DNA of 64,000 nucleotides from Planctomycetota bacterium (GCA_018242585.1 JAFEBQ010000033.1:1-64000), one strand, 5' to 3'; shown: positions 1-64,000, numbered from the stretch's first letter. Notes: generated from the sequence alone by a model not told the origin. Numbers and translations are program-made.

Positions 1-3000
1 GATGATCCAGTCGGCGGTCTTGACCACGTCCAGGTTGTGCTCGACCACCACGACCGTGTTCCCCAGATCGACCAGCCGATTCAACACCTCGAGCAGCTTG
101 GCCAAGTCGTCGAAGTGCAAACCCGTGGTCGGTTCGTCAAGCAGGTAGAGCGTCTGGCCCGTGTCGGGTCGCGACAGTTCGGCGGCCAGCTTCACGCGTT
201 GGGCTTCGCCACCTGAAAGGGTCGGCGCGGCCTGGCCCAAGCGGATGTAGTCGAGCCCCACGTCGCACAAGGTTTGCAGCGTGCGGCGCAATCGCGGGAA
301 ATGAGCGAACACTTCCAGCGCCTTGCTGGCCGGCATATCGAGCACGTCGGCGATCGATTGGCCGCGGAAGCAGACGGCCAGCGTCTCGGCATTGTAGCGC
401 TTGCCGCGGCATTCGTCGCACTCGACCCACACGTCTGGCAAGAAGTGCATTTCGATCCGCAGTTGCCCATTCCCTTCGCACTTCTCGCAGCGACCACCGG
501 GGACGTTGAAGCTGAAACGCCGGGCCGAGTAGCCGCGCAGCTTGGCCTCGGGAAGGTGGGCATAGAGTTCGCGGATTTCCTCAAACAAGCCCGTGTAAGT
601 CGCCGGGTTCGACGACGGCGTGTTCCCCAGCGGCTGCTGATCGACGCGGATCACCTTGTTGATCTGTTCAATGCCGCGAATCTCGTCGTGCGGCGCGGCA
701 AAGGTCCGCGCGCGGTGCAGCGTGCGGGCCAGCGCGTTGTACAGCACGTCCTCGACCAGCGAGCTTTTGCCGCTGCCGCTCACGCCCGTCACGGCCGTGA
801 ACGTGCCCAGCGGGATTTGCACCGTCACGTTGTGCAAGTTGTTGTGCCGAGCGCCGACGAGTTCGAGCACCGGCAACTGTTGCAGCTCGGGGGCTTTCTT
901 GCTAGTCGTTGGCTTGGCCTTGGTTTTGGCTTTGCCCTTTTTCGGCTTGGCATTGCCGGCGTCGTCGTTACGCGCGAGCGTGCGACGGTTCGTCGGCACC
1001 GGAATTGCTTTGCCGCCGCTCAGGTAAGGCCCGGTCACCGAGGTCTTGATCTTGGACACCTGCTCGGGCGTGCCGCGAGCGACGATCTGTCCGCCGAACT
1101 CGCCAGCGCGCGGGCCGAAATCGAGCAACTGGTCGGCACCAGCGATCACTTCCTTGTCGTGCTCGACCAATAGTAGCGTGTTCCCCAAGTCGCGCAGCCG
1201 CGCCAGAGTTTGAATCAACCGCCGGTTGTCGCGCGGGTGGAGTCCGATGGTCGGCTCGTCCAGCACGTAGAGCACGCCGGTCAGGCCGCTGCCGACCTGA
1301 CTGGCCAGCCGGATGCGCTGCGCTTCGCCACCCGACAGAGTCGGCGCGCTGCGCGCCAGCGCCAGGTATTCAAGCCCCACGTCGACCAGGAACTGCACGC
1401 GGTTCTCGACTTCGCGCAGCAGTTCGCCCGCCACCTTGCGCTCGGCGGCCGAGAGTCGTAGCCCTTTGACCACGTCGAGCAGCGTGCCCAGCGACATCCG
1501 GCACAGGTCGTCGATCGTGCGGTCACGGAACCGAACCGCGCCGGCGTCGTCCCGCAGTCGGCTACCCGCGCAGGTCGAGCACTCGACCTCGTCGACCAGG
1601 TGTTCCAGCTTGCCACGCAGGGCCTGCGACAACCGGGACGCTTCGTCAAGCGCCGGGTAGAGCCCCTTGTATTGAAAGCGGAACCAGGGAGCGGCCAACT
1701 TGCCCTTCGCGCCCGGACGAGGGACGGGGAACCAGGTTTCGCCGGTGCCGTGCATGACAATTCGTCGATGCCGCGCCGAAAGCTGTTCGAGCGGCACGTC
1801 GATCGGCAGGCTTGCGTGAGTGGCCAGCGATTCGAGCATGGGCTTGAACATGACGTTGTCCAAGCCGGGCCACAGGTCAACTGCCCCTTCGGCCAGCGTC
1901 AACTTCGGATCGCGGATCAAGGCGCTCATATTCGCGCCGAGTTGCGTCCCCAGCCCTTCGCACGACGAGCACCAGCCGAGCGAGCTGTTGAACGAGAAGT
2001 GGTGCGGCGACAACGGCTCGAAGCTGCGGCCACAGCGATCGCAGGCAAAGTGCTGGCTGTGAATGACCGCGGGCCACTGACTTTCGGCCACTCCTTCGAC
2101 GGGGAAGACGACGTGTAATACGCCTTTGCCCAGGGCAAGTGTGCTTTCGACGCTGTCGGCCAGTCGGCTGCGCCCGCCAGCGCGAATGGTGACTCGGTCG
2201 ACGATTACTTCGACCAAGTGCTTGCGCCGACGGTCGATCGTTGGCGGTGACGACAACTCGTACGTTGCCCGATCGACGCGGATGCGCTGATAGCCGCCGC
2301 TGCGCAAATCAGTCCACAGGGCGTCGTAGCTGTCGCCGACTTCGACTTCGAGCGGCGCCATCAGGTACGCCCGAGTGCCGTCCGACTCGGTCATCAGCTT
2401 GTCGATGATCTCGTCGGCGGTTTGCGTACCGATGGGAATGTCGCAATCGGGACAGTACGGCTTGCCCATTCGCGCGAACAAGATGCGCAGATAATCGTAA
2501 ATCTCGGTCACGGTGCCGACCGTTGAGCGGGGCGAATGGCCCAGATTCTTTTGCTCGATCGCGATAGCCGGCGACAGCCCCTCAATGTGTTCCAGCACCG
2601 GCTTCTGCATTTGCGCGACGAACTGCCGGGCATAGGAGCTCAGGCTTTCGACGTAGCGGCGTTGCCCTTCGGCATAAATCGTGTCCATGGCCAGCGACGA
2701 CTTGCCGCTGCCGCTGGGGCCACAGCAAACGGTCATCTGGTCGCGGGGCACCGAGATGTCGATGTTCTTCAGGTTGTGCTGACGCGCGCCGCGGACGTTG
2801 ATGGCCGTCATGGCGTGCGGAATCGCCTTGGCAGGTTTCTTCTTGGCGACCGCGGCCGACGTCGTGCCGTTCAAGACGGCCTTTACGGCGCGACCAGTGT
2901 ACGAGGCCGAGACCTTGGCCACGTTCTCGGGGGTGCCGGCGGCGACCAGGGTGCCGCCGGCCGCGCCCCCTTCGGGGCCGAGGTCGATTAGCCAGTCTGC

Positions 3001-5865
3001 TGTCTTGATCACGTCCAAATTGTGTTCAACCACCAGGACGGTGTTGCCGGCGTCGACGAAGTTGTGCAATACCTTGAGTAACATCTGGATGTCGGCAAAG
3101 TGAAGCCCCGTCGTCGGTTCGTCGAGTAGATACATCGTCTTGCCGGTGCTGCGTTTGACCAACTCGCGGGCCAGCTTGACGCGTTGCGCTTCGCCACCCG
3201 ATAGCGTCGGCGACGGCTGCCCCAGCTTTAGATAGTCGAGCCCCACATCGTGCAACGTCTGCAGCTTGTGCGCGATTTTCGGCACGTTGACAAAGTGTTC
3301 GAGCGCTTGCTGAATGTCCATTTCCAGGACTTCGGCGATGTTCTTCCCCTTGAATCGCACCTGCAGCGTTTCGCGATTGAAGCGGTGCCCCTCACACACC
3401 GGGCAGGTAACCCAGACGTCGGCCAGGAAGTCCATTTCGAGCTTGTTCGAGCCGTTCCCTTCGCACGCCTCGCAGCGGCCGCCGGCCACGTTGAAGCTGA
3501 AACGTCCCTCCTGGTAGCCGCGAGCCTTGGCATCGGGCAATTGGCAGAATAAATTGCGAACGTCGTCGAACACCTTGATATAGGTGGCCGGGTTCGATCG
3601 CGGCGTGCGCCCGATCGGCGATTGATCAATGGCGATCAGCTTGTCGAGGTGATCGACGCCATCGATCCGCTCGTGCTTGCCGGGCACGCCCTCGCCGCCG
3701 TTCAAGTCACGCGACAGGGCCTGAACCAGAATGTCATCAACGAGCGACGACTTGCCGCTGCCGCTCACACCGGTGACACAAACGAACGCGCCGAGCGGAA
3801 TCTCGATGTCGATCGACTTCAGGTTGTTGGCCGCCGCGCCGACGATCGTTAATCGTTTGTCGCCAATCGGCCGCCGCTGCGAGGGAATCTCGATCTTGCG
3901 GCGGCCCGACAGAAAATCGCCAGTCAGACTGCGCGACGCCTTGGCGATGGCCGTGGCGTCTCCTTCGGCCACGACTTCGCCGCCGCGCACGCCCGGCCCG
4001 GGGCCAAAGTCGACCAGGTGGTCGGCGTTGCGCATGGTATCTTCATCGTGCTCGACAACGACGACCGTGTTCCCCAAGTCGCGCAGTTGTTCAAGCGTGG
4101 CCAGTAAGCGATCGTTGTCGCGCGGGTGCAGCCCGATCGACGGTTCGTCCAAGATATACAGCACACCAACCAGGCCACAGCCAATCTGCCCGGCCAGTCG
4201 AATCCGCTGCGATTCGCCCCCCGAGAGGGTCGGCGCGGTTCGGCTAAGCGTCAGGTAATCGAGCCCCACATTGAGCAGAAAGCCCAACCGCCCGCGGATT
4301 TCTTTCAGCACCTCGGCCGCGACAATTTGCGACGTTCGGTCCAGGTCCAACTCGCCGAAGAACTCGACCGCTTCCGAAACGGCAAAGTCGCACACCTCGG
4401 GCAGGCTGCGCGTGGGCCGATCGGCGAACGCGGCGCTCTTGGTGGCAATCGTTACTGCGCGCGCTTGTGGGTTGAGCCGCGTTCCCTGGCATTGGCCGCA
4501 GCCCATTGTGCGCATGTATTTTTCGAGCTGGCGAAGCTGCATGCCGCTCTTGGATTGGCTGTACTTGCCCATCAGTTCGGGGATGATCCCCTCGAACTTG
4601 CCACCGTACTTGTGGACGCCGCCGCCATGCTTCCAGGTGAACGTGATATGCAGATCGTCCGTGCCGTAAAGCAATTGCTGGCGAATCTCGGCGGGCAATT
4701 CTTCCCAGGCGGTTTCGAGCACCGTGCCCGATTCGAGCTGATGCTGCCGTTCGAGCGTCGCGGCGACCCCTTCGAAGATATGCTTGCGCCACCGTCCCAA
4801 GTCGCGCCACGAGCCAATCAGCTCGAAGCAGCCTTGCATGAACGAACGGCTGGCGTCGGGGATGAGCAACTCGGGCACAAAGCTGAACACTTCGCCCAGG
4901 CCCATGCACGTGGGACACATCCCCTGCGGGCTGTTGAAACTGAACAACTGGGGCGTCGGCGGCTCGAAGCTCAGGTTGCAATGCGTGCAGGCGTAATGCG
5001 CCGACAGATAAAGATCATCCTTCGAGCGCGCTCGCGCGCCGCGCGGCGTGCGCCCGCGCGAGGTGGCGGGCGGCGCTTCATCATTTACTTCGGTCGCTGC
5101 TTCCTCGGGGCGCTCTTCAGCGGCGGCCGCGCGCGACGCTTCGCCGGCGTCCAAGGCGACGACCAGGTTTCCCTTGCCCAGCTTCAAGGCCAACTCGACC
5201 GCTTCGGCCAGCCGGGCGCGAATGTCCGATCCGGCCGTCAGGCGGTCGATCACCACCTCGATGTCATGGCGCATCTGCCGATCGAGGCTCAACGCATCAT
5301 TCAGCGATACAACCGTTCCGTCGACGCGCGCGCGGACGAAGCCTTCCTTCAACAACTCCTCGAACAGGTCGCGGAACTCACCCTTTTGCGCCTTGACCAG
5401 CGGGGCCAGCAGCGAGAACTTCGTGCCGACTTCGAGCGCGGCCACGCGGGCGATGATCTGTTCGCGCGTTTGCGCGGTGATGCGGCGATTGCAGTTCGGG
5501 CAATGGCCGTGCCCGCACCGCGCGTAGAGCACGCGCAGGTAATCGTAGATTTCAGTAATCGTGCCGACGGTCGAGCGCGGGTTTTGGCCGCTGGTCTTTT
5601 GTGAGATCGAAATCGAGGGGCTCAGGCCCGAGATCAACTCGACGTCGGGCTTGGGCATCTGGCCGATGAACTGACGCGCGAAGCTCGACAAGCTCTCGAC
5701 GTAGCGGCGTTGCCCCTCGGCATAGAGCGTGTCGAACGCCAGCGACGACTTGCCGCTGCCGCTGACGCCAGTCAAACAGATCAACTTGTTGCGGGGCAGA
5801 ACCAGATCGACGCCGCGAAGATTATGCTCGCGCGCGCCCTTGATGACGATATCCGATGCAGCCAT
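1..5865 (-). CDS. uvrA: Excinuclease ABC subunit A, giant tandem-duplicated form (3' end outside window)
   Basis: DNA-damage recognition ATPase of nucleotide excision repair. 1955 codons are open from the ATG at 5865 to the window edge, about twice a normal UvrA (about 940 residues). Two complete UvrA units follow each other: Walker A GVSGSGKSSL occurs near residues 35 and 695, then GPSGSGKSSL near 1045 and GVSGSGKSSL near 1690. Each unit has an ABC signature LSGGESQR or LSGGEAQR in both ATPase halves, a zinc module (CEACEGNG with CPVCEGHR in unit 1; CEKCEGNG with CDECRGKR in unit 2) and the H-loop VVVEHN/VVEHD. So there are four ABC ATPase modules in one chain. The last visible residues are the H-loop of the fourth module, so only some tens of residues are missing. 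A linker rich in Lys, Ala and Pro separates modules. The fused form is known in planctomycetes; family assignment is certain. Confidence 0.97.
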   Translation of the reverse strand, partial: MAASDIVIKGAREHNLRGVDLVLPRNKLICLTGVSGSGKSSLAFDTLYAEGQRRYVESLSSFARQFIGQMPKPDVELISGLSPSISISQKTSGQNPRSTVGTITEIYDYLRVLYARCGHGHCPNCNRRITAQTREQIIARVAALEVGTKFSLLAPLVKAQKGEFRDLFEELLKEGFVRARVDGTVVSLNDALSLDRQMRHDIEVVIDRLTAGSDIRARLAEAVELALKLGKGNLVVALDAGEASRAAAAEERPEEAATEVNDEAPPATSRGRTPRGARARSKDDLYLSAHYACTHCNLSFEPPTPQLFSFNSPQGMCPTCMGLGEVFSFVPELLIPDASRSFMQGCFELIGSWRDLGRWRKHIFEGVAATLERQHQLESGTVLETAWEELPAEIRQQLLYGTDDLHITFTWKHGGGVHKYGGKFEGIIPELMGKYSQSKSGMQLRQLEKYMRTMGCGQCQGTRLNPQARAVTIATKSAAFADRPTRSLPEVCDFAVSEAVEFFGELDLDRTSQIVAAEVLKEIRGRLGFLLNVGLDYLTLSRTAPTLSGGESQRIRLAGQIGCGLVGVLYILDEPSIGLHPRDNDRLLATLEQLRDLGNTVVVVEHDEDTMRNADHLVDFGPGPGVRGGEVVAEGDATAIAKASRSLTGDFLSGRRKIEIPSQRRPIGDKRLTIVGAAANNLKSIDIEIPLGAFVCVTGVSGSGKSSLVDDILVQALSRDLNGGEGVPGKHERIDGVDHLDKLIAIDQSPIGRTPRSNPATYIKVFDDVRNLFCQLPDAKARGYQEGRFSFNVAGGRCEACEGNGSNKLEMDFLADVWVTCPVCEGHRFNRETLQVRFKGKNIAEVLEMDIQQALEHFVNVPKIAHKLQTLHDVGLDYLKLGQPSPTLSGGEAQRVKLARELVKRSTGKTMYLLDEPTTGLHFADIQMLLKVLHNFVDAGNTVLVVEHNLDVIKTADWLIDLGPEGGAAGGTLVAAGTPENVAKVSASYTGRAVKAVLNGTTSAAVAKKKPAKAIPHAMTAINVRGARQHNLKNIDISVPRDQMTVCCGPSGSGKSSLAMDTIYAEGQRRYVESLSSYARQFVAQMQKPVLEHIEGLSPAIAIEQKNLGHSPRSTVGTVTEIYDYLRILFARMGKPYCPDCDIPIGTQTADEIIDKLMTESDGTRAYLMAPLEVEVGDSYDALWTDLRSGGYQRIRVDRATYELSSPPTIDRRRKHLVEVIVDRVTIRAGGRSRLADSVESTLALGKGVLHVVFPVEGVAESQWPAVIHSQHFACDRCGRSFEPLSPHHFSFNSSLGWCSSCEGLGTQLGANMSALIRDPKLTLAEGAVDLWPGLDNVMFKPMLESLATHASLPIDVPLEQLSARHRRIVMHGTGETWFPVPRPGAKGKLAAPWFRFQYKGLYPALDEASRLSQALRGKLEHLVDEVECSTCAGSRLRDDAGAVRFRDRTIDDLCRMSLGTLLDVVKGLRLSAAERKVAGELLREVENRVQFLVDVGLEYLALARSAPTLSGGEAQRIRLASQVGSGLTGVLYVLDEPTIGLHPRDNRRLIQTLARLRDLGNTLLLVEHDKEVIAGADQLLDFGPRAGEFGGQIVARGTPEQVSKIKTSVTGPYLSGGKAIPVPTNRRTLARNDDAGNAKPKKGKAKTKAKPTTSKKAPELQQLPVLELVGARHNNLHNVTVQIPLGTFTAVTGVSGSGKSSLVEDVLYNALARTLHRARTFAAPHDEIRGIEQINKVIRVDQQPLGNTPSSNPATYTGLFEEIRELYAHLPEAKLRGYSARRFSFNVPGGRCEKCEGNGQLRIEMHFLPDVWVECDECRGKRYNAETLAVCFRGQSIADVLDMPASKALEVFAHFPRLRRTLQTLCDVGLDYIRLGQAAPTLSGGEAQRVKLAAELSRPDTGQTLYLLDEPTTGLHFDDLAKLLEVLNRLVDLGNTVVVVEHNLDVVKTADWII

Positions 5866-6255
5866 AAGCGGGCCGAAATCACTCCGTTGGTTGCCAAGCG
5901 GCGGGGGCAGCACGGGCTGGGGCACCTAAATGAAGTGCTAGCCCGAGCCGTGGCACGCATTTTCAGCGCAAGCTGATAATTGTAGGTGCGGAGGCGGTTT
6001 CGACAACCCGGCGGAAATCAGAAAACGATCTACGGCTCGGGGACTGCTGGCGGCCAATAAGTCGCAGATTACGGCGGAGTTGGGTAGCACGATTGCTCGC
6101 CAATCGGTGTGGCGCAGCCACCAGAGGCAAAGGAACGGCTAACGCTGAAGGTTGTATCCTAAACAGCGCAAGCCGCTTTCGCATCCCTCTTGCGGGCAGA
6201 GCCCGCCCCGGTAGACGAGCTACCGGGGCTACCCAAGTTTTGCGCGGGGCTCAGT
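5866..6255. other. Intergenic region upstream of uvrA and downstream of the S41 protease gene
   Basis: About 390 bases with no credible gene on either strand. It must hold the uvrA promoter (leftward) and the 3' end of the S41 protease transcript. The only clear structure is a pair of adjacent hairpins at 6192-6228, listed separately. Confidence 0.6.
6192..6228. repeat. Two adjacent perfect hairpins
   Basis: GCGGGC (6192-6197) and GCCCGC (6201-6206) form a 6-bp stem with a 3-nt loop; CCCCGGTAG (6206-6214) and CTACCGGGG (6220-6228) form a 9-bp stem with a 5-nt loop. They share base 6206, so they may be alternatives. No T-run follows directly. The position, 28 bases after the leftward S41 gene stop, fits a 3'-end stabilising or termination structure, or a dispersed intergenic repeat. 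Confidence 0.5.
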
Positions 6256-7578
6256 CTAAATACTCTTGGCTTTGCCCGCGGCGCACTCTTTTAGCTTCTC
6301 GATTGCCAGCTCGCGCTGCTTGTCGTCGAGCGGCGCTTCGGCCTCGGGGGGCTTCACGGCGCCGGGAGCGCGAATGGCGTCGTGATAGCGCCGCCGCTTC
6401 GATAGCGCGGCCGCTTCCTCGTCGGTGAGCTTCAACTCGCAGCCCGGGTCAGGTTGGACGCCCCAGGGATCCGAATCCTTGGCTTTCTTGCCGCGATGGA
6501 TGTTCTGTTCGCTCGGCCGCCAATACGTGGCAATCGTCAGGTGCAACTCGGCTTTGCCCTGTTCGAGTGGAATCACATCCTGCACGGTTCCCTTGCCATA
6601 GCTCCGCTGGCCGACGACCAGCGCGCGATTGTGATCTTGCAGGCACGCGGCTGTCACTTCGCTGGCGCTCGCGCTCCATTGATTGATCAACACGACGAGC
6701 GGCAGGTTGGCAAACGGCGCTGTGCCGTCGGCGTCGTATGCCTTGCGAAGTTTGCCGCCGCGGCCGCGAGTGCTGACGATGCGCCCCTTGGAGACGAACA
6801 GTTCGCAGACATCGATTGCGCCGTGCAGCAAGCCGCCGGGATCGTTCCGCACGTCGATCACCAGTCCGCGCAGCCCTTCTTTCGCGAGCCGTGCGATAAT
6901 CCTTTCCAACTCGTTGGCCGTTTCGCGTCCAAAGGCAATGATTCGCACGTAGGCCAGCTTGTCCTGATCGGGAATCCAATACTCCCACTTGCCGTCGGGG
7001 GCGCGGTGGTCCCCTTGCACCGTCTCGGTTCGGATAATCGCCCGGCGAATCGTCAACTCGACCGGCTCGGTCTCACCCAGGTGAAGCACGCTGATCTTCA
7101 CCGTGGTCCCTTGCGGCCCGCGGAGGATATTGGTCGTTTCTTCCAGCGACATTTCGCTGACCAGTTGATCGTTGACCTTGACGATGATGTCGCCGGCCAG
7201 AATGCCCGCTTCGTAGGCCGGCGTGCCGACGATCGGACTCATCACGGACAATTGCCTCGATATGCGATCGTAAGTCACTTCGACGCCGATGCCGCCAAAG
7301 TGCTGCTCGCGCTGCGACTGGCTGAGGGCTTTCTTCTGGGGATTGAAATACGCCGAGTTCGGGTCTCCCAGATCGGCGACCATGCCGCTCAGCGCGGCTT
7401 CGAATAGTTCGCGGTCCTCGACCGGCTCGACGTAATACTCCTCGATGTACTCCTGGAGCTTGGCAAAGGTCTGAAACTGCTGCCCCAGGCGATTGCGATA
7501 CAGCGCGTCGGCCTGATGAAAGCAGACGGCCGAGACAACACCGGCCAGCAGCAGGAACCAAAGATTTCGTCGTGGCAT
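6256..7578 (-). CDS. S41-family C-terminal processing peptidase with PDZ domain
   Basis: Membrane-anchored or periplasmic serine protease of the CtpA/Prc type, 440 residues. The N-terminus MPRRNLWFLLLAGVV is a signal or anchor segment. A PDZ domain spans about 95-180 (GGIGVEV, AGILAGDIIVKVN). The catalytic region shows SASASE with nucleophile Ser304 and SYGKGTVQ with general base Lys329, the same 25-residue spacing as Ser430/Lys455 of E. coli Prc. The ATG at 7578 is preferred over in-frame upstream starts because a rho-independent terminator (7633-7665) lies inside the longer frame. It has its own transcription unit behind that terminator. The specific substrate cannot be told from the sequence. 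Confidence 0.95.
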   Translation of the reverse strand: MPRRNLWFLLLAGVVSAVCFHQADALYRNRLGQQFQTFAKLQEYIEEYYVEPVEDRELFEAALSGMVADLGDPNSAYFNPQKKALSQSQREQHFGGIGVEVTYDRISRQLSVMSPIVGTPAYEAGILAGDIIVKVNDQLVSEMSLEETTNILRGPQGTTVKISVLHLGETEPVELTIRRAIIRTETVQGDHRAPDGKWEYWIPDQDKLAYVRIIAFGRETANELERIIARLAKEGLRGLVIDVRNDPGGLLHGAIDVCELFVSKGRIVSTRGRGGKLRKAYDADGTAPFANLPLVVLINQWSASASEVTAACLQDHNRALVVGQRSYGKGTVQDVIPLEQGKAELHLTIATYWRPSEQNIHRGKKAKDSDPWGVQPDPGCELKLTDEEAAALSKRRRYHDAIRAPGAVKPPEAEAPLDDKQRELAIEKLKECAAGKAKSI

Positions 7579-7632
7579 GGGCTCAATCGTAACGTCACGC
7601 GCGCCGGCCGCCAAATGCCGGGGGGGCGCAAG

Positions 7633-7665
7633 AAAAAGCCCAGAGGTGGATCCTCTGGGCTTTTT
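7633..7665 (-). terminator. Rho-independent terminator after the DUF1501 gene
   Basis: Perfect 9-bp stem GCCCAGAGG (7638-7646) / CCTCTGGGC (7652-7660) with loop TGGAT, flanked by five A and five T, so it has U-tracts in both directions. It lies 32 bases past the stop of the leftward DUF1501 gene and ends that operon; it also fixes the start of the S41 gene downstream of it. Confidence 0.93.
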
Positions 7666-7696
7666 ATATTCTCCGACGAGCAAACTCAGTCGACAA

Positions 7697-8992
7697 TTAA
7701 CCAAACAGCGCCTGAATCGGCTTGCCGTCGCGCGAGATCATCACCGGGCGACCGGTGTTGGTGTGATATTCCTTGTGGTGGTCGATGCCCAGGGACTGGA
7801 ACAGCGAAGCCGCCACGTCGTCCGGAGCGATGGCGTCGTTCGCCGGGCCTTGTCCCTTGTCGTCGCTGGCGCCGATCACCTGGCCGCCACGCACTCCGCC
7901 GCCACCCATCAGCACGAACATGGCGCGCGGCCAGTGGTCGCGGCCACCGCGCTGGTTGATCTTGGGCGTGCGCCCGAACTCGCCGGTCACCATGACCAGC
8001 GTGCTGTCCAGCAGTCCGCGGTCGTACAAGTTGCTGAATAGCGACGACAGGGCCGCGTCCAACGGCGGCAGCCGGCGGTCGAGGTTCTTGTAGATGTCGG
8101 CGTGCATGTCCCAGTTGCCCGTCGAGACGGTGACAAAGCGGACCCCCGCTTCGACCAATCGCACGGCCAACAGAGTGCTCTGGCCGACATCATCCGCCCC
8201 GAATTGCTTTTGCAGCTCGGGCGATTCCTTGCCCAGGTCAAAGGCGGCCTTGGCCTTCTTGGAGCTGATCATGTTAAAAGCCTGCTCCGAGAACTCGTCC
8301 AAGCCGGTCAACACGTCGCTCTTGGCTTCGATCGACGCAAAGGTGTGATCGACCGAGGCCAGCAACTTTTCGCGGCGCGAAACGTCGGACATGGTCATGG
8401 TGCCGGGCAGTCCGATGCCGCGGACGCTGAACTCCTGGCCCAGTTTCGGCGTGGCGTTGGTGGCAAAGGCGCCGTACTGCAAACCCAGGTAGCCGCCCCC
8501 TTGCGGCGTGTTGGGGATGGCGACGAACGGCGGCATGTCCGGCGGCGCGGCGAGTTCCTTCGAGACGACCGAGCCCAGCGAGGGGAACTCGAGCGACGGC
8601 AGCGGTCGGTTGCCGGTGTGCATGTACTTGGTGCCGAACTCGTGAGCGGCCAGCGTGTGGCTGACGCCGCGCAGAATGGCGAACTTGTCGGCCTGCTGGG
8701 CCAAGAGCGGCATCTTTTCGGTGAACTCGACGCCGGCCACGTTCGTTTTGATGGGCTTGAGTTGGCCGCGATATTCCTCGGGCGCGTCCGGCTTCATGTC
8801 GAACGTGTCCATGTGAGTCGGCCCGCCGCCCAGGCGAATGTAGATCGCCGACTTGGCTTTGGCCTTGCCGCTCACCTGGCCGGCTTTGGTCAATTGGGCG
8901 TAATCGGCCAGGGTCAGCCCCAGGCCGCCCACGGCTCCGACCCGCAGGAAGTCACGTCGCTTGAGTCCGTCGCAAAACTGGTGCAGTGACAT
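7697..8992 (-). CDS. DUF1501 domain-containing exported protein
   Basis: Member of the DUF1501 family, very expanded in planctomycetes; alkaline-phosphatase/sulfatase-like fold, function unknown. The N-terminus carries a Tat signal (LKRRDFLRVGAVGGLGL). The family hallmark GGGPTHMDTFDMKPDAPEE is at about residues 57-75, and the C-terminal third has GEFGRTPKIN and GGRDHWPRAM. ATG at 8992 is chosen with AAGGA ten bases upstream; a TTG three codons earlier is possible. Its gene lies 86 bases behind the DUF1549/DUF1553 gene in the same orientation. The pairing of these two families is the standard planctomycete arrangement and suggests a joint extracytoplasmic process, possibly polysaccharide oxidation or degradation (inference). 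Confidence 0.95.
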   Translation of the reverse strand: MSLHQFCDGLKRRDFLRVGAVGGLGLTLADYAQLTKAGQVSGKAKAKSAIYIRLGGGPTHMDTFDMKPDAPEEYRGQLKPIKTNVAGVEFTEKMPLLAQQADKFAILRGVSHTLAAHEFGTKYMHTGNRPLPSLEFPSLGSVVSKELAAPPDMPPFVAIPNTPQGGGYLGLQYGAFATNATPKLGQEFSVRGIGLPGTMTMSDVSRREKLLASVDHTFASIEAKSDVLTGLDEFSEQAFNMISSKKAKAAFDLGKESPELQKQFGADDVGQSTLLAVRLVEAGVRFVTVSTGNWDMHADIYKNLDRRLPPLDAALSSLFSNLYDRGLLDSTLVMVTGEFGRTPKINQRGGRDHWPRAMFVLMGGGGVRGGQVIGASDDKGQGPANDAIAPDDVAASLFQSLGIDHHKEYHTNTGRPVMISRDGKPIQALFG

Positions 8993-9078
8993 ATCGGTCA
9001 ATCCTTTTCAATGAGGCCGGCGGCCAGTCGAATGATTCAAAGTCAGGTTGGATGGAAATACTGGTGTGACGCGTGCGT

Positions 9079-11784
9079 TTAATGGTTCACCAGGAACTCT
9101 TTCGAGTTCAACAGCGCCCACATCAGATCGCGCAGCCCCGTCCGCGCGTCGGTTGATTCTCTCACGTATTGCTCGGCATTGGCCAGTTCGTCGCTCGTCG
9201 GTCGCCGCGCGAATGTTCGCAGATAGGCCTCGTTGATCGCCTCGGTGTTCGAGGGCCGCTTCTTGGCCGCGGTCGAAACCTCTGGCATCCCCTTGAGCTT
9301 CTCGGCCATCTGCTTGTTCGTCTTGCTCAGCCGTTCGCGTTGGCTGGTCAGGCGGTCCCGCTCGCCTTTGCTCTTCTTCGAGTTGTCCAGCGTGGCCAGC
9401 TTGGCGTTGACTTGCTTCATTTCAGTTTGCACCTTGCGCAGGTCTTCGAGCGCCTTGGCCCGTTGCTTGACCTGCTCCTCTCTCTTGGCTTGCTCGCCCT
9501 GCGCGCCGGCCACCTGCGACAGCCAGCCCTGCTGGCGTTCGATCATCGAGAACATTTCCTTGTCGTTGCGCAGGAAGACCGTCTGCAACAGCGACGGCTC
9601 GTTCGAGCGTTCGCAATCGCACGGCGTTTCGCGCATCGGCTTGCCGAACACGGTCAGCGCGTATTGCCCGCCACCGCCGCGGCGCGTATAGCCGCGCGTG
9701 TTGCCAATGGCGCACTTTTCGGCGGGATTGGCGGCCCGGGCCTTCAACTCGTCGCCGCCGGCCGTGGCGCTGGTCACCGCGTCATAGACCATTTCCGCAG
9801 CCATGCGGCGCGGCACCGAGTGGCTGAAATTACGGATGTCCAACTCGTTGGTTTCGTTCGTATGCCAACCAAGCTGATAGGTCCGGCTGTTGGCGATCGT
9901 CCGGTGCAGCCACTTCAAGTCGTAGTTGTGCTCGACAAAGGCGTCGGCCAGCCAGTCGATCAGTGCCTTGTTGCTCGGTGCATTGGCCAGGTTCATGTCA
10001 TCGGGCGGCTCGACGATGCCCACGTTAAAGTAGGCGGCCCAGACTCGGTTGACGATTGCCTTGGCGAAATATGGATTGTCCTGCTGACGCAGCCAGGCCA
10101 TCAACGGCTCACGCGGATCGTCGATTTCGTTTTCGACCACTTCCTCGCCGCCGAGCACCTTGGGGGTGATGACGCGCGTCGCTTCGACGCGCTTGGTGTC
10201 CTTGTCGCTGCCACGCTGACGCGGTGTCTTGCCGACGGCCACATAGACCTCGGGTATCGGCACGACTTTCCCTTCCTTGACCGCCTTGGCGACGATTTCC
10301 TGGACATCCCGCGCGCCGAGTTTTTTGTTGCGCATACCCAAGGTGTCCATCAGCGCGTTGTATTCATCACGGTTTTTGGTGCCGAAGTCGATCCGGTTGA
10401 AAAAGGCCGTGAACTGTTGAAAGTCCTGCTGGCTCCATTGGTCGAACGGATGCTTGTGGCATTCGGCGCATTGCAGCCGGACGCCGAGGAACGCATAGCT
10501 GAACGACAGAGCCTTTTCGTTCGGCTTCTTCATATTGCGGCGCGCCCAGTAGTGGGGCATGGTCTCGCGCTCGGCGTAATCGTCGTCGCCGAAGTAGTAG
10601 CCGACCATCTCCTTGCAGTACTCTTCGTAAGTCTGATTCTTCGAGCTACGCCCGCTGGCCAGCACCATCCCTTCGATGATGCGATCGTACGGCAGATTGT
10701 CGTCCAGCCGCTTGACCAGCCAGCGGTACCACTGGTCGACCAGCAGTTCCCCCTTGCCGTTGTTGATCACGCGCAATTGGTTTTCGTTGTTGCCGAGCAG
10801 GTCACTGAACTTGGTGGCCCACCAGGCGGCATAAGCTGGCCGAGTCAGCAATTCGTCGATCTTTTTGGCCCGCTTGTCCGAGGACTTGTCGGCCAAGAAC
10901 TCGGTCACTTCCGTCGCCGTGGGCAACTGGCCGGTGATGTCGAGCGTGACGCGGCGGATGAACTCGCCGTCGTTGCACAACTCGGCCGGCACAATACCCA
11001 GCTTGCGAAGCTTGGTCACCACCAGCTCGTCGATCTTGGTCGGCGTGGGGACCGATGGATAGTTCGGGCCCGTCTTGTCCGACACCGGCAGCATGACCGA
11101 CACTGGCACCACGCCGTTGTCGTAGAAAGCGACAATGTGCGTGTCGCCCTTGTTCAGCGAAGTGATCAAGCCGTTGGCGTCGACTTTGGCCACTGACTCG
11201 TCATTCGCCTGGAACCGGCACAGGGGCGTGACGTCCTCGATCGTGCCGTCCGACCAGTAGCTCAACGCTCGCAACTGGGTTGTCTGGCCGGGCTTGGCAT
11301 AGACGATCTCGGCCGGCGTGACTTCCAGGCGGACGAACTGCGGATCTTTGTTTTCGTCGGTGGCCGGCGCCCCGGCGTCGATCCACCGCTTGATCAGCCG
11401 GTATTGCCAGCTATCGACGTCCAGCTTGTGACCGCCGCCGTGGTCGTCCTCGGTTCCGGTCGGCTTGGTCAGCATCAGGCTCTTGGCCGCGTTCTTCAGA
11501 TCGACGCGCGGCTCGTCACCCTTGAGCAGGGCGTCGTGGTCCATCTTGAAGTCATAGCCAAACAGCGAGAGCCGAAAGCCCCCTTGCCCCTGGAACGAGC
11601 CGTGACAGGCCCGACCGTTGCACCCCAGGCGTCCCATCACCGGCAGCACGTGGCGCTGAAAGCTGGGGACTTCGGCGGTTGGCGTGCCGGCAAAGCGCTG
11701 ACTGGCCGGCGCGATCGGGTCGTTGGCCCAGGCGGTCAGCGGCAAACCCAAGCAAACCAGGGCGGCGAGGAAAATCCGTTTCAT
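9079..11784 (-). CDS. DUF1549/DUF1553 (PSCyt2/PSD1) protein with Big-2-like domain and cytochrome-type Cys motifs
   Basis: Large exported planctomycete protein of 901 residues. Start at ATG 11784 gives a clean signal peptide (MKRIFLAALVCLGLPLTAWA). Order: N-terminal cytochrome-like motif GCNGRACHG (a C-x4-CH spacing), a bacterial Ig-like segment about residues 165-230 (LRALSYWSDGTIEDVTP), DUF1549 about 255-480 including CAECHKHPFDQW (C-x2-CH), then DUF1553 about 580-900, with a Lys/Glu/Gln coiled coil at about 775-845. The CxxCH motif could bind haem c; the C-x4-CH one is family-typical but unproven. Lies between the coiled-coil gene upstream and the DUF1501 gene downstream, probably one operon. 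Confidence 0.94.
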   Translation of the reverse strand: MKRIFLAALVCLGLPLTAWANDPIAPASQRFAGTPTAEVPSFQRHVLPVMGRLGCNGRACHGSFQGQGGFRLSLFGYDFKMDHDALLKGDEPRVDLKNAAKSLMLTKPTGTEDDHGGGHKLDVDSWQYRLIKRWIDAGAPATDENKDPQFVRLEVTPAEIVYAKPGQTTQLRALSYWSDGTIEDVTPLCRFQANDESVAKVDANGLITSLNKGDTHIVAFYDNGVVPVSVMLPVSDKTGPNYPSVPTPTKIDELVVTKLRKLGIVPAELCNDGEFIRRVTLDITGQLPTATEVTEFLADKSSDKRAKKIDELLTRPAYAAWWATKFSDLLGNNENQLRVINNGKGELLVDQWYRWLVKRLDDNLPYDRIIEGMVLASGRSSKNQTYEEYCKEMVGYYFGDDDYAERETMPHYWARRNMKKPNEKALSFSYAFLGVRLQCAECHKHPFDQWSQQDFQQFTAFFNRIDFGTKNRDEYNALMDTLGMRNKKLGARDVQEIVAKAVKEGKVVPIPEVYVAVGKTPRQRGSDKDTKRVEATRVITPKVLGGEEVVENEIDDPREPLMAWLRQQDNPYFAKAIVNRVWAAYFNVGIVEPPDDMNLANAPSNKALIDWLADAFVEHNYDLKWLHRTIANSRTYQLGWHTNETNELDIRNFSHSVPRRMAAEMVYDAVTSATAGGDELKARAANPAEKCAIGNTRGYTRRGGGGQYALTVFGKPMRETPCDCERSNEPSLLQTVFLRNDKEMFSMIERQQGWLSQVAGAQGEQAKREEQVKQRAKALEDLRKVQTEMKQVNAKLATLDNSKKSKGERDRLTSQRERLSKTNKQMAEKLKGMPEVSTAAKKRPSNTEAINEAYLRTFARRPTSDELANAEQYVRESTDARTGLRDLMWALLNSKEFLVNH

Positions 11785-11913
11785 GTTCGTTCTCGTATCC
11801 GGTGGGAAGTTGACTTCAGGCGTGGGGTATTGGGCAGGGGACAAGCGAAACAATGGCAGGCATGCCTCGCTGCTAATGTCGATTGATCGAGCCGATCGGA
11901 AAGTTTCTCGGGC

Positions 11914-12666
11914 TCAGTCGTTTTTCTTCGATTTGTTGGATTTCTCAGCTTTCGCTTCGGCCGTGGTGTCGGTGTGATTGTCGTTAGCTTTCTTGTCCGA
12001 CGATTGCGTGCGCACGGCCCGGGCCGCGTTGACCATTTCGGCCAGGCGCGTGTCAACCTGTTTGCCAGGATCCTGGTTCAAGTGAGTGATCTGGCTGTCG
12101 ATGTCGGCCAGCCGGCTCGACAGCCGATCGCGCTCGAGCAGCAACAGTTGCCGACGGGTTTCTTGCTGTTCGACCAGCAACTGGCGCAGCTCGCTTTCGA
12201 CCGGGGCGTTCTCGCGCAGCGCCAGCCGCACGGCCAGCACCTGAACCCGCGAGCCGAGCTTCCAGTCTTGCAATTCCAGCTCGTAGCGCTGTGGATTTCG
12301 CTGCTGCATCTCGCCCAGCTTTTCGCTGGTCATGAACAGATCGCGAATTGCCTTCTGGTACTCATGGGGATTGGTGGCCTTCAGCGGCTCCAACAGGTCG
12401 ATCAGTTCGGGATGATTCATTCGCACAAACGCCAGGGCCGCCGCTTCGCGCCCTTCGGTAAAGCCAGCGACCAGCGGCTTGGCCAACTTCTTCTTGTCGG
12501 TCTTTTGCGAGCGCTCGTTCTTATTCTTTGCCTTGACATCGGCTTGTTTGGTCTCGGCGGCTTTGCCGTCTTTCGAGTCGCGCGCCTTGTCGTCGCCATT
12601 AGCAACGAGAGCGCCGACCAGTGAGCAGGCCAGTGCAATGACCAGGCTGAGCGTCCAGCGGCGCAT
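11914..12666 (-). CDS. Secreted coiled-coil protein of unknown function
   Basis: 250 residues from ATG 12666, chosen because it starts a signal peptide (MRRWTLSLVIALACSLVGALVANG); an ATG seven codons upstream (12687) is also possible. After a Lys/Asp-rich linker the protein is mostly charged helix: NHPELIDLLEPL, then a long Arg/Leu/Gln-rich segment (VEQQETRRQLLLLERDRL) that predicts as coiled coil, and a low-complexity Lys/Asn/Ser tail. No catalytic motif is visible. Same strand and adjacent to the anti-sigma-like gene, with 21-bp tandem repeats between them, so probably cotranscribed with it and with the DUF1549/DUF1553 gene. Confidence 0.8.
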   Translation of the reverse strand: MRRWTLSLVIALACSLVGALVANGDDKARDSKDGKAAETKQADVKAKNKNERSQKTDKKKLAKPLVAGFTEGREAAALAFVRMNHPELIDLLEPLKATNPHEYQKAIRDLFMTSEKLGEMQQRNPQRYELELQDWKLGSRVQVLAVRLALRENAPVESELRQLLVEQQETRRQLLLLERDRLSSRLADIDSQITHLNQDPGKQVDTRLAEMVNAARAVRTQSSDKKANDNHTDTTAEAKAEKSNKSKKND

Positions 12667-12687
12667 GTGCTTCGATCCGCGTGTCAT

Positions 12688-12766
12688 GTTAGTTCTCGGT
12701 TCCGGCAGTTTAGTTCTCGGTTCCGGCAGTTTAGTTCTCGGTTCCGGCAGTTTAGTTCTCGGTTCC
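12688..12766. repeat. 21-bp tandem repeat, about 3.8 copies, containing a stop codon
   Basis: Units at 12688-12708, 12709-12729, 12730-12750 and a partial unit 12751-12766; the first three differ at one edge base only. Read on the minus strand the unit is the last codons plus stop of the anti-sigma-like gene, so the TAA is repeated in frame every seven codons. The array fills the gap to the next gene. Confidence 0.95.
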
Positions 12767-13357
12767 CACTGTCGGACGATGCGATTGCATGGCCGTTACC
12801 AGCCAGGCGGGTAGATGGGCCGAGTCGAGTGTATTGACCGCGGGTAGATCGTGATCGGCGTCGATCAATGCCGCGACCATCTGCTCGTCGGCATCGACGA
12901 CCTTCTCCTCTTCGGCCGCTTGTGACCAGGCCAGGGCCAACTCGGCCGCGGCGGCGCGATCACGCGCGGCAATCTCGGTGGGCAACGATGTGAGCGCCGG
13001 TCGCAGCGATTGCAAACCGATCATTAGGGCCAGCGAGGCCGCCATACCCAGCGCTGCCCAGCCAATTCGCTGGCGTGCTGTTTGCGCCCAGCTTGAGCCC
13101 GCGCGACGAGTCGCGGGACGTGTGATCGTCACCGGTTCACGATTCTTCACAGCACAGGAGGCTTCCAAGGCGCCGACCATTGTGACCGTCGCGGCCAGCG
13201 CTTCGCGAGCCGATTGCTCGTCGGCCAAACGCGACTCGAACGCCGTCAGTTCGTTGGCCGGAAGTTCGTTGGTCAGGTAGCGGAACGCGGTCCAATACAG
13301 ATCGCTTTCCGTTGGGCGGCCGTTGTTGTTTTGGGTGGGATTGCTATTGGCGTTCAT
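12752..13357 (-). CDS. Anti-sigma-factor-like single-pass membrane protein
   Basis: 201 residues. The N-terminal part (YLTNELPANELTAFESRLAD) matches the short helical domain typical of anti-sigma factors and ECF regulators; there is no HxxxCxxC zinc motif. One membrane segment, WAALGMAASLALMIGLQSL, sits at about 110-130, followed by an acidic periplasmic tail. Such proteins normally follow an ECF sigma gene, but no sigma gene lies upstream (13358-14133 has no gene). It is first in the leftward operon with the coiled-coil, DUF1549/DUF1553 and DUF1501 genes, so regulation of that operon is a reasonable guess. Confidence 0.75.
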   Translation of the reverse strand: MNANSNPTQNNNGRPTESDLYWTAFRYLTNELPANELTAFESRLADEQSAREALAATVTMVGALEASCAVKNREPVTITRPATRRAGSSWAQTARQRIGWAALGMAASLALMIGLQSLRPALTSLPTEIAARDRAAAAELALAWSQAAEEEKVVDADEQMVAALIDADHDLPAVNTLDSAHLPAWLVTAMQSHRPTVGTEN

Positions 13358-14133
13358 GGCGGGAATCCAGCTAACGCAACGTCTGGGTGCAAGTTATCTT
13401 CAGGCTTGGCAGGCGACGGCTGGTCGACCCGCTAAAGAAATCGATGCGCAGGCGCCGCCGATTATTTGCCCCTTCCGGTGTTTGTCGCCAGGCCACAAAC
13501 GGCTTGTCAGTAATGGTTTGGGGAATCGTCACTTTGCGGGGTTCTGTGGTCTATGCCAGTTGCGAATGGCGACTTGGCAAAATGGGTAAACAACTGTGGT
13601 TGATGGCCCAGAAAATCACACCCCGCAAGCGTTTTCCCTGGGTGGCAGACTGCGCAGCTTTGGGCCGTCGTTGACGGGGTGTTGGCGCTCGGCTTTACCA
13701 GCTTTGGCAGCCCGCGACCTAGTTGCGTGCTGTGAGCGCGGCGACGTGCCACTTGGCTGCGATGTGGTCTCGAGCCTATCGTCGTAATCGTTGCCCTTTT
13801 CTGACTTTGCCTGCCTTGTGACGCCCCCAGATTTTGCTTTCACCGGGGTTGCAAACTTGTCCGAAGTGGGCACAATGGCTTGATTCGCCTGGGGGCGTTC
13901 CGCGGTTGCCGTCGAGCGACGCGAGCCGAGCGCTTGTGTTGCCGCCAACTGGTCATGCCGAACGTGGCCAGCCAGCAGTTGCGGAGATGCTGTCGCCCTC
14001 GGTCGCGCGTCCTTCGGGATTGCGTGACGCACCCGTGGTATCCACACGCTTGCGGTATTAACTATCGAAACACGCCACGTCGCACAGCGCAAGGCAGTGC
14101 GACACAGTTCGTAAGGCATAAGGCAGAGGAATC
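13358..14133. other. Long non-coding divergent intergenic region
   Basis: 776 bases between the divergent anti-sigma-like gene and rplY. Short open frames on both strands have no ribosome site, domain or codon bias that supports them. It must hold divergent promoters; a TATTAA box near 14054 upstream of rplY is only a weak candidate. I see no tRNA or structured RNA in it. Confidence 0.6.
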
Positions 14134-14763
14134 ATGTCGGAAGTATTGAAGGTGCAAGTTCGCGAACCCCAGGGCAAACGCTTCAACCGTCGGATGCGCG
14201 CCGAAGGGCAAGTGCCGGTGAACCTGTACGGTCACGGCGAAAAGAACGTCTACCTGACCGTGCCGGTCGATCAGGTCAAGGCGATGGTGCGCCACGGTGC
14301 CCGCGTGGTCGACTTGGACGGCCCGGTCAAGGAAAAGGCGTTCATTCGCGAACTGCAGTGGGACACCTTTGGTGTCGAAGTGCTGCACATTGACTTGACT
14401 CGCGTCAGCGCCGACGAGCGCGTCGAAGTCAGCGTCACCGTCGAGCTGCGCGGCACCGCCGCTGGCGCCAAGGAAGGCGGCGTGGTCGAACACGTATTGC
14501 ATGAAGTCGAAATCGACTGCTTGGCGGTCGAGATTCCCGAGAAGCTGTTCCTGCGGATCGGCGAATTGAAGTTGAACGGCTCGCTGACGGCTGGCGCGAT
14601 CGAACTGCCGCCGAATGTGAAGCTGGTCACCGATGCCGAGGAAGTCGTGGTCAATTGCTCGCCGCCGCACGTCGAGGACGAAACCGCTGCCGAAGCTGGC
14701 GCTGCCGAGCCCGAAGTGATTGGCCGCAAGGCCGACGAAGAAGGGGAAAAGGAAGAGGAGTAA
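14134..14763 (+). CDS. rplY: 50S ribosomal protein L25/general stress protein Ctc
   Basis: 5S-rRNA-binding protein of the long Ctc/TL5 type, 209 residues. The L25 domain is in about 1-95 (VREPQGKRFNRRMRAEGQVP, LYGHGEKNVYLTVPVD) and the TL5 C-terminal beta domain in about 96-185 (KEGGVVEHVLHEVEIDCL). A disordered Glu/Ala-rich tail ends the protein. AGAGGA lies just upstream of the ATG. First gene of a rightward run with pth 23 bases later, the common rplY-pth pairing. Confidence 0.96.
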   Translation: MSEVLKVQVREPQGKRFNRRMRAEGQVPVNLYGHGEKNVYLTVPVDQVKAMVRHGARVVDLDGPVKEKAFIRELQWDTFGVEVLHIDLTRVSADERVEVSVTVELRGTAAGAKEGGVVEHVLHEVEIDCLAVEIPEKLFLRIGELKLNGSLTAGAIELPPNVKLVTDAEEVVVNCSPPHVEDETAAEAGAAEPEVIGRKADEEGEKEEE

Positions 14764-14786
14764 CAGGCTGGGGGACGTTCGTCGTC

Positions 14787-15344
14787 ATGAAGCTGGTCGT
14801 TGGCCTGGGGAACCCCGGGCGCAAATATGAGGGAACTCGCCACAACGTCGGCTTCGAAGTGGTCCACGAACTGGCCCGCCGCGCCGCGGCCGGCACGCCC
14901 AAGTCGCAGTTCGACGCCGAGGCGCTCGACGTGACGGTGGCTGGCGAACGGCTGATCTTGCTTTGCCCGCAGATGTACATGAATCGCAGTGGAAGCAGCG
15001 TGCAGCGGGCACGCGACTTCTACAAATTGCAGAACGAACAAGTGTTAGTGGTTTGTGACGACTTTGCCCTGCCAATCGGCAAGCTCCGCTTGCGGGCGCA
15101 AGGTTCCGCCGGTGGCCAGAAGGGCCTGGACGACACGATTCGTTGCTTGGGAACCGATGCGGTGCCGCGACTGCGGCTGGGCATTGGCCCCTTGCCCGAG
15201 AACTGGGATCCGGCTGACTTTGTGCTGGGCAAGCTCTCGAAAGACGAGCGAGCCGAGATGGCCTTTCAGGTGCCGCGCGCGGCCGACGCCGTAGGTGTCT
15301 GGGCCAGCCAGGGCATCGGATCGGCGATGGCACAATTCAACTAA
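14787..15344 (+). CDS. pth: Peptidyl-tRNA hydrolase
   Basis: Cleaves peptidyl-tRNA released from stalled ribosomes; cytoplasmic, 185 residues, normal length. The N-terminus MKLVVGLGNPGRKYEGTRHN contains the conserved Asn9 and the catalytic His19; MYMNRSG carries the second conserved Asn, and VCDDFALPIGKLRLR the catalytic-site Asp with the GSAGGQKGL loop following. The frame is open further upstream inside rplY, but ATG 14787 gives the family N-terminus exactly. Located 23 bases after rplY and probably cotranscribed. Confidence 0.97.
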   Translation: MKLVVGLGNPGRKYEGTRHNVGFEVVHELARRAAAGTPKSQFDAEALDVTVAGERLILLCPQMYMNRSGSSVQRARDFYKLQNEQVLVVCDDFALPIGKLRLRAQGSAGGQKGLDDTIRCLGTDAVPRLRLGIGPLPENWDPADFVLGKLSKDERAEMAFQVPRAADAVGVWASQGIGSAMAQFN

Positions 15345-15422
15345 CCTGTAACTGCCCAAAACATTCGCAATACAACGAACCAATCGCAGCACAGCACCAA
15401 TCGCAGCAAAGTAATTGCCATC

Positions 15423-15427
15423 AGGAG
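15423..15427 (+). promoter_or_regulatory. Ribosome binding site that decides the TTG start of rpsF
   Basis: AGGAG lies 8 bases before TTG 15436. No ATG is available near the family N-terminus, so this site supports a TTG start instead of the upstream TTG or GTG. Confidence 0.75.
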
Positions 15428-15435
15428 TGACGATC

Positions 15436-15855
15436 TTGGCCGAAAACGCTTACGAAGCCATGTTCATTCTCGACTCGAACCGTTACGCGCGCAATACCGG
15501 CGGAGTCGCCCAGCAGATCAACGACATGATCAGCAAGATCGGTGGCGAAATCCTCGTCAGCCGGCTGTGGGAAGAGCGCCGGCTGGCCTATCCGATCAAC
15601 GGCCAGCGGAAGGGAACCTATTGGATCGCCTACTTCAAGGCGCCGTCCGAGAAGATCGCCACGCTGAATCGCGAGATCCACTTGGACGAGAATATTCTCC
15701 GTTCGCTGGTGCTGAAGATCGATCCGCGCATTGTCGAAACCCTGGTCAGCCACGCCAAGGCGGGCCCGACCGAAGTTCAGCGCGCACCCGCGCCGGTAGT
15801 GCGTCGTCCGGCGCCGGCGATTGCGGAAGCTGTTCCCGAAGAACTGGGCAACTAG
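15436..15855 (+). CDS. rpsF: 30S ribosomal protein S6
   Basis: Small-subunit protein that pairs with S18 in the platform. 139 residues from a TTG start set by AGGAG eight bases upstream. The S6 fold is clear: NAYEAMFILDSNRYARN, LWEERRLAYPINGQRKGTYW and a C-terminal helix-strand LDENILRSLVLKID. After about residue 105 an Ala/Pro/Val-rich extension replaces the usual short acidic tail. Followed by ssb 71 bases later, the usual rpsF-ssb order. Confidence 0.95.
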   Translation: MAENAYEAMFILDSNRYARNTGGVAQQINDMISKIGGEILVSRLWEERRLAYPINGQRKGTYWIAYFKAPSEKIATLNREIHLDENILRSLVLKIDPRIVETLVSHAKAGPTEVQRAPAPVVRRPAPAIAEAVPEELGN

Positions 15856-15926
15856 CGACGCGGCTGCGGGCCACGTCCGTTGCATTGAGTACCTACGTGG
15901 CGGCGAACCTGCTGAAAGTCTGAATC

Positions 15927-16397
15927 ATGGCAAGCTTCAACAAAGTCGTTCTGGTCGGCAATCTGACCCGCGATCCCGAGGTGCGTTACACCACGAACAG
16001 CACCGCGGTCTGCGACATCGGGCTGGCCGTCAACGATCGCCGCAAGAATGCCAACGGCGAGTGGGTCGACGAGACGACCTTCGTCGATATCACCTTGTGG
16101 GGACGCACGGCCGAAGTGGCGGGCGAGTACCTGAAAAAGGGCTCGTCGGTGCTGATCGAAGGCCGCTTGAAGCTCGACAGTTGGGAAAAGGACGGCCAGA
16201 AGCGGACCAAGCTGAAAGTCGTCGGCGAAGTAATGCAAATGCTCGGTGGCCGTGGCGAAGGGGGCGGAGGTGGTGGTGGCGGCGGAGGCCGTGGCCGTGC
16301 TTCGTCAGGCGACGAGTATTCGTCCGAGCCGCGCAGCGCACCCTCGCGCGGCAATGCTCCGGCGCCGTCGGGCCCGGAAGACGACGTGCCATTTTAG
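15927..16397 (+). CDS. ssb: Single-stranded DNA-binding protein
   Basis: 156 residues. The OB fold is residues 1-105 ([40 protein letters not shown]). A Gly-rich linker (a run of about nine glycines) and a Ser/Pro/Ala-rich stretch lead to the acidic tip DDVPF, the site that recruits replication and repair partners. Length, fold and tip are all standard, so it should work as the replicative SSB. It lies between rpsF and rplI. Confidence 0.97.
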
Positions 16398-16468
16398 ACG
16401 CTGGGCCTTTCTAAGCGAATCAATTCAATAATACATTCAACCGTTAAACGACGTCAGGGAAAACTGAA

Positions 16469-17002
16469 ATGCCACAAGCCAAGACTGCCAAGCTACGCGG
16501 GGCCAAACGCTTGCCCAAGGGACAGCACGGCGGCATCGAACTGCTGTTGATCCAGTCGGTCGACCACCTCGGCAAGCAAGGGGACGTGGTCAGCGTCCGC
16601 CCGGGCTATGCGATGAATTACCTGCTGCCGCAAGGTCTGGCGACGATTGCCACCGATCATCACAAGCGGATGGTCGAGAAGCACCGCGCCCGCCTGGCCC
16701 AGATTCAAGAAGCGCGCTTGGCCGGCTTGCGTGCCCAGGCGAATGCGATGGGCGAGCTGAGCATCACCATCGAAGCCAACGCCAACGAAGAAGGTCACCT
16801 GTACGGCTCGGTCGGCGCTCACGAAATTGTCAACGCCCTGAAGAAGAGCGAAGTGACGATCACCGACGACCAGGTCCGACTGAAGGGCCCGCTCAAGGAA
16901 TTGGGCCTGTACACCGTGCAAATCCACCTGGGGCACGAGATCGACGCCGATCTCAAGGTCTGGGTCGTGCCGACCGTGGCCGAAGAACAAGCCAAGGCCT
17001 AG
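16469..17002 (+). CDS. rplI: 50S ribosomal protein L9 with N-terminal extension
   Basis: rRNA-binding protein at the L1 stalk base. 177 residues against about 149 in E. coli. The L9 N domain begins only at about residue 24 (IELLLIQSVDHLGKQGDVVS, then RPGYAMNYLLPQGLA); the first 23 residues are a Lys/Arg-rich extension. The long central helix (HRARLAQIQEARL) and C domain (VGAHEIVNALKKSEV, LKELGLYTVQIHLG) are intact. The ATG is preceded by CAGGGAAAA. The gene rpsR, often found between ssb and rplI, is absent here. A strong terminator follows. Confidence 0.96.
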   Translation: MPQAKTAKLRGAKRLPKGQHGGIELLLIQSVDHLGKQGDVVSVRPGYAMNYLLPQGLATIATDHHKRMVEKHRARLAQIQEARLAGLRAQANAMGELSITIEANANEEGHLYGSVGAHEIVNALKKSEVTITDDQVRLKGPLKELGLYTVQIHLGHEIDADLKVWVVPTVAEEQAKA

Positions 17003-17040
17003 TTCGGTTTGGTCGAACTTGTTGCCGCACAATTCCCAGA

Positions 17041-17069
17041 GCCCTCGGTAAACATCGAGGGCTTTTTTT
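17041..17069 (+). terminator. Rho-independent terminator after rplI
   Basis: GCCCTCG (17041-17047), 8-nt loop, CGAGGGC (17056-17062), then seven T (17063-17069). It is 38 bases past the rplI stop and closes the rplY-rplI run. Confidence 0.95.
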
Positions 17070-17087
17070 ACGCGCATTGCGGACTTG

Positions 17088-17224
17088 CCACGGAGGCACG
17101 GAGACGCGGAGGACTGCACGGAGGGGAAGGAGGCAAAGTAGGGCAGAAGCGCGCCCCCCTTCCCTTCGTCATTCTGGTTTCGTCATTCGTCATTTTCTTC
17201 TCTGTGGCCTCTGTGTCTCCGTGG
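17088..17224. repeat. Imperfect palindromic intergenic element, CACGGAGG type
   Basis: Left arm 17088-17111 (CCACGGAGGCACGGAGACGC and 4 more) and right arm 17200-17224, whose reverse complement starts CCACGGAGACACAGAGG. The arms match imperfectly and flank about 90 bases that include two more direct CGTCATT-type repeats. The style resembles the CGCAAAGACGCAAAG palindrome at 52907-53072. Confidence 0.75.
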
Positions 17225-17323
17225 TAAATAGCCGCATTTGAAGAGTCGTAACTGCCGCTTGCATGCGGGGGCCGCTCGGCCTGATAATGTGGCCAACAAT
17301 CGTATCAAGGGAGTGACGCAATC

Positions 17324-18730
17324 ATGGCCACCGCCGATCGCAGCGAAGGACGTAACGGGGCCAAGCGGAGCGTCACCGAGTTCTTTGACCGCCAGCCCCC
17401 CCAGAATCTCGACGCCGAGCGGGCGGTGCTGGGGAGCATTCTGCTCGATCCGCAGTGCTGCGATGACATCGCGCTGCGCGTCCGTGGCGACGACTTCTTC
17501 GCCCCCGAGCATCGGACGCTGTTCAATCATCTGCTCGGCATGCACAACGACGGCGTGCGGATCGATTCGACGTTGCTGGTCGAGCGGCTCCGCAAGCATG
17601 GCGAGTTTGAATCGGTCGGCGGGATCAACTTCCTGCTCGAGATCGCCGACGCGGTCCCCACGGCCACGAATGCCGGGCATTACGCCGAAATCGTTCGCGA
17701 CAAAGCCACCCTGCGCTCCATGATCGGCGCGGCCGGCGAAATCTTGCGAGACTCCTACGACCATTCGCTCGAAGCTCGCGAGCTACTGGCACGGGCCGAG
17801 GAAAAGATTTTCGCGATCCTTGAGAAAAAGGGGACCGGCTCGATTCTGGCCCTGAAGGACGTGCTTGACGAAGCCATGGCCCGCATCGACGCCCGGATGC
17901 AGCAAGGAGGCGGGCTCAGCGGCCTGCCGACCGGCTTCACCGACATCGACGCCTTGACCGGCGGGATGCACGGCTCGGAGCTAATTATCCTGGCGGCCCG
18001 GCCCAGCATGGGCAAGACGGCGTTCGCCGCCAACATCGCCGAGCACTGCGCCGCCAAGGAAGAGCGAACCGTACTGTTCGTCAGCCTGGAAATGTCGCGG
18101 CTCGAATTGGCCGAACGTATTCTCTGCTCGCACGGCCGGATCAACGGCCACAAGCTGCGCAACAACATGCTCTCGGCCATGGATCGGCGCAAGTTCGTCG
18201 AAACCTCGAACAAGCTCAGCCAGGCCCCGCTATTCATCGACGACACCCCCAGCCGAACGATCACCGAGATTGCTGCCGCGGCGCGGCGGCTGAAGTTGCG
18301 CAATGAGCTGGCGCTGGTGGTGATCGACTACCTGCAGTTGATCGAGCCGGACAACGCCAAGGATCCGCGCCAGGAACAGGTGGCCAAGATCGCTCGACGT
18401 TTGAAGGGGATGGCCCGCGAACTGCGCGTGCCGGTGATCTGCCTGGCCCAGTTGAATCGCCAGACGGAAATGTCGCGCGAGAACATCCCCCGGCTCAGCC
18501 ACTTGCGCGAATCGGGCGCCATCGAGCAGGACGCCGACGTGGTGATGTTCGTCCACCGCGAAGAGTACTACGCCACAAGCCAGGAAGAAAAAGAACGACT
18601 TGCCGGCCAGGCCGACATCATCATCGCCAAGCAGCGCAATGGCCCAATTGGCGACGTAAAGGTAGCCTGGGCCAAGGACTACACGCGGTTCGAGAATCTG
18701 GCACGAACCGATGAGTATGGGTTTAACTAG
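17324..18730 (+). CDS. dnaB: Replicative DNA helicase
   Basis: Hexameric fork helicase, 468 residues, normal length. N-terminal primase-interaction domain about 20-125 (PPQNLDAERAVLGSILLDPQ), then the RecA-like domain with Walker A ARPSMGKTAF near 226-235, Walker B LVVIDYLQLI near 335-345, LAQLNRQTE, and the DnaB C-terminal motif HLRESGAIEQDADVVMFVHR. No intein. It stands after the rplI terminator and probably has its own promoter. The stop is immediately followed by an inverted repeat shared with the convergent cytochrome gene. Confidence 0.98.
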   Translation: MATADRSEGRNGAKRSVTEFFDRQPPQNLDAERAVLGSILLDPQCCDDIALRVRGDDFFAPEHRTLFNHLLGMHNDGVRIDSTLLVERLRKHGEFESVGGINFLLEIADAVPTATNAGHYAEIVRDKATLRSMIGAAGEILRDSYDHSLEARELLARAEEKIFAILEKKGTGSILALKDVLDEAMARIDARMQQGGGLSGLPTGFTDIDALTGGMHGSELIILAARPSMGKTAFAANIAEHCAAKEERTVLFVSLEMSRLELAERILCSHGRINGHKLRNNMLSAMDRRKFVETSNKLSQAPLFIDDTPSRTITEIAAAARRLKLRNELALVVIDYLQLIEPDNAKDPRQEQVAKIARRLKGMARELRVPVICLAQLNRQTEMSRENIPRLSHLRESGAIEQDADVVMFVHREEYYATSQEEKERLAGQADIIIAKQRNGPIGDVKVAWAKDYTRFENLARTDEYGFN

Positions 18731-18822
18731 AAGCGATTAGCTATTAGCGGCTAGCGATTAGAAAAAAATGCGAGGCTTCTGGTTCTTGTCGAATCGCTAA
18801 TTGCTAGCGGCTAATCGCTTCT
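18729..18822. repeat. Inverted repeat filling the gap between two convergent stop codons
   Basis: AGAAGCGATTAGC (18729-18741) is perfectly complementary to GCTAATCGCTTCT (18810-18822). Inside, TAGCGGCTAGCGATTAG and GCTAGCGGCTAATCG repeat the same words directly. The arms overlap the dnaB stop and abut the stop of the facing gene. It could act as a bidirectional transcript end, although no clean T-run follows. Confidence 0.85.
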
Positions 18823-19796
18823 CAGCGATAGCTCCCGTGACACGTATCGCACGATTTGCTGATGCGGCTGACGGCTGATTGTGCGGCCGACTGGTTGTCT
18901 CCTTTCACGGCGTCGAGCAGTTCCAAGCACTGCTTTTCCAGGTCCGAGGCAAAGCCGACGTACTCGGTGTCTTCGGCCGAGTCGTACGTCTTGTCCTTGA
19001 TCACTTGGGCGATCATCGTCACGACCTGGGCCTCGCGCATCAGCGCGTCTTTGTTCTTGCCAAAGGCCCCTTTATCCGAAGTCCAAGGGCCGAACTTGTT
19101 GGTGCGGGCTTCTTCCAGCCGCTTCATCAGCACCGGTCGGCCGGCGATCTGCACCCAATCGTCCGGAGCTTCTTCCTTGGGCAAATCGACCGAGCTACCA
19201 CGGAGCAATTCGTTCAAGTCGTCGGCGCGGGCCTTGGCCTCCTTGTACGTCGCGTCACTGCTCGTCTTGCAGTTCTTGGCCACCTGGGCGTACTTGTTGC
19301 GCAAGCCGATGGCGTCCTTCTTCCACTTCACATCGCCGTCATACTGCGCAATGACGTTGAACAGCGCTGCCAACATGGTGAACGAGATTTGCGCCTTGTC
19401 GCGCCCGTTCCCCTTGAAGTTGGGATTGGTCTTGATGGCGTCGGCGATTTGCGGCACCTGGCCCTTGATCTCGGCTTCGATCGTGTCGGCCGTAATGATC
19501 TTGGACCAGGCCGAACTTCCTGCCGGCGCGGCGGTCTCGCCACCACCCGTAGGTGCTGCGGGTGCGCCCGGCGCCGCCCCGGCCGAGGTTGCCGCCATGA
19601 TTCGTCCGCCGGGGTCGCCGGGGCCCAACAGCTTCAACGGGTCGCCACCGAACAATTCGCGCGACTCCTTGTCGAACGTGGGCTTGGGCGCGGTGCCCGT
19701 CACGGTCTTCACCGCATCGGCCGCGACGGCGAACATGGCGCAAGCCGCCACGACGATCAATGATGTCAAACCCGTTCGCAATGAAACCTTGGGCAT
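18822..19796 (-). CDS. Exported c-type cytochrome, cytochrome c'/c556-like C-terminus
   Basis: 324 residues. Signal peptide about 1-25 (LIVVAACAMFAVAADA). A Gly/Ala/Pro-rich linker (to about residue 100) precedes a helical body with several Lys-rich helices. The chain ends with CDTCHGSYR, the haem-binding CxxCH placed at the extreme C-terminus exactly as in class II cytochromes c (cytochrome c' and c556). It is longer than the usual 130-150 residues because the helical unit seems to be doubled. Likely periplasmic electron transfer; partner unknown. Convergent with dnaB. Confidence 0.8.
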   Translation of the reverse strand: MPKVSLRTGLTSLIVVAACAMFAVAADAVKTVTGTAPKPTFDKESRELFGGDPLKLLGPGDPGGRIMAATSAGAAPGAPAAPTGGGETAAPAGSSAWSKIITADTIEAEIKGQVPQIADAIKTNPNFKGNGRDKAQISFTMLAALFNVIAQYDGDVKWKKDAIGLRNKYAQVAKNCKTSSDATYKEAKARADDLNELLRGSSVDLPKEEAPDDWVQIAGRPVLMKRLEEARTNKFGPWTSDKGAFGKNKDALMREAQVVTMIAQVIKDKTYDSAEDTEYVGFASDLEKQCLELLDAVKGDNQSAAQSAVSRISKSCDTCHGSYR

Positions 19797-19939
19797 GGCA
19801 AGCGCTCGCGATTGAGGAGCCGAGGAACCGGGCCGTAATCAATTCATTATGGTCACGCCGCGCCAAAGCGGCAAGGAAAGTTGACACGAGGATTTTATGC
19901 GGAGAAAATGCCCCAGAGGGTAGCCCAGCCGCTAGCCGG

Positions 19940-21130
19940 CTACTCGGCCAGCAGTCGATCGGCAATCAGGTTGCCGATGTTCAACGAGGCCGTGGCCGCC
20001 GGCGAGGGGGCGTTGCAGACGTTCACCACTCGGCCGTGGCTTTCGATCAGAAAGTCGTCGATCACGAAACCGTCGCTGCCGACGGCCTGGGCGCGCACGC
20101 CCGAGGGGGCCGCCTCCAGTTGGTCGGCAGTGATTTCGGGGATCAACCGTTGCAGCGCGCGGACGAACGCCGCCTTGCTCAGGCTGCGCCCCATTTCATC
20201 GAGCCCCATCGACCAATACCGCCGTGTCAGTCGGCGAAACCCGCGGAACCGCAGCGTTTCAAATAGATCGTTCAAATTGATGTCGCGCCAAGTGTACCCT
20301 TCGCGCGCCAGGGCCAGCACCGCGTTCGGGCCGCACTCGATGCCACCATGGATCAACCGCGTGAAGTGAACGCCCAGGAAAGGAAACTCGGGGTTCGGCA
20401 CCGGATAGATCAGGTTGCGACAAAGGTGATGGGCCGCTGGCTTCAATTCGTAGTACTCGCCGCGGAAGGGAACAATCTGCGCGTCGAGCTGCGCCCCGGA
20501 CATTCGCGCCACCCGATCCGAGTGCAAGCCCGCGCAGTTCACCAGTTGCTTGGCGCTGAACTCGCCGGCGGTTGTCACGACGCGCACCAACGAACCGTCG
20601 CCAGCGATTTGCCGCGCGGCTGTGTTCAACCTGACTTCGCCGCCGCTGGCCGTGATCAGTTCGGCCAGTTTTCGGCACACACCTGGATAGTCAACGATGC
20701 CCGTCTCGGGAACCCAGATCGCCCGTACACCGCTGGCGTGGGGTTCGATGGCGTGCAACCGATCGCGGTCGATCATTTCGCACACCACGCCGTTGGCCTG
20801 GCCGCGCTCGAAAATACGCTGCAGCGCGGGCAGCTCGCCGTCGTCGACCGCCACGATCACTTTGCCGCAAATATCGTGGGCGATGCCATATTCCTGGCAG
20901 AAATCGACCAGAGCTTGCTTGCCGACGCGGCAGTTGTTGGCCCGCAGCGAACCGGGCCGATAGTAGATGCCCGAGTGCAGGACGCCCGAATTGCGACCGG
21001 TCTGGTGAAAGGCGATTGACGCTTCCTTGTCAATCAGCAGCACTCGCGCGCCGGGGCGACGGCGCTGGAACTGCCAGGCAGTCGCCAAACCGACAATTCC
21101 GCAACCGATCACGAGCAAATCGAACACCAT
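19940..21130 (-). CDS. lhgO: L-2-hydroxyglutarate oxidase (FAD-dependent, DAO family)
   Basis: 396 residues. The FAD-binding Rossmann motif VIGCGIVGLATAWQ is at the N-terminus from ATG 21130; an upstream in-frame start only adds a non-homologous stretch. LhgO hallmarks follow: HQTGRNSGVLHSGIYYRPGS, CGKVIVA, NCAGLHSDRVARM and LGVHFTRLIHGGIECGPNAV, and the C-terminal GVRAQAV. The enzyme oxidises L-2-hydroxyglutarate to 2-oxoglutarate, feeding electrons to the membrane quinone pool in E. coli. The symbol is by family, not by proof. The HAD phosphatase gene lies 66 bases upstream on the same strand. Confidence 0.92.
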   Translation of the reverse strand: MVFDLLVIGCGIVGLATAWQFQRRRPGARVLLIDKEASIAFHQTGRNSGVLHSGIYYRPGSLRANNCRVGKQALVDFCQEYGIAHDICGKVIVAVDDGELPALQRIFERGQANGVVCEMIDRDRLHAIEPHASGVRAIWVPETGIVDYPGVCRKLAELITASGGEVRLNTAARQIAGDGSLVRVVTTAGEFSAKQLVNCAGLHSDRVARMSGAQLDAQIVPFRGEYYELKPAAHHLCRNLIYPVPNPEFPFLGVHFTRLIHGGIECGPNAVLALAREGYTWRDINLNDLFETLRFRGFRRLTRRYWSMGLDEMGRSLSKAAFVRALQRLIPEITADQLEAAPSGVRAQAVGSDGFVIDDFLIESHGRVVNVCNAPSPAATASLNIGNLIADRLLAE

Positions 21131-21196
21131 ATGGCGGTCGATTATGTCGACCGCCAGGCGTCGATGCAAACGGAACCGAGTAGGGCTCCGAGCGCG

Positions 21197-21952
21197 TCAG
21201 GCTGCGCGCTTGATCGGCCGCGCGGCCGAGTGGTCGACCATTTCGTACAGGTCGTCGAAGCGGCGCAGATGGACGTCGGCCTCGACATCGCGGTCAAAGT
21301 TGAACGCCATGCCGCACAAGCCCGCGCCGCGAGCGTTGCGAATCGCTTCGGAGTCATGGCCGACAAAGGCCGCCGTTTCGGGGGCGACTTGCAGCGTGTG
21401 GAGCGCATCGCGAAAGATGTCGGTGTCGAGCAGATAGCGCTGGCGGTCGAACGATGACGCCACCAGATCGAAGTGCCGATCGAGGCCCAGCGGCCTGAGC
21501 CGAGCGCACAGGTCGTTTGCGGTGTACGGGCTCGTTGCAACGACCGCCAGCCGACAGCCGGACTGCTTTAACCGCGCCAACGTGCCGCGCACGCCAGGAA
21601 ACGGCCGCAACGAAGCCTGCAAATGTCGGCACTGGGAAAGTCCGGCCGCCGCCACCTCGTCGACCTGGGCCGACGTCAACCCGGCATCGGACAAGAACGA
21701 GCGAAAGGCTTGATCGAATGTCGATGCCCGGCGACAGACAGCTTCGAGATGGACCTGGTCCCAGGGCTGGAAGAAGGTCTGATAATTGACTTGGTGCCCG
21801 ATCTTGCCGAGCAACTGCACCAGCCAGCGGCGCCAAATCGTGCCATCGAACAGCACGTCGTCCAGATCGAACAGCAGCGCCCGTAGCGAGCCCTGTCGTG
21901 CTGAAGCTTGGCTGCGCTCCTGCGTAGCACGATCGTGAGTTTCCGTACTCAT
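21197..21952 (-). CDS. HAD-superfamily hydrolase (phosphatase-like)
   Basis: 251 residues. Motif I is LLFDLDDVLFDGT with the nucleophile and acid/base Asp pair; motif II is VVATSPYT; motif III/IV lie around AFVGHDSEAIRNARGAGL. A helical cap is between motifs I and II, so class C1, phosphoglycolate-phosphatase-like or haloacid-dehalogenase-like. The ATG has GGGAGGG upstream. Substrate unknown; the neighbouring LhgO gene suggests metabolite repair or house-cleaning (inference only). Confidence 0.88.
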   Translation of the reverse strand: MSTETHDRATQERSQASARQGSLRALLFDLDDVLFDGTIWRRWLVQLLGKIGHQVNYQTFFQPWDQVHLEAVCRRASTFDQAFRSFLSDAGLTSAQVDEVAAAGLSQCRHLQASLRPFPGVRGTLARLKQSGCRLAVVATSPYTANDLCARLRPLGLDRHFDLVASSFDRQRYLLDTDIFRDALHTLQVAPETAAFVGHDSEAIRNARGAGLCGMAFNFDRDVEADVHLRRFDDLYEMVDHSAARPIKRAA

Positions 21953-22303
21953 CGCGACCCTCCCCCTGAATCATCGAGCAGCGAAACTTCCTTGGGCCCG
22001 TGAATCCTTCACAGGTGCTGCGTGTGTTGCGGCTCATGCTGCTTGATCGACAATTTGTCGCGAAAGTCTAGGAACCCCATACTTGACGGTCAAGACAAGC
22101 TAGGACGGTGGCACGCTCTGCGTCGGACTCGACTTTTCTATTGCGTGCAACCCATTTTGTGGCAATCGGTTAGCAATCATGATCTTTTGGTTCGATTGGG
22201 GCTCGGTAAGTCACCACGTAATCCTTGACGAAGGAGGCGTTGGCGGACTAGCATCACGGATGGAGAGAGGGTGTTCTTCACCCCCTGTGCGGAGAGATCG
22301 ATC
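21953..22303. other. Divergent intergenic region
   Basis: 351 bases between the divergent HAD gene and the Tyr-rich secreted protein gene. It is less GC-rich than the flanking genes. It should hold both promoters; GGAGAG at 22290-22295 is the ribosome site of the rightward gene. No gene seen. Confidence 0.55.
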
Positions 22304-23197
22304 ATGTCTCGCCTTCTTTTGGCTGCCGCCTTCGCGTGCAGCGCCCTTGGAGTATTTAGTCAGTCCGCGGCATTTGGGCAGTATGGCTATTCGGGAGCGG
22401 CCGTCACGAACTACGATTCGTTCGGCAACCCGATCGCCGCCTCGTCCCAGGTAACCAATCAGCCCTGGTATCAGCAGTACGCGGCTCAGGTCGCGTGGGC
22501 CAACGCCCACTACTACGCGCCCCCTGGTGTCCTTTCCGGGGCGGCTGCTAATCCAGCGGATAGCAAGCCCGCGCCTCGCGACGCGGTAGCTCCGCAAGGT
22601 GCGCCCAACACCAACAGTGCCGCGGCGGCCAGTCCTGTGGCCGGGAATAACGCGACGTCAACTCAGTCGCCACAGGTAGCCGTCTTCTTCGAGCCGGCCA
22701 ACGTGCGACAACCGTTGGGCGATGCGCCACGTACGCGCTATGTGGGCGATCACACCGCGCCGTATCAGTACGCGCGCTATTACGGCCGCAGCTTGTATCG
22801 GCCTTACATATATCAGCCGCGAATGAATTACTGGTATGGCACCTTCCCGTTTGGAGCTTACTTCGGCTCGGGCCATGGCTACTCGTATCCGTACGCTTCG
22901 TGGTACGGCTACACGCCCTACGGCTATAGCATGAACTATCCGTACACCTACTCTTATTACAACTATCGCCCTTACTACACGTCTTATCCTTTCTCGGGCG
23001 GGTGGGCGATGGGAGGCTACTACGGGTATCCGACGTATTCGAGCGCCGGCACTTACGCCGCCGGAGCTTCGCTAGCCCCGTACGCTGGCGGCAGTTCGTG
23101 CATGAGGCCAGCTTATTCGTCGTACTACAGCCCTTCATGCACCAGCTACGGCTCAGGGGCGTACAACTACGGATATCGCGGGAACTATTACTGGTAA
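22304..23197 (+). CDS. Secreted Tyr/Gly/Pro-rich low-complexity protein
   Basis: 297 residues from ATG 22304, which starts a signal peptide (MSRLLLAAAFACSALGVFSQ); the frame continues upstream without homology. The central third is Ala/Pro/Asn-rich and the last third is dominated by Tyr (YSYPYASWYGYTPYGYSMNY and similar), ending RGNYYW. No enzyme motif. Likely an exported surface or envelope protein; comparable Tyr-rich proteins recur in planctomycetes and in this window at 37818-38222. Function unknown. Confidence 0.78.
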   Translation: MSRLLLAAAFACSALGVFSQSAAFGQYGYSGAAVTNYDSFGNPIAASSQVTNQPWYQQYAAQVAWANAHYYAPPGVLSGAAANPADSKPAPRDAVAPQGAPNTNSAAAASPVAGNNATSTQSPQVAVFFEPANVRQPLGDAPRTRYVGDHTAPYQYARYYGRSLYRPYIYQPRMNYWYGTFPFGAYFGSGHGYSYPYASWYGYTPYGYSMNYPYTYSYYNYRPYYTSYPFSGGWAMGGYYGYPTYSSAGTYAAGASLAPYAGGSSCMRPAYSSYYSPSCTSYGSGAYNYGYRGNYYW

Positions 23198-23461
23198 CCC
23201 GCCACGCGATGCGCATTCTCGAAGGGAGCACAGGGGGCACCGCTGCGCGCTTTCTGCCGCAAGGCGTCTGCGCGCGGTGGTGCTAGCCTGCTGTCAGTTC
23301 TTGTTCTGCCACCAGGGCTAGCAAGTTTGGCCCCCGGCATCGGAAAGTTCATGATGCGCCAGCCTGGCGCGGTCGATAGAGACTAAGGGATCGATCGATT
23401 GTGCCGTCCTAACCGGAATCAGGTTCCGGTTGAGTGCGGCGCGAATTTGGACTTTGATCGA

Positions 23462-23812
23462 ATGAGACGGCGTGCGGTGATTTGGCGATTCTGCTCGGCG
23501 AGTCTGTTGGTGCTGGCCTTCGGGGTCGAGGCGCGAGCAGGTTGGCCATTCCATCGTTCCGTGGTTCGCGCCACGCCCGACACGGCCGGCTATGCGCCGA
23601 CCACCTCACGCTACACGGTGATCGTGCCGCGCGTCTTGCCGGTCGACTCCAGCAGCGGCATTCAAACGCCCGACGTCGTATGGGAGCAGCAGCGTCCCGC
23701 GGCGCCGATGTATCCCTGGGGCTGGTTCGGCACTCGCGAGGCGCCCCAGTCTTGGGCCCACACGTCGTATTACGGCAATTCGTACAGCGTGAAAGCGCTG
23801 CGCCAGAATTAG
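23462..23812 (+). CDS. Small exported protein of unknown function
   Basis: 116 residues. ATG 23462 begins an Arg-rich signal peptide (MRRRAVIWRFCSASLLVLAF, cleavage after about residue 27). The mature part is Pro/Tyr/Ser/Trp-rich (YTVIVPRVLPVDSSSG, YPWGWFGTREAPQSW). No known domain. It lies behind the Tyr-rich gene in the same direction and shares its style, so both may serve the envelope. Unrecognised. Confidence 0.65.
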   Translation: MRRRAVIWRFCSASLLVLAFGVEARAGWPFHRSVVRATPDTAGYAPTTSRYTVIVPRVLPVDSSSGIQTPDVVWEQQRPAAPMYPWGWFGTREAPQSWAHTSYYGNSYSVKALRQN

Positions 23813-23856
23813 CGCGTCGAGGACGGCTTGTGGCTCGCGGTCAGGCCCCAGGCCCT

Positions 23857-26800
23857 CTACCGCATCGCGCCGACGAAGAAGCTGACGTTCTGGATCATGT
23901 CGCCCTGCATATAGGTGATGGGCGCGGCGAAGTCGACGGCGATTGGCGCCGGACCCATGGCCGGTATCGTCAAGCGAAGGCCCAGACCGGGTGACACGCG
24001 GAAGTCGCTGCGGCGAATCTCGGTCGTCGGTTCGACGGTGCCAAAGTCGCAGAACGCGACGCCGCGGATCATGTCATCGGAGGTGATCGGAAACATGTAT
24101 TCGACGGTGTTCACCCACATGAACTTACCACCGACCTGCACGCCCAAGTCGGTCGGTGACGCGCCGCGAAAGTAGAAGCCGCGCAACGTCTGGTAACCAC
24201 CGGCGAAAAAGTTCTCGTACATCGGTGTGTTGTCGCCGGTGAAGCCCATGTTGGTCATGAACGTCAACGTCTGGCGGCCCGAACGGTCGGCGCGTTGCTT
24301 GAGCAGGAAGTGCTGCCGCGCGTCGATCGTAAACCGCGGATAGACGAACTGGGCAAACGCCTGCTCGTAAGCGAAGTTAATATAGTGCCCCTGGGTCGGC
24401 AGGAACGGACTGTCACGGGTGTCGTGGATCAAGTCCCAACGCAACGTATACAGTTCGCTCGTCCCGAGCACCGCGGCCAACTCGGGTGGCGTCGGCGACG
24501 TCGGGTTGTAAACCGTAATGCTCTCGGCACGCAGCTTCATCTGTCCTTGCAAGTCAGGCGTGAATTGATAGCCCAGGCCCATCGTGCCGCCGCCGCGCTG
24601 TTCCGACCAGTATTGGAAATACCGGTTGAAGAACTGCCCGCTGAGCGAAAAGCTGACCAGCGTGTCGAGAAAGTACGGCTCGCGGAACGTCGCGGTGTAG
24701 TACGACAACTGGGTGCCAGGCATGGCCTGGATGCGCAACTGCTGGCCGGCGCCGCGGAAAGCGGTGCCGCTGCGAATGTCTTCCCAACTGGTTGGAACGC
24801 GGCGGATGTCAAAGTTTTGTTCATCGAGCGTGATCTGGCCGACCAGACCCGAGCTCGAATTGACGCCGGCGCCGACCATCACGCGGCCCGTCTGAGCTTC
24901 GGTCACATCGATAAAGACGGGAACTTCCTGGTCTTGCTCCTGGTACGGGTTCGGCGCAACCGGGCCAAAGATCGGATTCCGCGCGCCATCGGGGTTCAAT
25001 TGTCCTGGCGTGTCATAACCTGGCGGCGGCGCGACCGGAGCCGAGCCAGTGTAAGGCGTGGGGGCCAGGTTCGAGCCCGGTTGCTGATACTGGACTTGTT
25101 GCACGGCCGGGCTGTAGGCGCTCTGCACGGCGGTCGGATCGGTGCGTCCCATCGGAACCTGGCCGGCCGGCGCATAGACCGCGGTTGACGTCGCATTGGT
25201 CGGCGCCGAGCTGCCATAGGGGTTCGCCGGCCCGGCCATGGGAGCCTGGTAAACCGCTTGGGTCGCGGTCGGTGGCTGGTAGGCCGGCAATTGATTCGTC
25301 GGCGGTTGATACGCCGGCGCCGCTGTCGGCGCGGCGGGATAACCTTGCGGAATGTTGGTGCGCTGCGGCGCGGGGGCTTGCGCGTAAGCTGGCGCTGCCT
25401 GGTACGGCTGGTTATAGGCCGCTGGCTGTACCGCGTTGGCGGTCGGTGCGGCCGCCGTGTATGGCGACGAAGGATATCCTTGATTGTTCGTAGCCGGCGC
25501 GGTCGATGCCGCCATCGGACGCCGCGAGAAGTCGTCGAACGCCCCCTGTTGCGGGCTTTGAGCGCGGACAATCACGGGCCCCTTCACCGTTTCTGGCTCG
25601 TCGAACCAGACGCCGTCAACGACCACGTTGATCACCTTGTCAGTGCAACCCGGCTCGGGTCGCCAGACTTCTTCGTCATCGTCCGGGCTTTGTCCACGAT
25701 AGCCGCCGCGGCCGCCGTGCGCGGTGCGACCACCAGGGCCGCCGGTGCCGTTAGGGCCATTGTTCGATGCGCTGCCATCCTGACCGCCGGGGCCGCCACC
25801 GCCCATGTCGTCCATCGGCTTGCCCCAGGTGAGCTTCGGCTCGATCCCTTCGGCCGGCTTGTTCATGAACAAGCCCGAGCCTTTCAGGCGGCGTTCGCTG
25901 TCACGCAGCATGCGGATGTCGGCGATCTGCCCCGGTCGAACCGAGACGCGGTTCATCACGGTATGACGGCGGGTGCGCGGATTGTCGCCGTGGATGCGGA
26001 CCTCGATCCTTCCGATCCGGTAGCGGGCGCCTTCTTCCAAGTGATAGACCAGATCCAACGTGCCTGGTTCTTCCAAGAATCGCAGCTCGGGTTCCACGTC
26101 GGAGTAGATGTAGCCGATGTGGCCGTACTTGTCCTTGACGGCGAAAATGTCGCCGGTCATCGTCCCTTGGTCAAAGTAATTGCCGGCCTTCAGTCGCAGA
26201 TCTTTGTTCAAGTCGTCGAGCGAGAACTTCGTGTTGCCGACCAGCGAAACATTGTTGACCTTGAAGCGCGGGCCTTCGTCGATGACGTAGCGGATCGTGA
26301 CCCAATTGTGCTTGTCGTTGAATTCCAATTCGCGGCCGATGCGGGCCTTGAAGAAACCCAGGCCGCGATAGTAGGTCTTCAGGCGATCAACGTCCTCGTC
26401 GATCTTCTGGCGATCCAGTTCTCCCTTGAAGATCCACAGCAGTGGCTTCTTGGACTTGATTTGGGTTTTCAAGCGGGCGTCGGTGGCGATCTGGTTGCCT
26501 TCGAACTCGACGTCCCAGATGCGCTGCTTTTCGCCTTCGTTAATCAGAAAGATCGCGCCTCGGTCGCCGGCCTTGTCACCTTCGACGATCGTGACGCGCG
26601 CCCGCGTGTACCCCTTGTTATGGTAGTACTCTTCGATTTTCTTACGGGCTTCGGTGACCATGTACGGGTCCAGCGCGTCGCCGGCCGACAGGCCCGATTG
26701 CTTGATCAGGTGCCGTTCCTTGACCTTGTTGCCGACGTAACGGACGTAACGCAGCGTGGGCCGCTCGACCACCTGGTAGATGATGATCAGGCCCCCTTCG

Positions 26801-27354
26801 GGCGTGCGCTGGTACTTGATGTCGACGGTCACGAACGCGCGCGTTTGCAGCAACCGGCGAACGTCGTCGCTGACCTGGTGTGGGTCGTAGGGCCGGCCGG
26901 CGCGTGTCTTGATGTGGGGCGTGATCTTGATGATCGGCACGCCGTGATTGCCGAACACGCGAACGTCGGCCACCGTCTCGTCGCGGCGTGGCACCGCGCT
27001 ATCGGACGTCGGCGGGACGATCGGTCCCACACTGGGGCGGCCGTCATCGGGTGTTTCCGTGGCTTGGGAGCTAGCTGAATTGCCACCCAGCCCTTGCCGA
27101 TCGCGCAGCGACGGCTCGTTCGGGGCGTACGACGTCGGGGGCAAATCACCGACGGCGCTCGCCGGCTGGTTTTGTCCTGGCATACCGTAGCCTGAGCCAC
27201 CGTAGCCCTGTCCCTGCCCGCCATAGCCGGCGGGCGGTTGGAACGGCGTGCCATAGCCACCTTGCGCGCGCACTTCATGCCGGACGGCGAGCAGTAGCCC
27301 GACGCAGACGACACTGCTGGCCATGAAGTTCAGCATTCGAGTGCTGACTGGCAT
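23857..27354 (-). CDS. bamA: Outer membrane protein assembly factor BamA (Omp85) with large disordered insertion
   Basis: 1165 residues, against about 800 for E. coli BamA. Signal peptide, then a Gly/Tyr/Pro/Gln-rich stretch to about 125. Five POTRA domains follow at about 128-507, each with the x-x-G-N motif (VFGNHGVP, YVGNKVKE, FEGNQIAT, LVGNTKFS, IHGDNPRT). About 508-810 is low complexity: Gly/Asp-rich then repetitive Pro/Ala/Gln/Tyr. The beta-barrel is about 811-1165, with the conserved RGF motif in QTLRGFYFRG. It ends FFVGAMR, not in the usual aromatic. ATG 27354 is chosen for the signal peptide; ATG 27375 is possible. It inserts outer-membrane proteins; a diderm envelope is implied. Confidence 0.93.
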   Translation of the reverse strand: MPVSTRMLNFMASSVVCVGLLLAVRHEVRAQGGYGTPFQPPAGYGGQGQGYGGSGYGMPGQNQPASAVGDLPPTSYAPNEPSLRDRQGLGGNSASSQATETPDDGRPSVGPIVPPTSDSAVPRRDETVADVRVFGNHGVPIIKITPHIKTRAGRPYDPHQVSDDVRRLLQTRAFVTVDIKYQRTPEGGLIIIYQVVERPTLRYVRYVGNKVKERHLIKQSGLSAGDALDPYMVTEARKKIEEYYHNKGYTRARVTIVEGDKAGDRGAIFLINEGEKQRIWDVEFEGNQIATDARLKTQIKSKKPLLWIFKGELDRQKIDEDVDRLKTYYRGLGFFKARIGRELEFNDKHNWVTIRYVIDEGPRFKVNNVSLVGNTKFSLDDLNKDLRLKAGNYFDQGTMTGDIFAVKDKYGHIGYIYSDVEPELRFLEEPGTLDLVYHLEEGARYRIGRIEVRIHGDNPRTRRHTVMNRVSVRPGQIADIRMLRDSERRLKGSGLFMNKPAEGIEPKLTWGKPMDDMGGGGPGGQDGSASNNGPNGTGGPGGRTAHGGRGGYRGQSPDDDEEVWRPEPGCTDKVINVVVDGVWFDEPETVKGPVIVRAQSPQQGAFDDFSRRPMAASTAPATNNQGYPSSPYTAAAPTANAVQPAAYNQPYQAAPAYAQAPAPQRTNIPQGYPAAPTAAPAYQPPTNQLPAYQPPTATQAVYQAPMAGPANPYGSSAPTNATSTAVYAPAGQVPMGRTDPTAVQSAYSPAVQQVQYQQPGSNLAPTPYTGSAPVAPPPGYDTPGQLNPDGARNPIFGPVAPNPYQEQDQEVPVFIDVTEAQTGRVMVGAGVNSSSGLVGQITLDEQNFDIRRVPTSWEDIRSGTAFRGAGQQLRIQAMPGTQLSYYTATFREPYFLDTLVSFSLSGQFFNRYFQYWSEQRGGGTMGLGYQFTPDLQGQMKLRAESITVYNPTSPTPPELAAVLGTSELYTLRWDLIHDTRDSPFLPTQGHYINFAYEQAFAQFVYPRFTIDARQHFLLKQRADRSGRQTLTFMTNMGFTGDNTPMYENFFAGGYQTLRGFYFRGASPTDLGVQVGGKFMWVNTVEYMFPITSDDMIRGVAFCDFGTVEPTTEIRRSDFRVSPGLGLRLTIPAMGPAPIAVDFAAPITYMQGDMIQNVSFFVGAMR

Positions 27355-27753
27355 GTAGCGCGTTCCGTGGTGCATTTCGAGAGAGAGAGACAATCGCCAA
27401 TCGAACGCTCAGCCAGGCGGGCCGCCAGGTTCCGTGGAACCCGGCGGAGTGCTGAGGGAGCCCGATCGTTTCAGACAAGTGGAGAAGGGTAACAGGCTTT
27501 CGCGGCCGGCGCTGGCTCGTGGTGAGGAGCGCGACGACCGCCTGCCAGCCGACGGAGCAAGACAAGGGTTGGGCTTCGGCGGCTGGTTCTAGGGTGCGAG
27601 TAATACTGGAACCGACCTACAGCGACAAGGTCGAGTTGCTTTGCCGATCAAGATTTCCGCATCGCACCACCTCTTTGAGGGCAAGGTGTCGCGATCAGCC
27701 GCGGATTACGAGCCCGAAAGCTACTTGCTGGCAAAAAAAGTCGCGGCAGCTTG
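27355..27753. other. Intergenic region upstream of bamA
   Basis: About 400 bases between the bamA start and the ClpP-like gene stop, both leftward. No open frame with support. It should carry the bamA promoter. No terminator-like hairpin is obvious after the ClpP-like gene. Confidence 0.55.
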
Positions 27754-28326
27754 CTAGCGCTTGCGAGGCGACCGTCCCTTGGCGGGCGACGAACCGCGCA
27801 GCTCGGGCAAGATTTCGAGTGGGACGAGTTCCGCCACTCCGGCCGCGGCCATTTCCGCGCCGCCGACATAGCGACCAGGGTTCATCCAGGCGGTCATTTG
27901 CTCGAGCGAAACGCGAAATAGCTCAGCAAGGATTCGATCCATTTCCCCTTCTAGCAGCGCGAAATGGCGCGCCCATTCCGCCGCCTCGGCCAGGCCGACG
28001 CGCTCTTCGCTTTGCCATTTCATGGGATGAAACAGGCACACGCTAAATGGCGTGACCAGCCGGCGCCGGCACGCGGCCAGCGGCCAAAGCGCCGCCGAGG
28101 AACATTCGCCGGTAACGACCGCCGTGCCGCGCAGGCCACGCAACATCATGAGTGTCATCAACGACAAGCCAGCGTAAGGATTGCCGCCGGGTGAATCGAA
28201 GTAGATCAAGCACTCGCCGCCCGGTGGGACGTCCATGAACTGGGCGGCGACTTCCTGTTCGCGCTCGTTCAAATCGCCCATCAGGGCAATCTCAGGCAAC
28301 TCGGTTGGAGCGGGCTTGCGCGGCAT
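27754..28326 (-). CDS. ClpP/crotonase-fold protein, degenerate catalytic triad
   Basis: 190 residues, ClpP length. Core motifs: FDSPGGNPYAG (oxyanion-side loop, ClpP NSPGG), GECSSAALWPL with Ser77 aligned to the ClpP nucleophile, and VCLFHPMKW with His100 aligned to the catalytic His. The third member, the Asp of the ClpP motif before RF(L/M)S, aligns with Gly in MNPGRYVGG. So it is an SDH-type ClpP relative whose peptidase activity is doubtful. A Lys/Arg-rich tail follows. hflX lies 198 bases upstream on the same strand. Confidence 0.8.
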   Translation of the reverse strand: MPRKPAPTELPEIALMGDLNEREQEVAAQFMDVPPGGECLIYFDSPGGNPYAGLSLMTLMMLRGLRGTAVVTGECSSAALWPLAACRRRLVTPFSVCLFHPMKWQSEERVGLAEAAEWARHFALLEGEMDRILAELFRVSLEQMTAWMNPGRYVGGAEMAAAGVAELVPLEILPELRGSSPAKGRSPRKR

Positions 28327-28524
28327 GCGGAAAGTTTTCTAGCGAAGGAATTCGATCGACGACGATTGATTCTTAACATGGAAGCGATCGCGACAAACAC
28401 CTCTCCCTCACAGGGACGGGCAGGGAGGAGGGTAAATGCGTCGCGAGCCATTTACCTTATGATCCATCGCGCGGCGCGAAGCAACCCTTCTCCCGCTGGT
28501 AGCAGGGTTTCACCAGGGAATGTT

Positions 28525-29859
28525 CTACGAGGCCGCGCGATCGAACGATTCCATGGTATGCGTCGTTTGCACCACGCCGCTGGTGTGCGGCCGGACTTGC
28601 GCGCCGAACCGCATCACCGCGTGGGCGTGCTGCTCGGGCAAGCGACAGTGAATCACGACGTTTTCCGTGCCATAACGGCTGGAAAGAACCTCGCCGTGGG
28701 CGGCTAGATAGGCCAGCGTGCGGCCGTCGCCGACCGGGACTTCGACCTCGACGTTGAGGAACGATCGGCTCAGGGCGTCGCTCACCGCGAGGGCCAACTG
28801 GTCCATCCCCTGGCCGCCGCGAGCACTGACCGGCACCGCGTGCGGATAGCGCTGTATCAAGGCATCGAGCCGCGAGCGATCGGTCAAGCCGTCGATCTTG
28901 TTCAATACCAGCAGCGTGTCCTTGGCCTGAATGCCCAGTTCCTCGATCACGTGATAAACCGCGGTGATCTGCTCAAACACGGCCGGGTTGGCGGCGTCGG
29001 CCACGTGCAACAGGAGGTTCGCTTGGCGTGTTTCCTCGAGCGTGGCGCGGAAGCTGGCGATCAAATGGTGCGGCAAATCGCGAATGAACCCGACCGTGTC
29101 GCTCAGCAGCACCGGCCCCCAGCCGGGCAGTTGCCAGCGGCGGGTCCGCGTGTCAAGCGTGGCGAACAGCATGTCCTTGGCCAACACGCCGGCGTCGGTT
29201 AGCACGTTCATCAACGTGCTCTTGCCGGCATTGGTGTAACCGACCAGCGAGACGGTCATGTGATCGTGCCGCGCGGCCACTTGCCGCTCGCGCCGGCGTT
29301 CGACGCCGCGCATTTCGGTCTTCAATTCGTGGATGCGATGCTCGACCAGCCGGCGGTCTTCTTCGAGCTGCTTTTCACCAGGGCCGCGCATGCCGATACC
29401 GGCCTTGATACGCGACAAGTGGGTCCACATCCGCTTCAACCGCGGCAGCGCGTACTGCAATTGCGCCAATTCGACCGCCAGACACGCTTCGTAGGTCCGC
29501 GCCCGGGAAGCGAAGATGTCGAGAATCAATTGCGTCCGGTCGATGACTCGGCACTTGACCAGCTTTTCCAGGTTGCGACCCTGGGCCGGGTTCAAGTCGT
29601 TATCGAAAATCACCACGTCGGCTTCGGTTTGATCGCACAGATCGCGAAGTTCTTCGGCCTTGCCGCGCCCCAAGTACGTGGTGGCGTCGGGAGCTTCGCG
29701 TCGCTGAGTGAGCCGCCCCACAATCTTGGCCCCGGCGCTTTCGGCCAGCCCGGCCAACTCTTCGAGGGGTTCCGCTTCGATCGGTTGGCCGTCGAGGGAC
29801 ACACCGACCAGTACCGCCGCTTCGCTGACAATGCCTTTGGCTCGACTGGGATCAATCAC
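28525..29859 (-). CDS. hflX: GTPase HflX
   Basis: Ribosome-binding GTPase involved in rescue and splitting of stalled ribosomes. 444 residues from GTG 29859 (GGAG eleven bases upstream); a GTG 15 codons earlier is possible. The N-terminal HflX domain has ATTYLGRGKAEEL and FDNDLNPAQGRNLEK; the linker helix RIKAGIGMRGPGEKQLEEDR is family-specific. The G domain shows G1 GYTNAGKST, G3 DTVGFIRDLPHHLI and G4 NKID. Complete and typical in length. Confidence 0.96.
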   Translation of the reverse strand: MIDPSRAKGIVSEAAVLVGVSLDGQPIEAEPLEELAGLAESAGAKIVGRLTQRREAPDATTYLGRGKAEELRDLCDQTEADVVIFDNDLNPAQGRNLEKLVKCRVIDRTQLILDIFASRARTYEACLAVELAQLQYALPRLKRMWTHLSRIKAGIGMRGPGEKQLEEDRRLVEHRIHELKTEMRGVERRRERQVAARHDHMTVSLVGYTNAGKSTLMNVLTDAGVLAKDMLFATLDTRTRRWQLPGWGPVLLSDTVGFIRDLPHHLIASFRATLEETRQANLLLHVADAANPAVFEQITAVYHVIEELGIQAKDTLLVLNKIDGLTDRSRLDALIQRYPHAVPVSARGGQGMDQLALAVSDALSRSFLNVEVEVPVGDGRTLAYLAAHGEVLSSRYGTENVVIHCRLPEQHAHAVMRFGAQVRPHTSGVVQTTHTMESFDRAAS

Positions 29860-30248
29860 GTGATGGTTTTCTCCGTGGCCAGCGCCGCACCGGTTCCGAT
29901 CCACTGAACCGTTGGGGGCGCAAACACCCTGTTGGGGTCTCTATTTGAAGTATAGCTTGCCTGGCAAATCGGAGATACGTGGCAATTTGCGGCGTATCTC
30001 GAAGCCTGGGCGATGGCACATGAGCGTTTCGGACGCTGCGCCGCGTTCCCTGAAGACTGCCAATTGAGGGAAAGGTTCGAGCAATTCACGCTGTCGAAAC
30101 CGTAAACGCTAGCGGCACGGCGATACCGAACCCGCATTTACACACCCCGGCAATCAACTAGAATACCGCCCCGCAATTGCGCCACGGGGGCCGTTAGGAC
30201 ACCGTGGACGAATGGATTTTGCCGCGTCGAAGACCAGGGATGGTGCCG
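29860..30248. other. Divergent intergenic region hflX / sugar cassette
   Basis: About 390 bases with no supported gene. It holds the hflX promoter and the promoter of the rightward glycan cassette. A GTG at 30204 could extend the GT2 gene by 15 codons. Confidence 0.55.
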
Positions 30249-31100
30249 ATGTCTACCGATCGCTCCGCGCAGCCGCAACTTGCTCCGCACGTCGTGCGGC
30301 TGCGCCGGCCCACCGACCATGAGCTGACGTTGATTATCCCCGCCTACAACGAAGAGCAGCGTCTACGCCCGACGCTCGAAACGCTGACCGGGTTCCTCGA
30401 TCGGCAAGGGATCGACTATCGCGTCGTCGTGGTCGACGACGGCAGTTCGGACGGCACGGCTCACGTGTCGGACGATTTCGGCCCACGCTGTTCGACACTA
30501 CGATTGCCCGAGAATCAAGGCAAAGGAGCCGCGGTGCGCCAGGGATTGCTGGCCGCCACCGGGCGGATCGTCGGCTTTACCGACGCCGATTTGCCCTATG
30601 ACTTGAATAACCTGATCACCGCCTATCGCATCCTGGATCGTGAAGAGTGCGAGGTGGTTTTTGGTGCTCGCGACTTGAACGGCGCGGCCCAGTTGGCGCC
30701 ACGCAAGCTGACTCGCCGCATCGCCACGACCGTCTTCAGCAAGATCGTCGCCACGCTGATCTCGCGTGAGGTGACCGACACGCAGTGCGGCTTGAAGCTG
30801 TTCAGCCGGGCCGCGGCCTACGACATTTTCAGCCTGGCGAGCGTGAATGGTTTCGCCTTTGACGTCGAAGTGGTCTTCCTGACGCAACACCTGCGGATTC
30901 CGTTCAAGCGGATTCCGGTCACGCTGGTCAACGAGTATTCTACCACGCTGTCATTGACGCGGCATTCGATTCCCATGCTCCTGGACGCCGTGAAGGTTTG
31001 GGGCCGCCACTTGTGCCGCCCGGCGATTCACCGCCAGAGCACGATCGAAAAGCCCGCGGTTACCGTGCCGGCCGAGACGCGGCAGCGTCGGTCGGCCTAG
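30249..31100 (+). CDS. Glycosyltransferase family 2, dolichyl-phosphate-glucose-synthase-like
   Basis: 283 residues from ATG 30249 (CAGGGATGG upstream); ATG 30240 or GTG 30204 are possible. GT-A fold with LTLIIPAYNEE, VVVDDGSSDGT, NQGKGAAVRQGLLA and the metal-binding DADLPYD. The segment VTDTQCGLKLFSR followed by GFAFDVEV is typical of polyprenyl/dolichyl-phosphate glucosyltransferases. No C-terminal membrane helix. It probably charges a polyprenyl phosphate with a sugar for the GT39 enzyme two genes later. First gene of the cassette, 18 bases before the deacetylase gene. Confidence 0.88.
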   Translation: MSTDRSAQPQLAPHVVRLRRPTDHELTLIIPAYNEEQRLRPTLETLTGFLDRQGIDYRVVVVDDGSSDGTAHVSDDFGPRCSTLRLPENQGKGAAVRQGLLAATGRIVGFTDADLPYDLNNLITAYRILDREECEVVFGARDLNGAAQLAPRKLTRRIATTVFSKIVATLISREVTDTQCGLKLFSRAAAYDIFSLASVNGFAFDVEVVFLTQHLRIPFKRIPVTLVNEYSTTLSLTRHSIPMLLDAVKVWGRHLCRPAIHRQSTIEKPAVTVPAETRQRRSA

Positions 31101-31118
31101 CCCGAGACTCAACGCATC

Positions 31119-32087
31119 ATGAAATCGGCCACCAAGGATGTTCGCGCTCGGCTCGTGTTTCATGCCGACGATTTTGGGCTGAATGGCGCGGTTGACCAGG
31201 GGATTCTCGATTCATTTCGCCACGGCCTGCTGACCAGCGCGTCGATCCTGGCCAACGGCCCGACGGCAGCGCTGAACGTGCCCAAGCTGCGAGCATTGGC
31301 CGACAGCGGCATGCCGAGCGCCGGCGTGGCTGGCGAGATGCGCACCACGCTGAGCGACACTCGCGAACCGTTTGACATCGGCGTTCATTTGAACCTGACC
31401 CAGGGAAAGCCGGTGACCGGGGCCAAGTTTCCGGCCGAGTTGCTCGACGAACAAGGTTGCTTCCCCGGGATTGGCGCGTTGTTCCTGCGGCTGTGGGGGA
31501 CGGGCGACCGGTATCGCCGGCCGATCAGCGCCGAGCTGACCGCGCAAATCGAAACCGTGGTTGGCCTGGGCATTCAGCCCTCGCACGTCAACGGGCATCA
31601 ATACATCGAACTGATTCCGGCCGTGAGTGACGCGCTGCCAGGCGTCCTCGAACGATTTGGAATCTCGATCGTACGTCTGCCACTCGAACGCCGCGCCTTG
31701 GCGGCGATTCTCTGCTCGCGCGGCTTGCCGGCCTGGCTCTTGGCCCAGGTCAAGCGGCACTATGCCCGAGGATTTGCCAAGCGTGTGCGGCGGCAAGGCT
31801 GGCGGCACGCCGACAGCTACTTCGGCACGGCACACGCCGGGCAGATCACGCTGCCAGTGTTGCAGACCTGGCTTGATGAACCGGCGCGCGAACAATTGAT
31901 CGAGATTGGCATTCACCCCGGCGCGGCTGCTTCGTCGGCCGAGCCTGCCGACCATCCCTGGCACGACGCCTTGGCCGACGATCGCCCACGCGAGCAGCAA
32001 CTGCTCTGCTCGGTGAGAGTGGCCGATTACCTGGCGCGCCAGCAACTCGCGCTCGGCCGGCTGCGCTCGTCGGCCAAAGCCGCGTAG
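31119..32087 (+). CDS. ChbG/HpnK (YdjC) family carbohydrate deacetylase
   Basis: 322 residues. The metal site motif LVFHADDFGLNGAVDQGI is at the N-terminus; DIGVHLNLTQGKPV and PSHVNGHQYIELIP supply the conserved histidines. The C-terminus has EIGIHPGAA. The family removes acetyl groups from sugars (chitobiose in ChbG; HpnK is linked to hopanoid glycans). Here, between a lipid-sugar GT2 and a GT39, it most probably deacetylates a lipid-linked amino sugar. It starts 18 bases after the GT2 stop. Confidence 0.9.
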   Translation: MKSATKDVRARLVFHADDFGLNGAVDQGILDSFRHGLLTSASILANGPTAALNVPKLRALADSGMPSAGVAGEMRTTLSDTREPFDIGVHLNLTQGKPVTGAKFPAELLDEQGCFPGIGALFLRLWGTGDRYRRPISAELTAQIETVVGLGIQPSHVNGHQYIELIPAVSDALPGVLERFGISIVRLPLERRALAAILCSRGLPAWLLAQVKRHYARGFAKRVRRQGWRHADSYFGTAHAGQITLPVLQTWLDEPAREQLIEIGIHPGAAASSAEPADHPWHDALADDRPREQQLLCSVRVADYLARQQLALGRLRSSAKAA

Positions 32088-32389
32088 CCGTCATTTCCAG
32101 GTTTGTCGTGCCGTTTCGTGTAGGGTGCACTCCGTGCACCTTATCTTCGCGATGCAAGCATATTCGCTTGGCGCATTGCCAAATGGCCTGCGGCGCACAA
32201 ATAAGGTGCACAGAGTGCACCCTACAGCAGGAATTCGCATTGGCAGCTCGATAGCAGCTAGCATGATTGCCTGGCGGGCGACAGCGAGTCGGCTAGTCTG
32301 GTTTTTTTTCGCGGTGTATAAGACACCCGCTGTGGTATTCCCAGGACGGCGCAGTTCGCGCCGTCGATGCCAAGGATGGCGCGCCGGCG
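32088..32389. other. Intergenic region with 25-bp inverted repeat
   Basis: 302 bases inside the sugar cassette, with no gene. The main content is the palindromic element at 32120-32225. The remainder may contain a second promoter for the GT39 gene. Confidence 0.65.
32120..32225. repeat. Long inverted repeat, GTAGGGTGCAC type
   Basis: Arms 32120-32144 and 32201-32225 are 25 bases each with a single mismatch, separated by 56 bases. Each arm itself contains GTGCAC palindromes. An RNA from here would form a very stable cruciform-like hairpin. The arms look like a mobile intergenic repeat, not a simple terminator (no T-run). Confidence 0.92.
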
Positions 32390-34087
32390 ATGGATCGCAT
32401 TCGTAAGTTTTTCAATCGTGATTCCGAGGCGTGGGGGCCGTTGCTGCTGGTGGCCCTGACGCTGGCGGTTTACGTCTATCGGCTCGACGCGCTAAGCATT
32501 CGCGGCGAGGAGTCGCGCCGCATCACGATCACGCACGAGATGCTCAACAGCGGCAACTGGTTTGAAATCCGCGACGAGGGGCAACTGTTCCTCGAACGCC
32601 CGCCGCTGTGCAACTGGGTCATCGGTTGGGGCATTCTGGCGTTGGGCGACGATCGACAATTCGCCGTTCGACTGCCGTCGGTCTTATCGACGCTGATCAT
32701 GGCCTTGGTGGTCTATGGCTGCGCGCGGACGTGGCAATCGCGACTGGGCGCGCTGACCGCCGGCATGGCCTGGCTCACCATGGGGCAGGTGCTGCAGATT
32801 GGCCGGCTGGCCGAGAATGACTCGCTGATGACGGTCACGCTCGGCTCGGCGATTCTCTGCTGGGAGTGCGGCTACCGCGTCGGTTGGCGACCGAGCGTGA
32901 CGTGGAGCGTCGGCTACGCGCTGACCGGGCTGGCCACCTTGGCCAAGGGGATCCAAGGGCCGGTTTATTTCCTGGCCTGCACTGGTTTCTATCTGCTGTT
33001 CATTCGCCGTGATTGGCGATTCTTCTTCTCGCGGGCGCACGCGATCGGACTGTTGGCGTTCGCCGCCACGCTCAGCGTCTGGCAAGTTCCTTACCTGCTG
33101 ATGCTCGGCTGGGACGTGACGTATCTGACCTGGACGCGCGAAATTCTCAAGAAGACGACGATCACCGAGTGGGGGCCGCTGCTCGGGCATATGACGGCGT
33201 ATCCATTCGAAGTCTTTGGCTCGATGTTGCCCTGGTCGGCGCTGCTGCTGTGGTTTGCCCAGCCGCGATTTCGTCGTGAATTGCCTATCCAGGTGAAACC
33301 TGCGATTCAGTTCTTGGTTTGCTCGTTCTTGATCACATTCCCCAGCGTGTGGCTTGCGCAGGCCGCGCGTCCGCGCTACTTCATGCCGCTAATGCCTTGC
33401 ATGGCGGTGTTGGTGGGACTAGTGGTCGATCAACTATTCGCCCGCGATCAACGGACGGGCGACTTGCGCCCCTGGCGGGTGACGGCACGCACGCTCGGCG
33501 TCACGTCGGCCCTAGTGGGCGTGGTGACCCTCATCGTCTCGTTGTTGCCGATGGATCTCTCGCTGACTACTCCCTGGTATTTCGGCGTGGCCTTCGCGCT
33601 CTTGGCGCTTGGCTGCGGCGCGCTGGTCTGGCAAGCGGGCAACCGCTCGACGATGACGAGCGTCGGCTCGATGGTCGTCGCGGTCGCGCTGTTGTTTGGC
33701 ATGGGCTACAACCTGCTCTTGGTGAATTTCTACCGCTCGGTGACCAACGACGCCGAGGCATCGATCGTCGAGTTCCGCGACCATTTGCCGCCGAATACCC
33801 GGCTGGTGAGTATTGGCGGCGTGCATCACTTGTTCCGCTACCATTTGCGTCGGCCGGTCGAGCGCGTGGAAATCACTGACGCGGCCCGCGAGAGGTTTGA
33901 ATACTTCTGCTTCGATCGGCCGGAGCTTGCGGTCAAGCTGGATTTTGGTTTCGCCTGGGAGCCGGTCTGCGAAATAAACTGCGATCGGCACCTTGCGAAG
34001 CAACCGAAGGACGTGGTGATCATCGGCCGACGGCTGCCCGACGCGCGAACCGCCAGCGCCGCAACCGAAGCAACTGTGCCGAAATAG
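32390..34087 (+). CDS. GT39/ArnT-like polyprenyl-phosphate-sugar transferase (membrane)
   Basis: 565 residues, integral GT-C membrane protein with about ten to twelve hydrophobic segments (LLLVALTLAVYVYRL, IMALVVYGCA and others). The first periplasmic loop has the acidic IRGEESRRITITHEML and NWFEIRDEGQLFLERPPL, the pattern of PMT/ArnT-family enzymes. A soluble C-terminal domain begins near residue 455. Such enzymes transfer sugar from a polyprenyl phosphate to lipid A, protein or glycan outside the inner membrane. It is 51 bases upstream of the second GT2 gene. Confidence 0.88.
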   Translation: MDRIRKFFNRDSEAWGPLLLVALTLAVYVYRLDALSIRGEESRRITITHEMLNSGNWFEIRDEGQLFLERPPLCNWVIGWGILALGDDRQFAVRLPSVLSTLIMALVVYGCARTWQSRLGALTAGMAWLTMGQVLQIGRLAENDSLMTVTLGSAILCWECGYRVGWRPSVTWSVGYALTGLATLAKGIQGPVYFLACTGFYLLFIRRDWRFFFSRAHAIGLLAFAATLSVWQVPYLLMLGWDVTYLTWTREILKKTTITEWGPLLGHMTAYPFEVFGSMLPWSALLLWFAQPRFRRELPIQVKPAIQFLVCSFLITFPSVWLAQAARPRYFMPLMPCMAVLVGLVVDQLFARDQRTGDLRPWRVTARTLGVTSALVGVVTLIVSLLPMDLSLTTPWYFGVAFALLALGCGALVWQAGNRSTMTSVGSMVVAVALLFGMGYNLLLVNFYRSVTNDAEASIVEFRDHLPPNTRLVSIGGVHHLFRYHLRRPVERVEITDAARERFEYFCFDRPELAVKLDFGFAWEPVCEINCDRHLAKQPKDVVIIGRRLPDARTASAATEATVPK

Positions 34088-34138
34088 TTCAGTCGAGCAT
34101 TGTCCTAGCGATTAGACAAAAATCACAGTTAGCCAGCC

Positions 34139-35149
34139 ATGACGGCCACGACCTTTACCACGGTGCCTGACGACGCGACCACCGCTCGCGCGCCGAACGC
34201 CAGCCCGTCGCGATTGTCAATCGTGATTCCGGTCTATCGTGGTGCGCTGACCGTTGAACCGTTGGTTCACAAGCTGATCGAGCATTTGGACCAGGCGTAT
34301 CAACTGGAAATCGTGCTGGTCAACGACGCCAGCCCCGATCAATCGGCCGACGTCTGCCGGCGACTGTCGATGACCTTGCCGCAAGTTAAGTTCGTCAACC
34401 TGTCGCGCAATTTCAGCGAACACAACGCCGTGATGGCGGGCCTGAATCACTGCTGGGGCGACTACGCCGTGATCATGGACGACGATTTTCAGAATCCGCC
34501 CAGCGAAGTCATTAAGCTGGTCGATGAGATTCGCCGCGGCTACGACGTCGTCTTCGCACAATATGAAAGCAAGCGACATCACCCGTTGCGCAATTTGGGA
34601 AGCTGGTTCAACAATCAAGTGGCCAGCATCTTGCTGCGCAAGCCCAAGGATCTGTACCTCTCGTCGTTCAAGGCGGTGAATCGCTTCCTGATCGACGAGA
34701 TCATCAAGTACCAGGGGCCCTATCCGTACGTCGACGGTTTGATTCTGCGCTGCACCAACAGTTGGTCGCGCGTGACGGTCGAGCACGATTCGCGGCAAGT
34801 CGGCAAGAGTGGCTACACGATGACCAAGCTGGTCAGTCTGTGGCTGAATATGTTCACCAACTTTTCGATCCTGCCGCTGCGTTTGGCGTCATGCTTGGGC
34901 TTCTTGTTTGCAATCATTGGTTTACTGATTGCGATCTACGCGGTCATTGATCGCTTTATCGACCCTCAAATGCCCTCGGGCTGGGCGTCGTTGATGGTCT
35001 CGATTCTGATCACCAGCGGCGTACAATTATTCGCGCTGGGGACGATTGGCGAATACCTGGGGCGACTCTTCCTCAAGGACAATGGCCAGCCCCAGTTTGT
35101 CGTCCGTGAACGTGTGAACTGCGAACTCAAACCGCGAGCGCGAACGTGA
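34139..35149 (+). CDS. Glycosyltransferase family 2 with two C-terminal membrane helices (ArnC/GtrB/DPM1-like)
   Basis: 336 residues. GT-A motifs LSIVIPVYRGALTVEPL, LVNDASPDQS, LSRNFSEHNAVMAG and the metal site MDDDFQNPP. Two C-terminal transmembrane helices (LGFLFAIIGLLIAIYAVI and SLMVSILITSGVQLFALG) and the GTIGEYLGRLF end are standard for ArnC/GtrB enzymes, which load sugars on undecaprenyl phosphate. Its last four bases overlap the start of the epimerase gene, so the two are translationally coupled. Confidence 0.92.
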   Translation: MTATTFTTVPDDATTARAPNASPSRLSIVIPVYRGALTVEPLVHKLIEHLDQAYQLEIVLVNDASPDQSADVCRRLSMTLPQVKFVNLSRNFSEHNAVMAGLNHCWGDYAVIMDDDFQNPPSEVIKLVDEIRRGYDVVFAQYESKRHHPLRNLGSWFNNQVASILLRKPKDLYLSSFKAVNRFLIDEIIKYQGPYPYVDGLILRCTNSWSRVTVEHDSRQVGKSGYTMTKLVSLWLNMFTNFSILPLRLASCLGFLFAIIGLLIAIYAVIDRFIDPQMPSGWASLMVSILITSGVQLFALGTIGEYLGRLFLKDNGQPQFVVRERVNCELKPRART

Positions 35150-36138
35150 ACTCGGCCAGCCGCTATGCCGACCGCCAGGTGCTCGTGACCGGCGGCCTGG
35201 GCTTCATTGGCAGCAACCTGGCGATTCGCCTGGTCGAAGCCGGCGCACAGGTGACGCTGCTCGATTCGCTGATTCCACAATTTGGCGGCTCGTGGGCCAA
35301 CATCGAGCCCGTCCGCGATCGCGTGGCCGTCAACATCTCGGATATGCGCGACACCCACTCGCTCGACGTGTTGGTGGCCGGCAAGGACGACATCTTTCAT
35401 TTGGCCGGCCAGGTGAGCCACGGCGACAGCATGCGCGATCCGCAGCTCGATCTCGAGGTGAATTGCGTCTCGACGATGAACCTGGTCGAGTCGTGTCGCA
35501 AGCACAATCCCAGCGCGCGGCTGCTGTATACTTCGACGCGGCAGGTCTATGGCCGGCCGCAGTGCCTGCCCGTCAACGAAGATCACCCCACGGTGCCGCT
35601 GGACGTTAACGGCATCAACAAGCTGGCCGCCGAGTATTACCACCTATTGTATCATGTCACCTACGGCGTGCGGTCGGTGGTGCTGCGATTGACCAACACC
35701 TATGGGCCGCGCCAGCAGATTCGCAGCAATCGCCAGGGGTTTTGCGGTATTTTCATTCGCCAGGCCCTGCGCGGCGAGGCGATTCAGTTGTTTGGCGGCG
35801 GGCAGCAGGTGCGCGACTTTAACTACGTCGACGACGTAATCGACGCCATGTTGCTGGGGCTCGACACCGAAGCCTGCCTGGGACGTGTTTTCAATCTGGG
35901 AGCGCCGCGGCATTACTCGCTGGTCGACTTTGTGAACATTTTGCAGCGGCACTGCCAGTTCCCGGTCACCTCGGTGCCGTTCCCCGACGACAAGAAGATC
36001 ATCGACATCGGTGACTACTACGGCGATTACTCGCGTTTTGCGGCGGCGACCGGATGGCAGCCGCGCGTTGATCTCGAAGCGGGCATCGAGCGTTCGCTCG
36101 ACTTCTATCGCCAGCACAAGGAAGAATACTGGCTATGA
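35146..36138 (+). CDS. NAD-dependent epimerase/dehydratase (extended SDR)
   Basis: 330 residues from GTG 35146, overlapping the upstream gene by four bases. NAD-binding TGGLGFIGSNLAIRL at 15-29, LTNTYGPRQ and RDFNYVDDVIDAM are typical of nucleotide-sugar epimerases and dehydratases. The catalytic YxxxK motif is altered: Asn155 stands where Tyr is expected, four residues before Lys159 (DVNGINKLAAE). STRQVYG keeps the Ser/Thr region. Likely acts on a nucleotide sugar consumed by the aminotransferase that follows; actual reaction (epimerase, dehydratase or decarboxylase) cannot be settled. Confidence 0.88.
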   Translation: MNSASRYADRQVLVTGGLGFIGSNLAIRLVEAGAQVTLLDSLIPQFGGSWANIEPVRDRVAVNISDMRDTHSLDVLVAGKDDIFHLAGQVSHGDSMRDPQLDLEVNCVSTMNLVESCRKHNPSARLLYTSTRQVYGRPQCLPVNEDHPTVPLDVNGINKLAAEYYHLLYHVTYGVRSVVLRLTNTYGPRQQIRSNRQGFCGIFIRQALRGEAIQLFGGGQQVRDFNYVDDVIDAMLLGLDTEACLGRVFNLGAPRHYSLVDFVNILQRHCQFPVTSVPFPDDKKIIDIGDYYGDYSRFAAATGWQPRVDLEAGIERSLDFYRQHKEEYWL

Positions 36139-37265
36139 GCACTCCGTCGAGCGCCATTCGTATGTTCGATTACCGCGAGCAGTTGGCGGGCATGCGCGAG
36201 GAGATTCTCGCGGCCATGACCGCGGTGCTCGACTCGGGCAGCCTGATCCTTGGCCCGCGCGTGAAGCAGTTTGAAAAGAACTTCGCCGCGTACCTGGGCG
36301 CGCCGGGCGAAGCGGTCGGCGTGGCCAACGGCACCGACGCCATCGCCATTGCCCTGCGGACGTTGGACATCGGCTCAGGGGATGAGGTTCTGACCGTCTC
36401 GAACACGGCCATCCCGACGGTCAGCGCTATTCGCATGGCGGGTGCCACGCCCGTGTTCTGTGACGTTGATCCGCAGACGCTGCTGATCGATCTGCACGAT
36501 GCCGCCAGCCGGATCACCGCGCACACCCGGGCGATCGTGCCAGTGCATTTGTTCGGCAACGCCGTCGACATGCGGGCCGTGCTGCATTTTGCCCGGCAGC
36601 ATCGGCTGCGCGTGGTGGAAGATTGCGCTCAAGCGACGGGTACGACCCTCGATGGCCAGCACACGGGCACGTTTGGCGACGTCGGCTGCTTTTCGTTCTA
36701 TCCGACCAAGAATCTTGGCGCTTATGGCGACGGTGGCCTGTGCTTCACGCGCGACGCCAAGTTGGCCGAGCAGATGCGGCGCATTCGCATGTATGGCTGC
36801 GCGGCGACCTATTACAGCGAGCGCGAAGGGGTCAACAGCCGACTCGACGAACTGCAGGCGGCGGTGCTCGACGTCAAGCTGCGCCACCTGGACGATCACT
36901 TGCTGCTGCGTCGTTCGATCGCGGCCCAGTACGAAGTCGAGTTCGCCGGCCAGATCGACCGCCCGCGCACGACCCGCGGGGCCAGCCACAGCTACCACCT
37001 ATATGTCATCAACTCGCCGCGGCGCTCGGCATTGATTGCACAACTCGACGCCCAGCAGATTGGCCATGGCATTCACTATCCCACGCCCATTCACCTGATG
37101 CGGGGTTATCAGTTCCTGAGCTATGGGCCAGGTTCGCTGCCGGTGACTGAGCAAGCGGCGGGGCGGATTCTTTCGCTGCCGTGCTATCCGGAATTGCCGC
37201 TCCTGTCGGCGGCGCGCGTGGCCGCCGCTGTCGTCGGCCCGGCCGTGTCACGTCTCGCGGCATAA
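36135..37265 (+). CDS. DegT/DnrJ/EryC1/StrS-family sugar aminotransferase
   Basis: 376 residues, PLP-dependent transaminase acting on nucleotide keto-sugars. VANGTDAIAIALR (PLP phosphate site), VVEDCAQATGT with the pyridine-N-binding Asp163, and GCFSFYPTKNLGAYGDGG with the PLP Lys192. The start overlaps the epimerase stop by four bases (ATGA type). It is the last gene of the cassette, ending at a strong hairpin (37273-37315). It should install an amino group on the sugar made by the preceding SDR. Confidence 0.95.
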   Translation: MSTPSSAIRMFDYREQLAGMREEILAAMTAVLDSGSLILGPRVKQFEKNFAAYLGAPGEAVGVANGTDAIAIALRTLDIGSGDEVLTVSNTAIPTVSAIRMAGATPVFCDVDPQTLLIDLHDAASRITAHTRAIVPVHLFGNAVDMRAVLHFARQHRLRVVEDCAQATGTTLDGQHTGTFGDVGCFSFYPTKNLGAYGDGGLCFTRDAKLAEQMRRIRMYGCAATYYSEREGVNSRLDELQAAVLDVKLRHLDDHLLLRRSIAAQYEVEFAGQIDRPRTTRGASHSYHLYVINSPRRSALIAQLDAQQIGHGIHYPTPIHLMRGYQFLSYGPGSLPVTEQAAGRILSLPCYPELPLLSAARVAAAVVGPAVSRLAA

Positions 37266-37267
37266 TG

Positions 37268-37315
37268 AAAAAAACGGCAGGTGGCGAGAACCGATGTTCC
37301 ACGCCGCCTGCCGTT
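37268..37315 (-). terminator. Terminator hairpin between convergent genes
   Basis: AACGGCAGGTGGCG (37273-37286) pairs with CGCCGCCTGCCGTT (37302-37315), 14 bp with one G-U, loop 15 nt. Seven A before the left arm give a U-tract for the leftward gene (37351-37623). It can also block transcription from the rightward aminotransferase gene. Confidence 0.9.
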
Positions 37316-37350
37316 GATTCATATTCAAGCCAAGTCGTAGCAAGCGTGAG

Positions 37351-37623
37351 CTAGCGCTTCGATTGATTCTCGTTCCGGTCGTTCACAATCTGGTCGAGCG
37401 AGCGTCCCAACTTGCGGCGACGGTTGGCGCTGGCGCCGCCGGTGGCGACTGTCGCGGTCGCCGTGGCCGGAATGGCCTGGGTTTGTTGAATGGCTTGCAG
37501 TACGCGCTGCGACATTTCGGGGTCGTGGGTCGAGTGCCCCATGTGCCCGACGGCGTCGTTCACGCCATGCAGCACGGCTTGGCGGACTCCTTCACGAATC
37601 CAGGCAAAGAAATTGATGTTCAT
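37351..37623 (-). CDS. Small conserved-looking protein, unknown function
   Basis: 90 residues. AAGGAGG nine bases before ATG 37623 decides this start; the longer upstream frame lacks support. Sequence: MNINFFAWIREGVRQAVLHG, then VNDAVGHMGHST, a helical part (RVLQAIQQTQ) and a basic C-terminus (NRRRKLGRSLDQI). Amphipathic N-terminal helix, no signal peptide. No family recognised. It lies alone between the DegT gene and the Tyr-rich exported gene. Confidence 0.72.
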   Translation of the reverse strand: MNINFFAWIREGVRQAVLHGVNDAVGHMGHSTHDPEMSQRVLQAIQQTQAIPATATATVATGGASANRRRKLGRSLDQIVNDRNENQSKR

Positions 37624-37817
37624 GGTCCGGCCTCCTTGCCGGTGAGTGGACAGCTTTGTTTTGTGCTCGCGCTCGATTGGCGCGGAGCGGCAGATTACTG
37701 GCCCCCTGGGGGCGTGTCCAGGCAGTTTTCGCGACGCGCCGAATGGCACGCCGCCGCAATCACTTACGGCGGCGCGATCCGTCGCGCAAATCTGCTAGCA
37801 AGGATGTTGCCTGCGAC

Positions 37818-38222
37818 TTAGTGGCCGCAGTTGCAACCGCTGGCCACGCCTTGAATCGGCGCGGCATGGCCCGGGTGGTACAGGCCAGCCCACATGGGCC
37901 GCAATGCCGTGTACGGGCCATACGTCCCCAGGCCGGTGTTCGGGTAGCGCATCAAATCGCCGTGCCGCGAGTAGTACGGTTGATAGCTCACGCCATAGCC
38001 GCCGTACGCGCCATAGGCGAACGGATACACGCCCGGGTTCGGCACAATCGGCATTTGCCAGGGCTTCAAGTGACCAGTCGGCTGGTGATAGATGTGCGGC
38101 TCTTGGACCGCGTACGGCGAAACTGGCGTGGTCGGGTGGGGATTAGGCTGCGCGGCGCAAGTCGTGGCGGCGCTGCCGGCCAGGATCACCAGCGAACAGG
38201 CGGTCTTTTGAAACAGTGACAT
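37818..38222 (-). CDS. Small secreted Tyr/Pro/Gly-rich protein
   Basis: 134 residues from ATG 38222 (AAGGTGT upstream), starting a signal peptide (MSLFQKTACSLVILAGSAAT). The mature chain is rich in Tyr, Pro, Gly and His (PFAYGAYGGYGVSYQPYYSR) and ends with a Cys/His motif GCNCGH, which could bind a metal. No domain known. It is the same compositional class as the secreted protein at 22304-23197. Confidence 0.72.
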   Translation of the reverse strand: MSLFQKTACSLVILAGSAATTCAAQPNPHPTTPVSPYAVQEPHIYHQPTGHLKPWQMPIVPNPGVYPFAYGAYGGYGVSYQPYYSRHGDLMRYPNTGLGTYGPYTALRPMWAGLYHPGHAAPIQGVASGCNCGH

Positions 38223-38438
38223 GGCAACACCTTTCAAGCGTCGGAAAGTTGGCGGTGGGTCGGCGCGCGCGGCGCAGGTCGTTGCACGTCGGGTGGCGGT
38301 CCCATGTTTGGGCACCTGCGCGCTACGAGCGCAATGACTGTGCAAACCTAGGTCATGCTCGCTCGTCGCGACTGGAGAAAAAACGCCCAAGGCCAGCACG
38401 TAATGATTGTGCCGGTTGTTCCGCCGGTTTCAGGGCAC

Positions 38439-38469
38439 AAAAAAAGCCCAAGGGCGCGAACCCCTGGGC
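38439..38469 (-). terminator. Rho-independent terminator after the Ala/Lys-rich lipoprotein gene
   Basis: On the minus strand GCCCAGGGG, 6-nt loop, CCCTTGGGC (one A-C mismatch) then seven T (38439-38445). It lies 35 bases past the stop of the 38504-38797 gene. Confidence 0.88.
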
Positions 38470-38503
38470 TTCGTGACCGGCACTGGTTGTCGAATCGGTC
38501 GGC

Positions 38504-38797
38504 CTACTTGGGAGCCGGCGCGGCGGGCGCTGCCGGAGCCGCGGGGGCGGCCGGCGCTGCCGGCGGCACGATCGACTTGGCAGCTTCGACAGCCTTGTCA
38601 GCGGCGGCCTTGGTTTCGGCGGCGGCCTTGTCAGCTGCGGCCTTGGCTTTGTCCGCAGCCTCGTCAGTCGCGGCCTTCACCTTGTCGGCGGCCTGTTGCA
38701 TTTGCTTGGCAGCGTCTTCCGGCTTCTTGGCGGCGTCCTTGCAGCCGACCATGCCCAAAGCGGCCATCAACATTGCCGGAACCAAAAACTTGCGCAT
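38504..38797 (-). CDS. Small putative lipoprotein, Ala/Lys helix with Pro/Ala tail
   Basis: 97 residues. GAGG lies just before ATG 38797. The N-terminus MRKFLVPAMLMAALGMVGCK ends in a lipobox-like GC. The body is a repetitive AADKAKAAADKAAAETKAAA heptad-like helix and the tail is five repeats of AAPAAP. It resembles small Ala/Lys-rich periplasmic lipoproteins that bridge envelope layers (Lpp/YtxH-like analogy only). Ends at a strong terminator. Confidence 0.75.
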   Translation of the reverse strand: MRKFLVPAMLMAALGMVGCKDAAKKPEDAAKQMQQAADKVKAATDEAADKAKAAADKAAAETKAAADKAVEAAKSIVPPAAPAAPAAPAAPAAPAPK

Positions 38798-39229
38798 TGG
38801 AAACCTCAATTCTGGAGATCAGGTTGTTGCCCGAGCTGCCGGGCAGCGTCCACCAACGGCGTGACGACTGCTTTGCCATAGGGCAGCTTTTGATTGGTTC
38901 CTATCTTGCCATAGACAGCAAGCCAGCAACAGGGGCGGGGGCGAGGAGGGGCTAGGGACTAGGGGCGAGAGGCTAGGGCTTGATGCATCGCGGAATCTAT
39001 GGTGCAGACATAAGTTACATCAAACCTTCAAGCAGATACTGAGGAGATTTGAGGGCACTCGTAAAGACGAAAAATCACGAACCACATGAAACTCTGACAA
39101 ATCATCACAAGTATTCCCTAGCCCCTAGCCCCTAGCCCCTAGCCCCTAGCCCCTCCCAATCTCCCTTGGGCGTTTTTCGCTCGTCGGACTATGATAGCCG
39201 GCCCATTCACCGAACTTTGGCGGTTCCGC
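38798..39229. other. Divergent intergenic region with CTAGCCC repeats
   Basis: About 430 bases between divergent genes, no gene seen. Both ends carry CTAGCCC/GGGCTAG-type repeats (38941-38978 and 39116-39157); the middle (38980-39115) is AT-richer and probably holds promoters. Confidence 0.65.
38941..39157. repeat. Heptanucleotide CTAGCCC array with inverted partner
   Basis: 39116-39157 holds about five perfect tandem copies of the 7-mer CTAGCCC. About 140 bases to the left, 38941-38978 holds the complementary words GGGCTAGGG, ACTAGGGGC and GGCTAGGG, so the two ends can pair. Same layout (arms plus AT-rich centre) as other intergenic palindromes in this window. Confidence 0.85.
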
Positions 39230-39670
39230 ATGCCTGTCACTGTCTTTACCAACGGCTGTTTCGATTTGCTCCATCCGGGCCACGTCGACTTGTTGGATCG
39301 CTGTCGGGCGCTCGGAGATCGCCTGATTGTCGGAATCAACAGCGACGCCTCGGTGCAGCGGCTCAAAGGCCCGCACAAGCCGTTCATTTGTGAAGATGAC
39401 CGCCGGTGGATGCTGCTGGCCCTGAAATCGGTGGACGAGGTGTTGGTGTTCGACGCGCCGACCCCGCTCGAATTGATCGAGCAAGTTCGTCCTGACGTGT
39501 TGGTCAAGGGAGGCGATTGGTCGGTCGATCGGATCGTTGGGGCCGAGTTCGTGCAATCGTACGGTGGCCGCGTGCTGTCTCTCGATTTGCTGCCCGGCCA
39601 TTCGTCGAGCACGCTGGCGATCGAAATCGCGCGCAAGGTGCAACAGTCGCAATGCCCGACCGGATCCTGA
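39230..39670 (+). CDS. D-glycero-beta-D-manno-heptose 1-phosphate adenylyltransferase-like (RfaE2/HldE C-domain)
   Basis: 146 residues, a stand-alone nucleotidyltransferase. The cytidylyltransferase motif [17 protein letters not shown] (HxGH at 15-18) sits at the start; [14 protein letters not shown] and LVKGGDW are typical of RfaE2. ATG 39230 is preferred; ATG 39191 would add 13 residues. It makes ADP-heptose or a similar NDP-sugar for the downstream GT9 enzyme, whose start overlaps it by 19 bases. The kinase half of HldE is not here. Confidence 0.9.
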
Positions 39671-40839
39671 TCGTCAAACTCAGCTCGCTCGGCGACGTGC
39701 TTCACGCGCTGCCGGCCGGCCAGGCGCTGCGCCAGCGCTTTCCCCACGCGCATATTGGTTGGGCGGTCGAACGGTCGCATGCCGGCTTGCTGCGCGGCCA
39801 GAGCTGGCTCGACGAAACAATCGTCTGGGATCGCGGCCAGCGTGGCGGCCTGCTCGACTTTGTCCGCCGCCTGCGCTGTGGAAGTTGGGATCTTGCCATC
39901 GATTTGCAAGGCTTGTTCCGCAGCGGACTGATCACCTGGCTCAGCGGCGCTCCACGGCGGCTGGGCGCCGCCCAGGCGCGTGAAGGCGCTCCTTGGTTCT
40001 ACACCGAGACGGTTTCCCATCGCACGCTCGATTGTCACGCTGTCGAGCGTGCGCTTGAGCTGATCGCACCACTTGGCGCGACGTGCGAACTGGCGCCACT
40101 GGTACGCCCGTATCTCGACTTCGCTCAGCCCACGTTGCATACTCCTGGGCCGCGCTTGTTTCCGCTTTGGCCGGCGGCTGAAGATGTAGTGGCTGTCGAG
40201 CGTTGGCTGGCCGCCTCCGGTGTTGACTTGGCGCGCGAGCAACTGGTGGCGATCAATCCCCATTGCCGGCGTGCCGCGAATCTTTGGCCGGCGGCGAAGT
40301 TCGTAGCGCTGGTCCAACAACTGGCAAAACTGCCGAATGTTCGCGTGGCGTTGGTCGGCGGTGCGCCATCCCGAGCGCTTTGCGATCAGATCGAGCGCGA
40401 TGCCAGCGTGCCCGTCCTGCGGGCCGACGGCCAGTTCAGTCTGTTGGGCTCGGCCGAGCTTTTCGCCCGGGCCAGCGTCGTCGTCACCGGCGACACCGGA
40501 CCGATGCACATCGCCGCGGCGGTCGGCGTGCCGATTGTCGCCTTGCTGGGCGCGACCGCGCCGGCGCGAACCGGTCCCTATGCCTCGAACGCCACGGTGA
40601 TTCGCAAGCGGCTGGACTGTGCGCCGTGTCTGGCCAAGCAATGCCGACTGGGCCAAAATCCGCCGCCGTGCATGGACTTGATCGAAGTCCGCGAGGTGGT
40701 CGATGCGGTGGTTGAGCGAATGCAGGCCGCGCCAGTTGCCGATGAAGTATCGCAGGCTGATGACTTGCCCGCCGGCGTCGCGTGTTGGCGCGGTGCGAGC
40801 GCTCTCAATGCCCGAACGCCATTCAGGAAGTCGGCATGA
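39652..40839 (+). CDS. Glycosyltransferase family 9 (heptosyltransferase-like)
   Basis: 395 residues from ATG 39652; the frame is open further upstream, within the adenylyltransferase gene, but the family N-terminus is [23 protein letters not shown] fold with [31 protein letters not shown] and the donor-binding [20 protein letters not shown]. The Cys-rich end ([18 protein letters not shown]) matches the family C-terminal KCPYDIAC-like motif. It adds heptose to LPS inner core in Proteobacteria. Coupled to the gene before (19-base overlap) and after (ATGA overlap). Confidence 0.92.
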
Positions 40840-41732
40840 ATGCCGACACGCCACAGGCTGAGTCGCTAACCCAAGGCGGCCGACAACAGCGGCGCGTTTG
40901 GCTGGTCGGGCTCGTAGTAGCCGCCGCCTTGTCGACCTGGTGGGCCGCGTCGCTGCGAATGCCGTGCGGACCCGCGGCGGGGCATGAGTTCAGCGGGGCG
41001 TCCGCAGTCGTCGCCGTGCCGGCCGAGAAGAGTGTTTTCCGCCTGACGACATTCAACATTCACGGCGGTCGCGGGCCAAACGCTCCGGTCGACTTGAACC
41101 TGACGGCTGCGGTTTTGGCCGATCAGGATTTCGTTGGTTTGAACGAAGTGCGCGGTCCTTGGCTGTGGCAGTCGGAAGATCAGTCTGAGTTGCTAGGTCG
41201 GCAGCTTTCACTGGCGTGGCTATTCGCACCAGCAGAAGAGCGTTATTGGCACTATCGGTTCGGCAACGGCGTTCTGTCCAAGCTGCCGGTGCGCGATTGG
41301 CAACGTATCCCGCTGCCAAGTCCGTGGAGCGACGGCTATCGGAATGCTGTTCGGCTGGCGCTCGACGTGCATAGCACGACGCTCAACGTCGTCGTAACCC
41401 ATCTGACGCGCAGCGACGACCGCGAGCGGCATGTTCAACTCGAAGCTGTCGGCGATTTGTTCCTGTCGCTGGCTGAGCCGGCGGTCTTGATGGGAGACTT
41501 GAACACGACTCGCGACGATCCGGCGCTGCAAAAATTGCTCACGCGGCCAGGAGTGGTCGACGCGTTGGGCGATCTGCCTGCTGGCCGGTCGCAGGGACGG
41601 ATCGATTGGATTCTCACCCGAGGGTTGAATGTCGCAGGCGCTGGCGTCAAAGAGACCGCGGCTAGCGATCACCCCATGTTTTGGATCGAATGCGAGATGC
41701 CGGCGAGAATCTTGAAAGACGCCAAGGAATAA
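40836..41732 (+). CDS. Endonuclease/exonuclease/phosphatase (EEP) family protein, membrane-anchored
   Basis: 298 residues from ATG 40836 (AGGA upstream), overlapping the GT9 stop. One N-terminal membrane segment (VWLVGLVVAAALSTWWAASL), then the EEP domain: RLTTFNIHGGRG, DFVGLNEVRGP, VVVTHLTRSDDRERHVQL, VLMGDLNTTRDDP and the final ASDHPMFWIECE with the catalytic His. Phosphodiester or phosphomonoester cleavage outside the inner membrane is likely; position behind GT9 suggests a role in lipid or glycan phosphate trimming (inference). Confidence 0.9.
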   Translation: MNADTPQAESLTQGGRQQRRVWLVGLVVAAALSTWWAASLRMPCGPAAGHEFSGASAVVAVPAEKSVFRLTTFNIHGGRGPNAPVDLNLTAAVLADQDFVGLNEVRGPWLWQSEDQSELLGRQLSLAWLFAPAEERYWHYRFGNGVLSKLPVRDWQRIPLPSPWSDGYRNAVRLALDVHSTTLNVVVTHLTRSDDRERHVQLEAVGDLFLSLAEPAVLMGDLNTTRDDPALQKLLTRPGVVDALGDLPAGRSQGRIDWILTRGLNVAGAGVKETAASDHPMFWIECEMPARILKDAKE

Positions 41733-41792
41733 AAGCCCCAGGGCTTCAAGGCTGATCGCGCGCGACGCGGTGCGAATCACGAGCAGCAGCGC

Positions 41793-43643
41793 TCATTCGC
41801 GAACTTCGCTCAGCTCGTCAAGTAACGTGTTCGTTTCATGAAAAGCTGGCAGCTCGACCAGCTCGGCTCCGGCCCGCAGTTCCTCGAACAAATCGCGCAG
41901 CCAATGTGCTTCGAGCCACTGGGCCAGCCAGCGGGCGCGTTGCTCGGCAAAGCGAGTTTGCAGGCGGAGGAATAGCCTCCCCCAGGCTTGCTTCATCCCC
42001 TGCCCCGACAGACTCACCAGCGCCTCGCCCCCCACGGTCACGCCACTGGTAATGGCCGCGTCGGCCGCCCATTGGGTGGCCGTGTGCCCGGCGGCTTGCA
42101 CCGCGGCCTGGTGGACCACGTCGGCGGCCAGAAACCCGCCGCCGACAGCCAGCGAAATCGTGATGGCCGGACGGGCTACCCCGGCGGCCACATCGATCGA
42201 GCGGAGCCAGCTCCGCGCGCGAGGATTCTCCTGCTGCCACGTCTCTAACTCATGACGCAGGAACTGGCGATACTCATCATCGATCTCGGGGAGTTGCTCG
42301 TAGGCCGTGCGAAGTTCCTCGATCAATGCCACCCGCGAATGACCGGCCAGTAATGCTTGCAACCTTGGGCGCAAGATGTCATTGCCGACGTTTGCCAGCC
42401 GCTCAAGCTGCGCGATCACTGCTTCCACGGTCTCGACTACGGCCAATCGCTCGTCCTGATGAAACTCGGCAATCGGATCGCGGGCCTCGCCGGCGATTTG
42501 TCGCCAGGCAGCTTGCGCCGGCCAGACCAGCCAATTGCCCATCGTACGATACGCCCCGTGGACCGAGCGCAGCCAGCCGGCGCGTTGCGCATCCCACCAG
42601 GCGACAATCTCATCGACCAACAGCGACGTCGGTACGGTGGGCCAGTCGAGCCTCGCCAATTCGCGCAACGACAATTCTCGACGCGCTGTGTCAAATGCCG
42701 CGGCCGTATGGCGGAACTCGTCGAGCCAACGCCGGCAGCCTTGCTCGCGATCGAGCACGCGGGTCAGCGCGCCGCGAAACGTCCGAATCTTGATCGCGTC
42801 GAAATGAAGTGCCGCCAGTTCATGACGCAAATCCCCTGGCGTCCCAACTGGCTGACGGCCATCACGGCCAACGTCATAAAACGGCAGCCGCAGCTCATTG
42901 GCCGCGGCCCGATCGTGGGGCACAACGTACACCAACTCGGGCGTAACGCCCGTCTCGCGGCAGAAGGTTTCGAGCCACAGGGGCCAATACGGGGCGTCGT
43001 CGGGGACATCGCACTGGTTGAAGATCACGATCACCGGCTTGTCGGCGGCCGCGGCGCGGCGGAAGAACTGTTTGACAGCGGCGTCGTTGTACTTTTGCTG
43101 AGTCAACACGGCCAGCAGCACATCGGCCGACTGGCGAATGGCATCGGCGCGTTGCCAATTGACCGGTGCGTCGGAGTCGACGTCGGGCGTGTCGAGCAGC
43201 AACAGCCGGGGGGGCACGTTCCGGCCAGCGCGCCAGAAAAGCAAGTTGGCGTCCTCGGTTCCCAGCGAGTCGTCGGCCGATTGCCACCGCCGGAGCGTAA
43301 AGTCGGTGAAGACCTGGCCGAGCGTCAGTTCGTCGTCAAACCCAGGAGGCGTCAAACAAACCGGGTGCCTCGTGCCGGCGGCCAGGGGGCTGACGGCGCT
43401 GGCGTTCTCGCCCGCCAGCAGGTTAAAGATCAGGCTCTTGCCGATGTTCGTGCCGCCGACGGCTGCCACGACCAACCACGGCTGGGCGGTCGCCTGGGGC
43501 AGCAGCTTGCGTTCGAGCAGCTCGAACCATTCCTGACCAGCGGGGCCGGCGATGCCACGTGCATTCCCCGCCGGGGCGAGCGATCGGAGCAGGCCATGAA
43601 GCCGCTGGAGCTTCGCGGCCCAGGTCTGGAAGTCGATGCTCAT
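41793..43643 (-). CDS. Large GTPase (Era/dynamin-like) with membrane-interacting C-terminus
   Basis: 616 residues. G1 is AVGGTNIGKSLIFNLLAGE, G3 LLLDTPDVDSD, and G4 is the variant FNQCDVPDD instead of NKxD. The second half is helical with hydrophobic stretches ITISLAVGGGFLAADVVHQA and ITSGVTVGGEALV, suggesting membrane binding. The architecture resembles bacterial dynamin-like and YeeP/HSR1-type GTPases; the partner is unknown. Convergent with the EEP gene; a small AAGCCC hairpin at 41733-41746 lies between. Confidence 0.82.
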   Translation of the reverse strand: MSIDFQTWAAKLQRLHGLLRSLAPAGNARGIAGPAGQEWFELLERKLLPQATAQPWLVVAAVGGTNIGKSLIFNLLAGENASAVSPLAAGTRHPVCLTPPGFDDELTLGQVFTDFTLRRWQSADDSLGTEDANLLFWRAGRNVPPRLLLLDTPDVDSDAPVNWQRADAIRQSADVLLAVLTQQKYNDAAVKQFFRRAAAADKPVIVIFNQCDVPDDAPYWPLWLETFCRETGVTPELVYVVPHDRAAANELRLPFYDVGRDGRQPVGTPGDLRHELAALHFDAIKIRTFRGALTRVLDREQGCRRWLDEFRHTAAAFDTARRELSLRELARLDWPTVPTSLLVDEIVAWWDAQRAGWLRSVHGAYRTMGNWLVWPAQAAWRQIAGEARDPIAEFHQDERLAVVETVEAVIAQLERLANVGNDILRPRLQALLAGHSRVALIEELRTAYEQLPEIDDEYRQFLRHELETWQQENPRARSWLRSIDVAAGVARPAITISLAVGGGFLAADVVHQAAVQAAGHTATQWAADAAITSGVTVGGEALVSLSGQGMKQAWGRLFLRLQTRFAEQRARWLAQWLEAHWLRDLFEELRAGAELVELPAFHETNTLLDELSEVRE

Positions 43644-43906
43644 GTCGCCCGCGGAACGATGCTTGCCCAGTGGATTCGGCGCGCGAAGATGCGGCGCGGT
43701 TTGATGGGGCTAGTATAACGAGGAGGGCGGCATGATTCGACCGCGCTCGTGGCGGAGCGTCGGCCAATTTGACATCAAAAATGGCGCGCAGCACGTCCCC
43801 GCAGTGCATATAATTCAGCTTTCACCCGCCCGGCGGCGAGTCTGCTTGATTCCTCGATGCGCCGCGCATTGATATCACCACGCTTTACCGCGCTCAAGGA
43901 TTGGCT

Positions 43907-45436
43907 ATGCAGCGAACGCTTGTTTGGTTCCTTGGTTTGCTTGCCACTGGGTTGGCGATTGCGGAGCAAGCGCACGCCGCGCCGGCCGATCGCCCCAACG
44001 TGATTGTGATCCTGTGTGACGATCTGGGCTACGGAGACCTGGGCTGCTATGGACAAGAGAAGTATCACACGCCGCGGATCGATCAACTGGCCAAAGACGG
44101 CGCGCGGCTGACGCACTTTTATAGTTGCTGCCCGTTTTGTGCTCCGTCGCGCGCGGCCTTGCAGACGGGGCGCTACCAATTCCGCACCGGCCTGGTCGAC
44201 AACCCCGCACCCGACGCCGGCCCCAAGGCCGACGAGCTGGGCATTGGCGACGATGAAATCACCGTGGCCGACTTGCTGCAGTCGGCCGGCTATCACACCG
44301 CCTGTGTCGGCAAATGGCACTTGGGGCACAAGCCAAAGTTCCACCCGCTGAAACATGGCTATGACGAATACTATGGCATCATGTACAGCAACGACATGCA
44401 CCCGGTGCAGATGTACGACGGCAATGTCCGCGTCCAGTCAGTGGTGATGCAAGCCGCGTTGACCAAGGCCTACACCGAGCGCGCTCTGAAGATCATTGAC
44501 CGGCACCAGCGCGAGCCGTTCTTTTTGTTGTTGTCGCATGCCATGCCCCACAAGCCGCTGGCCCCTTCGGCGCGATTCTACGGCAGGAGTGGCGGCGGTT
44601 TGTACGGCGACGTGATGACCGAGCTCGATTGGAGCGTCGGCGCGATCGTCGACAAGCTCAAGGATCTCGAGCTCAGCGAAAAGACTTTGATTCTCTTTAC
44701 CAGTGACAACGGTCCCTGGTACGGCGGCAGCACGGGCGGTCTGCGCGGCATGAAAGGACAAACCTGGGAAGGGGGCATTCGCGTGCCGCTGATCGCCTGC
44801 TGGCCAGGCAAGATCACGGGCGAGCACGTTTCGGCCCAGATCGCGGTCATGCCCGACATTTTCAGCACAGTCCTCAAGGCGGCCGGTGTTTCCGAGCCGA
44901 GCGACCGCAAGATCGACGGCCGCGATTTGATGCCCATTCTGACTAGCAACGCCGAGCCGATCCATGACGCGGTCTTTTCGCTGAAAGGCCCCGAGTTGTG
45001 TACCGTGGTCAGCGGCAGTTGGAAACTGCACGGTCCACGGTCGGGGCCGCGCGTGCAGACGGTGATGAAGGCGAGCGAGTTGTATCGCGACCCACGGGCA
45101 CCCGACGGAGTGCGCATCTTGGCGCCGCGCGAGCAGTATCACCCCAGCAATCTCCCCGGTGTGGCGACGGGGGATAGTGAAGGGGATTGGCTGCTATTCA
45201 ATTTGGCCGAAGATCCGGCCGAGCAACACAACGTGGCCCGCGACAATCAAAATGTGGTCAATCGGCTCCGCAAGTTGTTCGATGAGATGCTTGCCGAGAT
45301 GCCCGAGCCCATGCGCGAAGCGACGCTGAACGGGCCCAAGGCAAAGGAAGCCGAAAAGGCGAAGAGCGGCGACAAAGCCAAAGACGCCAAGCCTGCCGAC
45401 GCCAAAGATGGCGAAAAGTCAGAGCCTAAGAAATAG
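43907..45436 (+). CDS. Exported type I (formylglycine) sulfatase
   Basis: 509 residues. ATG 43907 with AAGGA six bases upstream and a signal peptide (MQRTLVWFLGLLATGLAIAE). NVIVILCDDLGYGDLGCYG holds the metal Asp pair, and CAPSRAALQTGR is the C-x-P-S-R signature, Cys78 being converted to formylglycine. GKWHLGHKPKFHPLKHGYDEY and FTSDNGPWYGG add the remaining active-site residues. The last 45 residues are a Lys/Ala/Asp-rich tail. Likely desulfates extracellular algal polysaccharides, a planctomycete speciality; exact substrate not readable. Confidence 0.96.
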   Translation: MQRTLVWFLGLLATGLAIAEQAHAAPADRPNVIVILCDDLGYGDLGCYGQEKYHTPRIDQLAKDGARLTHFYSCCPFCAPSRAALQTGRYQFRTGLVDNPAPDAGPKADELGIGDDEITVADLLQSAGYHTACVGKWHLGHKPKFHPLKHGYDEYYGIMYSNDMHPVQMYDGNVRVQSVVMQAALTKAYTERALKIIDRHQREPFFLLLSHAMPHKPLAPSARFYGRSGGGLYGDVMTELDWSVGAIVDKLKDLELSEKTLILFTSDNGPWYGGSTGGLRGMKGQTWEGGIRVPLIACWPGKITGEHVSAQIAVMPDIFSTVLKAAGVSEPSDRKIDGRDLMPILTSNAEPIHDAVFSLKGPELCTVVSGSWKLHGPRSGPRVQTVMKASELYRDPRAPDGVRILAPREQYHPSNLPGVATGDSEGDWLLFNLAEDPAEQHNVARDNQNVVNRLRKLFDEMLAEMPEPMREATLNGPKAKEAEKAKSGDKAKDAKPADAKDGEKSEPKK

Positions 45437-45462
45437 CAGCCGTATTGGTTTGCGAGCGTGGC

Positions 45463-46164
45463 TTACTTCCCCAGCGCCGTCAGGATGCTGCGGCTGACCT
45501 GCTCGGCCAGGACTTTGGAACCGTCCCCCGAGAAGTGGACGTTCTTCTCAAGCTGAATCTTGCTGAGCTGCGGCAAGGCAAAGGCGTACAGGTCGTCGAC
45601 CAGCAAGCCTTCCGAGCCGGTCACCCGGGCCGCGGCCGCGTTGTATTCCAGCACCTCACCCGGCACGCGCTTCACGCCGCCGACTTCCTCGGGCACTGGC
45701 GTGGTCGTACACCAAATGACCTTGGCACCGGTTTTCTTCAACCGCGCGACGATCGTCCGCAAGTTCGCTTCGTAATCTTCCAGCGAAACTTGCCGCTTGC
45801 CGTCGGGCATGTACTTCAAATCGTGCAGTCCGAAGTTGAAGTGGATCACGTCCCAGGGCTTGTCGCCGAGCCACTTGTCCAGGTTGGCCACGCCGTTGGT
45901 CGTTGGCCCGCCATTGGTGGGAATGCGATGGACGTTGGCCTTCCCCTTGAGCAGCTCGCGAGTCGGCAGGGTGTAGCCGATCGAGATCGAATCGCCGATC
46001 AACAGCACGCGCGGCAAACCAGGCTCGTCCTCGACGGGGGCCAGCGAAGGGTTCGGCGCTTTCTTCGCGGGCTGGGCCGGTGGCTGATCAGCCCCGAAGG
46101 CCAGGCAAGCGGGCAACAGGGCAACCGCAATCGACATACGAACGAAGCGAAGCGCGTGACGCAT
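45463..46164 (-). CDS. Secreted SGNH/GDSL-type hydrolase
   Basis: 233 residues, signal peptide MRHALRFVRMSIAVALLPAC. Block I LLIGDSISIGY carries the nucleophile Ser; block II is around PTNGGPTTNGVANL, block III FNFGLHDLKYMPDG (the N of the usual GxND is in FNFGLHD), and block V FSGDGSKVLAEQV lacks the standard DxxH order but keeps His in VHFSGDG. AAGGAAA precedes the ATG. Probably a carbohydrate esterase; it is convergent with the sulfatase gene, which suggests shared polysaccharide substrates. Confidence 0.85.
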   Translation of the reverse strand: MRHALRFVRMSIAVALLPACLAFGADQPPAQPAKKAPNPSLAPVEDEPGLPRVLLIGDSISIGYTLPTRELLKGKANVHRIPTNGGPTTNGVANLDKWLGDKPWDVIHFNFGLHDLKYMPDGKRQVSLEDYEANLRTIVARLKKTGAKVIWCTTTPVPEEVGGVKRVPGEVLEYNAAAARVTGSEGLLVDDLYAFALPQLSKIQLEKNVHFSGDGSKVLAEQVSRSILTALGK

Positions 46165-46412
46165 GGGAGTTTCCTTGGCGGTCGAGGGAATCAGGCGTGG
46201 AGCACGGCAAGCCAGTTAAGCGGAACCCGCTAGCATACTGGCGCGCGGCGTCAAACGCGAACTATTCTCCGGTCGTGCGCTCGCGGGGTGTGTCGCCTGC
46301 CGCGACGAGCATACCTCGGCGCGGCATTTGCAGATTGACCATTGGGGCCGGGTTCATTATGCTCGCGTCGTCTTATCTGAAAGGCCACGGAGTTGGTCTT
46401 TGCAACGTCGCC

Positions 46413-46419
46413 AAGGAGG
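46413..46419 (+). promoter_or_regulatory. Strong ribosome binding site for a small gene
   Basis: AAGGAGG, perfect Shine-Dalgarno, 8 bases before ATG 46428. It picks this ATG out of a longer open frame. Confidence 0.8.
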
Positions 46420-46427
46420 CGCACGTC

Positions 46428-46742
46428 ATGGCTAAGGATTTGATCGATTGCATGGCGGCAGGTGTGTTCGTCGAATTCCAGGATGCCGACGGACACGTTC
46501 TCGCCCAGTCAGTGTTCACCGACTGGCATTCGCGCAATGTCCCCGATCTGGGTGACGGCGTGCGCTGTCGCGCGCGGGGGGTAACATCGGGACTCGAGCA
46601 GCAATTTGCTGGCCGGGTCGTCGACCGGCACTTTGAGGTGCAGCGCGAAGATGACCGCGCTTGCGTCTGGGTGCGCCTGATCGTCAGCGTGACGCGCACA
46701 CCGCCAGTGCGCCGCCGCACGTTGACCTTCTCGGCGAACTAA
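46428..46742 (+). CDS. Small protein of unknown function
   Basis: 104 residues from ATG 46428, set by a perfect AAGGAGG. MAKDLIDCMAAGVFVEFQDA, then LAQSVFTDWHSRNVPDLGD and several alternating beta strands with many charged residues (VDRHFEVQREDDRACVWVRL). It looks like a compact cytoplasmic all-beta domain. No signal or membrane segment and no known motif. Its 3' end faces bioB; upstream it is divergent from the SGNH gene. Confidence 0.68.
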   Translation: MAKDLIDCMAAGVFVEFQDADGHVLAQSVFTDWHSRNVPDLGDGVRCRARGVTSGLEQQFAGRVVDRHFEVQREDDRACVWVRLIVSVTRTPPVRRRTLTFSAN

Positions 46743-46828
46743 TGCCCGATTCGCGGCATGATTTGCTGACGTAGCGCGCACGCGCGCCGGGTTGAAACTG
46801 CGCGCCAGAAAAAATTTGCCGCGCGTAA

Positions 46829-48025
46829 TTAATGGGCGGCCGCGCTCTCGGTCGCTTCGCCGTGCTTATCTTCGTCGCGATGACCGGCGGCAATCGCCGC
46901 CTCTTCCCCCTTGGTGACCTGAAAGCCCAGATCAGCGAGCATTCGGCAATCTTCCTCGGCGGGCTGTCCCTTGGTGGTCAGGTAGTCGCCGACAAACAGT
47001 GAGTTGGCGGCATACATGCCCAGCGGTTGCAGGCTGCGCAGATGAATCTCGCGGCCCCCGGCAATCCGCAATTCGGAACTCGGGTTCGCCAGCCGGAACA
47101 TGCACAGCACCTTCAGGCAATAGCGCGGGTTCAACTGATTGATCCCGGCCAGCGGCGTGCCATCGATCGGGTTCAAGAAGTTGACCGGGATCGATTCGAC
47201 GTTCAAATCGCGCAGCGCGAAGGCCATTCGCACCACGTCATCGTCCGCCTCGCCCATGCCGATGATGCCGCCGGAACACAGTTCGATGCCGGCGTCGCGC
47301 ACGGCCCGCAAGGTGTCGATCCGATCTTGATAGGTGTGAGTCGTGCAGATGTTGCCGTAATTGGCTTCGCTGGTGTTCAGGTTGTGATTCACCTTGTCGA
47401 CGCCACAGGCCTTGAGCTCCTGCGCCTGCTCGGGCGTGAGCAGCCCCAAGCACGCGCAAATCTTCAGGCTGTATTTCTGCTTGATCTCGGGCACGACGGT
47501 GGTGATGGCCCGCATCTCGCGCTCGTTGGGACTGCGGGCCGAGATGACAATGCAGTACGTCTTGGAATCGCGCTCGGCCGCCACGCGAGCGCCGTCCATC
47601 AGCTTGTCGCGAGTCAGCAGGTTGTAGCGCGGAATCTCGGCGTCCGAGACCTTCGACTGCGAGCAGTAGCCACAATCCTCGGGGCACAGCCCGCTCTTGG
47701 CGTTCATCAGAAAATAGAACTGCACGGTATTGCCGAACCAGTGCTGGCGCACGCGATACGTCGCCGCCAGCAGGTCCATCAACTCGGCATCCGACGCCCG
47801 CAGGATCGACAGCCCCTCGTCATGCGTAATGCGATGCCCGGCCAGCACGCGGTCGGCCAGTTCGTTCCAACGAACGTGGGCCGAGGCGGGTGAGCTTTCA
47901 TTCGCAGCCAGGTGCATCATCGCAAGGTCTCGCAGCAGTGCTGAGGGGGCAGATCGCGTCGTTTCAACAGAAAGATTTCGTGTCAGATCGGCTGGGGGCC
48001 GAAGTCGCGGCGCGTGAAGGGTCAT
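46829..48025 (-). CDS. bioB: Biotin synthase
   Basis: Radical SAM enzyme that inserts sulfur into dethiobiotin. 398 residues from ATG 48025 (AGGA six bases upstream); ATG 47920 would remove 35 residues of non-conserved N-terminus. The [4Fe-4S] motif CPEDCGYCSQS lies near residue 110-120, followed by RDKLMDGARVAAERDSKTYC, NHNLNTSEANY, CSGGIIGMGE and PVNFLNPIDGTPLAG, all BioB hallmarks. A His/Glu-rich tail follows after residue about 380. Divergent from the PSP1 gene; no other bio genes here. Confidence 0.96.
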   Translation of the reverse strand: MTLHAPRLRPPADLTRNLSVETTRSAPSALLRDLAMMHLAANESSPASAHVRWNELADRVLAGHRITHDEGLSILRASDAELMDLLAATYRVRQHWFGNTVQFYFLMNAKSGLCPEDCGYCSQSKVSDAEIPRYNLLTRDKLMDGARVAAERDSKTYCIVISARSPNEREMRAITTVVPEIKQKYSLKICACLGLLTPEQAQELKACGVDKVNHNLNTSEANYGNICTTHTYQDRIDTLRAVRDAGIELCSGGIIGMGEADDDVVRMAFALRDLNVESIPVNFLNPIDGTPLAGINQLNPRYCLKVLCMFRLANPSSELRIAGGREIHLRSLQPLGMYAANSLFVGDYLTTKGQPAEEDCRMLADLGFQVTKGEEAAIAAGHRDEDKHGEATESAAAH

Positions 48026-48172
48026 TTTGCGTCCTAGGCCGTTTTTGGTCAAAGGGTCGGCCGGCGCAAATTGCGGAATTTAGGCGGCATTTCGGCCACG
48101 CCACTTGGCATTCGCCGGTGCGTCGTCGAAAATGACGGCTTGTCCGATTTCGACCATTCACCGGCCGCCTTA

Positions 48173-48802
48173 ATGGAGGCCGCGTCCATAAGACGGAGCC
48201 CAGTTTTGATACGCAGCGGATTTGCCGAGCACGTAGTGCGGTTTGGCGCCTTGGGGCACGTCGGCCGATTTGTCGCGGCCGATGCCACGCGCTATGCCCG
48301 CGGGCGGCGCGTCATCCTCCGCACGTCGCGCGGCCTGGAACTGGGCGAGGTGCTCTCGGCGCCCGAGCCTGTTGCCGCCGTCGCGCCGAATGACGACGCA
48401 ACCGATGCCCTTGAGCGCCAGGCCGACGGACAAGTGTTGCGAGCCGTCACGGTGGCCGACGAACTGTTGCAAGCCCGGCTGCTGAAGAATCGGGTCGCAG
48501 CACTCGACGCCTGCCAGTCGCGCCTCGACGCCGAGGGGATCTCAACAGTGCTACTCGACGTCGAGCATCTGTTCGACGGCCAGTCGTTAGTGTTTTATTT
48601 CCTGGGGGACGTGGACCCGCGGGTCGAAGCCCTGACCACGGAGCTGGCCTCGGCCTATGACGCGCAGGCGCAGTACAGCGCGTTTGTCGACGCGGCCACG
48701 ACCGGCTGTGGACCGGGCTGCGGTACCGACGAGGCGGCCGGCTGTGGCAGTTGCAGCACGCACTGCGCCGTCTCGGCCATGTGCAGTTCGCGGAGTCATT
48801 GA
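48173..48802 (+). CDS. PSP1 domain protein with Cys-rich C-terminal tail
   Basis: 209 residues from ATG 48173; the open frame begins at ATG 48071, so a longer form is possible. The PSP1 C-terminal domain is plain (VGRFVAADATRYARGRRVIL, RLLKNRVAALDACQSRL family pattern, LVFYFLGDVDPRVEALT). The last 30 residues contain nine cysteines (CGPGC, CGSCSTHC and C, C), suggesting a metal or Fe-S site. PSP1/YaaT family proteins act in DNA replication-associated and phosphorelay processes in Bacillus; here function is unknown. 51 bases before the amidase gene. Confidence 0.88.
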   Translation: MEAASIRRSPVLIRSGFAEHVVRFGALGHVGRFVAADATRYARGRRVILRTSRGLELGEVLSAPEPVAAVAPNDDATDALERQADGQVLRAVTVADELLQARLLKNRVAALDACQSRLDAEGISTVLLDVEHLFDGQSLVFYFLGDVDPRVEALTTELASAYDAQAQYSAFVDAATTGCGPGCGTDEAAGCGSCSTHCAVSAMCSSRSH

Positions 48803-48853
48803 TCCGGTTGGCCCCGCCGGTGAATCCGGGGCGTTAGTTGACGCGAGTGTGAA

Positions 48854-50149
48854 ATGCCGGCCACGACATGCACCCAAGCGAACCAGCAACTTGCCCAGGG
48901 TGAAGCCACCAGTCTGGCGCTGGTCGAGTCGTGCCTGGCCCAGATCGATCGGTTCGAATCAAAAGTACACGCTTGGGTCTTCGTCGATCGGGACGGCGCG
49001 CGCGAGCGCGCGGCCTTGCTCGACGCCGAGTTGGCCCAAGGAAAACGTCGCGGGCCGTTGCACGGCTTGCCGATCGCCATCAAGGACGTTGTCGACGTGG
49101 CCGGCTGGCCCACGCGCTCGGGCTCGCCAATGACCGAGGGGCATTGCGCCGAGCGCGACGCCACGCTGGCCTCGCGATTGCGCGCGGCCGGGGCGATCTT
49201 CCTGGGCAAGACGGTAACCACCGAGTGGGCCTGTTTCGACCCGCCGGTGACGCGTAATCCTTGGAACCTGGAACGAACGCCGGGCGGTTCGAGCAGCGGC
49301 TCGGCCGCGGCGGTGGCGCTGGGCATGTGCCTGGCCGCGATTGGCACCCAAACCGGCGGCTCGATCACCCGGCCTGCTAGTTACTGTGGCGTGTGTGGGC
49401 TGAAGCCGCCGCACGGCATGGTCAGCCTGGACGGTGTTACGCCGGTCAGCGCCTTGCTCGATCACGCCGGGCCAATGGCTCACTCGGTCGATGATCTTGC
49501 GCTACTGCTGAGCGTGCTCAGCGGCAAGACCTTCAATCTGCCTGCGATCGAAACCCTGAAGCCGCGCTTGATGCAGCCGGAGCCGGCCTTTTGGTTCCAT
49601 GCTTCCCCCGAGGTGCGCGAAACAATTGAGCGTTCGCTGGCCGAAGCGGGGGTGAAGGAGCCGGCCAGTTTGCCGCTGCCGGCCAGCTTTGCCCAAGTTC
49701 ATGTGATGCACCGGCGGATCATGGCCCGCGACGCCTCGCAAGTGCATGCGCAGTCGTTCGCGGCTCGCCGTGATCAGTTCAGCCCGCGCATTGCTGGCCT
49801 GATCGAAGAAGGCCAGCGTGTGACCGACGCCGAATACGACGAGGCCTTGAATCACCGTCGGCAGTTTGTTTCGGACATGCGGAGCATGCTGTCGGCCTGC
49901 GATGCGCTGTTGACGCCGGCCACGGTAACCACCGCGCCGGGCATCGACACCACCGGCGACCCGTGGTTCAATTCCCCGTGGAGCCACGCGGGCGTGCCGA
50001 CCGTGTCGATTCCGTGCGGCTTGGCCGACGACGGCCTGCCCGTGGCCATGCAACTGGTCGGCCATCCGCAACGCCTTGATGCCTTAATTAACGCCGGACG
50101 TACGCTGCAAGCTCGCCTGGCTCCGCTTCCGTTCCCGCCACTTAACTGA
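48854..50149 (+). CDS. Amidase-signature family amidase
   Basis: 431 residues. Ser-cisSer-Lys triad: Lys77 in LPIAIKDVVDVAG, Ser146 in GGSSSGSAA and nucleophile Ser170 in TQTGGSITRP. The Gly-rich core and the C-terminal SIPCGLADDGLPVAMQLVGH are standard. GatA/amidase family; it lacks gatB/gatC neighbours, so a general amide hydrolase is more likely than Glu-tRNA amidotransferase. Same strand as the S9 peptidase gene 49 bases downstream. Confidence 0.92.
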   Translation: MPATTCTQANQQLAQGEATSLALVESCLAQIDRFESKVHAWVFVDRDGARERAALLDAELAQGKRRGPLHGLPIAIKDVVDVAGWPTRSGSPMTEGHCAERDATLASRLRAAGAIFLGKTVTTEWACFDPPVTRNPWNLERTPGGSSSGSAAAVALGMCLAAIGTQTGGSITRPASYCGVCGLKPPHGMVSLDGVTPVSALLDHAGPMAHSVDDLALLLSVLSGKTFNLPAIETLKPRLMQPEPAFWFHASPEVRETIERSLAEAGVKEPASLPLPASFAQVHVMHRRIMARDASQVHAQSFAARRDQFSPRIAGLIEEGQRVTDAEYDEALNHRRQFVSDMRSMLSACDALLTPATVTTAPGIDTTGDPWFNSPWSHAGVPTVSIPCGLADDGLPVAMQLVGHPQRLDALINAGRTLQARLAPLPFPPLN

Positions 50150-50198
50150 AGCTTAGGGGTTTCACCCCCTGGGTTCCTTCCGAAAGTAAGATCTCGCC

Positions 50199-52187
50199 AT
50201 GATGAAACAGTTCTCTGCCGCTGTTGCTTTCTCACTGGTTGCACTTGCCGGCCTGCGCGGCGCCGAAAAGGCCGACGCAACGATTGCGGCGTCTGACCCG
50301 CGGCGGCCGGCGGCGATTGCGACCGAGAACGTCCCGCGCGTTCCGGCCGAAATTTTCGAGCGACTGATCCAGTACCAGAGCATCCGGGCGGCTGGCTTCG
50401 GTGGTTGGAACCCGACGGGCGAGGGGATGATCATCCATACCCGATTCGGCAACAGTGTGCAGGTACACTACGTGCGCGAGCCCGGCAGCCGCCGCGAACA
50501 ACTGACGTTCATGGATGAACCGGTGCGCGGCGAGCTTATTCCTGGCGTGCGCGACGGGGCGTTGTTGCTCACCTATAGCCGTGGTGGCAGCGAAAACGAC
50601 CAGGTGATGTTGTTGGATCGCGCCAATTGGCGCAGCGTCGAGTTGACCGACGGCAAGAGCCGGAACCTGCTGGGGCCGGTGCGACGTGATGGTTCGCAAA
50701 TGATCGTTCACAGCAACCAGCGCAACGGCCGCGATGTCGATATCTACGTCGCCAATCCGCGCGAGCCGGGTTCGATGAAGCTGCTGTTCTCGCGACCCGG
50801 CGAGTATTGGTCGGCGCGCGATTGGTCCCCCGACGGGACGCAATTGCTCGTGTCGCGGTATGTCTCGATCAACGAATCGTATCCGGCGCTGCTCGACGCC
50901 GAGTCGGGCAAGCTGGAACCTTTGCCTTTGCCGGTCGAAGGGGCCGCGGCGGTCGGGGCGATGGCCTATGGCGTTGACGGGCGTTACGCCTATCTGACCT
51001 GTGATTCGCGTGGCGAGTTCTTGCAGCTCTATCGCCTGGAACTGGCGACGAAGAAGTACGAGTTGCTGACCGAGGACATTTCTTGGGATGTCGCCGACAT
51101 TGCCATCGACAAGCACTCGGAACGTGTCGCGTTCACGGTCAACGAAAACGGCGCCGGGCGCGTATACGTGCTCGAAGGGAAGGAGCGTCGCCGGCTGGAA
51201 CTACCGCTGGGAACGGTCGGCAGCCTGGAGTTCTCGCCCAAGGGAGAGCAGCTCGGGCTGACGATTTCGCGAGCCGACGCGCCGGCCGAGGCCTATTCGG
51301 TCGGACTCAGCGACGGTGCGCTGACGCGCTGGACCTACAGCGAAACCGGCGGGCTGCGCCCCGACAGCTTTGTCCAGCCGCAGGCGATTCGCTTTACCAG
51401 CTTTGACGGCAAGAAGATCCCGGCGTATGTCTTCAAGCCGAAGTCGGCAAAAAATGACGCGGCGGGCAAAGCTGCGAAGCCGGCCAAGCGTCCGGTGCTG
51501 ATCAGCATTCACGGCGGTCCCGAGTCGCAATACCGGCCCGACTTCTCGCCAATCACCCAGTTCTATGTCAACCAGTTGGGCGTCTGCTATATCGCGCCCA
51601 ATGTCCGCGGCTCGTCGGGCTATGGCAAGTCGTACCTGAAGCTCGATAACGCCATGCTCCGCGAAGATTCGGTCAAGGACATCGGCGGCCTGCTCGATTG
51701 GATTGCCGCGCAGCCTGACTTGGACAAGGATCGCGTGGCGGTGATGGGGGGCTCGTACGGCGGGTTTATGACGCTGGCCAGTCTGGTCCGCTTTGGCGAT
51801 CGGTTCCGCGCCGGGATCGACGTGGTGGGCATCGCCAATTTCATCACCTTTTTGGAACAAACCAGTCCCTACCGTCAAGACCTGCGCCGCGCCGAGTACG
51901 GCGACGAGCGACAATCGGAAACGCGTGAGTTCTTCACCCGGGTCAGCCCGGCGCTGAACGCCGACAAGATCAAGAGCGCGCTGCTGGTGATTCACGGGCG
52001 GAACGATCCGCGCGTGCCGTTCGCCGAGGCCCAGCAAATTGCCGACCGCGTTCGCGGCACGGGGCGCACGGTCTGGACCGTGTACGCCGACAACGAAGGG
52101 CATGGCTTCGCCAAACGCGACAACCGCGACTATCAAACGGCCGTGGAAGTGCTGTTTTTGCAGCAGAATCTGTTGCCGGCCAAGTAA
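50199..52187 (+). CDS. Secreted S9-family (prolyl oligopeptidase-like) peptidase
   Basis: 662 residues. Signal peptide MMKQFSAAVAFSLVALAGLR. A beta-propeller of about residues 45-395 (repeats such as DWSPDGTQLLVSRY and LEFSPKGEQLGLT) precedes an alpha/beta-hydrolase: oxyanion HGGPESQY, then GGSYGGFMT with Ser519, Asp603 in GRNDPRVPF and His635 in NEGHGFAKR. The triad is complete. Dipeptidyl-/acylaminoacyl-peptidase type. Behind the amidase gene on the same strand, so a shared role in peptide or amide breakdown is possible. Confidence 0.95.
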   Translation: MMKQFSAAVAFSLVALAGLRGAEKADATIAASDPRRPAAIATENVPRVPAEIFERLIQYQSIRAAGFGGWNPTGEGMIIHTRFGNSVQVHYVREPGSRREQLTFMDEPVRGELIPGVRDGALLLTYSRGGSENDQVMLLDRANWRSVELTDGKSRNLLGPVRRDGSQMIVHSNQRNGRDVDIYVANPREPGSMKLLFSRPGEYWSARDWSPDGTQLLVSRYVSINESYPALLDAESGKLEPLPLPVEGAAAVGAMAYGVDGRYAYLTCDSRGEFLQLYRLELATKKYELLTEDISWDVADIAIDKHSERVAFTVNENGAGRVYVLEGKERRRLELPLGTVGSLEFSPKGEQLGLTISRADAPAEAYSVGLSDGALTRWTYSETGGLRPDSFVQPQAIRFTSFDGKKIPAYVFKPKSAKNDAAGKAAKPAKRPVLISIHGGPESQYRPDFSPITQFYVNQLGVCYIAPNVRGSSGYGKSYLKLDNAMLREDSVKDIGGLLDWIAAQPDLDKDRVAVMGGSYGGFMTLASLVRFGDRFRAGIDVVGIANFITFLEQTSPYRQDLRRAEYGDERQSETREFFTRVSPALNADKIKSALLVIHGRNDPRVPFAEAQQIADRVRGTGRTVWTVYADNEGHGFAKRDNRDYQTAVEVLFLQQNLLPAK

Positions 52188-52365
52188 TCGACACCGCTGT
52201 TGAGATCGAAGCTCGATAAGTGTTGAGACCGGTTCTCGCGCCGCGAAATCATTCGGCGCTGGCCCCTGGACTTGGGCCGCCTGGGGGCCATAGAATCGTC
52301 GGCGCAGTTTACCTTTGAAACTATTCTTGGCAAACGCCAGGCTTCACCACTACCGCGGAGACATC

Positions 52366-52854
52366 ATGCAAGGGAATCAACAAGTCATCGACGCTTTGAA
52401 CGGCGCGCTGACCATCGAACTGACCGCCATCAACCAGTACTACATCCAAGGCAAGATGTGCATCAACTGGGGATTGGTGAAGCTCGGCAAGAAACATGTC
52501 TCGGAATCGATCGGCGAAATGAGGCACGCCGACAAGATCATCGACCGCATTCTGTTCCTGGAAGGGGTGCCCGAGATCGCTCGTTACGACGTGATCCGCG
52601 CCGGCACCAACGTCAAGGATCAATTCGAGGCTGACTTGGCGCTCGAGACGCGCGGCGTCAAAGCGTACAACGAACTGGCGAATTTATGTGCGCAAGTCAA
52701 AGATCATGCTACGCGCGATATGGTCGATACGATCCTGACCGAGTCGGAAGAGCACGTCGACTGGCTCGAGACCCAGTTGGGCCTGATCGACCAAGTGGGA
52801 ATGCAGAACTATTTGCAATCGCAGATGGGCGAGCACGACCTGGAAGGGCACTAA
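52366..52854 (+). CDS. bfr: Bacterioferritin
   Basis: Iron-storage haem ferritin, 162 residues from ATG 52366. MQGNQQVIDALNGALTIELT matches Bfr; Glu18, Glu51, His54, Glu94 and His130 of the ferroxidase centre and the haem ligand Met52 are present (in ESIGEMRHADKII and ETRGVKA). Position 127, normally Glu in the ExxH pair, is Ser (LTESEEHVDW), with Glu on either side at 126 and 128. Stands alone before a palindromic repeat. Family assignment is certain; ferroxidase efficiency is open. Confidence 0.95.
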   Translation: MQGNQQVIDALNGALTIELTAINQYYIQGKMCINWGLVKLGKKHVSESIGEMRHADKIIDRILFLEGVPEIARYDVIRAGTNVKDQFEADLALETRGVKAYNELANLCAQVKDHATRDMVDTILTESEEHVDWLETQLGLIDQVGMQNYLQSQMGEHDLEGH

Positions 52855-52906
52855 GCCGCTCGCTTAGTGGAGATAACACCAGGCGAAATAGAGTTCAAAG
52901 GGTTTT

Positions 52907-53072
52907 TTCACCGCAAAGACGCAAAGATCGCAAAGGAAAGACGGGAAAATATCTCGCAGCGGACGCAGGGGATCGCGGAGTCGGGAATACAAATTCCGTT
53001 CTTTGCGCAACTCAGCGACCTCTGCGATTCAATTCTTTGTCTTCTTTGCGTCCTTCGCGTCTTTGCGGTGAA
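52907..53072. repeat. Palindromic intergenic element, CGCAAAGACGCAAAG type
   Basis: Left arm 52907-52942 reads TTCACCGCAAAGACG and goes on with CAAAG steps; the reverse complement of 53039-53072 is near-identical (TTCACCGCAAAGACGCGAAG, then GACGCAAAGAAGAC). Inside, a further pair (TCGCGGAGTC region and CAGCGACCTCTGCG region) echoes the same words. It fills the space between bfr and the facing esterase gene. Confidence 0.9.
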
Positions 53073-53107
53073 TGCTTTTTGGCATCTGTCGACGGCGTCA
53101 ATCCGCA

Positions 53108-55306
53108 TTACTTTTTCTTGAACGCCGTTTCGAGCCACTCGTACGCCTGTTCCCTGACCGGGTCGACAAAGTCGTGCGGGGCGTCGGGGTATTCGACCAC
53201 CAACCGACTCTTGGCCCCCAATAGCTCGTACACCGGTTCGACGCTGGCGATCACTTTGCGCACGCCGGCCACATCGAAGTTGCTGTCGTGCAGCGGCGCG
53301 TTGACGAACAGCGCGCGCGGCGCGATCGCCGCCAGCACTTCGTGAAAGTCGAACGGCATCCGGGCCGGATCCAATTCGAACTTGTCGCGGATTGCCGGCA
53401 TATAGCGGTCGCTGGTCCAGCCGGCCAGCTTGCCGCCGTAATAGTCCGGGAACGCCGTGAACCCACAACTGGTAATCACCGCTCGTAGCCGCAGGTCGAA
53501 CACCGCGGTGAACAGCGCGTTGTGTCCGCCCAGCGAATGTCCGACCGCGCCGATCTTGTTGACGTCGACTTCCGGTAAGGTTTCCAGCAAGTCGATCGCG
53601 CGAACATTGTTCCAAATGGCTTTCATCGAGCCGCTGTAATACTTGCCCGACCCGTTCTTGAAGTCGTAGTTGTACTCGCCGAAGGATGGATAGTCGGGCG
53701 CAAGGCAAACGTAGCCCCGCTCGGCCAGGTGCGCGGCATATTGCACCGCCGGCCGCTCGGCCAGTCCCGCGGCGCTGTCCTTGCCCCGCTTGTTCGTCTG
53801 GTGCAAACAGAGCATTGCCGCGGCAGGCTTCTTCAGGTCTTTGGGAATCAACAGCCAGGCCGGTACGCGATCTCCTGGCTCGGCGGCATAGGTCAGCTTG
53901 ATGCGCCGGTATTTTCCGCCGTCTTGTTCTGCTTCGATCTTCACGTCCAGCGGCACCCGCCGCGAAGGATCGGGCAGGGGGCCCATGACGGTTTCCATCT
54001 GGTGCTTGATGTGCATGCGGCGCACACCCCAGTCGGCCGGTGTCTTGACCGGGCGCATGTTTCCTTGATCGTCACGCACCTGCAACAGGTCGGCATGATT
54101 GGTGTACGTGGCCGCCACGACCGGCGTCTCAGCCGTGTGTACGTCGCCGATCCGTAGGTTCTCGAACCAGTACGCACCGCTTCGACCGGAGGTGAACAAG
54201 TCGATGTCCCCGTCACCGTCGATATCGATCAACTTGGGGTCGACGTCAAAGCCCGCCGTACTATCCACGTTGGCAATCCGAAAACGCTCCCAGGTGCGCG
54301 TCTGGGGCAGGAACTGGTAATAGTAAATCACCAGCGGATCCCATTCGCCGAGATCGTTCCCGTCGTGTCCCAAGTACCGCTTGCCAGTGACGAGTTCGGG
54401 CTTGCCATCTCCGTCCAGGTCGGCGATTTCCACGGTGTGAGGTTGCGACCACGAGGTGTCAATGGCGTGCGGCGTCCATTGCCGGTGGTTGTTCACCGTG
54501 GTCTGTTCGAGCCACCACAGGCCGATGCCGTGGCCACGCCCCCAGGCCAGGTCCAGGTCGCCGTCGGCGTCGAAATCGGCGCAGACGATCGGCACGCTGG
54601 CCCCCGGCCCTAAGTTGAACTCCGGGTGCCATGTCCAGCGCCCGTGACGGCGATCTTCGGGCGCTTCGAGCCAGCCTTCCGCGCCGATCAGATCCTGTCG
54701 GCCGTCGCGGTTGATGTCGCCCGCGCCGTTGCCGTGGCTGACAAGCTCGGTGGGTAAGTCGTAACGGGCAAATTCCGCTTTGCGGTCGGCGCCGCCGGGC
54801 ATGATGTTCCACCAGGCGGCAAAGTCGCGACCGTTCGGAAACAAGTCAAGCCGGCCGTCCCCATCCACGTCGACCAAGCGCGCGGTCTCCATGGGGCCAG
54901 GGCGCTCGACCACGTGCTCGGGCCAGGGGCCGTCGGCCTTGCCGGGGTTTTCGACCCAGCCAAGCTTGCGGCTCCGATAATTGGCGATCAGGAAATCGGT
55001 CCAGCCGTCGCCATTCACGTCGAACGGAGCGCAAGTGTAATCGTCGAAGCGACCGTTGATAAACTCGACCTGCCGCAGTTCGCGGGGCTGCCAACTTGGC
55101 GCTTCGTACCAGCGGCCGCCGGTCACCAGGTCGAGCTTGCCGTCACGATTGACGTCGAACACCGCGCCGGCGCTATAAGTCGACTGGCGATCGACCACGT
55201 GCTCGCGAAAGCGCACCCGTTTGGCGGCAAACGCATGGGCTGGAATTGCCAACGCCGTCAACGAGAAGACATAGACCAGGGAGCGAAAGCCGGGCGAGCG
55301 CAACAT
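53108..55306 (-). CDS. Secreted FG-GAP/VCBS repeat propeller fused to an acetyl-xylan-esterase/dienelactone-hydrolase-like domain
   Basis: 732 residues from ATG 55306, opening a signal peptide (MLRSPGFRSLVYVFSLTALA). About residues 45-395 is a propeller of Ca-binding repeats (DVNRDGKLDL, DVNGDGWTDF, DVDGDGRLDLF, DINRDGRQDL, DFDADGDLDLA, DLDGDGKPELV, DIDGDGDIDLF). The last 300 residues form an alpha/beta hydrolase: nucleophile Ser591 in GHSLGGHN, Asp674 in HDSNFD and His711 in APHDF. It likely binds and deacetylates or hydrolyses a polysaccharide outside the cell. Convergent-free, single gene. Confidence 0.9.
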   Translation of the reverse strand: MLRSPGFRSLVYVFSLTALAIPAHAFAAKRVRFREHVVDRQSTYSAGAVFDVNRDGKLDLVTGGRWYEAPSWQPRELRQVEFINGRFDDYTCAPFDVNGDGWTDFLIANYRSRKLGWVENPGKADGPWPEHVVERPGPMETARLVDVDGDGRLDLFPNGRDFAAWWNIMPGGADRKAEFARYDLPTELVSHGNGAGDINRDGRQDLIGAEGWLEAPEDRRHGRWTWHPEFNLGPGASVPIVCADFDADGDLDLAWGRGHGIGLWWLEQTTVNNHRQWTPHAIDTSWSQPHTVEIADLDGDGKPELVTGKRYLGHDGNDLGEWDPLVIYYYQFLPQTRTWERFRIANVDSTAGFDVDPKLIDIDGDGDIDLFTSGRSGAYWFENLRIGDVHTAETPVVAATYTNHADLLQVRDDQGNMRPVKTPADWGVRRMHIKHQMETVMGPLPDPSRRVPLDVKIEAEQDGGKYRRIKLTYAAEPGDRVPAWLLIPKDLKKPAAAMLCLHQTNKRGKDSAAGLAERPAVQYAAHLAERGYVCLAPDYPSFGEYNYDFKNGSGKYYSGSMKAIWNNVRAIDLLETLPEVDVNKIGAVGHSLGGHNALFTAVFDLRLRAVITSCGFTAFPDYYGGKLAGWTSDRYMPAIRDKFELDPARMPFDFHEVLAAIAPRALFVNAPLHDSNFDVAGVRKVIASVEPVYELLGAKSRLVVEYPDAPHDFVDPVREQAYEWLETAFKKK

Positions 55307-55456
55307 GCTGAGCCTCACGGGGGAGGGGGGGAGTGCGGCGACGGGGCGGGACAGAAGTATGTAAACATCTTGCTGCGCCGCTTGCAAGCAATGCGAGGTG
55401 ACAAACCGCGGCACGCGCGGATAGGCCGCGTTGGGACGCTCGGCGCTCGCGCCAGA

Positions 55457-56506
55457 CTAATCGCGGCCGCGGTCGCGCAGGCGTCGGCTCACGCGGTCCA
55501 GCAGCTCCCGGTCCTCGAGGGATAGGCCGTCACGGCCAACGACGTGAAGCCGAGCGAGGATTTCATCGACGCGGCGTTCTTCGTCCCGCTCGCGCTCTTG
55601 CCGTTGACGTTCGCGATCGGCCTTGCGCTGCTCGAGCCAGCGGCGCAGCAAACCCGGCTGGCGCGGCTGGGCCGTGCTGACCGTCGTTTGCAAGTTGGCG
55701 AAGCCCGTCGAGAAATCTTCACTCAACGGCTGCTCGGCGCCGGTCTCGGCCTCGACGACTCGCTCGGCCTCCTGACGCGCGGCAAAGAAGACCAGCACGC
55801 CCAGCAGCGCCAGCGGCAACGTGGCAAATGGAAAGTGCCCATGCACCAGCCAGGCCGCCATCCATAGCGCCACCGCGGTTCCTTGCGCGGCCATCGACGT
55901 GACCAGCACCGCGGTGCGGTAACCGAGTTTGGGCCAGAGCAGCGCCCGCAACGCCCGGCTGCCATCAAGCGGAATGGCCGGCAGCAAGTTCACCACGGCC
56001 AATACCCAATTGATCCAGAATGTAGCATCGAGCAGCGCATCGAAGGTCACCGAGCCATCGGTGGCCGGCATGGGGGGAGCCAGCGGGTTCAAAAGCGGCG
56101 GCAGTTCGCCCACCCGACGGAGCAACAGCAGCGACGACAGCGCGCAGACCGCCAAGTTCATAATCGGCCCGGACAGGGCGATGACGAACTCGTGGTGCGG
56201 ATGGTGTGACGCGCCGACGTTGGTCAACCCGCCGAGCGGCCACAACATCAACTGATCGACGGGCCGCCCGACGCGCCAAGCGCCAACACAGTGGCCGAAC
56301 TCGTGGACCGCCACGCTCAGCAACAAAATGCCGGTGACGGCCAACATGTAGACCAGCGAGTCGTGCTGCAAGCCGAAGTGGATGGCAACGACCGCGAACA
56401 GGATAAAAAAGACGTGTAGGCGCACGTCCATGCCTGCCCAACGGCCGAACGAGATATTCCAAGACAGTAAATCGCGCATAGCGCTCGGCCTGTTCGGTCG
56501 GTCCAT
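55457..56506 (-). CDS. Site-2-protease-type intramembrane metalloprotease (M50)
   Basis: 349 residues from ATG 56506 (GGAAG seven bases upstream). Multi-pass membrane protein: VFFILFAVVAIHFGL, VYMLAVTGILLLSVAVHEFGH with the zinc motif HEFGH at 68-72, and NLLPAIPLDGSRALRALLW supplying Asp181 (NxxPxPPLDG type). The C-terminal third is a cytoplasmic Glu/Arg-rich coiled coil with LEDRELLDRVSRRLRDRG. Intramembrane cleavage of anti-sigma factors or signal peptide remnants is the usual role. Confidence 0.92.
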   Translation of the reverse strand: MDRPNRPSAMRDLLSWNISFGRWAGMDVRLHVFFILFAVVAIHFGLQHDSLVYMLAVTGILLLSVAVHEFGHCVGAWRVGRPVDQLMLWPLGGLTNVGASHHPHHEFVIALSGPIMNLAVCALSSLLLLRRVGELPPLLNPLAPPMPATDGSVTFDALLDATFWINWVLAVVNLLPAIPLDGSRALRALLWPKLGYRTAVLVTSMAAQGTAVALWMAAWLVHGHFPFATLPLALLGVLVFFAARQEAERVVEAETGAEQPLSEDFSTGFANLQTTVSTAQPRQPGLLRRWLEQRKADRERQRQERERDEERRVDEILARLHVVGRDGLSLEDRELLDRVSRRLRDRGRD

Positions 56507-56632
56507 GATATCGCTTCCGACCCGGCAACCCGCGGGCCACCGGCGGCGACAAGCGAACTCTGTTATCCTATCACTGCCGGCGGACTCCGGCAAACGCTTC
56601 GGTTCAGCCCAGCCAGCGCACAGGTGTTGGAA

Positions 56633-57151
56633 ATGCAGGAAGAAACGCTGTTAACGTGCCGGCGATTTCGCGTCGTGCGGCGTCGCTATCGAGCCGCCGA
56701 CGGGACCGAGCATGTCCACGATTCGGTGCAACATCCCGGCGCGGTCACCATTGTGCCGATGGTCGATGACGAGCACGTGTGCCTGATTCGCAATCACCGC
56801 GTGGCGGTCGACGAAACGCTGATTGAACTGCCGGCGGGGACACTTGAGCCCAACGAGCCGCCCATCGAAACGGCGCGGCGCGAGCTGATCGAAGAGACCG
56901 GCTTCACGGCGGGGCGGATCGAGCCGCTGTGCCAGTTCTTCATGTCGCCGGGCATCCTCAATGAGCGGATGCATGTCTTTCTGGCCCTGGACCTCAAGCC
57001 TGGCCCGACTCGGCGCGAGTCCGGCGAGGAAATCGAGAACCTGGTCGTCACGTGGGGCGAGGCGCTGCGACTTTGCGAATCTGGCGAGATTCAAGACGCC
57101 AAATCGCTGGCCGCGATCCTATTCTACGACCGCTTCCGTCGGCGGAGATAA
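56633..57151 (+). CDS. Nudix hydrolase, ADP-ribose pyrophosphatase type
   Basis: 172 residues. The Nudix box GTLEPNEPPIETARRELIEETGF is complete (G-x5-E-x7-REL-x-EE-x-G). The N-terminus MQEETLLTCRRFRV and the middle FMSPGILNERMHVFLA fit the ADP-sugar pyrophosphatase branch (NudF-like). ATG 56633; a GTG three codons upstream is possible. It is divergent from the S2P protease gene; the pilin gene comes after it on the other strand. Confidence 0.94.
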   Translation: MQEETLLTCRRFRVVRRRYRAADGTEHVHDSVQHPGAVTIVPMVDDEHVCLIRNHRVAVDETLIELPAGTLEPNEPPIETARRELIEETGFTAGRIEPLCQFFMSPGILNERMHVFLALDLKPGPTRRESGEEIENLVVTWGEALRLCESGEIQDAKSLAAILFYDRFRRRR

Positions 57152-57182
57152 GCGGCGCGCGAATCGACGCGCGGCATGTCGC

Positions 57183-57362
57183 CTACGAGCCCGACATGTA
57201 GGTCTGGACTTGCGTTTTGATGCTGGACCAGAGGCCGCCCGTCTGCGCTCCGACCGTGCCGATGGCGGCGATCACGCTCATCAGAATCAACGCCAGCAGC
57301 ACCGCGTATTCGACGGCGGTGGCGGCTGCGGTGTCGCGAAGAAATCGTCGGAAGAATGCCAT
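57183..57362 (-). CDS. Flp-family type IVb pilin, single gene
   Basis: 59 residues. MAFFRRFLRDTAAATAVEYA is an Arg-rich leader followed by the Flp motif (TAVEYAVLLAL, Glu five residues after the expected cleavage between Ala13 and Ala14; Ala replaces the usual Gly). The hydrophobic stretch AVLLALILMSVIAAIGTVG forms the pilus core helix, and a short polar tail ends SGS. Too short for standard ORF filters, but the motif is very specific. No tad genes are nearby in the window. Confidence 0.88.
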   Translation of the reverse strand: MAFFRRFLRDTAAATAVEYAVLLALILMSVIAAIGTVGAQTGGLWSSIKTQVQTYMSGS

Positions 57363-57630
57363 GTCGGATCACGCCTGACTAGTGGGGTGTGAGTGCGCGG
57401 CATGTTCGTGGCTGCCCGCTCCGCCCTTGGCCCCTGGTCAACTCAACTCTATGCCGCAAGCCACCGCTGGTCAAAACGTCAACGGCGATCCACACGACCT
57501 CTCCGAAGCGGGCGCAACGGGTGTTCCGAATGTAACGGCCTCGCGGGGTGACAGGCTGACGGACGCCCCTATTCGGTGGGAAAGTCCGAATGACGAAGCA
57601 GGCGGCACGGCGTCGAGTCCGGCTGCTCGA

Positions 57631-59979
57631 TCAGCGCAAGGCACCGCTGGGCATCGGTTTCGTCTCGCGGATGCCCGGGGGCTCGGGCGATTGACGCGGC
57701 GCTTGCCAGCGCACCACTCGATTGGCCGCAGGGCCGGCCGACTTTTCGCCCGAAAAGTCCAACGGGCTGCGGACCAAGCCCGCGGCTTGCAACTTCTCGT
57801 CGTCGGCGCCGCGAGCGGTTCCCTCGCCATCGCGCCACAGGCACAGCGTGGCGTGCTGCGGCATCACGCTCCCCTGGCCGCGCCAGGCGACCGCCTGGAG
57901 CAGCGCGGCCGGTTGCTCGACGCCGACAAAGTTGAGCAAGCCGACGCCAGTGCTCGGGCAAAGCACGCAATCGTCGGTGACGATCAAGAATTGTCCCGGG
58001 TCGGTGGGAATGGCGTTGCAATTCACGGTGAGCAGGCCCGCCGCCTCGCGCAGCGTGACATGTGACGCGGTCAGCTCAAGAAGCTGGCCGCGCTGGGGCG
58101 CCGAGTCCAACTGCACCAGCGCACCTGGCCCCAGATGCAGCACATTGGCCAGCTCGACCAGCGCCGAGCCGCGGCCGTCGTAGTGAATGGCCGAGCCGAT
58201 GTGCTGTAGCAGGCAATCGGCCAGGTGCAATTCGCCGCGCAGCAACACGTCGTCGTCGCGTCCGCCCCCCGCGGGCGGGTTCCAAACCAGGGCTGGCCCG
58301 GTGCTCTGGCGCTGATGCTGCCACGAGCAGCCAACGAACTCGACGCGTCGCACATCGAGGCGAATGAGCGGGTCGTTCAGGTTTTTGGCGTCGGCGACGA
58401 AGTCGATGTTCTCGAAGCGCACCTCAGCGCCGCTCAAACGCCATCCGGCCTGCGGCGCGGCAATCGTCGCGCGCTGGCCCAATCGGCTCCGAATGGTCGT
58501 CGGGCCCGTCAGTTTGAATTGCTCGACGGCGATCGGCTCGCCCGGTGCTAGTACCAGTTCGCCGTTCTCCCAAGTGGAACTGGGCCAAGGACCGTTTGCG
58601 GTTGGCGGCGCGGTGGGAGTGATCGGTTTTGGCAGCGGAGCCGGCGTCGCGGCGACGGTCGGCGCCGCGATCTTGATCGTCGGCGCGACCTCCTCGGCGA
58701 GCTTCCGTGTCACCAGCGGCTGCCATTGGGGCCAGGTGCCAGCCACGATCATCAACATGCAGCCGGCGGCGATCGCGCCGGCACGCCAGGCCGAGCGCGA
58801 CCAGCGCCGCGGCGCCGGAGTGGAACCCCACTGCAAGCGACGCGCGCCAGGCTGATCGAGCGCCCGAGCCAACGTCCGCTCACAGCGCCGCGGCGGTGGG
58901 CCGAGCTTTTGTTCGATCGCGGCTGCGCTAGTCGGGCGCGCCATCGGTGACTGTTCGCAACACGTGCGCAGTGCGCTCAACAATGCGGCCGGTATATCGC
59001 TGGCCAGGTGAGTAATGTTGGGGATCTTCAGGCTGCGGGCCGCGTGCAATTTTTCCTGGGCCGTGGCGGCGGCGCGGGGCGCGCGTCCGGCGAGCAAGTG
59101 CCACCAGACCAATGCCGCCGAAAAGTAGTCGTCACTTTCTGCGGCCGGAGCGTCCGCGGCCCGTTGTGGCGAAAGATAGTCGAATACCTCGGGCCCCAGG
59201 GTCTCGCAGCGTTCCGTCTCGTGGGGACGGACCAGTTGCCGCAGCCCGGGAAACGCCAATTGCGTGCGACCATCGGCGCCGATCAACAGCGTTCGCGCGC
59301 TGACGTCGCCGTGGACAATTCCCGCCGGTGAGCATGCGGCCAGTGCTGCCGCCATTTGTCGGGCAATGATCAAAACCGCGGTCGGGTCGAATCGTCCAAA
59401 GCGTGTCAATCGCTCGGCGGCAGTCATGTCGTTGCGATAGTCGGCAGCCGCCCAGAGTTGACCGCCGGCTCGTCCTACCGTCCGAATCGGCGCTACGTAA
59501 GGAGACTTAACGCGCCGGCTGCGCTCGCGTAGCTCTTCCAAATTTGCCACCAGCGATGGTTCGGCCTGGGCCGACGCCGCATCGATCACCGCCAGTCGCA
59601 CCCTGGTACATGGTGTTTGCCGGATCAGCCCAACACGGCGCAGCGTCCGCCGCCAGTGCGAGACGCGTGCCAGCGGCGTGTTCGGTGTCGCGCGGAGCCG
59701 AGCCCGGAAGACGGTCGCATAGCCCAAGCTGTCGAGAGGCTGCTCGATGATATATGGTCCGACGGCCAGTTGCTCGGCCCGGCCGGCATTGATTTCGCCC
59801 GCCTGGTAAGCTGTTAGGATGCGAGCCTGGGCCAGGGCGTCGACCCAGGCCTGGTCAAAATCTGGCAACGTGCGGGTCAGCCGCCGCACGCGCGCAGCCA
59901 TGCTGGCGACGTCGGCCGAGGTGCATAGGCCGAGTCGTGTTAGCAGTTCTAGCAGTGCTGGCGAAGCATGGGGCGGCAT
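57631..59979 (-). CDS. Protein-kinase-like (pseudokinase) membrane protein with beta-helix-like ectodomain
   Basis: 782 residues. Residues 65-365 have a Ser/Thr kinase fold (YIIEQPLDSLGYATVFRARL at the start, IVHGDVSARTLLIGADGRTQ in the catalytic loop). The catalytic loop reads HGDV instead of HRD-K, the DFG is replaced by FPG (LAFPGLRQL), and APE-like YLSPQRA follows. So kinase activity is unlikely. One transmembrane helix (AGAIAAGCMLMIVAGTW) at about 395-415, then a Pro/Thr linker and an extracytoplasmic domain with beta-helix-like repeats (TIAAPQAGWRLSGAEVRFEN). Possible sensor or scaffold of the planctomycete cell. Confidence 0.82.
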   Translation of the reverse strand: MPPHASPALLELLTRLGLCTSADVASMAARVRRLTRTLPDFDQAWVDALAQARILTAYQAGEINAGRAEQLAVGPYIIEQPLDSLGYATVFRARLRATPNTPLARVSHWRRTLRRVGLIRQTPCTRVRLAVIDAASAQAEPSLVANLEELRERSRRVKSPYVAPIRTVGRAGGQLWAAADYRNDMTAAERLTRFGRFDPTAVLIIARQMAAALAACSPAGIVHGDVSARTLLIGADGRTQLAFPGLRQLVRPHETERCETLGPEVFDYLSPQRAADAPAAESDDYFSAALVWWHLLAGRAPRAAATAQEKLHAARSLKIPNITHLASDIPAALLSALRTCCEQSPMARPTSAAAIEQKLGPPPRRCERTLARALDQPGARRLQWGSTPAPRRWSRSAWRAGAIAAGCMLMIVAGTWPQWQPLVTRKLAEEVAPTIKIAAPTVAATPAPLPKPITPTAPPTANGPWPSSTWENGELVLAPGEPIAVEQFKLTGPTTIRSRLGQRATIAAPQAGWRLSGAEVRFENIDFVADAKNLNDPLIRLDVRRVEFVGCSWQHQRQSTGPALVWNPPAGGGRDDDVLLRGELHLADCLLQHIGSAIHYDGRGSALVELANVLHLGPGALVQLDSAPQRGQLLELTASHVTLREAAGLLTVNCNAIPTDPGQFLIVTDDCVLCPSTGVGLLNFVGVEQPAALLQAVAWRGQGSVMPQHATLCLWRDGEGTARGADDEKLQAAGLVRSPLDFSGEKSAGPAANRVVRWQAPRQSPEPPGIRETKPMPSGALR

Positions 59980-60072
59980 AAGTAAACCGCCTATTACCAG
60001 AAACCGCGATGATCGGCCAAGGCCAATCGGTCACTCTGTCGCTTTCAGAGAGCCCACCAACCTGTCAATGCA

Positions 60073-60261
60073 GCGGATTTAACCACGACGACACGACATG
60101 TCACAAGGAGCGGTTTGAACCGCAGAAGCGCAGAGATCGCGGAGAAGACCGCAGGGGACTGGGGAGAGGGGGAGCAGGGGGGGAGAGAGAGGAGAAATCA
60201 GAAAGTAGAAGGTGGAAGGAAGAATGCTTGTGGTTTAGCCGCAGGGCCAATTGCCCGTGCG
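60073..60261 (+). repeat. Left copy of an inverted repeat pair around radical SAM/rsgA
   Basis: Shares with 62500-62666 (opposite orientation) the end blocks GCGGA-x-AACCACGAC, CGGTTTGAACCGCA (60111-60124) and GGTTTAGCCGCAGGGCCA (60232-60249), in the same order with a diverged G/A-rich middle. It ends 9 bases before the radical SAM stop. Confidence 0.9.
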
Positions 60262-60269
60262 ATCTGCCG

Positions 60270-61235
60270 TCACGACTTGGGCGACACGTACCGCCAGCCC
60301 TGCCACGTGTCACGCCGCGAGAATTCCGCCTCGAGTGCCGCGCGCAGCCCAGGCTTATCCAAACACCAAGCTGGTGAAATCAGGTACTTCGGCGGCGCGT
60401 CACCGCTCGCCCGCTCGACAACGCACGTCGGCGGCAGCCGCTCGATGAAGTCGACCACCATCGAAATGTATTCGTCCCGTTCGAGCATCTGGGCGCGACC
60501 CGCCAGGACATCGTCCCCCAGCGGCGTGTTTTGTACGGCATAGAGATTGTGCAGCTTCACCGCGTCGACGTTCAGTCGAGCCACTTCCACGGCCGTCGCC
60601 AGCATGTCGTCGCGGTTTTCCCCCGGCAGGCCGAGCATGAGGTGGACGCAAATCTCAAACCCGCGTCCACGACTGCGTTCGATGGCGTCGACGCTCGCGG
60701 CATGGAAATGCCCGCGGTTCATCGCCACCAGCGACCGGTCGTGCATCGTTTGCAGGCCATACTCGACTGACAGATGCGTACGTCCGGCGAATTCGGTCAG
60801 CAAATCGAGCACATCATCCGGCACGCAATCGGGGCGCGTGCCAATGGCCAGCCCGACCACCTGCGGATGATCGAGCGCCTGATCATACAACGGCCTAAGC
60901 CGCTCGACTGGGGCATAGGTATTCGTCGCGGGCTGAAAATAAGCGATGAACTTCTCGACGTCGTACCGCCATTTGAGCCGGCGAATGCCATCGTTCAACT
61001 GGTCGGTGATCTTTACCCGGGGCACACGTCGACTGGGGCTGAAGCTCCGGTTGTCACAGAACGTGCAGCCCCCTTTCGCTACCGTGCCGTCGACGTTCGG
61101 GCAGGTGAAGCCGGCGTCGAGGCTGACTTTCTGGACCCGGCTGCCATACCGCTGGCGCAGATAATAGTTGTAGGCGTAGTAGCGCAGGCCGGCCGCTCGC
61201 CAATTGGTCGCCGTCAGATGCGCTTCGCTCGCCAT
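60270..61235 (-). CDS. TIGR01212-family (YhcC) radical SAM protein
   Basis: 321 residues. The radical SAM cluster uses the family form CPNVDGTVAKGGCTFC (first Cys far from the CxxC). YYLRQRYGSRVQKVSLDAGF, VGLAIGTRPDCVPDDVLDLL, EYGLQTMHDRSLVAMNRGH and HLMLGLPGENRDDMLATA are all hallmarks of the YhcC/Elp3-like group. Function not established in any system. Divergent from rsgA with 78 bases between; flanked by one copy of the inverted repeat. Confidence 0.93.
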   Translation of the reverse strand: MASEAHLTATNWRAAGLRYYAYNYYLRQRYGSRVQKVSLDAGFTCPNVDGTVAKGGCTFCDNRSFSPSRRVPRVKITDQLNDGIRRLKWRYDVEKFIAYFQPATNTYAPVERLRPLYDQALDHPQVVGLAIGTRPDCVPDDVLDLLTEFAGRTHLSVEYGLQTMHDRSLVAMNRGHFHAASVDAIERSRGRGFEICVHLMLGLPGENRDDMLATAVEVARLNVDAVKLHNLYAVQNTPLGDDVLAGRAQMLERDEYISMVVDFIERLPPTCVVERASGDAPPKYLISPAWCLDKPGLRAALEAEFSRRDTWQGWRYVSPKS

Positions 61236-61313
61236 GTCACGCCGTGGGTTAAGCTCGTCGCGCCGTCACCGCCGTGGTGAAGCCGCCAGGGCGTTATGTT
61301 ACACTGAACCGCG

Positions 61314-62453
61314 ATGAGCCGTAAGAAGAAGCCGATCCGCACCGACTTTCGTAAGAATCGCGCGCCGCGCACTCGCCGCAACGAGTTTACGCGGCAATAC
61401 GAGCCGACCGAGCCGACGGCCGCCGATGATCTGCCGCGCGATGAGCGGATCAGCGGCAAAGGGGAACTGACCCGCCGCCGCACCGTGCTGGCCGACGAAG
61501 CCGCCGACGCCGGGGCGGCCGGCTTTGAAATGGTCCTGGCCGTCGACGAGAAGTCCTGTCTGAGGGGCCGGGTGGTCAGCGTCTATGGCCTGACCAGCAC
61601 CGTCGAAACCGACGACGGCCGCCGGTTTGAATGTGCCACGCGGCGAATCCTCAAAACTCTGTCAACCGGCCAACGGCATGTGGTGGCGTCGGGGGACGTG
61701 GTTCTGTTTCGCACCGAAGGGGCCGCCGCGGGGATCATCGAGCGCGTCGAGCCACGCCACGGCGTGCTCAGCCGCGCCAGCCGCGGTCGCCAGCATATCA
61801 TCGTCACCAACGTCGACCAGTTGATCATCGTCAGCAGCGCCGCCGAGCCGCGATTGAAGCCCAACCTGATCGATCGCTTTCTGGTGAGCGCCGAACAAAA
61901 CCGGATCGAACCGGTGATCTGCTTGAACAAAACCGACCTGATCGACCCGATCGACCTGCAACCGCTGATTGGGGCGTACAGCCGGATGGGATACACGGTC
62001 ATTCTGGCCAGCGCCCGAACCGGTGTCGGCATCGAACCGCTTCGTCGCCGGCTGGCGGGACGACAAACGGTTTTCTCTGGCCAAAGCGGCGTCGGCAAAT
62101 CGTCGCTGTTGAATGCCATCGAGCCCGGGCTGGCGCTGCGGGTCTCGGCGGTCAGTCGCGAAACGGAGAAAGGGCGTCACACCACGACCACGGCCCAGGT
62201 GATTCGCTTGCAACAAGGGGGCTGGGTCGTCGATACACCGGGCCTGCGGCAGTTTCAACTATGGGACGTCGTGCCCGAGGAGGTCGGCAACTGGTATCGC
62301 GACTTACGACCACTGGTCGGCCTGTGCCGGTTTCCCGATTGTTCGCACACACACGAAGCGGACTGCGCCGTGAAGAATGGAGTGGCCGACGGCTGGCTCG
62401 ACGCGCGGCGTTACGAAAGCTACTGCCAGATTCGGGAAGGGAATCTGGAGTAG
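61314..62453 (+). CDS. rsgA: Ribosome small-subunit-dependent GTPase A
   Basis: Circularly permuted GTPase for late 30S maturation. 379 residues. OB-like N-terminal domain (SVYGLTSTVETDDGRRFECA), then G4 NKTDLID before G1 GQSGVGKSSLLN at about 257-268 and G3 DTPGLRQF. The zinc knuckle is CRFPDCSHTHEADC. A Lys/Arg-rich N-terminal extension of about 55 residues precedes the OB domain. Divergent from the radical SAM gene, and the right copy of the repeat lies behind it. Confidence 0.96.
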   Translation: MSRKKKPIRTDFRKNRAPRTRRNEFTRQYEPTEPTAADDLPRDERISGKGELTRRRTVLADEAADAGAAGFEMVLAVDEKSCLRGRVVSVYGLTSTVETDDGRRFECATRRILKTLSTGQRHVVASGDVVLFRTEGAAAGIIERVEPRHGVLSRASRGRQHIIVTNVDQLIIVSSAAEPRLKPNLIDRFLVSAEQNRIEPVICLNKTDLIDPIDLQPLIGAYSRMGYTVILASARTGVGIEPLRRRLAGRQTVFSGQSGVGKSSLLNAIEPGLALRVSAVSRETEKGRHTTTTAQVIRLQQGGWVVDTPGLRQFQLWDVVPEEVGNWYRDLRPLVGLCRFPDCSHTHEADCAVKNGVADGWLDARRYESYCQIREGNLE

Positions 62454-62499
62454 GAAATGATGAGTGTGCAGTGATGAGTGATGCATAGAGGGCGCTGGC

Positions 62500-62666
62500 G
62501 CGCGGGCCTCTGGCCCTGCGGCTAAACCGCAAGCGTGCATCCCGCCACTTTCCACACTCCCCTCTCGTATCTCTTATTCCCCACCCCCACGTCCTCCCCG
62601 TGGCTTCTGCGCCTTTGCGGTTCAAACCGCCCCTTCCGCCACGTCGTGTGGTCGTGGTTTGTCCGC
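62500..62666 (-). repeat. Right copy of the inverted repeat pair
   Basis: Reverse complement holds TGGCCCTGCGGCTAAACC (62511-62528) and TGCGGTTCAAACCG (62616-62629), matching the left copy at 60073-60261 block by block. It lies between the rsgA stop and the RNase P RNA promoter. Confidence 0.9.
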
Positions 62667-62677
62667 TCTCGATTGAG

Positions 62678-62683
62678 TATGCT
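62678..62683 (+). promoter_or_regulatory. Candidate -10 box of the RNase P RNA gene
   Basis: TATGCT is 7 bases before the 5' end of the P1 helix (62691), a normal -10 distance. The -35 box is not clear (TGGTTT at 62655-62660 has 17-bp spacing but a poor match). Confidence 0.45.
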
Positions 62684-62690
62684 GGATCAA

Positions 62691-63204
62691 AGAGTCGGAG
62701 TGGGCTGGGCGATCGCTGGCTCGGTTGGCAACAGCCGAGCGGGAGGAAAGTCCGGGCTCCCCAGGGCACTGTGGTGGATAACGTCCACCGGTCGCGAGAC
62801 CCGGGAAAGTGCAACAGAAAGCAAACCGCCTCGACCGGCGACTCGCCAGAGTTGTCGGCCCGAGGTAAGGGTGAAACGGTGAGGTAAGAGCTCACCAGCA
62901 GGTTGGGTGACCAGCTTGGCTAGGTAAACCCCACAGGGAGCAAAGCCAAACAGAAGGGAAGCCGCTGGGAAACCGCGCGGCGCCGATCGGCCCGATCGGT
63001 CACCACCTTCGGGTAGGCTGCTAAAGAAGCCGAGCAATCGGCTTCGTAGAGAAATGATCGTCGCCGCGGCCGATTGGTCTGCGCGGCAACGAAGGCCCAG
63101 GGTTCAGCGCCGTGGCAACATGCTAGCGGAGCAAGCCCCAGCTTTCAGCGCGCAAGCCAATCGGTCGCGGAACAGAACCCGGCTTACAGGCCCGCTCCGA
63201 CTCT
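62691..63204 (+). ncRNA. rnpB: RNase P RNA (class A) with a large peripheral insertion
   Basis: Catalytic RNA of tRNA 5' maturation. The conserved core is unmistakable: AGGAAAGTCCGGGCTCC (62744-62760), GTGCAACAGAAAGCAAACCG, GTAAGGGTGAAACGGTG (62864-62880), GGTAAACCCCAC and CAGAACCCGGCTTAC near the 3' end (63172-63187). P1 is a perfect 10-bp helix, AGAGTCGGAG (62691-62700) with CTCCGACTCT (63195-63204), followed by six T at 63206-63211 which likely end transcription. Length is about 514 nt, against about 377 in E. coli: an extra arm of about 107 nt at 63064-63170 has a 14-bp closing helix. Confidence 0.96.
63064..63170 (+). other. Extra helical arm inside RNase P RNA
   Basis: CCGCGGCCGATTGG (63064-63077) pairs with CCAATCGGTCGCGG (63157-63170), 14 bp with one G-U. 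GCGCG (63081-63085) and CGCGC (63149-63153) continue the helix. The tip of about 60 nt has further short pairs. It replaces the short 3' hairpin seen at the same place in E. coli. Confidence 0.85.
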
Positions 63205-63273
63205 CTTTTTTCGCAACCTGGCTGCTCTAGCGCAAGATGAAAATGCGCCGTCCATGGCGCGGTGGCCGATGGC

Positions 63274-63302
63274 GACCCCCGGCCGTCGGCCGGCCGGGGG
63301 TC
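63274..63302. repeat. Perfect 11-bp GC hairpin
   Basis: GACCCCCGGCC (63274-63284), 7-nt loop, GGCCGGGGGTC (63292-63302). No T-run on either side. Lies between rnpB and the 3' end of the leftward RHH gene; may block convergent transcription. Confidence 0.7.
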
Positions 63303-63378
63303 AGGACCACGGCTCATTGAACCAAGCCCCACAGGGCCCGGTAATAGCAGACCCCCCGAGAGGAGCCCGCCGACATCC

Positions 63379-63753
63379 TTATTCGACCGGCACCAGTTGA
63401 TTGTCGATCAACTGGAGCAACTTCGAAATGCACAGCTTGTTCATGCTGGTGCGGCGCTCGTGGGCCTCGAGCCGGAGCGATTCGTGCAAGCTTTGTGGCA
63501 GCCGGACGGTAATGACGCGGGTCGGCTCCTTGCTCGACGCATCGTCACCCCGCTCGCGCAGCCGGGCCATCATGAGCTGCAGCTCGGCATACTCAGTGGT
63601 CCGCTCGAACGTGGCCAGCTCTTCCGGGGTTTTGAAGGTCTCGCGCACCACTCCGCCGACACCCAACACCGACCGGAAAAAAGTCACCCAGTCAGGCGAT
63701 TGTTGGCACAGCTCTTGAGCCTTGCGCATGACCTCTTGTTCCCGTTCACCCAT
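63379..63753 (-). CDS. Ribbon-helix-helix DNA-binding protein (HicB/Arc-like C-terminus)
   Basis: 124 residues. GGAGGAGGAG at 63757-63766 (reverse strand) fixes ATG 63753. The C-terminal segment RVITVRLPQSLHESLRLEAH, followed by RRTSMNKLCISKLLQLI, is the RHH fold of HicB-type and Arc/MetJ repressors. The N-terminal 70 residues are helical and unassigned. Possibly a transcription regulator or antitoxin; no adjacent toxin gene was recognised, although the next frame upstream is cut by the window edge. Confidence 0.82.
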   Translation of the reverse strand: MGEREQEVMRKAQELCQQSPDWVTFFRSVLGVGGVVRETFKTPEELATFERTTEYAELQLMMARLRERGDDASSKEPTRVITVRLPQSLHESLRLEAHERRTSMNKLCISKLLQLIDNQLVPVE

Positions 63754-63756
63754 GAT

Positions 63757-63766
63757 CTCCTCCTCC
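63757..63766 (-). promoter_or_regulatory. Ribosome binding site of the RHH gene
   Basis: GGAGGAGGAG on the minus strand, 3 to 7 bases before ATG 63753, a very strong Shine-Dalgarno with repeated GGA. Confidence 0.8.
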
Positions 63767-63837
63767 AATTTCAATAGCCGAAGTCCTTTTCGACGACACC
63801 ACGGTCGCCGTCATATACGTTGATCTTTGCAATCAAG

Positions 63838-64000
63838 TCAAGGGCAGCATCGATATCGTTGCAAGCTTGAGACTTACAGCGATTTTGCCAGCGTGCTTAA
63901 AAAATGCACGGTCCTGCCCGAATTGGGGCACGAGATCGATTGCCTGTTCGCTAGGCAATAGCCAAAAGTAAACTTTCCCAAGTGTCCATTGGCTGGCCCC
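63838..64000 (-). other. Possible 3' end of a gene cut by the window edge
   Basis: The minus frame is open for 54 codons from the window edge to TGA 63838-63840 (residues such as QWTLGKVYFWLLPSEQAIDL). A second frame, NDIDAALDLIAKINVYDGD to a TGA at 63777-63779 just before the RHH ribosome site, also looks coding and is separated by a T6 run, which would fit a frameshift. Base composition is lower in GC than neighbours. No family recognised, so this may be chance. Confidence 0.25.

Follow-up and report, generated by a model that had tools for sequence, protein, structure and literature searches.

Polyprenyl-phosphate amino sugars set bacterial surface charge and, in some pathogens, polymyxin resistance, and the surface glycans of planctomycetes have been little studied. 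The Arn pathway (ArnA–F and ArnT) uses an SDR, a DegT aminotransferase (ArnB), a GT2 with two C-terminal helices (ArnC) and a GT-C transferase (ArnT), in addition to a formyltransferase and the deformylase ArnD. In the Francisella FlmF2–NaxD–FlmK system of lipid A galactosamine, FlmF2 is a polyprenyl-phosphate GT2 and FlmK is an ArnT-like transferase. The WbpB–WbpE, FdtA–FdtB and QdtA–QdtB pathways include a sugar N-acyltransferase, and their DegT enzymes are partnered by a Gfo/Idh/MocA dehydrogenase or a cupin isomerase. NaxD belongs to the YdjC superfamily and deacetylates Und-P-GalNAc (PMC11279074). In the galactosamine decoration of mycobacterial arabinogalactan, the GT2 PpgS feeds a GT-C transferase via a polyprenyl-phosphate amino sugar (PMC9671496). 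The dehydratases WbpM and PglF are active even though Met replaces the Tyr of the YxxxK motif (PMC8987622), and the same replacement gives the MxxxK motif of CapE (PMC3699295). A search of the literature for an ArnT-type system in planctomycetes retrieved no work on these bacteria.

The locus described here lies in a 64,000-nt stretch of DNA (the window) from the 5.57-Mb genome of a Planctomycetota bacterium (56 contigs, 99.9% complete). ORF calling identified six genes on the plus strand within 30249–37265, and the encoded proteins all exceed their Pfam cut-offs (in order, Glycos_transf_2, YdjC, PMT_2, Glycos_transf_2, Epimerase and DegT), in agreement with the positions and families given by the initial annotation of this DNA. 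Genes 1 and 2 are separated by 18 bp, genes 2 and 3 by 302 bp and genes 3 and 4 by 51 bp; the last three genes overlap at GTGA (35146–35149) and ATGA (36135–36138), as had also been noted. The 302-bp gap divides the six genes two plus four and carries a palindromic repeat. Promoter and terminator scans gave results at chance level.

The initial annotation had interpreted the six genes as a single Arn-like cassette, an interpretation it considered dependent on conservation of the gene order in relatives. Separate searches with the YdjC, SDR and GT39 proteins did not recover the six-gene order outside the genome of the window. Across 397 genomes from the class, 25 carry the YdjC gene and 29 a related SDR (E < 1e-80), and only five genomes (G000, G069, G231, G384 and G389) hold both; the two are linked only in the window, and in the other four co-holders they reside on different contigs. 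A single conserved six-gene operon is thus ruled out. The six genes are most likely two modules, each widespread by itself, brought together locally around a glycosyltransferase of the ArnT fold, and we consider it rather probable that these are two independent polyprenyl-phosphate amino-sugar modules (30249–32087 and 34139–37265). The broader claims of the initial annotation fared better: the folds, families and module content support a lipid-linked amino-sugar logic, and the proposal that two distinct GT2 enzymes signify two lipid-linked donors is likewise supported.

The first module comprises a GT2 of the polyprenyl/dolichyl-phosphate sugar synthase type (GT2a; 30249–31100, plus strand; PF00535, 8e-28), with an in-frame GTG at 30204 upstream of its start, and a YdjC-family carbohydrate deacetylase (31119–32087, plus strand; PF04794, 3.6e-47). 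In all 23 loci examined that have the YdjC gene, GT2a adjoins it on the same strand, and in several loci a GT-C membrane transferase of family GT87 adjoins or neighbors the pair. GT2a is without a C-terminal membrane helix pair, and its NCBIfam matches include PpgS and PgfS, both below cut-off. The YdjC active-site motifs (HADDFG, HLN, NGHQ and HPG) are intact and invariant among homologs. GT2a would transfer an N-acetylhexosamine to polyprenyl phosphate, and the YdjC protein would strip the acetyl group to leave a cationic lipid-linked hexosamine, a role like that of NaxD. As judged from family and role descriptions of NaxD (PMC11279074), FlmF2 and FlmK, the resemblance to the Francisella system would extend to a putative polyprenyl-phosphate GT2, to a deacetylase of the YdjC superfamily that would act on a lipid-linked HexNAc and to an ArnT-like transferase; the arrangements differ in that here the GT39 gene adjoins the second module, and in relatives a GT87 enzyme sometimes takes the place of the transferase. 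The initial annotation had presented a YdjC-fold enzyme in place of ArnD as a departure from the Arn pathway. The family assignment holds, but as a novelty the replacement is ruled out by the precedent of NaxD, which already acts in this way (PMC11279074). The mycobacterial PpgS system shares the principle of a GT2 that feeds a GT-C enzyme; it has a different acceptor, and GT2a scores 55 bits against the PpgS model, far under its cut-off of 370 bits.

The gap between genes 2 and 3 contains a dispersed inverted-repeat element of 108 bp (32119–32226, no strand assigned), with 26-nt arms bearing one mismatch (two arms found vs. 0 expected) and a fold z-score of −6.3. A genome-wide search with the arm pattern gave 29 half-sites, whereas a reversed-pattern control gave 0. 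The element resembles a small dispersed repeat, and it may fit a junction between two units or may be a passenger.

The third gene encodes a polytopic GT-C glycosyltransferase of family GT39 (32390–34087, plus strand; PMT_2, 9.6e-15). The best solved match to its structural model (pLDDT 82.7) is ArnT (5f15; Z 35.6, rmsd 4.2, 497 residues aligned, including the C-terminal periplasmic domain); protein O-mannosyltransferases come next, with 345 residues aligned at a Z of about 26. In a profile search, ArnT is the only glycosyltransferase of known structure that is matched (5.9e-22). The functional residues of ArnT are Tyr43 (in RYA) and Lys69 (in YFEKP) (PMC5377068). In the GT39 family alignment the Tyr is replaced by Arg or Trp (or lies in a Pro-Arg context) and the Lys by Arg, and the Asp-Glu pair of the first periplasmic loop of ArnT is Glu-Glu. 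The ArnT likeness proposed by the initial annotation therefore applies to the fold and not to the two essential residues; GT39 is an ArnT-fold enzyme and not an ArnT ortholog. Its best relatives (36–41% identical) are spread across numerous genera of the order, often near other GT2 genes or a flippase-like protein, and only one examined locus (G034) has a GT39 relative beside the genes of the second module, in divergent orientation. Because these relatives usually lie elsewhere, often beside unrelated GT2 genes, the donor for GT39 need not come from either module.

The second module comprises an ArnC/GtrB-like polyprenyl-phosphate glycosyltransferase (GT2b; 34139–35149, plus strand; Glycos_transf_2), an extended NAD-dependent SDR (35146–36138, plus strand; Epimerase, 3.5e-46) and a DegT/DnrJ/EryC1/StrS PLP aminotransferase (36135–37265, plus strand; PF01041, 1.8e-106). 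The two C-terminal helices of GT2b noted previously correspond to hydrophobic residues 249–267 and 285–303. Among solved structures it scores highest against ArnC chains (224 bits), followed by GtrB sll0501 (190 bits), which supports the designation ArnC-like; its NCBIfam ArnC score (150 vs. a cut-off of 529) does not reach the equivalog level. The SDR is predicted to oxidize an NDP-sugar to a keto-sugar, which the DegT enzyme would aminate, with GT2b then transferring the amino sugar to polyprenyl phosphate.

An alignment scan of genome contigs for the SDR yielded 282 relatives, the best 80 of which were used for neighborhood counts. According to their record titles, these 80 derive from Planctomycetota, Pseudomonadota, Myxococcota, Krumholzibacteriota, Verrucomicrobiota, Lentisphaerota, Chloroflexota, Actinomycetota, Nitrospirota, Fibrobacterota, Acidobacteriota and Ignavibacteria; the closest named relatives of the SDR of the window are planctomycete MAGs. 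A DegT gene neighbors the SDR in 66 of the 80 loci (downstream in 64, counted on the same strand and within 600 bp; upstream in two), compared to one of 22 loci for a comparison set of generic SDRs. The full GT2b–SDR–DegT order, with GT2b upstream of the SDR, is present in 17 of the 80. Twenty-five of the 80 loci have, within 6 kb, a class I methyltransferase that belongs to a single family; some of these loci also have a PMT_2-type membrane protein, and several loci with the full triad have both. In Chloroflexi loci (e.g., L060) a GT2, SDR and DegT are accompanied by a large membrane protein, by a pair of small proteins of the EamA type that resemble ArnE/ArnF, and by a PMT_2 protein. To our knowledge, Chloroflexi are generally held to lack LPS, and lipid A would therefore not be the general acceptor for the second module. 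Homologs on plasmids and phages have only generic annotations; one SDR, 38% identical to that of the window, is encoded in a 735-kb uncultured phage record (LR756501.1, 316655–317608).

The aminotransferase retains its PLP-binding Lys192 in an intact active-site motif (SFYPTKN). The initial annotation had likened it to ArnB, which was not borne out: DesV, QdtB, FdtB-like and WbpE chains score 317–478 bits in the PDB profile search vs. 235–258 for ArnB chains, and the NCBIfam ArnB score is 202 bits vs. a cut-off of 631. Going by the DesV, QdtB, FdtB and WbpE enzymes, this likeness hints that amination may occur at C3; by contrast, WecD/VioB-like acyltransferases, the type seen in the sister loci described next, act on 4-amino sugars. 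In a sister group of SDR loci (L038 and L040–L042) a sugar N-acyltransferase (NeuD/VioB or WecD type, as classified in L042 and L038) comes after the SDR–DegT pair, as does a GT2 in most of them, which supports an amino-sugar product. The locus thus shares with the WbpB–WbpE, FdtA–FdtB and QdtA–QdtB pathways a DegT enzyme closest, among characterized solved structures, to DesV, QdtB and WbpE and, in the sister loci, the N-acyltransferase. It differs in the oxidation partner, which here is an SDR without the catalytic Tyr, and in the probable handover of the product to a polyprenyl-phosphate GT2.

The most unusual part of the locus is this SDR family, tied as it is to a sugar aminotransferase across many phyla. 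The model (pLDDT 92.5) has an extended SDR fold, with the glycine motif TGGLGFIG and Z scores of 37–43 to many NS-SDRs; it is nearest to NDP-sugar epimerases and dehydratases, matches that are too general to indicate a reaction. Loss of the catalytic Tyr, reported by the initial annotation for the window, is family-wide: Asn155 sits where the Tyr of YxxxK is expected, and all 81 family members share Thr131, Arg132, Gln133, Asp153, Asn155 and Gly156, with Lys159 present in 78. The NAD-binding glycines and the polar residues His92, Ser95, Thr131, Arg132, Gln133, Asp153 and Asn155 are invariant across phyla. The closest solved structures, among the matches listed, have the Tyr of YxxxK at the position of Asn155, and no solved structure with an NxxxK motif was recognized among them. 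The SDR, to which the initial annotation gave an ArnA-like position, is not closest to ArnA. WbpM, PglF and CapE also lack the Tyr; the signature of WbpM and PglF (TDK + MxxxK) is absent from the SDR family, which has TRQ + NxxxK and other invariant residues. The TRQ...NxxxK class does not appear in the dehydratase Table 1 of PMC8987622, which rules out a dehydratase of a motif class known there, and we found no description of it. In the sister group (L038–L042) the Tyr is kept and the catalytic Lys is replaced by Asn (YEITN/YEVSN); both halves of the YxxxK dyad are thus altered, in different SDR branches.

With the active site so altered, NDP-sugar oxidation by the SDR is assumed from its DegT partner and its fold. 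The SDR could alternatively be a pseudoenzyme that merely supports the DegT enzyme, as the replacement of the Tyr base in every family member, the loss of the Lys as well in three of 81, and the altered Lys of the sister group would allow. We consider this very unlikely, because the glycines that bind NAD, together with a novel group of polar residues, are held invariant across phyla, WbpM and PglF function without the Tyr (PMC8987622), and without SDR catalysis the DegT enzyme would have no keto substrate made by a neighbor. A more ambitious proposal, which we advance only tentatively, is that the TRQ...NxxxK SDRs found near DegT genes in about a dozen phyla oxidize an NDP-sugar by a mechanism undescribed among SDRs, perhaps at C3 instead of C4, and thereby open a widespread, uncharacterized polyprenyl-phosphate amino-sugar route to cell surfaces.

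The six genes are co-directional within about 7 kb, genes 3–6 are tightly spaced with overlaps, and an ArnT fold and an ArnC-like GT2b are both present; all of this would also suit a single dedicated system parallel to Arn, in which the SDR, DegT, GT2, YdjC and GT39 proteins act sequentially on one sugar and the second GT2 serves the acceptor side. Such a system is nevertheless unlikely given that no linkage between the YdjC and SDR genes is seen in the other genomes holding both, that GT2a–YdjC forms a unit of its own, that the gap with its dispersed repeat parts genes 2 and 3, and that none of the six genes encodes a formyltransferase whose step a deacylase could follow. Inspection of Pfam domains in these six proteins revealed neither an ArnA-type formyltransferase domain nor an ArnD-type (NodB-fold) deformylase, and with the DegT and SDR proteins not closest to ArnB and ArnA, the initial claim that the set of activities equals that of Arn is not sustained. 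By the tests made this is not an Arn system; its GT2b, GT39, DegT and SDR proteins recall Arn components, and the locus appears part FlmF2–NaxD-like and part Arn-like in its working. A further alternative, that GT39 is a PMT-like protein O-glycosyltransferase and that the modules serve protein glycosylation and not lipid A, draws on the Pfam domain name PMT_2, the rank of PMT structures immediately after ArnT, the replaced ArnT residues and the similar gene set in Chloroflexi. We regard it as doubtful: ArnT stands above the PMTs in structural comparison and is the only glycosyltransferase match in the profile search, and lipid A genes are present in the genome.

Under the two-module reading, GT39 would work on the periplasmic side, transferring a sugar from a lipid-linked donor to an envelope glycan; next to the six genes there is no evident flippase gene. 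Genes for LpxK and the Kdo transferase WaaA are present in the genome, which makes lipid A synthesis likely and lipid A/LPS a plausible acceptor. Downstream of the locus, an HldE C-terminal-like nucleotidyltransferase gene followed by an overlapping gene of the GT9 heptosyltransferase family (39191–40839) suggests an LPS-core-like heptose, and in one genome (G007) a DegT–SDR–GT2 set adjoins HldE and a heptosyltransferase. A perfect tandem repeat of CCCTAGC (5.6 copies, 39116–39154) lies just 5' of the HldE-like gene. Elsewhere in the window, a BamA/Omp85-like protein with POTRA repeats (23857–27393, minus strand) has its POTRA and barrel regions separated by a long segment rich in proline and glutamine, and a Class A RNase P RNA (62697–63202, plus strand) spans 506 nt compared to a 367-position model, indicating large insertions.

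As the window shows, amino-sugar modules combine freely in planctomycetes. The lasting interest of the locus lies in its sharply defined family of Tyr-less SDRs, whose members pair with a sugar aminotransferase across many phyla.
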